Assembly: GCA_963920765.1 (NCBI GenBank)
Contig: OY987243.1
Location: 17,851,419-17,915,418, forward strand
Origin: Ulota crispa
Lineage: Eukaryota > Streptophyta > Bryopsida > Orthotrichales > Orthotrichaceae
Direction: 5' to 3'
Length of the DNA stretch: 64,000 nucleotides
The position numbers and the translations under genes are program-made. This document shows, piece by piece, positions 1-64,000 of this stretch; the first letter of the stretch is position 1; the number at the start of each line of letters is the position of its first letter. A model generated the notes under the pieces. It ran no database searches, was not told the origin of the DNA, and worked only from the letters and a program-made list of their open reading frames with translations.

Positions 1-211
1 CCGTGGTGCTCATAGGCACCAAGAACGGCGACAATCTCATTCAGTCGAGTAACGAGAAAATGAGCGCGGACGATTTCATTCATCCATGTACAAGGATCTA
101 CTAGGGCAAGGAGCCGCAGTCTTCGAGCCCTCTTTCAAGCTTGCCAGCCTCACGCCGGAGCTGTGCTCTCCCCCTCGTCGCTGCTGATCGTTCCACCCGT
201 CGCTAGCAACC
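1..211 (+). promoter_or_regulatory. 5' flank and leader of RPS4
   Basis: This is the upstream flank of the ribosomal protein gene. The last ~100 bases are rich in C and T, as in leaders of plant ribosomal protein mRNAs. No TATA box can be assigned with confidence and the transcription start is not visible. The window begins inside this flank, so part of the promoter may lie outside. Confidence 0.5.
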
Positions 212-2214
<2,003 letters not shown>

Positions 2215-3011
2215 ATGTAGTAGCCTAGGCTTATCTGTGAGGCTAGTGTTTCCATTTTATGGCGCAGGCCATGTGTACGACCATTGGAAAGAAAGTCACG
2301 TTTCACGTTCGCTCATTGACTCTGGTTGCACATTCCTCAAAGTCATCGGCCGATGTCAAACAGCCATGTGTGTCGGGGTTTTGTGGTATCTTGATTGCAG
2401 CCGTGATCATGTATAAGCTTACTGGTAATGTTAATGGTCCATTGTCGTCATCCTGCAATTGACAGTTTCCTTTCAACTAATTTTTCTTCTTTATATTTTC
2501 GGCGCAGGGCCCCTCATCAACGCAGGGTGTTGTTCCTTCTGTAATGCTCGCATCGTTGAAGATTCTTGCAGATATACTTTGCATTTCGAGAACAGAGTGT
2601 ACTCAAATCTCTGCAATCTCACCTCCTTTAATTTCACTGCGCTGTTCTCACCAAAACTGCAGAAGCAGATGTATCAAATACCGAACTTGCTAGGTACTTT
2701 GTGTATGGTACGCGGTAATATCTCAAGACGTCGCATACCGATGTGATATAAGGGAGTGGCATAAATGTGCAAAAATTGTAAACCACCTTGACATTTACTG
2801 TACTGTACTATATCTAACATTTTTTTCATGTCTCGTTAATGCGCAACACTATGGTCACAATGGTATAAATTTCGTATAATAAACGCACTTTGGATACCAG
2901 TATTTCAGGCTACTGGTGGATAATTGGTCGATCTTGGAAGCTTGAGATGAGTGCAAGACGAGCCAGTTGATGCCCATCTTTTGTCTGCCCGATTCGTTTC
3001 ACTCTGCCTAA
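2215..3011. other. 3' flank of RPS4, no further gene seen
   Basis: The 3' untranslated region and downstream spacer of RPS4. An AATAAA-like signal lies near 2877, but no cleavage site can be assigned. Open frames here are short, have no recognisable product and look like chance. Confidence 0.5.
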
Positions 3012-3455
3012 GAGCATCTCCACCGGTGGACTTGAGCCGCTCACTCAAACAGCGTGGCCGCAGGCTGTTTGGTTCTCCACCTGTGACTCGCGCGAGCTGA
3101 AAAGCAGCCTAGCCAAACAACCCTCCCTCCTGGGATGGTGACCTCCAGACACTCTTCTCTCTTGGCGAGCTGAAATGACGGATTATAGAAGCGATGTTCG
3201 GGGATTGTTATTATGCTCTACGGTGGGAGAGCTGCGATTTACTAACTAACTGAAGTCTCCGCGGCTAACTAATTGAAGTCTCCGCGGTTGAGCTGTCATA
3301 ATTGCGTACCTGAAAAAGCACTGCTTTGCAAAAAGCAAGGTCATTGATCCCTTGGCGAGTTTGCACTTGTGGAGATCCGGCTCTGAAGCGCTTCCAAGGG
3401 CCCTATTCAAATTGCTTCAACGAACTTGAACTTGGCTAAATCGATGGAGATGCTC
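3012..3455. mobile_element. PIF/Harbinger-type MITE (444 bp)
   Basis: Inverted ends read GAGCATCTCCA at the left and its complement TGGAGATGCTC at the right, flanked by TAA on both sides (3009-3011 and 3456-3458). A three-base TWA/TAA target duplication with a GAGCATCTCC end is the classic Tourist/PIF-Harbinger signature of plant MITEs. There is no coding capacity. The interior is GC-richer than its surroundings. Confidence 0.85.
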
Positions 3456-3460
3456 TAAGT

Positions 3461-3608
3461 TAAGGTGGATACACCCATATCCAACCCTTTAAGAATTCTG
3501 ATCCTATGTACCGGGGATGTTCATTTCATTTCTAAAATGAACATGCCGGGTGCTGGGTACAAAGGGATCAAAATTCTGACATGGTAGATATAAGGTGTGT
3601 CTACCTTA
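3461..3608. repeat. Short foldback repeat
   Basis: The two halves of this ~150 bp segment are imperfect inverted copies: TAAGGTGGATACACC at the left pairs with GGTGTGTCTACCTTA at the right, and an inner pair (ATGTTCATTT and AAATGAACAT) sits at the centre. It lies directly after the Harbinger-type MITE. It is probably a small foldback MITE of unassigned superfamily. Confidence 0.65.
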
Positions 3609-4014
3609 GTGCCTAAGTTACTACATCTTCCGTTCTCTTTGCCCCATTCCATTTTAACGCCTACTGCATCTTCCCTTAGCCATTGCCTATTGTATTTTAA
3701 CAATTGCAAAAAGTTGGTGTCACTTGCTTACCAAATGCGTCTCATTTATTACTGATATCGTTTAAAAGAAACATTGTTTTAACCAACGATTTCTCTTTGA
3801 CTGCGTTATGATGATTCTTGATCTATTGGTGCTACTTTTGTAATGTGGTTGTGGCTTACTTGGTTCTTGTTTCTTGATTTGTAGTATAGATGGCATTTCA
3901 TATTCACTTAATATTGTGAGTTGTCAATGGATTTTCATTTCAGTTATGGCCTATTGGTTGTCAATGTTTTGGTCATTGGGTATACGACAATTGCTAAATT
4001 TCTCCAGAGTTGTA
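3609..4014. other. Non-coding spacer
   Basis: AT-rich DNA without recognisable genes or repeats. Confidence 0.4.
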
Positions 4015-4599
4015 CTCCCTCTGTCCCATTATAAAGCTCCAAAAAAACTTCTCCATGAGGGATTAACTATATTTTAAAGTCATTTTGCTAGTGACAAATG
4101 CATTCTAGAATCAATATATCACCTCCCAAATATCTGCAAAATCTCACATTTTTATGTTGTTGATTAGATACTCAAATTCCATGCAAAAAATACCATATTT
4201 GTGCATTGTTTGTGAAGACTGCCGGCTCCTCATTATTTTAGTCTTTGTACTCATGACACATGCATTCTAGAATCAATATACCATCAACCAGATGTGTGTA
4301 AAATCTCCAACTTTGACGTTGTTTGGGCACCCAAATTCCATGCAAAAAGTACCATATTTGTACATGTTGCTAGCTCCTCATTATTGATGATTTAAAGATT
4401 AGTAGCAACAATGGTACCTCATATGGGCAAGGCCAAGCTTGTTAGGAGAGGAATGCTCTTTAATTGCTTAACTTGCCCACATGAGATCATTAATTGGACA
4501 TGACAAACGCTTTCTCAACAATTGAAATTAGCAAAAGGGAGCTTTTTAATGGGACAAGAACTATGTCTAATTTGGAGCTTTATATTGGGACAGAGGGAC
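4015..4599. mobile_element. Stowaway-like MITE (Tc1/mariner type)
   Basis: The left end reads CTCCCTCTGTCCCA after a TA dinucleotide; the right end is its inverted copy (TGGGACAGAGGGA), followed by TG where TA is expected. The end sequence is close to the classic Stowaway consensus of plants. The inverted match continues inward (AAGCTCC, GGAGCTTTATA). The interior holds an imperfect direct duplication of ~115 bp (about 4083-4210 and 4252-4370), sharing GCATTCTAGAATCAATATA. Non-coding. Confidence 0.78.
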
Positions 4600-4755
4600 T
4601 GTTTATTGTTGCATATCATTCAAAAATATAATACAAAAATCCATTTCATTGTGTAGCCAAATGCATATTTGGTGATTGTGCCTACCAATTTAGGTAGATG
4701 TGCCATGTTGAGAAGGTACTCTATAATGAAGTTGCTTAAAAGAGAATAAAGCAAC

Positions 4756-4998
4756 AAAAACCATATATGTTAAAATGGGAAAAAGATACATTTTCAGACT
4801 TCTAAATTTTGCATTTGTGAGAGTATTTTGGCAATCCATAGTGAGTTTTATGATAATTCTTTCAAGATCCTACATTAGTGGTGTATGACATTGAATAAAT
4901 TATCATAAAATTCATCCTAAATCACCAAAATGCTCTCAAAAACAAAAAAATCAAAAGTCCCAAAATGAATCCTTTTTCCCAATTAAACGAATATGGTG
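4756..4998. mobile_element. 'AAATTGGGAAAA' foldback MITE, subtype 2
   Basis: One of at least six copies in the window whose ends share an AACACCATATT-N3-TAAATTGGGAAAA inverted repeat. This copy and the one near 6595 share an internal foldback: TTTTATGATAATT on one arm pairs with AATTATCATAAAA on the other, so nearly the whole element can form a hairpin. No coding capacity. No target duplication is certain and the superfamily is unassigned. Confidence 0.75.
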
Positions 4999-5504
4999 TT
5001 AAATAGATTTGTATAGATGTATTATCCTTCAAAAAGAAGACATTGTACTCATTTATGAGACATGGATTTCCCATGAGAAATTCAACTTAAAAATTCATCA
5101 ACTAGTTCTTTTTAACAAAACAAAGTAGGGTATCATAGCAATACAAGCATTACTTAGGTCCATACCACAAATTAGTCAACATGTTTTTATTTATTGATTA
5201 CTGTTCATTCAATCTTTTTCACAAAATTATTAAGGCTTTTTTATACAACGAGTGTACCAAAAAAGTGTGGTTTTTAAAATTTTTTTATGAGGATTTATTT
5301 TTCCATATTATAACAATAAACTAATAAATTGAAAGGATTCAGTTGTGGAGACTGATGTATATAACAAAATCACCACAACAAAAGTCAAATAGAGTCATCA
5401 AGCACTCTACCACCAAAGCACTTTTATGAAAAGATAGCACTAAAAGAAATAAGAAAACTAGCAAGAAATAAAAACAATATCAAATATTAAAAGGATTTTG
5501 AGTT
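4999..5504. other. Non-coding AT-rich spacer
   Basis: No gene or clear repeat seen. The segment joins a MITE copy to the start of a degenerate tandem repeat. Confidence 0.4.
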
Positions 5505-6250
5505 CTTGAAAGCCTTGGGTTCCTTGTAGTTTACATGGCTTGCCAACCTAGCTTGAACTTTTATAGATCAAGTTTAAGATTTATCACCTTGGTAGAGGTC
5601 TTAGAGATAAACTTGATTTGTTGGATTTGTAGTATTTATGTTTGGGGTTGGTTTAAGGTGATCACCTTAACCCAAAGTTTCAAGTTCAAGATTTATCATT
5701 GTAGTTGAGGAATACACATTGAGTGTTCCTAGTTGTCTTTGCGGTATTTGAACTTGGTGTTGGTTTAAGGTGATTATTTTAATCAATTGCTCTAAGTTTA
5801 AGATATGTCATGTTGGTTGAAGGCTTGAAGCACGTACATAAGTATTTATGGTTGTCTTTGAGTACTTGAACTTTGTGTTGGTATAAAGTGATCACCCTAA
5901 ATTGGTGCCTTATGCTAAACATTTATCATTTTGATGAAAGTCCTTGAGTTGAACGATTTTTGGTATCTTTGCAATATTTGAATTTGGGGTTGGTTCTAAG
6001 GTGATCACCTAAATTTGATGCCAAAGGTTCAATTTGTGTTATTTTGTTGAAGTAGTTAGTGTATAGTAATTTTTGGTTATTTTTGCACTTTACTTTTAAA
6101 TTACTGATTTAAGCTAATTAGCTTAATTTGATATTAGAAACTTAAAGTGTGTTGTTTTGACATAGGCATTTGGAGGCGATATTTTTTGTTATTGTTGCAA
6201 TTTTGGATTTGGGTGTTAGTTTAAGGTGGTTATCTTATTCCAATGCTAGA
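5505..6250. repeat. Degenerate ~115 bp tandem repeat
   Basis: A motif of the form TTGGxxTTGGTTTAAGGTGAT recurs at about 5641, 5754, 5871, 5981 and 6207, spaced by roughly 110-120 bases except for one double-length gap. Each unit also carries 'aagtttaagatttatcat' and 'gttgtctttgcagtatttgaa'-like segments. The copies differ widely, so the array is old. The core GGTGATCACC is palindromic and also appears inside the AAATTGGGAAAA MITEs, so the array may have grown from one of them. Confidence 0.7.
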
Positions 6251-6594
6251 CTCTGAGGCTCCAAATCCGCTCTTTTTATGAAAGCATTAATGTCTTCAAA
6301 GCTTGTGGAACACATTTGCACTAGTTTATTCTCAAATTACATGCTCTCAAATTTGATATCTTGGTCTCCAAACTCTAAATTGCATCTCATTGACTCTTAC
6401 AGACGTCTAATGTTGTAGAATTTTAAAATTCCGAGCTAGAAGTACTAGTTTTCAATGCATCCTTGCTAGGTTGAACATGACATACCCAATCATGATTCAT
6501 CTTATGAAAACCTGCAATCCTTCTAACTGGAAGCCAAAAGCATGCACATGATTAACCAAAAAGAGGTTAGAGATGTAGGATTCACAATCAGCAC

Positions 6595-6828
6595 CATGTT
6601 CGTTACAATGGGAAAATGATACATTCTAGGACTTCTAAATTTTGCAATTGTGAGAGTATTTTGACAGTCTATAGTGAGTTTTATGATAATTTTGTCAAAG
6701 ATCCTACATTATTGATGTAAGATTTGTATAAATTATCATAAAATTCACCCAAAATCATCAAAAATGCTCTAGAAAACGAAACATTCAAAAGTCCCAAAAT
6801 GGATCCTTTACGAATATGGTGTTTTATT
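6595..6828. mobile_element. 'AAATTGGGAAAA' foldback MITE, subtype 2
   Basis: Second copy of the subtype seen near 4756; the interiors align over almost their whole length. The left end is CACCATGTTCGTTACAATGGG; the right end is the inverted CACCATATTCGT with a truncated TGGG part. Non-coding foldback. Confidence 0.72.
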
Positions 6829-7186
6829 CATGTTAGATCGACCACCGCTAGCTCAGCCTGAAAGAAATCTGCCGATACGTATTTTGGTTGAAACATGAAA
6901 GAAAGAAAGACCACTGATATCAGATACTTCGAGCTTATGAAACCAGAACATCTCCTAACAATTTCTCACTAGCAAGTCCATTTCTTATATCAGATTCTTC
7001 AAAATCATCTGACACTAACCGGATTTCGATTCTTTCCTTTTGAAATTCCCATCGGGTATATGGCCACTTTCACCCGGGCTTTCACCTGCTCACTTTTCAT
7101 GAGAAAGAGCCACTTGATCATAACTAGGTGTCACCTCTACATGCCTGCTCTCTTCCATTATAGTCATTCAGTCAGGCAAGACTGAA

Positions 7187-7446
7187 AACGTCATATTAGG
7201 TAAATTGGGAAAAACAAAGGTACCATTTTGTACTCCACCTCAAACCCAAAAAGTTACTTCAAACCAGATTCAAAAGTATCAGATCCACTCTAAGCCATTA
7301 AATTTTTTTTCCTCACAATTTCCTCCTCTCAGGTAAGGACACATGTACAAACAAAAAATGTTGGAGTTCAATTTGGGGTGATCACCCTAAACCTAAAAGT
7401 CCCAAAATGTCCACTTTTGCCCAATTTACCTAATATGAGGTTTGAA
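7187..7446. mobile_element. 'AAATTGGGAAAA' MITE, subtype 1
   Basis: Ends are CATATTAGGTAAATTGGG and its exact inverted copy at about 7420-7440. The interior has the subtype-1 features: 'accattttgtactccacct', 'aaaccagattcaaaagtatcag', 'cctcacaatttcctcctctcaggt', and a GATCACC core near the right end. Related copies lie near 8965, 11968 and 19950. No coding capacity. Confidence 0.75.
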
Positions 7447-8964
7447 GTAGTCGTCCAGAGAAAATTAGTCTGTAATAGGGTGATTGCAAGAAACACTTGT
7501 ACTATTTTATGTCCCCTTCACCTCTTGCAGGTGCTTTTTGGCTTGTAACTTTTGTGCAGCATGTTCTTTTGAGTTGAAATTTCAAAGGAAGGTACATGTC
7601 ATAGTTATAAACCTTCCGTAATTTTTATAGTTTTTTTAAAAATTATTTTATTATTTTTGAACACCCGCAAATAGGTGTCTACCTTAGCCATTTTGGGGGT
7701 TTTTAGTACTATTTTGGGTCCAAAAAAGCTTTTCAAGGGCTATAAATCAAGGATGTTGTTTATGAAGCATGCTTACATGCATGTATAAAAGGGTTTTGCA
7801 AAATTATAAATTCCATGGCATCTACATAGTCTCAAAGTGGGCATCCTATCTCCCTTCATTGGCAAAATATGAAGAAATTCTTCAGCAAAGCAATTGTACC
7901 ATGTGAATGTGTTTAATGGGTTCTCAAATGGCCAATTTTTATTTTGTTTTTTTGAATAATTTTACTATTTTCTAAAAAGCTAAAAAAAAATGCATTTTTT
8001 GTTGGTGATTTTGTTTTATACATACCCTTTAGAATAAAAAATTTCTAAGTTTGAATTTTCATGAGTATGCTATTTTAAGTGCTTTACAAATTTTCCATAT
8101 TTTATTTTATTAAAAAAAATTATTCCAAAAGCTCATAGTACTACATAGTACTACCAGCTTTAAGAGTGTTTGAGACAACTACCCAACACGATTACCTCGA
8201 CTTGTTACTGAGGATACTGGACACCACTACTGGAACACTCCCTTCGAGACTGTGGACCTCAGAGTACAAGTCTTGAAAAGTTTTAAAGCAGATGAGGCTC
8301 AGCATGCATTGAGGAGCATAATGCTTGTGAAATGAAAATATGATGAAAGTCCGAAACATTCCGAGTGACCCCGTGGAAGTGCCCCGTTACTCCTTTCGTC
8401 ACACGCTTTTTCCTCCTCTATGGAGAGGCTGCATGCGCACACACATTTTGGGCAACTGGACAACAGCCCCAGTGCTATCTGCAAATCAAGTTAGACTAAA
8501 TTCTGCAGGGCCGACTTCAACCTCCACCTGCATGGGTTCAGTATATAGGCCAGGTATCAGCCTCATATGTTGCACCGAGCTTGTCTGTCATATCCAGGGG
8601 ATGCCACATACCAGGGCATCCTAGTACTGACGCCATTCGCACTTCCAACTTCCAAGTTGGTGTCCACCATTGTGCCAGGGCCAGGGCATCACTGCACCAG
8701 ATTGTCCATTTCGACGTATCGCAGGATTTGGACGCATTGGCACTTTTCTTTCTTTTAAGGAGTTCGTTGTGAATCCTACATCAGTACCAACAATAGTCTG
8801 GGTTTGAGTTTGAGAAAGAAAGGTCCAAGTTTGAGAGCCCTTCCCTGCAAAGCGCAACGAATAACGACGTCGACAACGGCGATGCCACCTCTCCAGGAGC
8901 TACTGCAACTCCTTCAAAATTATATTCCAGCTTGAACTGCTCCACGCATCCTATCAGAAAGCAA
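7447..8964. other. Non-coding DNA; one GC-richer patch
   Basis: No recognisable gene. From about 8200 to 8900 the base composition is less AT-rich, and open frames of 60-94 codons occur on both strands (e.g. 8340-8624 plus, 8621-8857 minus). They overlap each other, match no family I know, and have no supporting splice or codon signal. This could be a decayed gene or an unknown exon; I call it unassigned. Confidence 0.4.
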
Positions 8965-9225
8965 TCAACGCGACATTCATTAAATTGGGAAAACGCAATT
9001 CACAAGTTGTACTTCACCTAAAACAAGAAAAAGTTACCTTAAATCAGATTTGAAGGTATCAGCTTTGATCTGAGCCGTTAAGATTTTTTCCCTCGCAAAT
9101 TCCTCCTTTTAAGTGAAGGCACGTGTACCAAAAAAATGTTGGAGCTCAATTTAAGGTGATCACCTTAAGCTTTCAGAAGTCCCAATACGTGCAATTTTTC
9201 CCAATTTAATGAATATCACGTTAAT
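8965..9225. mobile_element. 'AAATTGGGAAAA' MITE, subtype 1
   Basis: Ends are ACATTCATTAAATTGGG and the inverted ATATTCATTAAATTGGG; the interior matches the copies near 7187, 11968 and 19950, including the TTTAAGGTGATCACCTTAA core near the right end. No coding capacity. Confidence 0.75.
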
Positions 9226-11616
9226 CTCAGAAGCTACCAGAAACTAATCAAGCGAGGCCCTGCTTTCCAAATGGACTTGTCACCTCTCGACGCACTGACG
9301 AGATCGATCGAAAGTCCACACTGACGAGATCGATGGGACGTTCAAATCGACTCAATCTCACATCGGCCCTGGCCTTGGCCCCGGCAGTGGGGAGCTAATC
9401 TGGTGTGTAAAATGGTGGCAGCTCATGTGCATCGCCTCATTCTCTCTTCTTCCGCTTGCCCTTCTGCTTTTGTTTCTTGTAGTAGCGCATCTCATTCTCT
9501 CTTCAATGTGGCTCCTTGGACTACCAAAAGATGAGCACCTAATAACTGCAGGAATTGAGATTGAGAATTGAGATTTGAAGGAACTGGTACTTGGCTTGTA
9601 ATTTACTTTGTGTTTGAACTTTAAAGCACATGCATATTTTTCAAAGCTGTGTTGGCGTGGTAGTCACTGACCATTGCCTGTTGCATGTGACATAGCCAGC
9701 TTGCTGGGGATTGAAACTGAACTGGCTGGTAATTGTTGTGTTCTGGTGTTGTGATGTGCAGGCAAGAGACTCGAATTAACCGGGCCATTTCCAAGGACCA
9801 GGGAGGGGCCTCGGAAGCCCTGCGGCTGATGCCATCCAAGGAAGAGGAAGACCTCCATCAAGCCCTGCTCATGCTCACCTCAGGAGGGGAAGTGGGGGGA
9901 TTGGAGTGAGCGGGGCCATTTCCAAGGACAAGGAAGAGGCAGCAGAAGCCATGTTGGTGCTCTCCTTGGGAATGGGAAGGGCAAGTGTGTGACTCACAAA
10001 AGTTAACTCCAGCAACCATGAGTATTTGGGAGGATTGTGGGGGACAAGTTGGTCTTGAATGAGCAATTCAAGCAACATCCCTCGCCCCATGCCGGAAGCT
10101 CTTGCGACTGTGTGGATGGAGGTAGTGGGTTGTTGTAGTGTGTTTGTGTCACAAGTTTAATTAGGGAATACTTTGTGTGAGTTTGGATTCTTCGTATCAG
10201 AGTAATCTGTTGAGCAACTATGGATGCAACTTCATGGTTAGTATTCACATGTTTGTGAATAGCCCGTATTCAAAGTGGCATTATTAAAATATTCAGTAGC
10301 TGAGCGGGTCAAGCGAATGATGCATAGCCAGGGGTGTAGGATGATAAATGGGTACCTTGGCATGCGGGGTAGCAACTCCCCATGTTAGCATCCAAAAATT
10401 AGGGTTACATCTAGAACTCATCCAATAAGGATTATTAGGTTTATCAATGTGTACTTAAGAAGACGCCTAACCTCTTCAATGATAATCAGAGCTATCACTT
10501 ATAGCCCACAGTGTAAGATCGTAGTGGTATTCTACATCCTATGCATAAGTGTGTGCTTACTTCACTCTTCTTCAGCATGTAGAGTGGCTTTAGAACATTG
10601 GATTTCCAAATGTGGATTGAAATCAAGGAAGAGCATCTCAACTCTCAAGAGCTTCTAAAAGAAGTAAGAAGTTTTTGAAGAATATGGTGTTTTTTTGGGC
10701 ACTGTAATTTGGTTTTTGGACTTACAGATATCAACACCTCCATTCCAAGGAAGGGGCAGCAAGCTAGTATTTTTTGGACATGTTCAAAGAATTGTCATCC
10801 GTTATAATATAACGTAATATGCTATTTTATACAATGCCACATAATTGAACATATGAATCTTCTTATCATAAGAAATTGGACTGCAATTTGACATACATTT
10901 CTGTATTGAAATACTTGTAGAGTATAGACTATTTGTCATTGGTTATCATATGATTTTGTATGTTGATTAAGCAATTTACAATGACTTGTTAGAACCACAC
11001 CTTATAGCAGTAATATCATGGGAATTGTCCACTTGAAGCTACCATCTGTTGTTGCATTTCTAATTGCATTGCCGCCAAGGATAGGAGATGCTCATTAGAG
11101 TAGCAAGATTAAAGTCAGTATAGCAAAGCCTTGCATAAGTGTACCAAACTAATTCATGTTCATGTTGGTCAGATTCATCTGATGAGGTCCCAATATTAAA
11201 TAAAAATAGTGTAAACATATTAGAATGACACATTTATTTATAAACTATTCATGCAATTATAGACTTTTAATGTTTTTGAACATTAGATACTTGATGTTAT
11301 CCAATATTTTGCATACGTGTTTTTAAAAGTTTTATATAGCTTTTGCTTTGAATTTGAACATATCTTTTGATGTTATGCAAGTATCTTTCAATATGCTGCA
11401 AAACAAAATAATTCTTGTATTGTTACTTATAAAAGTTAAGTAGTCTGTATCAAGCTAAATACAACATTAGTATTTCTAGGTTTTATGCTTTTGTCAAATT
11501 AGTATTGTGTTTTCAATGGCATATCACTTTAATAGGATTTTAGAATGGCAATTTGCACCTTGATATAGTTGGTGAAGTCTATAATCATGATAACTATGTT
11601 GTTTATCTTTTCAAAA
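9226..11616. other. Unassigned non-coding DNA
   Basis: No gene is supported. Between ~9620 and 10100 two partly similar stretches share 'cgggccatttccaaggac' (about 9780 and 9912), a short local duplication. A small basic minus-strand frame near 9440-9490 (MRYYKKQKQKGKRKKRE) stands out in composition but has no context to make it a gene. From 10,680 on the DNA is AT-rich with nothing recognisable. Confidence 0.4.
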
Positions 11617-11618
11617 TA

Positions 11619-12455
11619 CTCCTTTTGTTTAAAAAAAAACCCATATTTTGACTTATTTTTTGTTTAAAAAAAACCCCGTGTTTGTCTATGGACTTGATTT
11701 TTGTTTTAAAACAAACCTACGCTTATCTCTAAAATGAAAATTAACTACTTGCCATGTTTAGTGATATTTTTTAGGCTTTTATGCTCATTGACTGCTTACG
11801 TTGGCATTACAAACTTGATTTAGTGCTTTTTGTTTGCAAATTGTGTTTATCATTGAGCTAGAATCATCAATAATATCACCAACAATAAGATTTGATTTTT
11901 TGATAGTGGGACAACTTGGACAACTAAGTTAACTTAGTCTTTACTTACAATAGCATTGACACACTAACACCATACTAGGTAAATTGGGAAAATGGGGGTC
12001 CCAATTTGTACTTCACCTAGATCCATAGAAGTCACCTTAAACCAGATTTGAAAGTATCAGATTTAGTCTGAGCCACTAAGATTTTTTCCCTCACAAATTC
12101 CTCCTCTTAAGTGACGACACGTGTACCCAAAAAAAACTGAGCTTGATTTAGGTGATCACCTAAAACCTTCAAAAGTCCCAAAAAGTACTCTTTTTCCCAA
12201 TTTACCTAATATGATGTTCACTTCATATCAATCATTTTACTAATTTTCAACAACAATAACAAAACACTTGAAATTTCAAAACTTTGGCACTTATTTCCTT
12301 TCATTTTTAGAAAACTTTAATTCTAAAAAAAATTAAAATTGTGTTTGGAATAGTTTAAACCAAATTTCCAATAACTTTCAATTACAATTTGTTGTTAATA
12401 TTTCTTAATCTCCCACAAATTCTCAAACTTGGGGTTTTTTGTGAAACAGAGTGAG
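11619..12455. mobile_element. Stowaway-like element with a nested MITE
   Basis: TA lies on both sides (11617-11618 and 12456-12457). The left end, CTCCTTTTGTTTAAAAAA followed by AACCC, pairs with the inverted right end (GGGGTTTTTTGTGAAACAG then AGTGAG), giving a Tc1/mariner-Stowaway-type element of 837 bp including the nested copy. No transposase is left inside. The nested AAATTGGGAAAA element at about 11,968-12,225 shows that this element is the older of the two. Confidence 0.7.
11968..12225. mobile_element. 'AAATTGGGAAAA' MITE, subtype 1, nested
   Basis: Ends are CATACTAGGTAAATTGGG and the inverted CATATTAGGTAAATTGGG; the interior is the subtype-1 sequence, including the GGTGATCACC core. 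It lies wholly inside the Stowaway-like element and so inserted later. Confidence 0.75.
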
Positions 12456-12457
12456 TA

Positions 12458-14082
12458 CTAGGCAATGGCATTCCATTGCATTGAATGGATTGTTTCCATC
12501 TCAATTTTTTAAGCATTATAATTAGTAACTACAAGCCTAAAACCATTGTTCTTGACTACTTTATGCAATTAACCATATTATGATAAATCAACAATCTATT
12601 CTAAAATAGATTTAATAAAAGTGTAAAATACTCTATTTCAAACAAACAACTCCACATAGAAAATAAGCTATCTATGTCTTGCCTAGATTTGAGATCTTAA
12701 ATGAACACTTTGTGTACATAGTGACGGCATTAGGTTCAATGATTGAGAATCCTACCTTATAGGAATTACACGCTCATTTGTAAAGCTCATTTGTAAAGTT
12801 ATTTTGTGGAGAAGTTGCAGCAGACTGTAGCCCATACAGGAGACAAGGGTTTTGTGAGAAGAGTGTTGCACACAACCATACAACCATAATTTTCCTAATT
12901 CAATAACTCTCAGGTAATCAACAAGATTTTACTACACTTACATCACGAAGGTACTGATATATACTTCACCTTGAAAAGTAGTTCTTTTACTTCAAATTTG
13001 ACTTCTAAATTTTGACTTGAATATACAAATAACAATCTTTACTGCTTTGACAATAAGTATAACTCCGGATTTAAAATCAAAACACAAAAACTAATTAAGA
13101 TTCTAATAATGGTGAATGCAACAATAGAACTGTAAAGGTCGTAATTTACAGTTATACGTAAAGTCACTGCCAATATAAAAAAATTATGCTGCGCATCATA
13201 AACATCTTTACATTTTCAAAATTCTGACAATCCCACTTCCATAGACGGATTAAGAATTCAGAGAGAAAGATCTAAATTGTCTCCAAAACCAAAACTGGGA
13301 TTGGCTAGCAGAATGCCCTTACGTAGCCTTGCAGGGCGTTTTTGGGGTTGACCAGGTGATCTGACGCTGCCATTACAAGTAGATATTAACCAAACTTTTC
13401 AATGACTGGCAAGTGGAGCACACTTCTGACTGAAAGGTTTGCAAAAAATCAGAGCGACGTTGCAATTTTCCAAATGATCATCCCCACTGGTCCAGTCCAG
13501 AGCAATCGGTAGCACTCCCCAACCGCACAAATAAAATAAAAATCAGTAACATCAACTGTACAAAACTCCAGAGAAGAAAAATGGAAAACATTAGTCAAAA
13601 AGTCAACCCCTGATGTTCAAGGACGTATGAGTTTCAGAAAATTGCACATCTACCAACAGAAATAACTGAGTCATCAACACAACAACGAAATCGCTGATCA
13701 TTACGTAACTCTCCGCACTCAACATTCCAACTGCTACTTGAGTGTTTCAACAACTTCATTGTAAAGGAATATCATACTCCGCCGCTTATTTATCTCAACT
13801 CAAAGCCATCACATTCGGACCCGGACTGTCACTAATCGACATCGAAGGCGACACATTAAACCCTTTCAAGACAGCGATAAAGAATGGCATACGTAACACT
13901 CTTCTATGAAGGTATAATCGTACAATTCACAGAGTGCACATGCAATACAAGATTATGAACATCGCTAATTCGATTGAAAGGCATATATGCTCACCAATAA
14001 AAAAAAGGCAACAGAAGAACCTAAGCTTACAATATCAAGGAAAAGCAGAAAATAACAACGAGCGGCCAGAGTCCGGGCAATT
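12458..14082. other. 3' flank of the YIP4-like gene
   Basis: Non-coding. The part nearest the gene (about 13,500-14,080) is the likely 3' untranslated region of the minus-strand YIP4-like gene. Farther out the DNA is AT-rich with no recognisable repeat. Confidence 0.45.
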
Positions 14083-15186
14083 CTAATCATTCGCCAACAC
14101 CAGGAACCCCACTGTGATGTACAGCAGAAGCACCGGGTACACCGCCAGAGCTTTCCGACTCGACGGCACTGCCGTGCTCACGAACGGATACGCCGCCCAC
14201 GAACTCCACGCCAGAGCCACCAGCACCACCACACTCCGGAACACCTTCGTCCCGTTCACCTGGCACACCAGCGCACTCACGTCCAGCGGAAACAGGCAGT
14301 ACCCCAGCACGCTCAAGCTCTGGAAGAAGATGATGCTGCCCCCCAGCAGCTGCACGTTCAGCGTCAGCACTATCGCCCCTGCCGACAGCGTCGCGAACAC
14401 CACCGCGAACACCTTCGACTTGTCCTCCGTCGCCGAGTACGACAGCGTCAGCGCCAGAAAGATGATGAAGAAGAACGGCCCCCACAGATCCCAGTCCCGC
14501 AACGCCTTCCCCGGATCCTCGCGGTACGGGTTCGGCAGCACCACGTCCTTCAGATTGTTCGCCACCCGCATCAGATCTCTCTTCAGCGTTTCCCATACCG
14601 GCTCCGTCAAAGTGTTGTACAGCGGCCCTCCGCCGAAACCTGCACACCCACAAACGCTCATCGTCAGCACCGCCACCGACTGGGCCTCCGCATCCATCCA
14701 ACAAACATCCCTCCTATTCCAACCCTTCTACTCCACCTCAACATCAACGGCCACAAAAGCTCCCCACACCATCAACCCACGAACACTCTGCACCACCGTC
14801 ATCGCCATCGCCACACCTACCACACCAATCATCACAAGATGCCACACAGATCCACCACATCCATACAAACGTGACCTCATCCTGTGTGTACACTGCATCA
14901 CGTGACCAAATCTGCAGTCAATCCGAGGTGTCCGCATTCACATAGAACGAGACGCGTCCAACACACCTGTTGAAGGAGAAGGCCCGGGCAGTGCTGGGGT
15001 GGAGAATGCTTGGCTGCTGCTCGACACAGACGAAGCAGGCAGCAGGGGAGCAGACACGGGGATCGTCGGAGGGCTCGATGGCTTCCGCGCTGGAGGAACC
15101 GACTGGGGCACCTCTAGAGTGGCCGGCTGGACGCTGATGTGGAACAGGCTCTCGATTTCATCGATATCCGACTGAGACGACGCCAT
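14083..15186 (-). CDS. YIP4/YIPF6-type Golgi membrane protein, two exons
   Basis: Yip1-domain protein of the plant YIP4a/b (animal YIPF6) group, which works at the trans-Golgi with Rab and ECHIDNA-type partners in secretion. Exon 1 runs 15186-14967 and exon 2 runs 14639-14083, joined by a phase-1 GT-AG intron to give a T-G-F-G-G-G-P junction. I chose the ATG at 15186 because it gives [12 protein letters not shown], the family's N-terminal signature. A Pro/Ser-rich linker follows, then the conserved [33 protein letters not shown], then hydrophobic membrane segments with [21 protein letters not shown] and a final hydrophobic tail ending LAND. About 258 residues, normal for the family. GC at third positions is high, unlike the AT-rich surroundings. 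No damage seen. Confidence 0.93.
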
Positions 15187-16471
15187 TCCCGATATCTTCA
15201 CATACAGCGACCTCCAGCTGCTTCACACACAATGCCACCACTCCACTAGGAGCAGGAGGCGGGCACTCAGATGCTTCGAATCAGTCCATCAAAACACCTG
15301 GAAGGACACCGAGCGAAACATCAGAACAAGGATTAGTCATCCAAAAAGACGAGCGGCAAAAGGCATTGAGGATCGTATTCTCATACTCATAGCGAAGCAT
15401 AAATACACGCACTAAAATAAACACATGTATTTAAACAGACGAACACATATGCGTATGCTCTAAGTGACCTTTCTTGCATAAATGCAAACAGAGTCAGCTG
15501 CTACCAAAGATCTCAATTACACTCAATTCCACATAATTGGTTAGGGTTTGAGAACATCTGTCAGTCACGCACTAATTAAGTCCATCCTTAACCAGCGGCA
15601 ATCAAAAGAACTTGACTGCCTCGCACTTCAAGCTTGGAGCCAACGCTAGCAAACTCAAGAGCCTCAATGCTCCTCATAAGCAATTTGGTCCTCCGCATGC
15701 GAATCTACGCAATATTGAGGTCTGTGAAGATAGCTTGACTCACTCTCCATGAAAAGAAGCCTCTGAGAAACATCTTAACCCTATAAACCTGACCTCACTA
15801 CCAAATCCACCCCAGGACGACCAAACTCTTTCGAGCAAATTCACAGGAACAAGTTCTGTAATGCAGCAGCTCGTAATCGGTTCGTAATATTACAAAACTT
15901 GTCCAAAAGAGCTCCATTGAATCCAAAGACCTCAGTAACACCATCACCTCGAGTATCGATGTGATAAAAACCAAATAAAAACCACATAATCGCGCAAGGA
16001 AGTTTGATACGCACTCTGAACACTCAACTCCGAAATAGAAATCATACCATTCAAGCCAGATCGTACCACTGTCGATGACACCGACACCCGGATCTACCCT
16101 ACCAACGTGTTACGAGACATACTCCCAATGCACTCTTGAACCGCATTCAAAACCCTAAGTTGTAAGATTCGTGGAGTGCAGCAGATCTGAGGCTAGGTAA
16201 GCGAAATGATATGCAAATGAGAGGCAAAGATTGTCGATAAAGGGTTGGAAAGGCTCGGACTCACATACGATGCCTCCGTGACCCTTTGCTGCTCCGACGT
16301 CGAAGCTGCAGGAGGTGGCGATGGCCTCAATAGCGTCTGCAAAGCGATGCGCAACAAAATTATTGCAAGAGAAGGCCCGCCTTCTCCTCTTCCCCCGTCC
16401 TCCTCGGCCAATCCTCCGCAGTCGTGAAGCTCATGAGTCAGATGATAATCATCCAGTGTTGACTTTATCAT
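15187..16471 (-). promoter_or_regulatory. Upstream region of the YIP4-like gene
   Basis: This ~1.3 kb is less AT-rich than the rest of the spacer and probably holds the 5' untranslated region, perhaps with an intron, and the promoter. Short open frames on both strands (e.g. 16193-16471 minus) overlap and match no family. No transcription start or core element can be assigned. Confidence 0.4.
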
Positions 16472-17424
16472 CTAAAAGAGTTTCCTAACAATTTTCAAGG
16501 AGGAAATTGGCTGACCTAGCTCAGAAACTGCTATTTTACATCTATTTAAGAGGCTATGAGTGGGGCGACCCTTCTTCCCTAGCTGGCAAACTAGATCGAC
16601 TCCAAGTTTGTAAATCAGCTTGCATTTTGTAAGACAGGTAGTGATGCTCTTGGGCTCTAAGAGCATCATCAACCCAAGACAAGGAATGGGATTGTAACTT
16701 CATTTCACTTGGTAGCTAAGGGCTAGTCGTGTGGAAGAATGAGGTACATTTAGGAAAAAACCCTTGTTATGGGGAATGCAACCATAGCAAAGTATAATCA
16801 TGAGATGGCTCCGTCAAAACAACCTCCTTGGACAACTAATTTGTTTGTTTCCTCCCAATGCCTTGGGACTTCCAATGCGTTTGCTGCTGGAATGACACGT
16901 TGCTTGCTAACACCTTGCAACTTCTTAGCAACAGTTCACAAGTGCTTGCTAGTGTCTCCTATTGTGCCTAAATCAATGATAGGAGTTGCATCAGGGTTGG
17001 GAGGATCTGTTTGGTGAAAGGGACTGCAAAATAATGTGGATAGTGAGCAGTGTAGGAGCGACCAATTCCTTATTAGTCCCAAACCCCATGTATGAGTTGA
17101 TGATGATCTAACTTTGCAGATTGCAACTTACTAGTTCAAAATTAAACCAACTAGACAAATATAACTTTTGCTCCATTTCAATTACAACCGGTTGAAATTT
17201 GAATCACTTTATAATAAAGCAAGTTAAGGTTTATAGTGCTATGATATTCAAAATGCTATAAAAGTTTGTATCAAATTTTAGCATGTTCATAAGAGGAGTT
17301 TAAGGTAGGTTAACCCACCAATGAGTTGATTGCCTTGATGTTTGACAATATATTATGGACTACTACATGATAGAAAGGTAACCTACTTTATCATGTTACA
17401 CATGTGATAGAAAGATGAAATAAC
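16472..17424. other. Non-coding spacer
   Basis: No recognisable gene; the 82-codon open frame at 16769-17017 matches no family and lacks context. Confidence 0.4.
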
Positions 17425-18160
17425 TTAACCCCTAAATGCATGAGTGTCCCCTTGGGGGACAAATGAGATTTCGGGCAGGTACCTATGACTAAACTACTTT
17501 GAGTGATTTTTCAAAACTTTTATGGAAGATGGGGAATTCAAAGATCTGTGTGCACATCTAATTTTTTTTGTCATTTTGACATTTTTTGAAGAAGTAAAAA
17601 ATGAAATTTTGAATTTTTTTGGAGATGGGGCAGTCTGGGCAGCACAAAAAAATTTTTAAAATTTATATTTTTTTGAAATAAAAATCTGAAATTGGTTCTT
17701 TGAGTTTACATACACATGGGAAGCTCTAAATCACTTGTTTCCAATAAATGAAATGAAAGTTATAAGGACTTTTAGTTAACTGGTAGATAAGGCTCCATAT
17801 CTACCAGTTAACTAAAAGTCCTTATAACTTTCATTTCATTTATTGGAAACAAGTGATTTAGAGCTTCCCATGTGTATGTAAACTCAAAGAACCAATTTCA
17901 GATTTTTATTTCAAAAAAATATAAATTTTTAAAAAGTTTTTGGGTTGCCCAGACTGCCCCATCTCCAAAAAAATTCAGAAATTCATTTTTTACTTCTTCA
18001 AAAAATGTCAAAATGAAAAAAAATTAGATGTGCACATAGATCTTCAAATTCCCCATCTTCCATAAAAGTTTCAAAAAATCACACAAAGTAGTTTAGTCAT
18101 AGGTACCTGCCCAAAATCTCATTTGTCCCCCAAGGGGACACTCAAGGATTTAGGGGTTAA
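17425..18160. mobile_element. 728 bp near-perfect hairpin element bounded by TTAA
   Basis: TTAA stands at both ends (17425-17428, 18157-18160). Inside, CCCCTAAATGCATGAGTG at the left pairs with the inverted CACTCAAGGATTTAGGGG at the right, and the complementarity continues to the centre: arms of about 360 bases with only scattered mismatches and a loop of about 8 bases (17790-17797). It has no coding capacity. TTAA target sites with CCC-starting ends are the signature of piggyBac-type transposition, so I call it a piggyBac-like foldback MITE. An element with the same CTTAACCCCTAAA end is nested at 59,446. A transcript across it would fold into a long double strand. Confidence 0.88.
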
Positions 18161-19490
18161 GCAAGTAGGTCAAATTAATATCATCAACATCATTATGACT
18201 AAGACATTCAAATAAATACTTTTGCCATAGAGAAGGTGATCACCTAGATTTAGTATAATTTCTATACAATCTTACAGCCTTTACCAAGAAGGATTCAAAA
18301 TTCTCATAGACACCTTTTATAATAGCATGCACAAAATCCTTTAAGCATTTAGTATGCAGCATATATCAAACCTTATTTTGATGCAATTTTGAATTAAAAA
18401 AATGCGCATTCACATTGTACCACACTCATGCATTGCACCCTAGTTGTATCTATAAGAACACAAAGGTTGGCATATTTTGTTTGTAATACTTAACTTCAAT
18501 TCATCATTGATCATAGATCATTGAAAAAGTATATATGCTACTTTGTCTTTGTGTTTGCATCTTGAATGAATTTTTTTTTTATAGCATTAGCATTGAACAA
18601 ATCTCAATAGTTGTGATTATCAAGTTTGTAGTCCTTACCAAGACAAGCACAAAGTTTCTCCAATTGTGCCGTAGCCCAAGTGATTATATCAACTTGTATA
18701 GAAGGCAACTCAAAAGGATTTGTTATTTCATAAAAAAATGCAGTGAACACCTTTGTTTTAAATTAAGCATTCAAAGCATTGTAAATTTTTTCAATAAAAG
18801 ATGTTTAGAAAGCAAGGACTTTTTTCAAATCAATAGTGGTGGTGTTTTTATCATCCTTATGTTAAAAGCTTTAGTACCATAAAATTTAGGGGGAAAACTT
18901 CTTAATAACATCCAAGAGGGTCAAATTTGAAAATAATACGGTATCCAATGCCTTTGTTAAAAAGAAAAATATTATGATTACTAGTTTCTAAAACAAAGGA
19001 CATCCTAATTGAAGCAATCTCAAATCTTACAAAGGTACCAACACTACCAACACAAGCAAACTTTTACTAAATGTTTTACTTATTATTGGCAGAGTATACA
19101 ATGTGTTCTCCAAAGATACAAACAACATATGAGTTTGAAAGTCCTTAGTTTGTAAACATAAGATCATTGTTTGTGCCATCTCCATCATTCACCACAAAAA
19201 TAAGTCAAAATACTCTTCAATATACTTTATAATGTTGCTATTAATTGCTGTCTTCAAAATAATCTAATCTTGGTCCATTTTTGTGACTTTTAAACAATGA
19301 ATAATTCATTTTGTAACTCAATCACATGCAAGTCAACTTCATTAAACCTTTTGAAATGAGAAGCAATGTCATTCAACACTATATATGCTTTAACAAAATG
19401 GATGTTTATTACCTAATTGTTTGCTAATGCCAAGTGCAAAATTTGATGCCCAATCTCAAAAATTGCAAATCACTTTTGCTCTAAACATCT
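18161..19490. other. Non-coding AT-rich spacer
   Basis: No gene recognised. The 115-codon frame at 18535-18882 is AT-driven, has no family likeness and no context, and I treat it as chance. Confidence 0.4.
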
Positions 19491-19875
19491 TTAACGCCTT
19501 AACGACAAGACAGACGTTTTTTGTCTGCTAGTCATAAAAAATCATTCTACAAGCTAGAAAAATAAAGCCATTTTTGATCTAATTTTTTTAGAAGTGATCA
19601 TAGATACATAGTGTATCATGTAAGGCAAGGAATAACCACGCTAAATATACTCATATTTTTAGGAATCCCAAATTGTGAGAAGATTCAGAGACACGGTGTT
19701 AGGTCCCATGCTACCCTTCTTGCAATTTTCACAAGGGCACTGCACACTATTGACTTTAACAACTTTTGGAAACAATATTATAGTGACCGGGCACTTTCCA
19801 CACAATTGCACAACACTGTAGAACACCACTATACACCGGCTAGTCACTGTCACCAGCCCAACGCTTAAGGGTTAA
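19491..19875. mobile_element. Probable TTAA-bounded MITE (tentative)
   Basis: TTAA at 19491-19494 and 19872-19875 encloses ends that pair imperfectly (CGCCTTAACG at the left; CGCTTAAGGG at the right, inverted). The interior aligns with about 24,800-24,990 (shared 'atactcatatttttaggaa' and 'caattttcacaagg' type segments), so both belong to one dispersed family. The end match is weak, so confidence is moderate. Confidence 0.5.
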
Positions 19876-19949
19876 TTCTCACTCATGGCACAATAAAGGT
19901 GAAAAATAATTCCAATGGATTGAGTCTTTCCTAAAGGGTACTGAAAAGG

Positions 19950-20215
19950 TCAAAACACCGTATTTGTTAAATTGGGAAAAATGGAGGTACCATTTTGTAC
20001 TCCACCTTAAACCCAAAAAGTTACCTTAAACCAGATTTGAAGGTATCAGATTTAGTTTGAGCCATTAGGATTTTTTCCCTCACAAATTCCTCCTCTTAGG
20101 TGAGGGCATAAGTACCCAAAAAAATGTTGCAAGCTCAGTTTTTGGTAATCACCTAAAACCTTTCAAAGTCCCAAAATGTACTCTTTTTCCAAATTTAACA
20201 AATATGATGTTTCAG
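19950..20215. mobile_element. 'AAATTGGGAAAA' MITE, subtype 1
   Basis: Ends are AACACCGTATTTGTTAAATT and the inverted AACATCATATTTGTTAAATT, the longest end match in the family (~28 bases). Interior as in the copies near 7187, 8965 and 11968. No coding capacity. Confidence 0.8.
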
Positions 20216-20315
20216 TCTTTTGGATGCTTTAATAAAATCCTATGTTTACTTCAAAAAAAATACTCAAATTACAAAATCTCCTTTACATGCAATTATGTCT
20301 ACATATTTAAAACTT

Positions 20316-20719
20316 GGGAATTGATATGTGTACCACACCCTTTGAACTACTATACCACACCCCGGGGTAAGTTATAGATTTCTACCATCAAAAAGCTAAA
20401 TTTGAGAATTTTGAGTTCAAATTTGGATATAGAGGCAATGATTTAGTCTAGAACCATGTTGTAATTCAACAACACTCAATGGAAAAGTTTAGTTAGGGAG
20501 AAAAGTGTTACTTTCACTTTTGTTTGTAAAGATAGACAAGCGTTTTCATTAGGTGTTGTTGAATTGCAATTTTTTTTATGTTTCTAGACTAAATCATGGT
20601 CTCTAAGTCCAAATCTGAATTCCAAATTCTCAAATTCAACTTTTTGATGGTAGAAATCTAAAATTTACCACAGAGTGTGGTACAGTAGTTCAAAGGGTGT
20701 GGTACACATATCAATGCCC
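20316..20719. mobile_element. Mutator-like foldback MITE with 9 bp target duplication
   Basis: The 404 bp element begins GGGAATTGATATGTGTACC and ends with the inverted GGTACACATATCAATGCCC. It is flanked by a perfect 9-base direct repeat, TTAAAACTT (20307-20315 and 20720-20728). A 9 bp duplication with G-rich termini points to the Mutator superfamily. The inverted arms extend ~150 bases each, with TTTGAACTACT and its complement near the ends and ACAACAC / GTGTTGT near the centre. No transposase. Confidence 0.88.
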
Positions 20720-20728
20720 TTAAAACTT

Positions 20729-21352
20729 TGCAGTTTCCATTTGTCAAAAAATACAGGGCAACTGCATGGTAGTAGGTAATTTTAGCCTGTTTGGCTTCAA
20801 ACGGGTCTGTCAGAGTGTACACTCTGGAAAATTCTCTGACCAAACGGCCGGTGCCAAGCGGCACAAGCTCACGACTCATCCAGCCGTCGGATCTGGATGA
20901 ACTTCTTCATCCATTCATCCATCCGGGGAGGAGCTGCCTTGAAGCGCATGCTATGTCGCCAACTTGCACAAAAGGAATCCAGCGTCAGTCTGGGCACGGC
21001 GTTAAACGCGTCAGTTCTTCGCGAAGCCCGTCGCGAAGTCCACACCCCTTTTTGTTCACCGACAACCATCATTTGAGCCATCTCCGTCGCCAATTCTGAA
21101 ATCCTCTCTGCTTGCGAATTTCTCTCAGGGTCCTGCTTCAGTCTATGGTGCAAATTAGCGGATACTGCCGTGGGGTTTGGACCCTTGGGCGCCCTTGTGT
21201 TCTCCGCGTTAGGGTTTTTGCAATCGGTCCAATTCCGTTTTCTCGAATCGTCGTTGTGTGAATTTCAGGTTTAATCTCGATTTTAGGTGTGGCGGGGCTG
21301 GTTATTTGTAGAGGAAGAGGAGGGGGAACGATTTTGAGCCCGTTGTGGCGTC
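20729..21352 (+). promoter_or_regulatory. Upstream region and leader of the SYP2-like SNARE gene
   Basis: The DNA becomes GC-richer from ~20,800 towards the SNARE start codon, as expected for promoter and 5' untranslated region. A 14-base perfect palindrome, AGAGTGTACACTCT, lies at 20,812-20,825. A possible intron acceptor (gaatttcag) near 21,268 hints at a leader intron. Nothing more precise can be assigned. Confidence 0.4.
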
Positions 21353-22132
21353 ATGAGTTTCGAGGATATTGAGACAGGGGCGAGCGCAGCGGGACTGCCG
21401 AAGCAAGAGCGGAGCGATGTGGTGGCAGGGGGAATTTTTCGGATTAATACGAGTGTTTCGACTTACAAGCGTTTGGTGAATGCGCTTGGGACGTCGCGGG
21501 ACAATTATGGACTTCGGGAGAAATTGCATGCGACAGAACAGAAGATAAGTCAGCTCGTGGAAGAAACCGTGGCGAAGCTGAAGGAGGCGAACGATACGGA
21601 TCATCAGGTTTCCGCGAGCACCAGTAAGAAGGTCCGGGACGCGAAGCTCGCGAAAGACTTTCAAGCCGTGCTGCTGGAGTTTCAAAGCGCTCAAAAATCT
21701 GCGCAGTCTCGGCAGCGGAAGTATGCTCCTGTTCTTCCTCCCGTTTCTTCCTTGCCCGAATTGGATTCTTCTGGTCGCGAGGAGGAGACCGCGTTGTTAC
21801 GGATGCGATTGGTTGCTGAAGCAAATGAATCCGAGGTTATGTTCAATACTGTTGTGATTGAGGAGCGGGAGCAGGGCATTCAAGAGATTCAACAGCAAAT
21901 AGGAGAAGTGAGCGAGATTTTCAAGGACTTGGCGCAGATTGTTGCTAATCAGGGATACGTAATTGACGACATCGAAGCAAATATTGAGAGCTCCGCGTCC
22001 TCGACTGTTCAAGCAAACATCCACCTCACCCGTGCTGCCAAGAGCCAGAAGTCCTCCGAGTATTGGAAGTGCGTGATTTTGGCCATCGTTGGGACGATCT
22101 TATTCGCCTTTCTAGTCATCATGCTGGCTTGA
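21353..22132 (+). CDS. SYP2-type (PEP12/VAM3) Qa-SNARE syntaxin, intronless
   Basis: Tail-anchored Qa-SNARE for fusion at prevacuolar compartment and vacuole, like Arabidopsis SYP21/SYP22. 259 residues, the usual length. It begins MSFEDIETG, then GIFRINTSVSTYKRLVNALGT and LREKLHATEQKISQLVEET form the N-terminal three-helix domain, with DAKLAKDFQAVLLEFQ matching the family core. The SNARE motif runs about residues 165-225 (VIEEREQGIQEIQQQIGEV, then EIFKDLAQIVANQGYVIDDI) with the zero-layer Gln in IQQQIGEVSEIFKDL. A C-terminal membrane anchor (VILAIVGTILFAFLVIMLA) ends the protein. The whole reading frame is a single exon without damage. The ATG at 21353 starts the family's conserved N-terminus. 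The paralogue within the SYP2 group cannot be settled by eye. Confidence 0.95.
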   Translation: MSFEDIETGASAAGLPKQERSDVVAGGIFRINTSVSTYKRLVNALGTSRDNYGLREKLHATEQKISQLVEETVAKLKEANDTDHQVSASTSKKVRDAKLAKDFQAVLLEFQSAQKSAQSRQRKYAPVLPPVSSLPELDSSGREEETALLRMRLVAEANESEVMFNTVVIEEREQGIQEIQQQIGEVSEIFKDLAQIVANQGYVIDDIEANIESSASSTVQANIHLTRAAKSQKSSEYWKCVILAIVGTILFAFLVIMLA

Positions 22133-23356
22133 TGTGCTCTTGCTTTGCAATCCTCACGTGAATCAGGTCCAATCCACGGTCCTCCCTTCCCTGTCAGCCT
22201 GGTTTGCTTTCTCTGAGGCGAATTCCAGTCTCACTCTAACCTAATAGTTGAGGCGTCCTTTTTTAGGTGGTTCTTCCTTTAGTCTCTTGATCTGGCACCC
22301 TCTCGTTATCAGAAACTTGGTTGGTTGTCTCCTTAGCTCACCAAATGTTGCATCTAATCCAATTTAACATGCTCATTTTTGCATCGCCTGGAGTAGTATA
22401 ATCGTCTTCACCTGACCTCAAGATTGTACTTCGAGCTAGACCAGTCTAGGGAGAGCTCTTTAGGTTGAGCGTATGACCTTTGCATCAGATTTCACTGGAA
22501 TTAGGGTGCACATAGTTCGGAAACTCTAGGATATATCGTCTTTGTTAATAATGTATGGTACACGTTGCCCATTCTTTTAGAGAACGCCCGCAGCTGTGCA
22601 AGTTTTTTTTCAGAAAGACAAGCACCGGGTGTTCGGAATCTTTTATCGATTTTCAAGATGACCAGTTTTCAAGTGACTGGAAATAAAGTCGAGTGGGAAA
22701 CTCGGTGGTTGCTAGTGTACTATTGTAGGTTTAATGGGCTTGTGTGTCAACGTCTGGCTTGTATGAAATCTGATTGTTTGCTTCCAGTAAGTGGATATTT
22801 TTGTCATTGTCCATGACCTATGGAGTCGAGTGTATGGAGCACAAGGATTAGAATTAAGTGCACATGTTTGATTGAATATATATTGGTAAGTAGTTCATTG
22901 TCGTTGCTGTACTTCAACATGAAATAGCAATGGTGTGAGCAGAAAGATTTTACAACATGGATCAAGAGCAGCAAGGGATCAGAGAATGAAAGGAGATTGC
23001 CTTGGTCAGCGGAGCATTGCCAGCCGTGCCAAGCTTGCCGTGCCGCTGTGTGCTGCTGCATGTCGAGGCCCTAATCATAAGCACAGAAAGTGCTAAAGGG
23101 TGGCAGAAAGTTTTTTTCTTTATCGTTTCTTGTTTTATTTGAATGTTTGGCTTTGGTGGATCAATGGCTCCTTATTGCTGCTATGCACAATCATTTCCAA
23201 AGCGTGTTGAAAGAAAAAGATAAGGTAGAGGCCATGGTAAAGTACCTAATTGTGGACATACAGTGACTCACAAACCCGAGTTAGTGTTTGCTTCTCGCAA
23301 ACATTTATTGCATTAATGAGGATTTGCAAGTGTCATCAAGAGTGGGTGAAAGGTAC
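22133..23356. other. 3' flank of the SNARE gene and spacer
   Basis: Probable 3' untranslated region followed by non-coding DNA. Short open frames at 22,565-23,061 on both strands overlap and match nothing known. Confidence 0.4.
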
Positions 23357-24713
23357 TTAACCCTTCAGAGACCACCGAACCATATTTTGGTTCGTAAGAG
23401 TAGTTTTGGGCCTTAACAGTAAAATCGCTCAACAATTTGGAACAGTAAAATCGCTCAACAATTTGGAAAATGATCTTGAAGATTGCTTGTGATCACAAGA
23501 ATTTTGCATCCAACCTAAGAAATGACAATGGAATTGGATATGAGCTGATAAATAATAGGGTTTATACATCATGGCTTCAAAATACGTATCCATATTTGGT
23601 CAAAGATGGATCAAAGCAACAACACAATAGGGGTAGTAACGGCACTTCCTCGGCCGAGTCCTAAGAATGAGAATGCACACGTGTTGAGTTGCTGGTGACT
23701 GTCGCAGGGTACGTTTGGTTTAGCGTGCTAAACTTCTTAGAGCTCCATTATTCTCCTCCGAAGGTGAAGAATGGAGTGAAGAATGAGTTAGCGTGTGAAC
23801 TTCTTACCATGATCTATGCGTTTCTTGTTCGTGAATTCCTTTTCATGTTAGCTATTTCTGCTCCTCCAATCGCTAACCGTGCTACCTTTCTTTAAGTAAA
23901 CTATTCTTCATTTTCCATTCTCATTCTTCAAAACACACAAATGGGGTGTCACGGCATCTTCACAAAGAACGAGCTCCTATTGGCTCCTCTTTTCTCTCCA
24001 CAATTTTTCAATCTCCATTCTCTCTCCATTCTCAAAAGTGCCGTGCCTACCCCTAATACATCAAGCATTCAAGAAGAATGTCACATTTCAATTGTGTAAT
24101 CTTAAAAAAAGTCAAATTGCTTGAAGAATACGCTTGTATTGTTTCTCTATATGGTAGTAGTACAATTGTGGTATTTGAAAATCCATTGAAATGATACTAT
24201 CATTTTATTTTAAAAATAAATCATCCTACAATTCTTGATTGCTTTCACCAATTGAATTTTCCATACCAATTATCAAATTTCTTGCAGAACCGTTTTAGGA
24301 TAGCAAAGAAAATGGGATTTTTGACCCTTTTTGTTGACTTAGCTACACCTTGTGATTATTATTTTTATCTATTTTGTGTGAAACTAGTCTTGTTGGAAAG
24401 GTGGAAAACCCTGCTTTCTAGAAATGTAAGGCTCTTCTCAACCAAAGCTTGCATGAAGTGTCAACATTCAAAACCACACAAGCATGAAAAACTAGAGATT
24501 TTCCATATACGGCTCACTCAATCATTATAATATTTCACCTCCAATAGTAGATCTAGCTGAAATTTTGATACATTACAACAAACAAGGTGTCCTTCACATT
24601 TGTACGGTTGGATTATTCAAATTGGGTCCATATTTGATTCAAATGCACATCTAATTCTATTGCACTGGTTTCTAGTGGATTTGGGAAAATGTGTGTGGTC
24701 TTTAAATGATTAA
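23357..24713. mobile_element. TTAA-bounded piggyBac-like element, copy A, with a nested MITE
   Basis: TTAA occurs at 23357-23360 and 24710-24713. The ends read CCCTTCAGAGACCAC at the left and, inverted, TCATTTAAAGACCACAC at the right. The sequence aligns, in reverse orientation, with 58,845-60,689 (copy B) over its full length, e.g. CATATTTTGGTTC, CATCTTTGACC and CTTTCTAGAAAT segments. It has no intact coding frame, so it is non-autonomous or decayed. Its segment around 24,124-24,132 is the empty site for the element nested in copy B, and copy B is in turn the empty site for the nested MITE at 23,629-24,054. Confidence 0.82.
23629..24054. mobile_element. 426 bp MITE with AAT target duplication, nested
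   Basis: Ends are AGGGGTAGTAACGGCACTT and the inverted AAGTGCCGTGCCTACCCCT. AAT lies on both sides (23626-23628, 24055-24057). Copy B of the host element reads straight through this point, so the insertion is proved by comparison. The 3 bp duplication suggests a PIF/Harbinger-like origin, though AAT is not the usual TWA. The interior holds mirrored CTTCATTTTCCATTCTCATTC-like segments. Non-coding. Confidence 0.85.
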
Positions 24714-24717
24714 GTGC

Positions 24718-25030
24718 TTAACCACTAAATGCCCATGAGGTCTGTACAACAGAAAAAAGTTATTTTTTGTTTGTTTTTTTTTCTAAAGTGACTGTAAACA
24801 CATGATTCATCATAGAAGGCAAATAACAATCTTACCAAATATATTCATATTTTTAGGTAACCCAAATTGTGAAAAAATTTAAAATCACAATGTTGGGTCT
24901 CAAGTTGCTCTTATTGCAATTTTCATGAGGCTGGCATGCACTATTGATTTTTGAAACTTTTAGAAACAATACTATTGGTGCCCAGCAACCAAAACACTGT
25001 TGAAGCTATGGTATAAATATTGTTGAAGTT
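24718..25030. mobile_element. Fragment of a second TTAA-type element
   Basis: It starts at a TTAA (24718-24721) only four bases after copy A ends, followed by CCACTAAATGCCCATGAG. The interior at 24,800-24,990 aligns with the element at 19,491-19,875. No matching right end is visible before the LTR retrotransposon begins, so it is probably truncated. Confidence 0.5.
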
Positions 25031-25068
25031 ACAATGTGGGCAGGCCATGGCCACCCAGCTATGAAGGA

Positions 25069-25304
25069 TGTTACTTCGAAACATTTCGTTTTCTTTTACT
25101 TTTAACTTTAGAATATCTTTACTTTAGATTTCTTTCACTTTAGATCAGAGTATATATAGAAGTCAAGGTTGAAGTGTTATTCAGACTCAACAACACATTT
25201 TTTAGAGCTATCGCTCATCTCCTTTGATATTTGTTTCCTCATCTTTGAATCTAAGTTCATTCTTAAGTCTTATTGATTATATTTCTATTTTTATGTCTGT
25301 GACA
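25069..25304 (+). repeat. 5' LTR of the chromovirus fossil
   Basis: About 236 bases starting TGTTAC and ending near GACA. It aligns along its length with 30,076-30,322; both contain AGAGTATATATAGA, a likely TATA region, and 'catctttgaatc'. The 5' LTR lacks a few bases near its start compared with the 3' copy. Confidence 0.82.
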
Positions 25305-28300
25305 GTTTGTCGAGTCTGACTTCACTTGAGTATTAGGGTTGTTGTTAGAGGTTGCGGTTTATCCCCTCTAATATAATATCTCATTCATTACAATATTTGT
25401 ATTTTGTTCTTCTTGTAAAAGTTGCGGACATCTCCTTTCTTTGAAGGTTTAGAAGTTGCGGTTTACCCTCTTTAAAATAATATTTTATTTTACTTTAATT
25501 ATCCTATTATTTTCTAATTTTTAATATGGCTGAACCTCAAGATTATATCATATCTGAAGCTGTTGAGTCTTAATTAGAAGCTATCATTAACGCTATCACC
25601 ATGTTGTCAAATTGGACCACAACAATTGTAAGAATTATTGGTGGTCTTCAACAATACCAACCTTCCGTCAATTTGGAGAGAAGAACTCTACTTGTGGTTC
25701 GACAAAATCTACTATTACCAGTACAACAAAAAAAACTTTTTATTAGTCTTCCTAAAAAATTCGATAGTACACACTCCAAATTTCAAAGATTTGTCAATCA
25801 GATTCGATTGATAATTACCTTATAATCAGGATGCTATCCAACACAGGAATCACGAGTTGGATTTGTTGGAACTTTATTTACAGGACAAGCTTTATCATGG
25901 TGTGCTCCTTTGTTTGAAAAATGCTCACTTATATTGAGCAACTTTAACATTTTTCTTGAAGCTTTTGCAAAAACGTTTGGTGAACATGATAAGATTCGTT
26001 GGACAATTACAAAAATTTAGTCCTTACGACAAGGGATACGTTTTGCATCGGCTTACGCCTCGGACTTTTGACAACTTAAACGTGACATCAATTGGGATGA
26101 AACAGCTCTCATGAGTTGATTCTATTAGAGATTAAAGGATTCTGTAAAAGATGTATTTTTATCATTTCCTGATCCGCAAACGTTGAATGAAGCAATTAGT
26201 CAAGCGATTAAATGCAATAATCGACTTTTCTAACATCGTCAAGACCAGATTCCATCAAATGAACAAATAATTTGTTTTATCTCATTTGTATCGACAAGTA
26301 ATTTAATTTTGCATTTGGAGACTACAGATATACATATCAACGCAATACGTGTCAAACATCTCATTCCGAAAAAAAAAGAAATGTTGCATAGAGGAGGGAC
26401 TATGCTTATATTGTAATGAGCGAAGCCATAGAATTCCTAATTGCTTAAAGAAGCTGAATCAACGTATTATTAAGACTGCAGCTGCCATCGTCTAGAAAAA
26501 CAAAGATACCTAACCACAATAGAAACCGTGCGGCTGGATAATACAATTTTACAATAGCAATTAAGTTCCTCCATTTCCGCTCAATTTGCCTCTTGTTTTA
26601 TCATTCTTTATCTGTTGGTTCTTAAAAATTTGAAACCACTATTCTATTAGATTCAAGAGCATCTGCTTGTTTTTTAAATGAAAAATTTGTTAAAAGTCAC
26701 AAATTCTTTTTAATTTAGAAATCTTAGTCCATCAATGTAAAAGTGATAGATGGATGACTTTTATCTTCTGGCAGTATCACACACAAAATAATATTTTTAG
26801 ATGTGACATTTGAAGGTTATAATAACAAAATTATCCTCAATATCATCAAAACCCCATCAAATCTTGTTGTTTTTTGTCTTTTGTGATTAGAAGAGTACAA
26901 TCCGTTAATAGACTGGAAGGTTACAAAAGATGTTTTTCCTCAAAAGCCATCTATTCAGTAAACTTGTTATACAATATATTGAAAAATTTGTTGAAAAACA
27001 TGTTAATAAATAAACTAGCAAATTGTAAGTAAAAAAATCTATGTTCATTGGAGCAAAAATGTTTATAAAAATGACCAAATAAGATATACCATTTGTTATC
27101 TATGCGGCTCTAACTAGTGAAGAGAAGATCACAACAACTAGTATCTCGGAGCAGTATAAAGATTTTGAAGATATTTTTTTAAAGAAAAATGCTGATATAT
27201 TACCGGAGCATTGATTATATGATTGTACTATAGACTTGGTGAAAGGAGCACAATCTCTTTTTGACCCAATTTATAACCTATCACAAACGGAATTGGAGGA
27301 ATTCCGGAATTACATTGACAAAAATTTGGCCAAGAACTTCATTCATCATTTCAAATCGCTTGCTAGAGCGCATATTTTATTTATAAAAAGAAAGATGGCT
27401 CTTTACAAATGTGCGTAAATTATTGAGGTCTCAATAAAATGACAAAGAAGAACCGCTATCCATTATTTTTTATCTCTGGACTTTTAGATTAACTTGAAAG
27501 CGCAAAGATTTTTATTAAAATTGATTTACGCAAAGTTTACAATCTTGTACAAATAAAAAAAGGAAACAAATAGAAGACAGCATTTTGTACAAAATATGGC
27601 CATTTTGAGTATAATGTCATGCCATTTGCTTTTACAAATATTCCATCAATATTTCATATGATGGATGACATCTTTCAAGAAAATCTTGACAACTTTGTTA
27701 TTATCTACTTAGATGACATTTTGGTATTTTTCAAAAACAAAAAAGATCATGCAAAATACGTTTGATTAGTCTTTGAAAAACTACGCGAACGAAGACTTTA
27801 TACAAAATTAGATAAATGTTTATTTCATCAAATTGAGATGGAATTTTTGGGATTCATTGTAACTACGAAGGGCTTGAAGATGGATTCCAAGAAGATGGAA
27901 ACTATCTTGTCTTGGAAAATTCCAAAGACCATTATAGATGTGTAATATTTTCTTGGTTTTGCTAACTTCTATTGGATATTTATCAAGGGTTATTCTCAAG
28001 TTGTTGCTTTGTTTACTCAATTAACAAGCACGGACAAGCTCGACTGGGGACCACTAACGGAAAAAGCTTTTAAGGATTTAAAGACCGCAATCACTAAGGC
28101 TCTAATTTTAATTTACTCAAATTTTTCAAATACATTCTATTTAAAAACCGATGCCTTAGATTTTGCTTTGGGAGCTGTAGTTTTACAACTAGAGGAAAAC
28201 TAGAAGCTGCATCCTATTGCTTTCTATTCTCAGAAATTTTTTGATGCAGAGATCAATTATGAAATTTACAATAAGGAACTTTTTGCTATTGTGGATTATT

Positions 28301-30075
28301 TTCAAGAGTAGCGCCATTTCCTTGAAAAAGCTACGCATTTGGTGACTGTTTATACAGACCACAAAAATTTGGAATATTTCATGTTATCTTGTATTTTAAA
28401 TTGATTTCAAGCTCGATGGAATATGTCTCTCTTCCGGTTCGACTTTATAATCACATATTAACTAGGAAAGCAACAAAGATAATCTAATGTTTTATCAAGA
28501 AGATCATATTTTGCGCCTAAGATTGGAAAAACAACATTTGATCAACATCGTAGAACTTTGTTGAAGCTAGAATTATTTTGCATTTGCGCTACAATTATAC
28601 CATTACCTATAGATGGAGACTTCCTCAACCAAATGTGAGTTGTAATTATTAAAGATTGTATAGCCCTCAACATTAAGCGTCGCAGTGGTGAAAAAGAAAA
28701 TTTTAAAATGAATGGAGATTTGTTATATTTTGAAGAATGTTTATTCATTTTAGAAGGTTCAATATGACTTTGCATTCTTTAATTTTGTTATGACTTCCTA
28801 GCCGCAGGTCATTTTGGATACAACAAGATTTTGGAACTTGTTTTTAGATATTTTTGGTGGCTCTAATTGTGGAAGGATGTGAAAGATTTTGTTACCTCTT
28901 GTGACATTTGTTCAAGATCCAAAAATCTTCGGCATCACCCTTACAGACTTTTGCAATTGTTGTCTATTCTATGTTGGCCGTAGTCTTCAATTTCTATGGA
29001 TTTTATCACGGATTTGTTGCCATCAGATTCATTTGACAACATTTTTGTTGTGGTAGATCGGTTTACAAAAATGACACACTTTATCTCTTGCAAAAATACT
29101 TCATTAAGTGAAAATACGGCAAGACTATTTTTTAATAATGTATATCGATATCATGGTTTACTATACAATATTGTATCAGATTGAGGACTTCAATTTGTAC
29201 CAAAATTTTGGAGACATCTTTTCAAAATATTGAAAGTGAAAATCAATCTCTCTTTAACTTTTCATCCTTAAACTGATGGTTAAACAGAACAAGTCAATTA
29301 AGTCTTTTGAGCAATATTTACAATGCAGTATCAATTATCAACAAGACAACTAGACAATATATTTGCCATTAGCGGAGTTTGCATACAAAAATATTCTTCA
29401 TGTTTCAACTTAATAAACACCATTTTATTCCAATTATGGCTATCATCCAAAACTTGATTTGTTAAGTTCACCAGTAAATAGTAATCCAGCAGTTGACGAC
29501 TTTGCAAGACAATTATTGCAAATCAAGATATTTTGAAGCTTCAACTACATCTTGCCCAAGAGTCTTACAATACAACTGTGGACAAATATCGCAATCAAGT
29601 ACCTGATTTTCAAATTGAAGATAAAATATGGCTTATTCAACGGAATATTAAGATCAAGCGGCCATCTAACAAGTTAGACTACCAGAGATTGGGACCAATT
29701 GTCATTCTAAAGCAGATCAACCCAGTGACATATTGTTTGGAATTACCAGCTTTTATGAAAGTACATCCAGTTTTTCATGTATCTCTTTTAGAACCTTATT
29801 GGCAATCACATTTTTCAAAAAGAATACAATCACCACCACTAAATGTTGAAATTGAGAACCACGATGAATATGAGGTGGAATAAGTATTAAATTTGCGACA
29901 AAGGTGGGGCAAAGTAGAGTATATGGTATACTAGAGTAGTTATGATATCTACGAGTGAACGTGGGAATCAGTCGAGAATCTCGTAAACGTACCGGAAATG
30001 ATACAAAAACTTCATCAACTTTATCCAAATAAGCCTAGGGCTCCTCTTAGGACTTGTCGCTTGAAAAAAAGAAAA

Positions 30076-30322
30076 TGTTAGGAACATTACTTTGGAATGT
30101 TTCATTTTCTTTTACTTTTGACTTTAAAATATCTTTTACTTCAGATTTCTTTCATTTTAGTTCAGAGTATATATAGAGGTCAAGGCTAAAATGTTATTTA
30201 GATTCAACAACATATCTTTTGGAGCCATCGCGCACCTCCTTTGATATTTATTTTTTCATCTTTGAATCCAAGTTCATTCCTAGTTCTTATCGATTATCTT
30301 TCTATTTTTATGTTCGTGATAC
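30076..30322 (+). repeat. 3' LTR of the chromovirus fossil
   Basis: About 247 bases starting TGTTAGG directly after the polypurine tract, aligned with the 5' LTR. The right boundary is set where similarity to the 5' LTR ends and is uncertain by a few bases. Confidence 0.82.
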
Positions 30323-31194
30323 CAGAAGTCTTTTAAAAATTAATAATCCATGGAAGTTGTAATGAAAAATTTGCAAAAATGATTGAGATATTTTATTATG
30401 AACAAGAATATTTTATTGACCCACGAGTTTAGGTATCCGTTAAACCAATGGAGGTTATAACTTGATTCAAAGTAAAATCTCTATGTAAACCATTTTATGC
30501 ATGTATTCCTCTCTCCTCTATTGGTCTTCTGCTATAAGGATTCATTGTAAACCACTTTATGATGTAACCCTCTCTTCTATTGATCTTTTGCTAAAAAGAC
30601 TCAATGTCTTGTTCAATATAACTCACTTTATTCTTGTACCCCTTTCTCATATGGTGGTGAAAAATAAAGTATGACATATCATTGGAAGTTACACCTCAAC
30701 ACTCTCTTTTAATCAATTAGATTGAGCTACTTCCCTAGGTGTTAACATGTCATTAATAGTTGCACCACAACACTTTCTCAGCTAATCAAATTGTGAATGT
30801 GTTCTTTTATATATATAAGATTTTTGGTCTTGCATGTCTACACCTCCATCTCCTCCATATACTAATATTGTAACAAAGAGTTTGAACTTAACAATGAATA
30901 TTGTAAGTAGGAAAATGTGTTTTTTCTTTTCTTTTAGTGATACATTGCATTTTTAGTTGTTGAAAAACAATGTATTGTGATATTATTGCTACAAAAGGGA
31001 TGGAGTACACAAAAAGTATCCAAATGGCTTGCTATAAGATAATCTAGTGTTAAAAGAATTAAAAAGAAATCTTTTCCAAATGCTAAATTATTTATAGAAG
31101 AAAGGCCAACAATAATTTCAAACAATTTGAGGAAGGCATGTTTGAGAGCAATGACAATTGGAGGATTTAACATTGTTACAAAAACATGCAAAGC
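30323..31194. other. Non-coding spacer
   Basis: AT-rich DNA with no recognisable gene; a locally repeated phrase ('cctctctcctctattgg' / 'ccctctcttctattgatc' near 30,510 and 30,567) shows a small decayed duplication of about 60 bases. Confidence 0.4.
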
Positions 31195-31434
31195 TTAATC
31201 TGTAAGCGCCCGAGTGACAAAATCCTGTCATTGGGGATCCCAAGTTTATCTCACTTTTTCTCTTGATCCGTATTGTGAAGAAACTCATGGCTGGTCCCCA
31301 TCAGCAAAAAAGGTAGTCCTTTTTCAAAACCTATGGTTACTTTTTCTGGATGAAATTTTCCAAGCTGTGGTGGCCATTAAACAACCTCCATTTTTTTTTA
31401 AACCCTAAAACAACTCTGAGCGCTCAAGGATTAA
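31195..31434. mobile_element. TTAA-bounded MITE (~230 bp)
   Basis: TTAA at 31195-31198 and 31431-31434 encloses ends TCTGTAAGCGCCCGAG and, inverted, TCCTTGAGCGCTCAGAG, matching at 12 of the first 16 positions. Non-coding. The TTAA target suggests piggyBac-type mobilisation, though the ends start TC rather than CC, so it is a different subfamily from the 17.4 kb and 59.4 kb elements. Confidence 0.72.
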
Positions 31435-32271
31435 GGAACAATTTGCCAATGAGATGAGTGTCTAAACAATGTAATGAGCATTGAATCTTCCAAGTTTGAA
31501 GGCTTGTGTGGAGAAGAAAGTCCTTTCTTTCACAAAAGAATATTCAAGCTCATTTAGATTTTGCTATATCTCACAAGAAATAAAGTGTTACTAAGTGGGT
31601 TTTTTAGATTAGACTAAAGTCAATTGGCAAGCATTTTTTTGCTAAGGTCAATTATTTTTGCTCATATAGTTGTTTTTGGGTATTAGACTCAATAAAAAAA
31701 GAGTCTTATTATTTGATTAGTGAGGAAAACAATCACTATTAGAAGCAGTTTTGGGTCTCCAAAAGGCCCTAGGAGGGTAGCTGTGGTCAACGAAGAAGGA
31801 TAGCATGGGCCAATGAGCCTTGTAACTACCCTAGCTACTAGTAGGTCAGCTGAGTGTGAAATCTTGAGGTTGTGGCCAATGAGAATGAGCTCCCACTTTG
31901 CTCAGTGGACCGCTGCGTACCAATTTTCCATGCTGCCAAATGCGTCAATAGAATAAAATAATCCAAAGCTAGGATGTTAAAGAACAGCTACACTTTTGTA
32001 AAACACATATTTTAAGTTATTGTTCTAATATTTTTATTTACTGTACTAATATTTTGATTTACCATTCTCATATTTTAATACTAGAAGGGACGCTTATGTT
32101 AGCAAAGATAGAGACCAATATTTGTGGGAATCTTGCTAAATGTGTAGTTTCAACATTATTAAGGTTCATCATGTTGTTTCAATGCAACACTATGAATTTA
32201 TCCAAATTTCCTTGCGGCTGCATGCAATTTGTTGAGTTCCTGGAAGAGCCTGTAGCGTTTTTGTGTCAACC
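31435..32271. other. Non-coding spacer upstream of the plus-strand orphan gene
   Basis: No recognised gene or repeat. It may contain the promoter of the orphan frame that starts at 32,272. Confidence 0.35.
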
Positions 32272-33444
32272 ATGGACCAGTTAGCTGAGATCAATCAACT
32301 GCCAGTGGAGGTTCAGAGTGTAGTTCTTTTTAACTCACAAGATGTTGATGGCAAGTGGATTCCCGTGCGGATTGAAATTGGCTCATGGGTTGCCTTAAAA
32401 CCAACTAGTCATGGTCCGTGGGCTAGAGATGCTTGCACTCACAGTGACAAATCACATGCGGATGCATAGAAAGCTCAAGTGTTGCGATTCAGGTGGACTT
32501 CCATTATGAAGCATGGGAGGCATGTGATTAGGCTAGACGCAATCGAAGTGCGTCATACATACCAATGGCGCGAGTTGCATTTGAACCTAGCTATTGGTGC
32601 TAGTGAACCACAAGCTTGCAATCTTCTTTATGCTTCATATTGGGACAATTGGGTGTCGCTGTCATCAGTGCTAGATGTGATTTTGGTGTTGCACCACAAG
32701 ATTAGAGAGACGGGTCGCAATGGGCGCAGTCACAAGCAGTTGCTTGAGAATGGGATTTTCTTTTTGAAGGCTATTTATATTCCAAAGTCTGGCACGGATT
32801 TATATGGGAATATTGAAGCATTGCCGCTGCCCAAGCTTACTGATCCTACTTGGCTTGTTCCGGACATGCACACTTTGGAAGTCTTTTGGCTAAAGTTGGC
32901 AATGGACGTTGCTGCCGCAATGAAAGGTAGCATTGGCAGCAAAGTTGCGCATATATAGTGGTTTATGCCAATTCACGTGATGGTTGACTTGTTTGGAGTG
33001 GTTGATGACATTCAGCGCACACGCACCATGTATATCTTCAATGAACCATTCGATACACTGCTTGCTAGTTTGATGGATCTTAGCTGGGACAAGAAGTGGC
33101 AAGTTGGTCGTGATATCATTAAGACCCAAGTTAGTCGCCCAAACATTAGATTTTGATTTCATATTGCTTGCTAGATGTTGTATATGACTTTCTATTACGT
33201 TAGGTACAAATGCGAGGGAGGTCAAAATTGGGTGGTCATGGATCAAGTAATCATTTCGGATATGGTAAGTTGCAGTGTAGTGTTTGGAGACAAAGTGCTT
33301 CCATTGTTTGAGGTTGGTAAAACATGGCCAGTGTCACACATCCGAGAGGAAATTGCCATTGTGCTATCACAAGAGAGCATCCCAGACTCTTATGACTTGG
33401 TTGTTGAGCAGTCAAGGCAACGCGACAAAAAGGTGCGTGGCTAA
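32272..33444 (+). pseudogene. Orphan gene 1, one frame with in-frame stops; ubiquitin-like tail (weak)
   Basis: A single reading frame stays open for ~390 codons from ATG 32272 to 33444 apart from four in-frame stops (32467, 32956, 33154, 33172). Codon and amino-acid composition remain protein-like throughout: MDQLAEINQLPVEV, LYASYWDNWVSLSSVLDVI, LPKLTDPTWLVPDMHTLEVF, WDKKWQVGRDIIKTQ. The last ~50 residues (VVFGDKVLPLFEVGKTW, then IREEIAIVLSQESIPDSYDL) have the strand-strand-helix rhythm of a ubiquitin-like fold and end KKVRG; this is a guess from pattern only. I do not recognise the family. The AAG-GTGCGT at the end could be a splice donor, so more exons may follow. It converges with orphan gene 2. 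Confidence 0.55.
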
Positions 33445-34174
33445 TATAGATGTGCTTGCATATGCTTTGCTTGAAGGATTAGTCAATTAGAATAAAGCTC
33501 AACCATCTTAACATTTTGGCACTTGATGTTGTGGTAGATTAATAGTCAGTTAGAAGGAAGTACCAAGATAGGGGCAGTGCTACCAGCTCATGGGAGAGTG
33601 AAGATGGTGTCATACTAATGCGGCCGCACAGCGCATTGCAACAATGTGAACTTTACTACCGTTGTAATGATCCGGTTTTTGAAGCTCTCTAGTTTTCTTT
33701 CCTATGGCATAATAGTTCAATGTTTAGGAGACTCCTACTATAAGCTATCTAAAGATGGAAGTGGCCTTATGCTTTTGGCTATATAGTGGTCAAGTAGTAG
33801 AGTCCGTTAAACTGTGTTTTTGAATATTCACTTTGTAGTTGTAGGCTTGGAATAGAATTATTCCTAACTCTTATGAAAAAGTTGTTTTTACATGAAAATG
33901 ATAAAACCCTCAAATAGGGGAAAAATTCCAGAAATCTTGCTAAAGACAAAATTTTGATGTTGCATAGATTTTTGAAAACCTAATGCCGCATGGATTTTTG
34001 TAAATCCGGGCGGAAGTTGTAAGTAGCGTGGTGTAGCGGGTTGCATTGCTTGCGTGTTGTTGTACCTATGGGCTTTCTACGCTTGCTCAACTTTGTGCCT
34101 ACACGGCACTCTTTTGCACTCATTTTCATACATATTTATATGCCAAGTAGTTGTAAAATATTTTGGACTAAATG
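33445..34174. other. Non-coding spacer after orphan gene 1
   Basis: Nothing recognisable; may include the 3' part of orphan gene 1. Confidence 0.35.
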
Positions 34175-34508
34175 AAAATAGGGAAGATTTTATGGATACC
34201 TTTGAAGTTTGCAATATTTAGAAAGGTACCTTTTCTTTTTCAGAAATTACGCAAATACCCTTTTGACCAAAATTTTCAAACATTTGTATGGTTGTGCTTG
34301 TACTTTCTCTATGACCAATGTCAAAGAAGGGACTGTAATGAAATAAAAAAGACACTACATGTGCACAAAGGAGGAAGGAAAGTTTCATACACAACAAAAA
34401 AAATGCCTAAATTTTTTATCCATGGATATTTGTGTAGAGTTCCTAAAAAAGCAAGGATATCTATGTAAATATCCCAAATTTCAGGGGTATCCAAGAAATT
34501 TTCTTATG
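34175..34508. mobile_element. MITE-like inverted-repeat element (~330 bp)
   Basis: The left ~45 bases and the inverted right ~45 bases match well: TGGATACCTTTGAAGTTTGC versus TGGATACCCCTGAAATTTGG, then ATATTTA on both. The interior is non-coding. No target duplication is clear, so superfamily and exact ends are uncertain. Confidence 0.62.
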
Positions 34509-35229
34509 AAAGATACATGAGACAATGAAACATCCAATAACAAATTGTAACAAACATGCATTAATTGAAACAAATGCATGTGATGAAAATACTAAGGATT
34601 ATGTAGTTCTTTCACTTTGCCAAGCTACCTCTATACTGGTGGTTTACAATTCTGAAACCAAAATATGATTTATCCATATTTTTTGAAATATACTATTGGT
34701 AGGATATTCTAATTATACCATGACTTAGTACAAAGAATTGGTTCATAGTATGACATTATTTTAAGACAGACTAATTTCTAAATGCAAATTTAAGCACCCA
34801 ATTTTTTTTTGAGTTTTAGGGTCATTACATTTCAATACATCCTATTTTCAAAGATTAACAAAAACTAGTTTGATATAACATCATGTTGCTTAAAATTATA
34901 ATTGTATAGCCAAGAAATACAAAGAGAGAGCATATGTGTGTACGGTAATTACCATTGATAATTTTAGGATAACATTGATATTTGTTTTCCAATATCTAAT
35001 TTAGATTGAATTAGAAACCAGCTAAATAGTATAAAACCCATTATTATAAGTTGAACATTTTTTATACCATTGCACATGAACTATTGAATAAGGTGGTAGT
35101 GGGTGTCAAACATTTGAATTTTAAAGGTTTTTGGATAATTGTACCAAAAAAAATACTGAAATTTACGAGGTGTTGCTCATGCCACAATCAACAAAGTTAC
35201 CATTCTTGCAAAGCTTCACAAACTACTTG
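34509..35229. other. Non-coding AT-rich spacer
   Basis: No gene or clear repeat seen. Confidence 0.35.
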
Positions 35230-36355
35230 ATAAATTTTTTAGTGAGTCTTCATAACGTATGTATGGGATGTCACAAAGATTGATATGTGATATTATTGAG
35301 GGACATATTTGATATTAAAAAGGTCAAATGTGATATTACAGAGGTCACTATGATTGAACCTATAATACCACACAAACTAGAGATGTGATATTAAAGAGGT
35401 CAAATGTGGTATTACAAATGTTACTATGATTGTATCCATAAAATCATAGAGAATGGAGATGTGATATTACAAAAGTCAAATGTGATATTACAAAAGTCAC
35501 TATGATTGTGTCTAAAATATTACACAAAGTGGAGATGTGGTATTAAAGAGGCTACAATGTGATATTATAGAGGGTCAACTGTGATATTACAAAGGTCACT
35601 ATGATTGTAACTAGAATATCACAGAAAATAGAGATGTGATATTAAATAGATTAAGATATGATATTACAAAGGTCAATTGTAATATTTCAAAGGTCAACTA
35701 TGATATTACAAATGTCAAATGTGATATTACAAAGGTCCCTTTGATTATATCCATGATATTACAAAAAATGAAGATGTGATATTAAAGAGGCCGGTTAGGA
35801 TGTGACATTAAAGAGGTTAGGATGTGGTATTAAAGAGGCCAATTAGGATGTGACATTAAAGAGGTTAGGATGTGGTATTAAAGAGGCCAATTAGGATGTG
35901 ACATTAAAGAGGTTAAGATGTGATATTACAGAGGTCAATGTGATATTACAAAGGTTGCTATGATTGTATCCATAATATCACATAAAATAGAAATATGATA
36001 TTAAAGAGGTTAGGGTGTGATACTATAGAGGTTAGTATTACTACTAATCATACTACAAAAATCTCAATTACCTTTGTAATATTGCATCCTAACCTCCTTA
36101 ATATCACATCTCCATTCTTTGTGATATTATGGATGCAATCCAAGTGACTTTTGTAATATCATATTTGACCTCTATAATAACAAATCCTAACCTCTTTAAT
36201 GTCACACCCTACCTTCTTTAATATCACATCCTACTTTCTTTAATATCACATCCTACCCTCTTTAATATCACATCCTACCCTCTTTAATATTACATCCTAA
36301 CCTCTTTAATATCACACCCTATCTTATTTAATATCAAATCCTACCCTCTGATTTA
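35230..36355. repeat. Inverted minisatellite array of 'gatatta' units
   Basis: Units of the form gatgtgatattaaagaggtc / gatattacaaaggtc, with a longer 'actatgattgta' insert in some, repeat head to tail to about 36,040. From about 36,060 the same units run in the opposite orientation (tctttaatatcacatcctac). The junction makes a large imperfect palindrome. A short array of the same unit lies at 63,112-63,250. Unit lengths vary (about 18-22 bases with ~60-base higher-order groups). No coding capacity. Confidence 0.85.
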
Positions 36356-37551
36356 CCTTTGTATTTCAAAATTTAGGTTACAAAATAAAAATACAAAAAA
36401 GTAATGATAGTGAATAGTGTGTGGTAGCTAGTGACTTGCAATAGTTCAAAAATTTAATATAGATTTCCTACGGTTGTTGCTTAGATCTTCAAGAACACAT
36501 AATATTCAACAATTATTTAAGCTAATATGATAATATAGTACAAAATAAACTTATTAGTTTTGTAGTACAACTAAAACCAAAAAAAGAAAGATTGTAAACA
36601 TCAAAGTTTTAGCAAAAATTAAATCAATCGAGTGAAGAAATTTAATGAATTGAATGAAAATTTGGAACTTAGGTATTCGCCAAAATGTTGTAACAAGTAT
36701 GCCTTATCCACATTTTGTGCAATTTCTCTGATTTGTGCTCTATTTTTTTGCTAATTTTTTTATACAGCTTTTGCCTCTCTTTACCTTCTATTTTTACCCT
36801 CTCTTTCCCTCCTTTTCCCACCCTTTTCCTCTTTCCCCCCAAATGTCTTCCTTTATAGAATTTGAAGTTTATGTAACACCTTGGTTTCATACTAAAATGC
36901 TAAAGGCTAGAGCATCTTTGAAAATGAGGGATAAAGGGGGGTATTCAAATTTTAGAGTCTTTATGATATGTTTGAGAATGTGAAATTAAATAGTAAAATC
37001 TGGTTTTTTAAGTTACTAATCTTTTTAAAGAACACTAACATTATAGAATAATTTTCATTTGCTGCACAAAGATACTGATCAATTTGAACAGATTTGCAAC
37101 CCTCTTTTTTAAGTTTCTAGAACATTTACCAAGTCACATCGCGGTCTAGCTCTAACTTACTAACATTGAATTATGAATGGAATACATGTTGAATTCAAAT
37201 TTTTCAGAATTTATGAATAAGATGTGCAAATGTGCTTAAGTAGTCCCCACATGAACTTCAATTGCTCATAGAAATTTCAATTTTATAGCAATTTATATAA
37301 TTCAAACGCCATTTCGTTCAGCATGCACACTATTTCCTAGAAAAGATAGAAATTTCAAAATGCTTAATCTTTCATTTACAAGGTGTATTCACAATGGAAG
37401 TGCAACAGGTGTACATTTACAATGAACTAGGATAAATAGCCGGTCAAAAAATGTATTTAACTAGAATGAAGTTCAATAGTATGTCTGCAAGAGCATTCTA
37501 GCTAATACACTAAAAAACTAAGATAGACAAGGTTGCTGCTGTAAGTAAAAA
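36356..37551. other. Non-coding AT-rich spacer
   Basis: Contains a long pyrimidine-rich run near 36,770-36,845. Open frames across it are low-complexity and not genes. Confidence 0.4.
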
Positions 37552-39495
37552 CTAATCTAATTCGCAGTCATATTCGATGACCTCAATTTGTTTTTCTACA
37601 TGATTGAATGCTACAGCAGGGGACAAAACATCAGCCAACACGGCAGGATCACCTACAGCATCTTCAACCTGGAAGTCAAGAGGAAGAAGTCTAGGTTTAC
37701 GTGCAACTGCCTTGCCTACAATATTAGCCCCGTCTGCAGCAATACTCTTGAGCTTGTCAATGATGAATTCAACTTATTTTTCTTAATTCTTGTCAAGTTT
37801 GCCATCCCATTGTGCCACCCACGTGGTATGAAGATTAGAAGTACACATGGGGCAAACCAATTTATCGGAGTCAATTATCTCTTCCACACATATGTTGTGA
37901 GAGACAACCGCATGAACCCAAGATCGCTGCGGATGCTACCAATCCTTTGCAACACATGGGGCAAACATCACTTACAGGAAATACAATTGGCGGAATAGAT
38001 TGGCCATTCGGAAATTTGAAAACTAGGCGGGGGCGCAACTCCATATTCTCTTGCTTTGCCTTCACAAGGGCCACTTCCGCAACAACAACCTCCGCCTTGG
38101 TGCGGTCGTGATCAGCAATGGCTTAACTGAGGGGTCCCGCCTCTAGCTTGATTATAGTTGAATGCGCCAGCATCTGTGCTTCATGCATGTCTGCTACCTT
38201 CTGCAAAATATTTCGCACCACTTCCGCATGCGCCTTGTACTCTTCTAGCTTCCCTTTGCAAAATAGGCGTTTTTGCTCCAAAGTTGCTGCGTTGCTCTCC
38301 CATTTAAGCTTTGCAAACTCTTCACTTGAGCCTGCAGTCAACACCTCCATTGCGTCTGCACACACTAGAAGAAAATTGCATTGGCACCCACTAAATTATG
38401 TCATGTAGTCTATGTTGAGTTCCATGTTTCCAATGCAAACTTTTGTTGGACAACTCAAAATTTTGCACAGTTCAACAAAATTTTGCACAGTTCAACAAAA
38501 TTTTGCACAGTGCAACAAAATTTTGCGTTAGAAACATGAAACTCAACATAAAATACATGACATAACTTAGTGGGTTTTAGCTTAGTTTTCTACTAGTGAC
38601 ACTTCTTCTTTATCACTTGAAGAGCATTTGCTGCGGATGCCTCAGCTGCCTTTGCAGCTTCCACCTTAGTCACTACTGCATTCATATGTTGGGGCATACT
38701 ACAACGCATCGGGCTTGCAGTTGCCAAATCTGCAATTATCTCGCACAAGCACTCCATGTGCCGCCGCAATGCAACCGGTCCTAGTTTCCGGGGGTTCTTT
38801 GTAGGAGAAGCAAGGCGCTTGGCACAATGCTCTTGTGCTTCTACAACCCAATTGACATCCTTGCCATGCACGAGCCTTGCAAAAGCAGCCTTTAGGAATC
38901 GCATTGGAAACTATGCGTTGTCAAGGCAATTTCCACACACTTGGAAGTTGTGTTGCAAAAAGATTTGAGCTTGCTCCTTGTCCGTGCACCTTGTTATCTC
39001 AAAACAATTTGGGTGCCCTCCCGATCTCCATATCTCCTTGATGTCGTCCTCTTGTACAACGGGGTACACCTTCAAGATGTCATCCACCGATGGCCCTTGG
39101 TCGCAGAGGCCCACCTTGTCGCGGAAAAAGGCGTCGTTGTATTTAGCATTGCGCCTCCAAAGCACAGGTGCTGTCGTGAGCATCCTATCCTGCAAACCTG
39201 CTGGAATACTGGACAAATCAAATGGGACATCAAACTTGACGTTGCCCAGGTCATACACACTCGCAAGTATTACAGTAGCAGCTTCAGTAGATTCAATGTC
39301 GTTGAGCTCTGCATCTTTGGATTCTTTGCTGGAATGTGAATCAGATACATCGAGCTCCTTGCAATGCTTTTTAGGGGGAGGGGAGTTGCCGCTCATGCCC
39401 TTTTGCTTCTGCTGCTTTTGTTGCTTCCGCTTTTGTTTTGCCTCCCGCTTTAGCTTTGCCTCTCGCTTTAGCTTTGCCTCTAGTGATGGATGCAT
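37552..39495 (-). pseudogene. Orphan gene 2: coiled coil plus RING-like Cys/His cluster, split by a MITE
   Basis: A minus-strand gene from ATG 39495 (MHPSLEAKLKREAK) to TAG 37552. The N-terminus is basic (KREAKLKREAKQKRKQQKQQ), then acidic, then a globular part (NVKFDVPFDLSSIPAGLQ, KVYPVVQEDDIKEIWRSGGH, FLKAAFARLVHGKDVNWVV), then a long alanine/glutamate-rich coiled coil, then CPMC...C-G-C...H...C...CPMC (about 37,990-37,840), and a ~90-residue tail ending IEYDCELD. The Cys/His spacing resembles a RING finger but is not canonical. A 236 bp CACTA-type MITE (38,363-38,598) interrupts it; without the MITE and one ACA copy the frame reads KKKCADAM continuously. There are four in-frame stops and one frame slip at the RING-like part. 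An intron acceptor just upstream of the ATG suggests an earlier exon. Family not recognised. Confidence 0.6.
38363..38598. mobile_element. CACTA-type MITE (236 bp) inside orphan gene 2
   Basis: It starts CACTAGAAGAAAA and ends with the inverted TTTTCTACTAGTG; ACA flanks both ends (38360-38362 and 38599-38601), the 3 bp duplication expected of CACTA elements. The arms are inverted copies for ~70 bases (CCCACTAAATTATGTCATG against its complement). The centre holds about four copies of a 22-base unit with CAAAATTTTGCACAGT. Its ends differ from those of the 15.9 kb CACTA element after the first five bases, so a different transposase family moved it. Confidence 0.88.
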
Positions 39496-40014
39496 TTTTG
39501 GTGACAAATACAAGCTGCAAATTATAAAAAATTAGAACCTCAGAAGGTACCGGCACTCAAGAGAACACAAGGTGGAACACCTCGCAAACTTGCAAAAGCA
39601 ATTGAAGGCAAAAGCAACCGTTGGGTGAAAGAAACAAAAAAAATTCCTCAGAAGGTACTGATACTAAAGCAAAAACAAGGTGCAAGATCGCGCAAACAGC
39701 GGCTAAAGCAAGTGAAGAGCAAAAAAATGAATCTTGGTGATAGCAATAAGACAACTTGTGGATGAAGCACACTTAGCTGCTACTTTGAATTCGCATGAAG
39801 TTTGTTAAGAATGGTGCTTTAAGTGCAATTGGGGCTGGACATATAGAGTACTCCCTATTAGAATTGACAAGTATGGATTGGCTACTCACTACTACCTACT
39901 TAGTCATGTTCAGCTCAAACAATTGGGCCATTTATATGAAGAAATGACACTTTGCCTCAACAATCTAGAAAATTAATGTGCTAATTAATATAATGATTTT
40001 ATTGTTTTGTGAAG
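39496..40014. other. Spacer upstream of orphan gene 2
   Basis: Non-coding; may hold an upstream exon or promoter of orphan gene 2. Two similar stretches, 'cctcagaaggtac' near 39,539 and 39,646, mark a decayed ~107-base tandem duplication. Confidence 0.4.
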
Positions 40015-41638
40015 GCAAACCAAAATTAGATTAGATTAACCTATACAATGAACACCTATATGCTGCAAGTATATAGACCTAGCTTTTAAATGAAAGCAAA
40101 GAGGCAAATCTAAACTTGGATAGATTAGACTAAATCATATAATAATGGTTTAGGGTTTAGGATTTGTAAAGCTATGTTTTCAATGGAAGAAAAGAAGCAG
40201 TTAAATCTAGATTAGATTAGATTATATTAATCCAATTCACAACTATTAAGCCACAGGTACATAGAGCCAGCTTTAAAATCAAAGAGGCAAATCCAAATTT
40301 GGATAGATTAAGGTTTGTACACCCATAAGCGTTAAACTAAGGGTTTTGAACATGATGAATATCAACAAACAGCTAGCAAATTATTGGATTCTATTAGGAA
40401 CGGAAAAATAATGAGTTTGCACTTTCAAATGTATTGTTTGGATACTGTGAGAACAAGTTGTGAATTCTTAAAGAGCAAATTGCCATTGTACCTAATACCA
40501 ACACTAAGGTTCATGTTCTCATGTTGTACATCCTTGTAATTACATCTATTCACTTCCATAGATTTTCAAAGATTTCAATGGTGACAGTTATACGGACACT
40601 GATGCTTATGGGTGTACGTACCTTAGACCAATTCACTTAATAATAGTTTAGGGTTTAGGATTTGGGTAGCTATGTTTTTAAAGAAGCAAAGAGGTAATTA
40701 AATCTAAATGAAATTAGATTCTATTTATCCAATTAACAAGTATAAGCCACAAGTACATAGAGCTAGCATTAGAAAACAAAGAGGCAAATCCAAATTTGGA
40801 TAGATTAGACCAAATCATGTAATAACTATTTAGGGTTTAGGATTTGTAGAGCTATGTTTTCAATGGAAGCAAAGAGGCAATTAAATCTAAATTAGATTAG
40901 ATTGTATTAATCTAATTCACAACTATTGAGCCACAAGTACATAGAGCCAACTTTAAAAAGCAAAGAGGCAAATCTAAATTTGGGTAGATCATACTAATCC
41001 AAGTAATTATTGTTATATGGCATGAGTATGTAGAGCAAGCCTTTTAAAAGAAATCAATAAAGAAAATCAAAATTTGGATAGATTAGACCAGATCATATAA
41101 TAATGGTTTAGGGCTTAGGGTTTGTAAAGCTATGTTCTCAAAGGAAGCAAAGAGGCAGTTAAATGTATATTAGATTAGATTATATTGATCTAATTCACAA
41201 CTATTAAGTTAGAAGTACGTAGAGCCTACATTAAAAAACACAGAGGCAAATCCAAATTTGGATAGATTATACCAAATCTTGTAATAACAATTTAGGGTTT
41301 AGGGTTTGTAGAGCTATGTTCTTAATGGAAGCAAAGAGGCAATTAAATCTAAATTAGAGTAGATTATTATAATCCAATTAACAAGTATTAGCCACAAGTA
41401 CATAGAGCTAGCATTAAAAAACAAAGAGGCAAATCCAAATTTGGATAGATTATACCAAATCATTTAATAATAGTTTAGGGTTTAGGATTTGGATAGCTAT
41501 GTTTTTAAAGGAAGCAAAGAGGCAATTAAATCTAAATGAGATTAGATTAGATTAATCCAATTCACAAGTATTAAGCCACAAGTACATACAGCCAACATTA
41601 AAAAACACAGAGGTAAATCTAAATTTGGATAGATTAGA
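40015..41638. repeat. ~183 bp tandem repeat array, left part
   Basis: The landmark TTTAGGGTTTAGGATTTG recurs at about 40,151, 40,650, 40,832, 41,108, 41,290 and 41,473. After removing the nested MITE the spacings are about 184, 182, 276, 182 and 183, i.e. a ~183-base unit with one 1.5-unit step. Each unit holds 'gctatgtttt', 'aagcaaagaggcaatt', 'aatctaaattagattag', 'agccacaagtacatagagcc' and 'aatttggatagattagacc'. The array resumes at 57,493 beyond the CACTA element. Copies are diverged but clearly homologous. Confidence 0.88.
40311..40623. mobile_element. MITE nested in the 183 bp array
   Basis: Ends AGGTTTGTACACCCATAAGC and inverted AGGTACGTACACCCATAAGC (18 of 20 match). The array sequence 'agattagacc' is split after its TA, with TA repeated on the far side, so the target duplication is TA (TTA is also possible). 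Tc1/mariner or PIF-like, non-coding. Confidence 0.8.
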
Positions 41639-42270
41639 CACTACAACAATAGCAGCATTTTGCGACTTAGCAATATGACTATCCGGAGTTTATTCAGAAG
41701 CCATATCACTCATAATATGGCTCCGCCATCTTAGAGTCACATAGCGGCATATATCACTTCAAACTGCCATCCATTTTTAGTCATGTTTTTTGACAGTTGT
41801 ATGCCCTTGTCATATACGGCCAAAGTTCCATGTGCGTATTTGCAGCGTTTCCATAGGTATACACTTCCTACGCTATTATTTTCAGGTGCCTGGGCAATCT
41901 GTCAAACTCTGACATGATTTGTTAGTAATCTCTAACAGAGACTCTGGTTATTCCTGACACAAGCACTGACATGTGCCGACGTGGACTCTTGACAAAGATC
42001 ATGCATACTGTCATATGTGTTTGACATTGGTTCTTAGGAGTGGTGCCTTGGATGTTATTAATGATGAAGTGGATGTTCAAAATGGTTGAGGTGGACAATT
42101 CTTCTTCAATGGTGAAAGGGAACACAACTCTTTTTAGTCACAGAAGGCGTGACTACATAGAGTCACTTTTGCCAAATCACCCCCTTTTACTAAGACTAAT
42201 TGTAGTCACATTCTCCTGCTAATGTTGAATGGTACATGACTTCTTAGAGTCACTTCTTCTTTGGCTTCAA
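41639..42270. repeat. CACTA left terminal inverted repeat and subterminal motifs
   Basis: The first 23 bases form the terminal inverted repeat. The next ~600 bases carry short motifs in both orientations: ATGACT near 41,676, GAGTCAC near 41,737, AGTCATG near 41,779, AGTCAC near 42,137, GAGTCAC near 42,160, AGTCAC near 42,205 and GAGTCAC near 42,247. Such clustered subterminal motifs are where TNPA-type proteins bind in known CACTA elements. Confidence 0.75.
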
Positions 42271-42627
42271 GGTATACTTCATTTTAGGTTCTTAAAAACG
42301 TTTGCCCATGCATTGTTACGATTTGGAGTTCACAAACTTCTCCCTCACCGCTCAGCTACATACTAAATTTTGGTTATTTTTTACATTCTCGGTCTTTGGG
42401 TTCAGGGTTTAGGATAATGCATTGCAGCTTCAACAACCATGAATTATGGTTATTTTGAACAATGTGATAGAAATCAACGTCTCAATCTGAAATGCACATA
42501 CATGTACTGAGCACTTTGGTAGGGCACATCACAACATAGGCGTCTCAAAATGCATTCATGTACAAATAGAACAAGTTGTTTCTATCCTACATAATGTGCC
42601 TGCAAGAGCGCTTGCAATTATGACATT

Positions 42628-45600
42628 TCATTCCGGCGAATAAGCAACGGCATTGGTCAACCACTTTGTGATGAAGTTTAGGGCATTGCCCAAGCGCACC
42701 ATTGGAGGGTCGTCATTATTGTTCCCCTCAAACAAAAGGACACCTTCTTTCCCAGGAACCACTGACATCACTGTGATGGACACATTGCCCTCTTTAATCA
42801 TCCTCCCATACAACATGCTACCTGCAAGGCTAACAATTTCTCCATGGGCAACAACAGTATCCATGGCCTTGTTGTCGTCATCAAGGTCAAAAACCTTAAC
42901 CTTTAGGCCAAAGGCTAACGCAGGTTCCGATGGCGTATCTCCCACCTTAGTTGCAACCATCGTCACTACCTCTACATTTCCCGCATCTTGCAAGAGGGCC
43001 ACATGCATTTGTAAGCAATTCCCTTGGAAGAGTACATCTTCCTTAGCATCGCACAAACAACACTTGACACTTTTGTGAAGCAAGTCCCACACTCATACTT
43101 CTACCCAATTTTTTAAAAATAGATGGAAACTCAAAACAAAGCGTCTAGGTTGTAGCGATGTACTAAAGGCTCAATACATGCTGCCTCAAGGATTGCCCTC
43201 TCTAGGTATGGTTTAGTGTACTCAACAGTAGAGGGGTTTATGGCAAAAGCAGCAAATCCTTTTACAAGTCTAGTTAGAAACTCATCCTTTTCGACTAAAA
43301 GATCCCACTTACTGATGGTTAGTACGTTTTGGAGGGGGGAGAAACTTTGTCACCTCCATGTCCTAGTCTACATGTAGGAGTCGGGCCTTAGCATTGGAGG
43401 GATTGGGTACCATGCCAACGAGGTTGTGCAAGTCCCTATTATTGCCCCCTAATTTGTTCCCCCATCTAAAGCACCACTTCACTTTGGACCCAATCCCCAA
43501 GAAGATAGCTACCTGCTATAAAAGTGAATCTTCTAGTGGAGACCAAATGCCCACGTCAAAGTCCTTTTGTAGGGCGGACAAGAATGGTCCGCAGCCATTT
43601 TGTTGTTTTACTTTGACCTTGTGGTCATTTGCGTAGAGCGTCGTCAAATCTGCCCTCCATTCTCGTCTATTGTGAAGTGGTTTGACATTGCAAAGCAATC
43701 CCACCACGTTCAATACAAAAACCTTCCTCTTTTTCTCCTCCGACAACCTCACAGGTAGAAAACTTGGAGTGGACAAGGCTTTCTTCTTCTTCAAAGGAGG
43801 GCTTGTCTTTATTGCAACCCTCTTGCGCACCCTCTTTGTCGGCAGGGCGTCGGACATTGCTCCACTGTCACCATTGTCGTGGTCACTGGAACTCTTGTCA
43901 AGGCTAGCCTGCGTACATATTTGGTCCAAAAATTTAGTATAGAGCCCCTTATTGAGCAGAAGCAACAACTATTACGTTTAATTAAATGCGATGTTTGTGG
44001 CGATACATTAGACCTTTGCAGCCGCGTCCTCATTCTTGGCTTTCTCCATGGCCCTCTCTTGTGCTGCTGCTGCACGCATTGGCCAACGTGGCAAATCTAC
44101 ATTGGATTTTAGTGCCCTCTAGTTCTTCTGCTTTACCGGCGCGCCACTTTTGGGTGGGAGATTGGCCACTACTTCCTCCACAGCCTCCTCCTTGCCGAGC
44201 AAGGACTCCTCTAGACCTTCTCCTTCATGCAAGCTCCTCCCTTTACCCTTCTCTTTCTCCATGGGGCTTAGGGGTGTAGTGAGGGGTCATCGCTTTGTCG
44301 ACGACAGCAGTACTTGCCTTTCTTCTCCTCGTTGGGTTCGTAACAATTGCAACAGGTGGTGCAAGCTTAGAAGGTCCTGCTGCCTTTGGTGTAACTAGCG
44401 CTTTTGCTGCAATTGAAGGGTCTGTTCCCTTCCCAGGCCCACTGCGGAATTCTTGGATGAACCTCTCCATTGTGGCTGAGAAGTCAGCCATGTTGGTGCT
44501 GACTTCTTTCTTAAGCTCCTTCACCTCTTGTTGCATATCTTCCTTAAGCTCCTTTATCTCCTGCCGGATTTCTACAACCTCCGGATTTTCTGCAACATCG
44601 TTGTCATCGGCCTCTCCGGACCTTTTCAGCCTCAATGGCTCCGTGTTTTTCTAGGACAAATTTAGTCGCTTGCTTCCCTTCTTTTTTGGAGGACTAGACA
44701 ACTCAATGGCCTGCACCAAGACAAGCTACAACATGTCAATAAAAACACAGTAACATGACTACACATTGTCATATGATCGTGGACAGTAGTATGACTTTGC
44801 GCAAATACATGACTTTGTCACGTTCATAGTAAGAACTTGGTCATGCATAGTTGCATACAACCCAGAATTGCCAAGACAGGGGCTCCATACACCCCACATA
44901 TGTATAGGTAGGTCAACGATGAGGAGGAATTTCCACCCCAGCCATGGCAATGCACATACAATTGATCCAAAGTTAGTTTAGACACTCACTAGTCGCGAGC
45001 TATTTGACCCTTTTGACTTCCTTGATGCAGAAGCTGTTTGAAGACTTCGCTGTGCATTTTTCATGCGCTCCGCCTTTGCAATTTTGTTAGATAGTCCAAC
45101 TAGCTTCTTGAAATTTTTGGCGTGACCCTTCTTCACGTTTGAGGGAAGGGGGCTCCTTTGATCAAGTTTCTTCTTAACGTTTGACCGCTTTGTACGCATT
45201 TGCTTCCTCATGATTTTGAAGAAGTTCTCCTCCGGCACATCCCCTACCCCCCTGCATTAAAATGAGGTTGCCATTTTATCCTTGATGGCCAGCAAAAGGG
45301 GCCGAGGGTGGGTTTTGAAGTTATTGAAACTCCAGTCCAAATCCCGCAATAACCCTCAGAGCTTCGCTAGCCATGCTGGACGATCCTAACCTGTGGGATC
45401 TCCATCCGGGTCAATTTCAACTCACTTTGGGCTCTTGCGGTGCCTTGAAGAACAAGCAACTTTGAGGGTCTTTGGATCAACCGCATCCTTTCCTACCTCC
45501 CTTTGTCTGTGCTTCTCCGCGCAAGATGGCTCCATTCGATCTGCCTTTCCCTTCTCGTGTCCAAGGTCAAGAGATTTGTCTTCGAGGTGCTTTGGGAAGA

Positions 45601-47715
45601 TGCCCTTTGCTGCCATCTGCTTTCTGATCATAATCTTCTACAACTCTAGCTCTAAGAGGACTTTGTTTTGATATTCTTCACCAACTTTTTCATCATTGTT
45701 CTCCGCACTACTCCCCTTGTTTTCTTCCTCTGGCCAATCCTCCTCTACTGGCAAGTCCTCCAAGCTTGGGGGAGAAACCTCCGGCACTTGAAGACTTGCT
45801 AGGGCTGTCTTCTTTGCTGCTGATTTGCCCCCCTTTTGTTTAGGGTGGCCTTGTACTCTCCAGTTTAGTGGTTCATTCCCCTGATGTTGGGTCTCTTGCA
45901 ACAACATTGCTTGGACAAAGAGAAACCCTAATCAATAAAGCACAACACATGAGGAAGTAAAAGTGGAGGTTCAATAGATTCTAACCTTTTGGGTCACCCT
46001 TGCGTCTTTGGCGCCCTCCTCGATAGAGGCCTCATCAGTCTCCTCATCACCGTGAAAGGAAGGGTCCTCACTATTGTCGCCACTGCTCGCCATTTTTTGG
46101 GAATCGCCTCTGGGTCTAGAACTCCTCCGCGGCGGTTCTTCACGACTCTTCTTGGGCACTTCTGTTGTACGTGCTCGATTGCTATCATAAACCCTTCCAA
46201 GCTCATTAGCGGTTGCTTCCAAAATAGGCAAAGTAATGGCAGGGAATGTAGAAATCATACGGAACATGTCACCTTGCAAGGAATCAGGTAAATTAGCAAT
46301 GGCCGTGGCTAGGCTTGCCAATGTAGTATCCATTTATTTCTCTTCTTTAATCCGGCTACCCCAAGCTTGCCCACAAATAGCAAGATGTGTAGATGCTACT
46401 GTTCAAGGATTGCAGGTGTTTCTACCTTGAGGGTATTTGTTTCTGACAACATTCATTGCATTCATGAGTACTGCATGGCATTACCACACTTTCTCAAGGT
46501 TTGCTCAAACAAACACTTTTAATCATAGCAAATGTCACTACCACAAGTCATGTGCCTTTGGGTAGTTATAAGTTAAACTTCTAGGGTTTAAGCCTTAATG
46601 TCCTGCAATAAATGTGCTGCCATGTTGTGGAAAATTACAATGGTAGCTGCCAAGTTCCTTTCCTGTATTCTTAGACCCATGAAATGCGTAAGGGTTCTAG
46701 CCCTTCTACAATTTCAATTTGCAAAGGTTGGACGAGCAAGTTTTTTGATTAGATAAATTTCCATCCACCAAATATCGATCCAGAGAAGGCAATTGGCAGC
46801 ACAAGATGGGCTACTACAGGGACATTGTCATACGCTCTAGAGATAACAAAATTCAACCAAAGAAAGAAGAAATAGAGTCATGTAATTCTTGTATAGCATC
46901 TCATTCTTGGCATGAAATCTAAACTCTGCTTAATGCAAATGAGTCCTTGCTGCGGGTGTGTTGTGAATATTTCTAGATTCCACGGTCTAGAGCAAAGTTC
47001 TCTGCGTTCATTATATAGGACACCTACTAAGACATGGGGTTCTACGTGGAGGGCGGTACTACTGCTTTCACATAGACTATCTTCTTCTCCAATGGACTTG
47101 TTGAGAGAGGTGGAGTAGCGTGTCTCAGGATAGGGAGATCCAGACTTGTATTGTAAGCCACGTTCAGTTCACCCTACTCTTGGTTAGACAAGAACGACCC
47201 CTTTTCTTGTTGAAACCGCTCTATAGCTTTGCGCACTCTTAGTGGAGTGAAGCCCACACCATTTCCTTGCGGAAGCTTGACTAAGTGGTGGCTATGATCA
47301 CGCGTTTCAGGCGGATCCTTCCTATCGGATGAACCACTCACTAATGCATTATACTCTAGCTCGTCAGAGGACGCACTTCTCTACTGCCTTAGACCTGCGC
47401 GACAGCACCATCATTTCTCTAGAGTGACAACCTTGACCTCTACTGCAATAACTGGTACTATAGTAGTGCATGTGCATTTCAGAAAGACAAGCCTGTTTAA
47501 CCAAAGAAACCTCCCAATCCTGCAACATTCATAGTTCCTACAAAAAGCAAAGGATAAAACACTGTGAAGGAGGCAAGAGTGGCATACCCAACGTGTGGTG
47601 GTTGCAAGGAGTTTGATTTGTGCTCAAGTAAGCCTAATTCCCAAAGTATCTTGTTGTTCTCCTCAATTTTTTTCCTCCTCAAATTGTCGTAGTCTGTGAT
47701 TGATGGAGATGCCAT
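42628..47715 (-). pseudogene. CACTA TNPA-type accessory gene, multi-exon, decayed
   Basis: Minus-strand coding segments from ATG 47715: 47715-~47590 (MASPSITDYDNLRRKKIEEN, a motif common at the start of plant TNPA-like proteins), 46333-~45,990, ~45,910-45,422, ~45,360-44,978, 44,650-44,243, 43,968-43,516 and 43,092-42,628. The piece near 45,350-44,980 resembles Transposase_24 (Ptta/En/Spm): LDWSFNNFKTHPRPLLLAIKDK and a final SRKSKGSNSSR. The piece at 44,640-44,240 is a Lys/Glu coiled coil. The last has DUF8039-like layout: VKCCLCD, LYGRMIKEGNV, NALNFITKWLTNAV. It should encode the DNA-binding partner of the transposase. Several in-frame stops are present; exon joins are inferred. The gene diverges from the transposase with ~585 bp between start codons. 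Confidence 0.62.
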
Positions 47716-48299
47716 TGTGTAACATCATCAGCTGTCAATTTTGCCTCCCCCGGCACTTGAGTATCTGTACTTTGGCTGGCTATCACTATACAGTGCTCAA
47801 TGCAAACACTCAAGTGCCAAACGCAGGCAATGCACTAATCTGACTTGTTGCGGCCATCAGGGCCGTCATCAAACGCAATTGCATTTATTGACAGGTCTAT
47901 TGCCGTAAACCTACCTACATTGCCTTGTCACTCTGTCCAGTCATGTCACTTTGGAGACAGATATGACTGGACAGAGTCATGTGTCTCCATCGCCTCCCTA
48001 GAAATAACCCACTGACAAGGTTATGGCCAACAGTGGAAGTTGTGTTGGATTTTCTGGCAATAGGAATCAATACAAACACCTTCACACATTGCCAATGACT
48101 TCTACGGTAGATTAGCAACGCCCTGCAATTGCCTTCAGTTCATAGTGTGGAGTGAGGTTTTCTTTTCTGCAGTATGCTGTGCCAAATACTCAATGGACTG
48201 AATTTTGAGCCCTGTAGAATTGTGCTACTTTCATCATCGCCCACGGCAGTGCAGCTTCATTGCGCGAGAGCAATTAAATGCATCTGTGGGCCTAACACA
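47716..48299. promoter_or_regulatory. Bidirectional promoter region of the CACTA element
   Basis: The 584 bases between the divergent start codons (47715 minus, 48300 plus) must hold both promoters. It contains AGTCATGTCACTTT and ATGACTGGACAGAGTCATGT (about 47,937-47,982), motifs that also cluster at the element ends. Binding of the TNPA-type product here would regulate its own gene, as known for En/Spm; that part is inference. Confidence 0.5.
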
Positions 48300-48733
48300 A
48301 TGACTTCTAAGAATTATTTATATTGCCATTTCCATGTAGGTCTGCACTGGAATATGGTAATTGAGGAAGTGCAAGCTCTTAGAGATCTCCAACTATGGCA
48401 ACAAGAAGAGATACAGGCAGACAAAATGTATCTACGACGTTACTCATGTCCGTGTTGTGAGTGTTCGAGAGGCAAAGTTCTGCTTTGAGCAACTATTCAT
48501 AAACACCTCCAAAGCAGAAAACGGGACCCTGCCTTCACGTCTTCCATTTGGTAAGAAGTTCTGCAATGCAATTTTCATTGTATGTATTCTAGCATGCACT
48601 GTTTGTCACTTGCAATAATGAAAATATTGGGGCATGTGTGGGCTACATAGAGAGCCTCTTCCAAAGAGCTTGCTTGCGATTGCTTTTGTCATTTCTAAAC
48701 CCCACATCAAACAAACCACCTACAATCACAAAC

Positions 48734-49234
48734 AACATTTCTGCAAGAGCCTATGCATTACAGAGGTGGAGGTCAAATGTATTTGACGGGCAGTGGTGTG
48801 ACGGGTTCATTCTAATATTAACTAAGTTTTCAAATTGGAGTAGGACTTGGGAAGTTAGAGTTTTTGAATTCCAATTCATGGGATGGGGTTTGTTTGCAAC
48901 GCAAGCTGCTTGTAAGGGGGATGAACTACTACCTTTTGTTGGACCTCAATATACATTGCGAGAGTAAAAGACGCTAGAAAAAAACTTTGTTTCCATCAAG
49001 TCTTATGTAATGCAGGTAGAAAAGGAGTTGTTTGTAGATGGAGATGTCATGAAGGGGAATGTTGCTGGATTCATTACCAATTCTTAGGAGCATGAAGAGA
49101 TAGGAAATGTAGTGTGGAAGTTTCACATGTACCCCAAACCTTGGAATACATCTGAATGGGGTTACGTGATGAAAATAGCATCAAGAGACATTGCGGCAGG
49201 AGAGGAATTGTATGCAAACTACTGTGTGAATTGA
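48734..49234 (+). pseudogene. SET-domain (lysine methyltransferase) frame inside the CACTA element
   Basis: One continuous plus-strand frame reads as a SET domain. Motif I is MGWGLFATQAACKGDELLPF (expected G-x-G-[LV]-x-A then KG-x-L); the middle is SYVMQVEKELFVDGDVMKGN; motif III is GNVAGFITNS (expected GN-x-x-R-F-x-NHS); then WGYVMKIASRDIAAGEELYANYC (expected W-x-x-x-A-x-x-DI-x-x-GEEL-x-x-Y). It ends TGA 49232-49234 with no Cys-rich post-SET part. The Arg of motif III is Gly and the His of NHS is missing, so catalysis is doubtful even before decay. Two in-frame stops (48,965 and 49,085) interrupt it. SET proteins methylate histone or other lysines; the source and role here are unknown. It could be a separate cargo gene or an exon fused to the transposase. 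Confidence 0.75.
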
Positions 49235-50159
49235 ACTTGTGTTATTCATCTTTATAGTTGCACGTTTCTCCTACAAATTTCAAACAAATCTTGTAATTTG
49301 GAATGGTAGGAACTATTCCATACTAATAAACTTTGTTGTCAAGACAACCATTCTAGACAAAGCCGGCCTGACCTTGCCCTTGTTCCTCTGCAATGTGCAC
49401 GTTAAAATGCAGGGCGATTATATATTAGAGGTTATAATAGCAAACCCTGTGTATTGCAACATTCTCTAGGTGTGCTTCTTCTATTTGTACATGTGGTCAA
49501 TGGATATAGGCCTCTCCATTATCTAGCACATGGAATTTGATGGAACTTGTCTGCGCCTTGTTCAGTTAGGGCTACCATAGCAGTGTCAGTATCTTAGGCG
49601 GCAATGCATAGAGCGTGCGTCAATTCAAATCCTAGTATTGTCTAGTTGTTTACATTCAACCAATGCCGGCACTGAATTTTGAGTTTAGAAGTATTAAACA
49701 TATGCTACTCATAGGGTCTTAATTGCAAAAAATGAGTCTAAAGATCAGAATTAGCGAGGGAAAAGCGCTCAACATTTGTAATGTGCATGAAATTTCTACT
49801 TCATGTAACCCTAAAACTGCCACACAACAACCAAACTTGGACCCGCCACTATATGACTAGAGACAGTCATGTGGCACTGGTGACGTGACTTTGACGTCTT
49901 TATAGCATGACTCTCAACGTGGTGAGCTTCCATTTTCTCTTGACACAGACTTACCTCATTGCATGGAACTCACAGCTCATCTTGATGTTTTCCTGCCTTG
50001 AAAAATGCAAGACAATAATGCCAAACTTGACTTGGTTTTCCCCGCACAAAAGAGGCAGCAGACGGAATCAACATAGGCAGAACTCCAAAGATTAACAAAG
50101 GTGCAATCTGACCTTGTTACATAATAGGGAGAAGTTGAGGTTCTCCAAATGGTGACGGA
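49235..50159. other. Gap between SET frame and transposase core
   Basis: No recognised coding. It contains several AGTCATGT/ATGACT motifs near 49,855-49,920 and is probably intron or spacer of the transposase unit. Confidence 0.45.
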
Positions 50160-53100
50160 GTGCTTTAATGGATATGAAGACTTCCATATGCAATATGATG
50201 AAGATGGCGGTTTAGCTACTGAATCCTTACTTCCCTCTGGAAGAGGACATTCAAGCCAATAGCAACAACAACGTAAAGAACTTGCAGGAAGAGCAAAAGG
50301 AAATGGGAGAAGGTGCTCCTACAATGCACATAGAAGACCCTGCCAGCGTGGACATGAACGCACTTTTGCATGAGGCAAACACACCACTTTTTTGTGGAAG
50401 CAAATCAAATCGCCTAACATCAACATTGCTCATCCTAGTTTGTTGTACCATGTTTGGCGTGCCAAACAAGTTTGTGGACGAGTTGCTCAAGCTATTGAAG
50501 GACAACATCCTACCCGAGGGCAACACACTCCCAAAGTTTTCTACAAAGCAAAAACTTTATTGATGAAATTGGGCCTCTCCTACAACTCAATACACTCTTG
50601 TAGAGATGGTTGCTGCCTATTCCAAAAGGAACTAGAACATGCAACGGAGTGGCCTACGTGCCATAAATCTTGGTATGTTCCCAATTTGAGCACTATACCT
50701 ATGAAAGTGTTGAGGCACTTTCTACTTATTTCGTGTTTAAGAAGAATGTATAGTTGCACGCGATTGGCTGAGCTCATGAGGTGGCACGTAGAAGGCAAAA
50801 ATATAGACAAGGTGATGAGGTCCGTGGTGGATTTTAAGGCTTGGAATCATGTCAATAACATTTGGCCGGGGTTTGCAAAGGAGGAACGCAACATTAGACT
50901 TGGGCTTGCACTAGATGGTGTTAACCCATTTAGGGCCCAAAGTTTGAGCCACTCCACATGGCCCATGGTGATGCTAAACTATAATCTTCCTCTGTGGTTG
51001 GTGACAAAAACTTTCTTTATGATGCTTATCCTGATCATACCAAGAAAGGAGAGCGTGACTGACAAGAATGTTGACATTTACATGGCGCCCTTGATTGAGG
51101 AGTAGCAAATGTTGTGGGAAGGGGTGAACTACTTAGATGGATCACGGCGAGACACTGAGGAACGAAGATTCAAGCTATGTAGCATATTATTGTGGACAGT
51201 GAATGACTTTCTTGCATATGGATTGATTTTTGGGCAGGTCACAAAGGGACACAAGGCTTGTCCTATATGTGGACCAAATGTTTCAACTCAACAATCAAAA
51301 GCGTTGAAGGAGAATGTCTATCTTGGGCATAGACGGCACTTGCCTATGTTTCATCCATGGAGACGTAAGCGGGGTAACTTTGATGGCAAGGTGGACCTCA
51401 AACCTCCTCCTCAAAGGATGAGTGGAGGAGAACACCTTTGCTATGCAAATGAATGCAAGGAATGGAAGATCAATCTTGCCCTGAACAACCGAGCTCAAAG
51501 TAAAGACCCCATTCAAAAACATGGTGTCAAGTGAAGGAGTTGTTTGTTTTCATTGCTATACTAGAAGGTGAATTTTTTTGGTGAAGTACTCATTTCATAA
51601 TCCCATGCATATCACCTGTGAGAAGAAATCTAGTTATAGATCACCAATACTCATGCGCTACAACTCTACGTTACATAGCGTGTTCATTTCTACCAAGTGA
51701 GGTGACTCAGCTAAGTTGTACAGCCTAGTACAGTCATGTAACTCAAAAGAGTCATGTCTAAACAACACAATTTTGCCTACTCATTCAGGCTAGCCACACG
51801 CTCAAGTGACGTAGGCCAAGTATTTTTGTTGCAGTAAGACCACTATTTAGTAGGTATGTAGTTGCATCTTGCAAGTTTTTTTGAAACATATGTTTTGACA
51901 ACCCATGTATTTCTGCAGGACTTTTTGATTAGACATATGCTAGACATGATGCATTGCGAGAAGAACCTCTCTACAAATATTATGAAAACCTTGTTTGGAG
52001 TAAAAGACAATATTGGAGTCCATTTGGACATGAAAGAAGCAGGTGTGAAGAGACATTTGTGGCCCGTCCTCAGAAGAAAAATTGAGGGTGTTATGCTACC
52101 TCAAGCGCCATATGTTCTAATCAAAAAAGAAGGAGCTGTTTTTGTAGAGCAGATCCGTTCACTGAAAACATCCATACAATACGTGGGCCATCTGAAAAAG
52201 CGCATACACACAAATGGGTGCATGAAAAGCCTAAAGTCCCACAACTACCACATCTTATTACAACAAGTCCTACCACTAAGAATTCGAATAGCCTTGAGGA
52301 AAGAGGTGCGCATTGCTATTATAATGCTATCCCGGGTGTTTAGAAGAATATGTGGTAAATCCATTAGTTTCAATGATATTGAGGACTTGAAGTCTGATGT
52401 GGCTACAACATTGTGTATATTGGAAAAAAATTTCCACATTCTTTATTCAATATCATGACCCATTTAGTTGTCCATCTAGTGGAAGAGGTGGAACTATGCA
52501 ATTCAATGCATACGCGCTGAATGTACCCTGTTGAGAGATACTTGAAGGTGCTCAAAGGATATATTAGAAATTGAGCTAGGCTTGAGGGCAGCATGGCGGA
52601 AAGGTACATAATAGTAGAAGCACTTGGCTTCTATATCAAGTACATGCAAGAGTACAAGGTCACGACTAGGAGGATTTGGGACGATAAGGAGGAACCAACA
52701 ATGACCGATGAGATGTTGGAAGGCCAAAGAGAATTACAATGCTTGTTTCCTACTCTACAAGAGTGGATACATGAATTTGTATTGAACGATGTGGCACCCT
52801 TGGAAAAATGGAGGAAGTACAAGCCTGTAACAACAGTGCCTTTTTATCTATGCATAGGCTCTGCTTTCATTAACTTACATAGTCATGTCTATAGCTGGCA
52901 ATGACTATTCATAATGATGTTTATATAGTCATGAGACTATATGCAGTCAAATGTATCAACTATGAGAGATGCAATGCGGTCCGTTAAGGCAGTGCGGTTC
53001 CAAGATAAATGAATGATGTTTGCATCAAATACTGAATTATGAAATGGTGGTGGACTTGTATTAGTGGGATTTTGTAAGAAACACGGGGAGAAAATGGTGC

Positions 53101-53954
53101 GTCGCAAGAAAATGTGTCACAAATATAGGCATAGAAGGAGTAGGAGCCGAGTGGTATATCCAGCAGAAATGCAAAATGAAGAATTTTACGTATGGTTTCT
53201 CAAAGCAGCTGTACACACCATAGAATTTGGTACCAAAGACGTAGATGATAATGTACGGATTCTGATCCTTCCTCCATCGAATCAAGCAAGGTCTTACAAA
53301 TCCATATTCGCTTTTGAAAACTACATTCAAGTTCAGAGCTCAGAGAAGCACCTGACTACTATGGATTCTGGTGTAGCTGCAACGTTTCAACAATTATGTT
53401 GGTCAAGAACAAGGGATACGAACATGAGGATAGCAGATCTAGAGTATGTGGGATGGATGGAGGAAATAATATCTATGGACTATGGGCAATTCAAGGTGGT
53501 TGTTCTCTATTGCAATTGGGTGGTTGCAAATACTAGAGGCAACTCAGCTACTATGAAACGTGATACCTATGGATTTACAAGTATGAACTTTGATAGATTA
53601 ATTGCGCATTCTACACAATCTTTTGCGTTCCCTCTCCATGTTCAACAGATGTTGTTTTTGACGGATATAGAGAAGTCTAGATAGAATGTGGTGCTACTCA
53701 AGAAACCAAAGAGTATACAAAATTTCTGCAAATCTGATGACACACTTGCAGTAGAGTGCATACCTCTCGGTAGAACAACCGACTTCCAAGGACTACAAGC
53801 CACAAGATTGAATGATGACCTCTAACTGCAAACATGCATGTTGTCCAATGCAGTGGAAGTGGACACTAACGTGGTTGCATCAGCATTGCACCGTCTTAGA
53901 TCAAAAGATGCGGAAACAGAGGACATGGTGTATTCAGAATCAGATCTAGAGTGA

Positions 53955-56900
53955 CACCCCCGCTCATAGCAAGCGTTGTCCTGATGGAGATCCCTTCATC
54001 ATGTAGATACTTGTTATTTATTTATATTTGTATTGATTTTAATAAATCAATAATTGAAGCAAAAATGGTGGTCGTGGTGAGAATCAATGTTTAGTGACAG
54101 CACAGCGATTATATATTCCAGTGCATTGCGCCGTCTTGTCACATGCACAACTCAAGGAGATAGGTAGTGGATTGGCTGGGCCAATTTTCTGCTTCACTAG
54201 CTGCTAAGTCGTAGGCTACCATTATCACTCAACAAGTCCAATGGAATTCAAACCCAGATCAGCGGACAGCCAGAGACAACCGCTTTTCCAACCAACCAAA
54301 TCTATGACTTCGCGGTTGAAAACAAACATTTAACGCTATTATATGCTCGCAAGGGCACGTAGCCACTTTACAATGGTGTTTATTCTGTAATTTAATCATA
54401 TATATATATTTATCTAGATGTTTTAGAGGGCTCAAATATTTTACCTTTGTTTGAATAAAAAATAAAAAATATTAAAGGTTTAGAAATGAATGAGAAAAAT
54501 GTGAAAGAAAAAAAAATTTAGCATCTATACTGGGATTAAGATGGAGAGGAGCATGGGCTAATGTGCCCCACTTTCCTACTTTAAATAGGGTCAAAATTAA
54601 CGAGGAGAGATTCTTTAGTATGTTGGAAGTTAATGTATGAGTGTTAGTTGGAAGAGAGAAGAAATCCCAAAAAATTTATGTGAAATTTTTTTTTGTGTAA
54701 ACATGATTTTGAGCTGAAATTTGGAAGAGCTGTTCCTTGTGTGATTACCTTTCCAAAATGAGTTTGCAAGTTTGATTTGAAGTTGTGATTCAAAAGTTAT
54801 GAGTGTTTGAATTCTGGAGTCAAAAAATCAAATTATGAAGAAAGGCTGAGAGTTTGACAAGGCATAGCTTATAACATGTATATTATTTTGCCACAAAATT
54901 TGAAAAAAATGTTCATTGTAGTCTTAGCTTTTTAGAAAATCTTTAAACGTGAGATTTGGAGCTTAGAGGAGAAAGTTATGGAGGTGTAAAAGATTGGAGG
55001 TGTGAAAGATTGGAGGTGTAAAAGATTGGAGGTGTAAAAGATTGGAGGTGTCAAGGATTGGAGGTGTCAAGGATTGGAGGTGTCAAAGATTGGAGGTGTC
55101 AAAGATTGGAGGTGTCAAGGATTAGAGGTGTCAAGGATTAGAGGTGTTAAAGATTGGAGGTGGCTGCTCTTTTGTTGGGAAAAAACCGAAACTTTGAAGA
55201 GTTATAATTTTTGAATAGTATGAAATTTTCTTTTCAAAATTTTAGGAGTGATAGTTTATTGTTGTAGCTTTCCAAATTGTTTTTAATCATTCCATTTAAA
55301 ATCTTATTGAAGAAGTTATAGTGTGTAGAAGATGAGGGTTTGGATGCTCTTTAAAAAAATTGAGACTTACAATTTGATTAATTAGAACTTTTGTGCAGAG
55401 TTTTATTTTGAAATGAAAATTTTAGGAGTTGTAGTTGATGGTATTGTCTTTCCAAATTAATATCACATTTTTATGGATAATGTGTAGAACAAAAGTTATA
55501 AAGGTTTATAGAGGCAGTATTTAGTGTGCAAAGAGGAAGAAGAACCTCTATTTTAAACCCGCATAACTTTTTGACAGTAGCTTAGATTGAATTTAAATTT
55601 GGAGAGATGTTAGAAGGTTAGAAGAACTTTTCAAGTTGCTATTATGTTTAACATTTGGATCTTTGAGCCATATGTGACATTAGATAGAAGGCCGCAGCTT
55701 TTCTAGGACTTGTTATTTGTAATATTCTCCATTGTTTTTATTAAAACATAAAGACTTGAAGACATGAAAATTTGAAGATCTGAAGATATAAAGACTTCAA
55801 AAGGAATATTTTGAATTTATTTTTTATGTATCTGTGAGATGTGACTTTGTTATTTCTAGCCGATTTTGGAGGCTTGTTTGTTAATTCATTTCTATTCTGT
55901 TTTGTAAACCTTGTTGCGGGCAATATGGGTTAAATCAAATTTAGCCTCATTTATTGTTGTGGTGACAAAATGAGATAGATCATCCACATGGTCGAGACTT
56001 GCTATGTTCTCACGATCTAAAGTTTTGACCAGCAGATTGTGGATTTGATTTTAGGATCCTATCATACGGACGGCAGCTCGTGTTTGTTGTCCCGATGTAC
56101 TCGTCCTATATCCACTAGGCTCTTATCCCTACTTTGACATTTATACTTTTAGAACCAATCATAGGATAGGCCAACGGAAAACTGAAGACTGAAGATTTTA
56201 AAAGTGAAGATCAAGATCGATAACGATTTTTAGTTAACAAAGCACAATTGCAACGAGACATCCTGCGTGTTCTCAAGGCGCACTTCTCTCAACCCGACAA
56301 CGTCCCTGAGTTGCCTAATCAAAGAGTGTATTAAGCTCTCATTGTTATAAACAGCACTCATTGATAAACCATGAAAAAATCTAGGAAAGTAATGAAAAAC
56401 GCATAGAAGCAAGTCACCTTTGTATTTTAATATTGTAGGATACTATCTGTTGTTTTCTATGTGACAAAAAAGAAAATGCATGTTAGGTTTGTTTGTACGT
56501 GAAAGAATGCACCGCAGATGCCACACGTGTATGACCATGTCCATAACAGATCAGCCATGCTCTGAATGTGTTTGCAGGAAGTCTCAAATGCAAAAGACTC
56601 CATACAGTAATTTTTTTCTGGAAATTGTAAGTAGTAGAGGTAGGTAATATAGAGACAGCGCTACAAGAATTCTTGAGAGCACTCACGAGCATTGTGCAAC
56701 AACTTCATTGTAAACCCATAGTATGTGTCGGGCACATTCATTTTTGAATGAATGGGAGGAAATTTTGTTTTCTGTCGTAAAACCAGATGAAGATTTTCAA
56801 ACCTTGTTTGCATTTGGAAAGATCGTCAGAGTGCGCAGTCATATTTCGTTAGGAACCATGGCATTCCAAGATGTTCGGGCAAACCTCGTTGTAATTTAGG

Positions 56901-57469
56901 TTTTTGGAAGGTTCCATGGAGCACTGAAATTCATATCGTGTAATACTCAAATGAAATTTAAACTTGTCTAAACCCTAAACCAAAATATTCCCACGTTTGA
57001 TAGCCCCCTGGAATTTCATTCCAATTGTGAAACCTGAGACCCTCCAAGTTGCTGTAAAATGTGTAGAAAAGCCTGAAAAAACAATGAATATTGATTCGCT
57101 CCATAAATTACAGTGAGCAACCCCAAAAGAACGAACAAAAACTAGGTCATGTGTATCCCACGGATGAACCCTACAAAAACTGCCCACCAATCTCTGGGCA
57201 GATAGGGGGGAACTGACGGTATTACATGACTGCTTCATACGACTGAAAACAGTCATTTCACTACGGAAAGATCTGAACGTTCCCCAGGAATGCTCCATGC
57301 CCATTCCTCAGGCAAGTATTCAATTTTCTTGTTGTTCCCAACCCGTGCGTATGATATTTCAGGGCGTATATGTGACTAGCAGTCATGCGGAGGTGATGGC
57401 TAGCCGGATTCTGGGAAATTGTTATTGCCGACAGTTGCAAGTCACAGGAGGTCACATTGACCGAGTCAT
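53955..57469. other. Right non-coding arm of the CACTA element
   Basis: Unusually long (3.5 kb) and without coding likeness. About 54,360-56,480 is markedly AT-rich and carries a minisatellite; this may be an extra insertion, but no end signature is visible. The last ~250 bases again carry AGTCAT/AGTCATG/GAGTCAT motifs near 57,253, 57,383 and 57,463, as in the left arm. Confidence 0.55.
54980..55165. repeat. 16 bp minisatellite, ~11 copies
   Basis: Head-to-tail copies of GGAGGTGTNAARGATT, nearly identical, with a late switch from 'gtgtaaaa' to 'gtgtcaag' types. The uniformity suggests recent expansion by replication slippage within the transposon's right arm. Confidence 0.9.
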
Positions 57470-57492
57470 AAAATGCTGCTATTGTTGTAGTG
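57470..57492. repeat. CACTA right terminal inverted repeat
   Basis: Perfect 23-base inverted copy of 41,639-41,661, ending GCTATTGTTGTAGTG, followed by the AGA target duplication. Confidence 0.95.
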
Positions 57493-58205
57493 AGACCAGA
57501 TCATGTAATACAGTGGTGCTTGGTTAGCATCAATTTTTGTAAGAGCAATAATTGGATAAAATCACAATCCCATTTCTCTTTTGCTCAAAAGTATGTATTA
57601 TAAGTTTGGTTAAGGTCAAGTGCTTGCATATGGTCAATGTTTTCTTTTCATCAATTCCCATTTTGACTTTTTAATTAGAAAGGTGTTTGGTTAATGTCCC
57701 AAAAACATGAGTGGGAAAGCACCTCCAAAGTTGCAACCCCTAAAACTAGGGAAAGTAACACAAATGAAGGGTTTGTTTATGATCAATGCTTGGATAAGGT
57801 CAACACTTTCTACAAGCCCAAAGTGTTGACGCTAACCAAGCACCACTGTAACAGTTTAGGGTTTAGGGTTTGTAGAGCTATGTTTTCAATGGAAGCAAAG
57901 AGGCAATTAAATTTAAATTATATTATATTATATTAATTCAATTAATGAGTGTAAGCCACAAGTACATAGAGCCAGCTTTAAAAAACAAAGAGGCAAATCT
58001 AAATTTGATTAGATTCTACTGTTCCAATTTACAACTAAATGCCACAATTATAGCCAACTAAAAAAAGCAAAGAGGCATGTGTAAATTTGGTTAGATTAGA
58101 CCAATCCAAGTAATAATGGTTATATGACACAAATATACAGAGCAATCATAAAAGAGCTAAAGAGATAAGTGTATATTTGGTTAGGTTAGACTAACCCAAT
58201 AGTTG
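57493..58205. repeat. ~183 bp tandem repeat array, right part
   Basis: The array continues from exactly the base where the CACTA element split it, is opened again by the MITE at 57,511-57,848, and goes on with TTTAGGGTTTAGGG, 'gctatgttttcaatgg' and 'gaggcaattaaat' segments to about 58,205. Confidence 0.85.
57511..57848. mobile_element. 338 bp MITE with TA duplication, nested in the array
   Basis: Ends CAGTGGTGCTTGGTTAGC and its perfect inverted copy GCTAACCAAGCACCACTG; TA lies on both sides (57509-57510, 57849-57850) and the outer flanks join to the array sequence 'catgtaataacagtttaggg'. Tc1/mariner-like. The interior has further mirrored pieces (TTGGTTAAGGTCAAG, TTGGATAAGGTCAAC). No coding capacity. 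Confidence 0.88.
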
Positions 58206-58844
58206 TGTCTTTTGTGAAACAATGATATATCATTGGGATAAGGAATTTGAGTATGTGAGTAGGTATGTAGTAGAATTTGGTCTAATATACTACAAAAGGC
58301 TGCTAGGGCCATGTTACACTTTAGTATTTATGGTATTTAGTGTTGGCAACACTAATTACAAACCCCAACACTAAATGTCAACACGTCCATTAGTGTTACT
58401 AACACCCAATGTCATCCTAACTCTCATTTGTCAACTATTGTAATTTTTGGGAGTAACTTTTGTTTTAAAGTTTGCATTTAGTGTTAGAAATTGGTTTATT
58501 TTTATTACAACAAAATAGTATAAATTAAAGATATGATTTAATATGTAAACAATTATTTGGTACAAATCACAAACTTGGGCCGGATTGAGTTTCTTCATTA
58601 AATTAAAGTCATTGTCACCGTTCATTAATAAAAAATGATCTAAAAGAAGATTTTCAATAGTATCTATGTGGGTAATGCTTGTAACCTAGACATGTCTTGC
58701 AAAGAGTCATGGGACTTAACCTTGAATAGAAATCTAGAAAAAATAATCAAGGTATAAAAGAAAAAAATGGAATAAAAAAGAAGTAAGAACAAGAATAGGA
58801 AAAAAAAGTGGAATAAAAGAGGTGTTTTTTGAAAAAGAAATTAT
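58206..58844. other. Non-coding spacer with a small inverted motif
   Basis: AT-rich. The phrase 'tttagtgttggcaacactaatt' with 'ttagtgttactaacac' near 58,340-58,410 shows short local inverted repeats. No gene seen. Confidence 0.4.
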
Positions 58845-60689
58845 TTAACCCTTTAAAGACTACACGCATTTTCACAAAATCCACTAGAAACCAAGGCAAT
58901 AAACTTAGATGTGCAATTGAATCATATATGGATCCAATTTGAATAATTCAACCGTATAAATGGGAAGAACACCTTGTTTATTATAAAGTATCAAGATTTT
59001 CAACAAGATCGAAAGTTGGAGATGAAGTATTATAATGACTAAGTGAGCCGTAGGTGGAAAGTCTTTAGTTTTACATGCTTGTGTGGTTTTGGATCTAACT
59101 ATTTCATACAAACCTTGCTTGAGAAGAGCCTTATATTTCTAGAAAGCAGGATTTCCCACATTTTCCAATAAAATTTCACACAAAATGGAAGAAAATAGCA
59201 ATCACAAGCAATGTAGCTAAGAGGACAGAAAAGGGTCATAAATCCTACTGTATTTGCTATCCAAAAACAAATATACAAGAAATTTGGTAAATGCGACTAA
59301 AAATCCAATTGGTGAAAACAATCAAGAATTGGCCTTAAATGTAGGATGACAAATTGTAAAGATGAAATTATAGCACCATTACAATAGGTCTTCAAATACT
59401 ACAATTACACTACTATCGTATAGAGAAACAATCCAAGCGTACTTCTTAACCCCTAAAGGACCATTCTCCCTTCAAAGGACAAATGAGATTTTGGGCATAT
59501 ACCTTTAGATAAGCTACTTTGTGTGATTTTTTGAAACTTTTACTAAAGGTAGGGAATTCAAAGATCTATGTGGGCATCTAGATTTTTCTTCATTTTGACA
59601 TTTGACGAAGAAGTTATGCATGAAATTATGAAAATTTGAGGAGGATTGCCCATTTCGGCATCCCAAAAACTTTTATAAAAATTGCATTTTTTTAAAATAA
59701 AAATTTGGAATTGGTTCTTTAGATTTTTGTATATGTGCAAAGCTTTGAATCATTCAATTTCTATAAATGAAACAAAAGTTATGAGGAGTTTTTGTTTGCA
59801 GGCAGTTTTGGATTCACTACTCTAAATAAACTTTGAAGTTCCTTATTTTATTCAATTTTCAGTATTTTGGAAAAAAAACAAAACCTACAGATGTAGATTT
59901 TTTATTACAAGATCACAACCGTTGGGATTTGCATTTTTGAATTTAATAAATAAATTCTTAGCAATTTAGTGTTTTGACTCATTCTCTATTTCTTTCTACT
60001 TACAATTTTTCCCATGTGTTGTACAGTTCCAATTGATTTGAAAATTCTCCCACATATACCTAATTTGATCTCCTACATGGAAAAATAAAAGCGCAACTTT
60101 GGATAGAGCAATTTTTTTCATGTACAAGTGGTCAAAGGCTTCTGAAATTTATTGGCAACAAGGAAAACAACATTTTCCCTTCACTTCAGATGTAACTATC
60201 TCCCTCCTCTTCATTTAGAATGATTTGGTTTTTTCCCATAAGTACCTCTTCTAATTTAAGATAAGATCCTACGATTGAATTTCCAAAAAAATAAAAAAAT
60301 CTACCCTTACTCATCCTTAGAAGTGGCAGTTTTCAATGATATTGGCAGGAAAAAGGGCTTGGTCTTTTAGGGGTTAAGCAATTTGAATTTTTTAAGGACT
60401 CCACAACAGAAATTTGACATCCTTCTTGGATATTTGATGTATTATGTTGTTGCTTTGATCCATCTTTGACCAAAAATGGATATGTATTTCAAGGCCATAT
60501 TGTATAAATATCATTATTTTCCAACTCCCATTCCCAATTCCATTGTTTTTTTTGGGTTGGATGGAATATTCTTGTGATCGGCATTCTTCAAGACTAATTT
60601 CCAAATTGTTGAGCAAGTTTACTGTATATGCAAAAAGAACCACTCTCTTGAACCAAAATATGGTTTGGTAGTTCCTAACTTAGGATTAA
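58845..60689. mobile_element. TTAA-bounded piggyBac-like element, copy B, with nested element
   Basis: TTAA at 58845-58848 and 60686-60689; the left end CCCTTTAAAGACTACAC is a typical piggyBac-style terminus, and the right end, inverted, reads TCCTAAGTTAGGAACTACC. It is the reverse-oriented homologue of copy A (23,357-24,713). It lacks copy A's nested MITE, and instead has a 924 bp TTAA element inserted at 59,450-60,373. No coding capacity recognised. Confidence 0.82.
59446..60377. mobile_element. TTAA element nested in copy B
   Basis: TTAA occurs on both sides (59446-59449, 60374-60377) with ends CCCCTAAAGGACC and, inverted, CCCCTAAAAGACC. In copy A the same place reads 'gcgtattcttcaagcaattt' without the insert, so this is a proven TTAA insertion. 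The first ~350 bases resemble an arm of the 17.4 kb hairpin element (ACAAATGAGATTTTGGGC, ATCTTTTGTGTGATTTTT-like), so the two share a family. Non-coding. Confidence 0.87.
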
Positions 60690-60757
60690 GGTTAGCTTCA
60701 CCATCATTAGTTACACACTACTAGTCAAATCCAAAATTGATTCAAGCAGTGATGTTG

Positions 60758-60932
60758 ACATGACCTGTTGAAGTCGTGCTTAGCTCTCATGCTTGAAGCC
60801 CTACCAGCTCATAGTCCTGCACATGGAAAGGATTTAACTTAGATCTTGAAATGACCTCTTGAAGCCGTGCCTAGCTCTCATGCTTGAAGCATTGCCAACT
60901 CATAGTCTCGCACATGGAAAGGATTTAACTTA
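60758..60932. repeat. ~91 bp tandem duplication
   Basis: Two adjacent copies (about 60,758-60,841 and 60,849-60,932) share TAGCTCTCATGCTTGAAGC and CACATGGAAAGGATTTAACTT, ~90% alike by eye. No coding content is evident. Confidence 0.82.
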
Positions 60933-63111
60933 CACCAAATAGTGCATTTAGGTTGCCTCATACTAATTTCTTGACATTCCACACTATTTAAATACTTACT
61001 GCTGCTATCCCAATTTTCATCCGTAATTATTGTAATAAATAGTTTTTAAAAGGCTTGACAATTACTACAAAGCTGTAGAAAGACAAACTAGCAACATCCA
61101 AGTTGTAAACCAAGTGAAATCTAAATATATAAAGAGTTGCATGCACTTCCAAGTGGACAAGTGGTGGATTTTCTAAATCCACACCCAAAATTGCTAACGC
61201 CACATCCATGTGAGTATGTGATTTGAGAATTTCATGCAATTTTTTATATTCAAGTGGTCCATCATTCATCCAAATCATTGCATTACCATCTCTTTGAAAG
61301 AAAGAAGAACACGAACAAATTTTTGTTGAACCTTATTGCATCATTGCTATTTTTTTAATGTATTTTTGCCTTTAGTAATTCAAAAATCTTACATTTTTTA
61401 GTTTCAAATTCAAGCACCTCCATTTTTTTGAATATATCCTTAGACTGATAAAGGTGAAACAAATCTTTTGATCCAAATCAAAAAATCAGCATTAAAATCT
61501 CACATCCCATGCTCAAAATGCACCTTGAGGGTGTGGCATTAGGAATTTTAGGTGTGGCTCTAACAATTTCTTTAAATTATTGGAAAATTCTATTGCAATT
61601 AGTGCTCAATTAGTGACTTAAAATTTAGTAGTTAATGTAAATTTTTAACTTATGGCCATTGCTTCATTTGCTTTTGGCCATAGAAGCAATGTCCAAACTT
61701 TAACTTTTGGCCTTAAAAGCAATGTGATCACTCTAGAACTGAACCTATCAAATCTTTTGTGTTGATGCCATGAGCTGCTTCTGGGGGTTTCCCAAATCAA
61801 ACCTTATGAGTAAAGGACATATGATGCAGCAAGAGCCAAGAAAGCAAGGTCATAGTCAAGTGAGTAGTGGCTTGGACAAGGTACAGGCACTTCTTACAAT
61901 TGAAGCCCACTAACTTAGATACAGTTATTTTGTACCGTCATGGGTGTAGTGGTCATGCAACAAGTTACTGAATCATCACTAAGTTATTACTGAAACACTA
62001 TCATCACTTGAGTTGCTGCATCATCACTAGAACTCATTGGCATTAACAACATTGAAGTTGCAGCACCTGTGGTACAGCACAATTTGCTCTTTTTTTGAGG
62101 AAGGGGTCAGTTTAGGGTAGGGGTTGTTAGCAGCCTTTTTTATATTGGCACCATTTGAAAATGGCCGGCCATTGCACCATTTCAAAATGAATGTCCACTT
62201 TCATCAAATAAAATTAATCTTTTTTTGCCACCAGTTTTTTACTTCTCAAATGCCAATGTGGATGAAGTAGCAAAATTTAGATGAAAAATGATATGAATAT
62301 GATTGAAAAGTGTTGTTGCTTCCACAAGATGGACAAATGTAGAAATAACCTAATCAATTTCTACAGTAAAAATAGAAATGAAATTCAAATGTCTTCCAAT
62401 CAATCATGCTAAATTCTTGTCAAAGGGCCTCCATATTATTGGTGACTACCTATAAAACTAATTTATAAATTAAACAACTTGATCTTTTATGTACTCGATT
62501 ACAAAAAAGTTGTTCTTTCTTATTTTAATGTCAATCAATTACAAGGTTTAAAAGACATACTACATATATACAGCAATTCTTATCAAAGCTACCCTAAAAA
62601 TAGTTTGTCCTAATAGTGACAACAAAAGATATATTGTATACTAGTCTATACATTAAAACACACTTTTGAATATATTGTGACAAATTTGATTTTTAAACCT
62701 ATTGTAAAATCAATGTCATTGTTTTAATACCATTTGAAGAATAAAATGGCATGTGACTTATGAGATGGAAAAATGGCATTCAAAAGTACACTCACATTTA
62801 TATTACAAGTAACTTAAAAAATTATCCAATAAATTTTGAGCATCAATAGAGCCATTAGTGGATGTCAAACCTGGCTGTTTTTCAATATTTTCCACCAGAT
62901 AACTCTAGTAGGGTTCACCCCATAATTTAATTACTTTGACAAACATGAAATATGATGACTTTATCACCCACCTTTAGAGGTGGTTGACAACTCAAACTAG
63001 TTATGGCCTCTCTTTATAGAAGTTATCAAGTGATCTTGTAGCTCTCTTGTAGCACGCTAGTCCTCTCACTACTAAATCCTAAATTTTAATTTAAATACGC
63101 AATTTTCTTAT
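60933..63111. other. Non-coding AT-rich spacer
   Basis: No recognisable gene; the minus-strand 83-codon frame at 61,027-61,278 matches nothing I know. A pair of similar phrases ('ggccattgcttcatttgcttt', 'ggccatagaagcaatgtcc') near 61,655 is a small inverted repeat. Confidence 0.4.
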
Positions 63112-63250
63112 ATTAAAGAGGAAGGGTGTGATATTAAAGAGGTAGGGTGTATTATTACAAAGATAGGGTTTGATATTAAAGAGGTTGGGTGTGATATTAC
63201 AGAGGTGGGTGTGATATTATAGAGGTGTGGTGTGATATTACAAAGGTGGG
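63112..63250. repeat. Short 'gatatta' minisatellite array
   Basis: About seven units of GTGTGATATTAAAGAGGT type, the same unit as in the 35.2-36.4 kb array, here in one orientation only. Confidence 0.82.
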
Positions 63251-63253
63251 ATT

Positions 63254-63810
63254 TTTGGTAAATTATTTTAAACATAAATCTTGGTTTTCATATGACAATT
63301 GATTAAAAAACATTAGTGATGAGTTTTTGAGATTTGATTGCTTGGATGTGCAAGAAATATCCATGTGTATAGTTGTGTATATCTATCCTTCTAACAGGCA
63401 TCTCCAAAAAAAATTAAAATTTCTTCTATGTAGATTTTTGTGGTGAAGCTATCATGATCAAATCTTGTAAAATAGATATCTACAATTTTTTAACTAGATT
63501 TTGGCAAAAAAACCATATCATTATGCTCAAAAATTCAAACCTAGAATCATATTGTATAATTCAAATAGCAAAATCTGATTACCATAAAGAAACAAATAAT
63601 TTACTAAATTTGGTTGTAATCACCCCAACATTAAAATCTGATTAGAAGAAATTTTAAATTATTTTGGAGATGCTTGTTAGAAAAAAAGATGTACACATGG
63701 ATATTTCCCACATATTTGTGCAATCAAATCTCAAAAACTCATCACCTAATCATTTATCATGTAAAGCTATGAATATTATGTAAAATCATTCACCAAAAAT
63801 GGGGGGTTTT
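63254..63810. mobile_element. Foldback element with ~180 bp inverted arms
   Basis: The left arm (63,254-63,430) carries GTGATGAGTTTTTGAGATTT, AAATATCCATGTGTA and GGCATCTCCAAAA; the right arm (~63,640-63,810) carries their complements in reverse order. A ~200-base AT-rich spacer separates them. Probably a foldback MITE; target duplications were not recognised. Confidence 0.75.
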
Positions 63811-64000
63811 TTTTTTAAACTCAAAATTTAGTATGGTTAATTGGGATTGAGTAAGAATTAAAGGCTAATGTTAAAAGATTCTAAAATGCTATTTTAATTC
63901 TATAAGATGCCTAAGTTTTTGAAAAGTAAACTGGGATGAACAAAAATAGCTTGTAGGTTGCAGTACAAGAATAATTTACTACAGTAACGTGGTATCAAGT

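Follow-up and report, generated by a model that had tools for sequence, protein, structure and literature searches.

CACTA transposons in Ulota crispa that carry a SET methyltransferase exon between zinc exon and Tnp2 core

The DNA analysed here, hereafter the window, is a stretch of 64,000 nucleotides from contig OY987243.1 of Ulota crispa. It contains a CACTA (EnSpm) transposon that occupies positions 41639-57492 and is 15,854 bp long. The element is flanked by a 3-bp target site duplication, AGA, whose left copy lies at 41636-41638 and whose right copy lies at 57493-57495. The left terminal inverted repeat, on the forward strand at 41639-41661, begins with the 23 bases CACTACAACAATAGCAGCATTTT, which are common to both ends; the right terminal inverted repeat is located on the reverse strand at 57470-57492. 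With its CACTA ends, its 3-bp duplication and its Tnp2 transposase, the element is a member of the CACTA/EnSpm group. Three coding parts follow one another on the forward strand. The first is an exon with a CPCxxC...H zinc motif, at 48354-48550, whose limits are inferred and which is directly followed by a GT donor. The second is the SET exon, at 48653-49234, whose inferred start is uncertain by a few bases and which terminates with a stop codon at 49232-49234. The third is the Tnp2 transposase core, at 50012-53684, which is composed of several decayed pieces and has an uncertain start. Two pieces of the core match Transposase_21 (PF02992) with 105 and 87.2 bits, respectively, against a cut-off of 28.6. 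A PF02992 match is located at 50806-51435, and DUF4216 was found below its cut-off. The zinc segment of the window matched no Pfam family in the Pfam scan, while the zinc exon of another copy, C10c, matched PF13963 with an E-value of 0.0029 and 18.2 bits, below the cut-off of 27.7.

On the reverse strand, at 42550-46333, the element has a second gene (or more than one), likewise decayed and pointing away from the unit made of zinc exon, SET exon and Tnp2 core. Its pieces were matched in eight of the nine other copies tested and not in C7, and none of the pieces scanned matched a Pfam family above the cut-off. In the 3' part of the element, at about 54970-55170, short tandem units resembling AGGTGTCAAAGATTGG can be noticed by eye. 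AGTCAT-type words, candidate TnpA subterminal repeats, were counted as raw numbers. The window copy is decayed. Its zinc exon has an in-frame TGA at 48486-48488 and a GT donor that is one base out of phase, its SET frame is broken by TAA at 48965-48967 and by TAG at 49085-49087, and its Tnp2 frame is split into several pieces. The first-pass annotation, made from the letters of the window, had described a SET domain at 48734-49234 in a decayed CACTA transposon, with a zinc segment upstream, a Tnp2 core downstream, and terminal repeats enclosed by a target duplication; all of these features were recovered.

The SET sequence of the window, scored with X in place of both in-frame stops, matched the Pfam SET profile with an E-value of 1.5e-9 and a score of 38.6 bits (cut-off 22.4), and its frame runs to the stop at 49232-49234. 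All 14 family members examined matched the same profile at E 0.01. The GxG motif and the catalytic tyrosine are residues with established roles in SET domains. In a set of 22 SET copies, the two glycines of GxG are kept in 18 and 19, respectively, and the C-terminal tyrosine in 21. A GN...F...NS motif had also been read in the window, and here the family and the window copy part: the asparagine of the NH-type motif is conserved in 21 of the 22 copies, but the window copy, the one exception, has a threonine in its place. The family departs from the NHSC motif, in that His-Ser-Cys is replaced and most of the 22 copies have NSS or NNS. SET domains of the PRDM type also lack NHSC.

Among solved structures, the top relatives by profile are the Set1 H3K4 methyltransferases (E 7.1e-6) and the MLL enzymes. 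Because these matches are too weak, they do not assign a substrate to the family SET. A weak profile match (E 0.05) was found to ATXR5/6, which are H3K27 enzymes. When one SET copy from subclade 2 was compared with solved structures using phmmer, ASH1L was the only match (E 0.94). For 8 of the 14 members, the only NCBIfam match was a SET-domain effector from bacteria, at 26.6 bits against a cut-off of 550. AlphaFold, run on the single SET sequence of the window, gave a mean pLDDT of 44.2.

The distribution of the SET exon was analysed in the genome assembly, 274.8 Mb in 157 contigs, and all copies described here are from this one genome. The first Tnp2 piece of the window was used as the query, and 150 of its 551 candidates were scored. 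For every one of the best 39 of these 150, a SET match lies upstream of the Tnp2, in the same orientation. These 39, which have identities of 49-100% to the query, have their SET within 6 kb in 37 cases and at about 20 and 25 kb in the other two. In the C4 copy, SET and Tnp2 are about 20 kb apart, perhaps owing to nested inserts. Among the remaining 111, ranked 40 to 150, there is one fragment (66% identity) with a SET at 1.8 kb, and three more have a SET about 17 kb away, which we took to be part of neighbouring elements. Two of the 111, L048 and L054, were searched with the family profile, and no upstream SET was found at E 10. By eye, each has a zinc-like segment, which in L054 is followed by a phase-0 GT; the window zinc segment matched L048 with an E-value of 1.6 only.

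Two further Tnp2 searches, with PF02992 and with another piece of the window transposase, were scored for 150 of 596 and 150 of 613 candidates, respectively. With the latter piece, a SET was found within 30 kb in 41 of the best 45 matches and in none of the other four. The close matches to this third piece near which no SET was found are C8:20799228, C11:183436, C4:15560491 and C7:12879245; they are possibly truncated copies, copies whose partners lie outside the best-scored matches, or true losses. With the Pfam models alone, a SET was found within 10 kb upstream in just 13 of 150 Tnp2 matches, which we attribute to the weaker Pfam model.

In the reverse direction, an uninterrupted SET copy used as the query gave 68 matches and a second SET query gave 70. 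The union of both comprises 56 SET loci, of which 48 have a Tnp2 no more than 30 kb away: 45 lie less than 8 kb from it and 3 more at up to 30 kb. This tally used 54 of the 150 Tnp2 matches (the first 50 and four later picks) and 35 of the 70 matches of the second SET query, the remainder of which overlapped loci of the first. The eight unlinked loci, each of which is partial or has a stop, may pair with a Tnp2 outside the best 150 scored. The order zinc, SET, Tnp2 was found in eight of nine other neighbourhoods. In the ninth, C2c, the zinc and SET parts lie in the fetched stretch and the Tnp2 side lies outside it, with a Tnp2 there among the matches listed.

In four elements, namely those of the window, C4, C2b and C3, the SET is enclosed by two ends flanked by matching 3-bp duplications, and the terminal inverted repeats of all four start with CACTA. 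The C4 element (C4:1085532-1132705) is 47,174 bp long and has the AGA duplication and the same ends as the window. The C2b element is 13,491 bp long, with the duplication CAT, and the C3 element is 16,160 bp long, with the duplication ATG and 17 of 20 end bases alike. The ends of both begin with CACTACTAGAAAAG, and their terminal repeats differ from those of the window and C4. In C1 and C10c, the best end pairs have 16 of 20 bases alike, without a matching duplication, and the 20 kb scanned in each of C10a, C10b and C7 yielded no pair of ends that agree at 15 of 20 bases. The same end scan in the window gave three chance-like pairs, with 15-17 of 20 bases and without duplication. Near-identical SET copies in opposite orientation are located on C10, near 0.22 and 2.27 Mb, and on C11, near 3.92 and 3.95 Mb. 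A second Tnp2 lies about 17 kb from each of the C10 copies, an arrangement indicative of segmental duplication and not of transposition.

The SET exon is under purifying selection across the family. Nei-Gojobori counts were made for 22 SET copies, giving 231 pairs, none of which was dropped; of 17 loci that fed into this set, L015, in which an indel splits the SET, was omitted. In 231 of 231 pairs, dN is lower than dS, which is saturated for many of them; where dS is below 2 (45 pairs), the median dN/dS is 0.235. Close pairs have higher values, 0.28-0.60, as is expected because the copies are decaying. The median pN/pS is 0.397 in frame, compared with 0.991 and 1.09 out of frame. Likewise, stops account for 43 of 3592 SET codons in frame, compared with 252 of 3570 and 208 of 3570 in the other two frames. 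For eight copies with both genes (28 pairs), the pN/pS is 0.212 for Tnp2 and 0.349 for SET, and the pN values of the two are correlated (r 0.82). The trees of SET and Tnp2 for these eight copies have four of five splits in common, and the fifth is weak in both. The correlation and the agreement of the trees argue that SET has moved along with its transposase, under a somewhat weaker constraint. The first-pass annotation had left it open whether the family conserves the domain. The linkage of the best 39 of the 150 scored Tnp2 matches to SET, its presence in elements with differing terminal repeats, and the excess of dS over dN among copies answer that it does.

The earlier description implied that SET continues in frame into the transposase, and this part of it does not stand. 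In 16 of 16 copies, the SET has its own stop, separated from the tyrosine by three residues; five of six further copies (L049-L053) have it too, and L047 has lost it. A fusion of SET into the transposase frame is ruled out by this stop, conserved in 21 of 22 copies. A splice donor hidden within the stop was likewise considered and rejected, as the final residues vary while the stop is constant. The zinc exon is followed by a GT in seven of the eight copies in which the end motif was found, and this GT is in phase 0 in six of the eight. The exceptions are the window copy, described above, and C2b, in which the GT is gone; in C3, C2c and L047, the script did not find the motif. A phase-0 AG lies at the aligned place before SET (-96 or -99) in 11 of 16 copies, as a raw count, and nearby in L013 (-87), with a like site in L047. 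The phases of the zinc GT and the SET AG make it likely that the two exons are joined into a predicted Zn-SET protein of about 260 amino acids.

The zinc exon may also be joined to the Tnp2 core. The start of the core, recognised in four copies and not judgeable in six others (C2c and L047, where the motif was not found, among them), is preceded by a phase-0 AG only in C10c. In the window and C4, there is no AG at the expected place and an in-frame ATG lies two codons before, while in C3 an AG is present and the frame is broken. The Tnp2 core may thus have its own start. En/Spm makes two proteins via alternative splicing, and for this reason we retained the splicing of zinc exon to core as a model, at lower odds because the core acceptor is readable only in C10c.

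The retention of the SET exon across dozens of copies suggests that the elements use it to modify chromatin or other proteins for their own benefit. We hold, with slightly better than even credence, that a clade of CACTA elements gained and kept a SET exon whose predicted protein would methylate histones on the elements and relieve their silencing. In this reading, the SET methyltransferase exon was gained at its present place, downstream of the zinc exon and upstream of the core, and has been retained since; its position, its conservation, its own stop codon and the purifying selection on it are observed. The zinc and SET exons would be spliced into a Zn-SET protein, as the splice phases suggest, and the same zinc exon could, with less support, be joined to the core with SET skipped. 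The transposase and the SET protein would then share an N-terminal segment, which might direct both to the same ends of the element. In the least certain step, the SET protein would methylate histones on element copies, and with host silencing relieved, transcription and mobility would be kept. Element-directed histone methylation, perhaps against silencing, is our best guess and is held with moderate belief. The stronger version, in which one alternatively spliced gene would yield a transposase and a SET chromatin writer with common N-terminal targeting, and the element would open its own chromatin at every site reached by its transposase, we regard as tentative and rather doubtful.

A SET fragment captured from the host, hitch-hiking without function, is very improbable. 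CACTA elements do pick up host fragments, and the two in-frame stops of the window copy would suit such a passenger, but dozens of diverged copies carry SET at one common insertion place, with its stop conserved and with purifying selection acting on the SET frame only. A matching intact host gene was not found at E 1e-3 with the two SET queries (56 loci). The genome has 78 places that match Pfam SET. Two of its genes combine SRA, Pre-SET and SET domains, and another combines FYRN, FYRC, PHD and SET; they look like plant SUVH and ATX genes, respectively. A host source of the family SET was not found in these comparisons, and the loci L001-L008 had no match to the SET profile at E 10; L001 matched the window SET by tblastn with an E-value of 0.001. 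Linkage and selection in frame thus rule out the one-off capture that had been offered as the alternative, and the reading of a functionless capture is largely refuted by them. The SET protein might instead modify a substrate other than element histones, such as the transposase or a host factor, and thereby control transposition. Non-histone substrates are common among SET enzymes, and the family motif departs from NHSC; the top solved profile relatives, though weak, are nevertheless histone methyltransferases, and we consider this substrate unlikely, if by no means far-fetched. Somewhat less probable still is that the state written by the protein is repressive or marks positions, which would limit the activity of the element or steer its insertion. 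The weak match to the ATXR5/6 profile (E 0.05) would be consistent with it, as would SETMAR, a SET-mariner fusion that is reportedly tied to repression at loci bound via transposon ends (PMC8327481).

The means by which plant transposons evade silencing are an open question, to which VANC was the sole element-encoded answer found in the literature searched. The question is made directly testable by a SET exon that a whole CACTA clade has kept under selection, with the Tnp2 relatives that lack SET serving as natural controls within one genome. The window element resembles other plant CACTA/EnSpm elements with Tnp2 in its CACTA repeats, its 3-bp duplication, its Tnp2 core and the second gene beside it. 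It differs from them by the SET exon between zinc exon and core, which has no match upstream of Tnp2 in the relatives L048 and L054. In the literature searched, outside which lay Repbase Reports and most subscription journals, no report of SET in CACTA or plant elements was found. SET carriage by DNA transposons is already in print, and the plant CACTA case is a variant of it. In PMC12730594, which cites Kojima and Jurka 2014, SET histone methyltransferase genes are described in HarbingerS and MuDR families of Phytophthora. These too are DNA transposon lineages with a SET methyltransferase gene of their own; however, judged by that description, they belong to other transposase superfamilies and to an oomycete host, whereas the transposase of the window is Tnp2 and not a Harbinger transposase. 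The same paper describes TET/JBP dioxygenase genes in fungal transposons, EnSpm among them (PMC12730594). There, an EnSpm-type element likewise carries an enzyme that alters epigenetic marks, but the enzyme is a dioxygenase acting on methylcytosine rather than a SET protein, and the hosts are fungi. The VANC proteins are reported to be anti-silencing proteins of the VANDAL elements of Arabidopsis, which belong to the MuDR superfamily (PMC12730594). If our best guess holds, in both cases a plant transposon encodes an accessory protein that counteracts silencing; VANC, however, is not presented as a SET enzyme in the VANC literature searched, and the window has Tnp2 in place of a MuDR transposase. 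In SETMAR, as reported, a SET domain is also joined to a transposon-derived DNA-binding part, but it is a single domesticated host gene, whereas the SET described here is a mobile element's own gene. The elements of U. crispa thus extend the carriage of SET by DNA transposons beyond oomycete Harbinger and MuDR to another superfamily and, seemingly, to plants.
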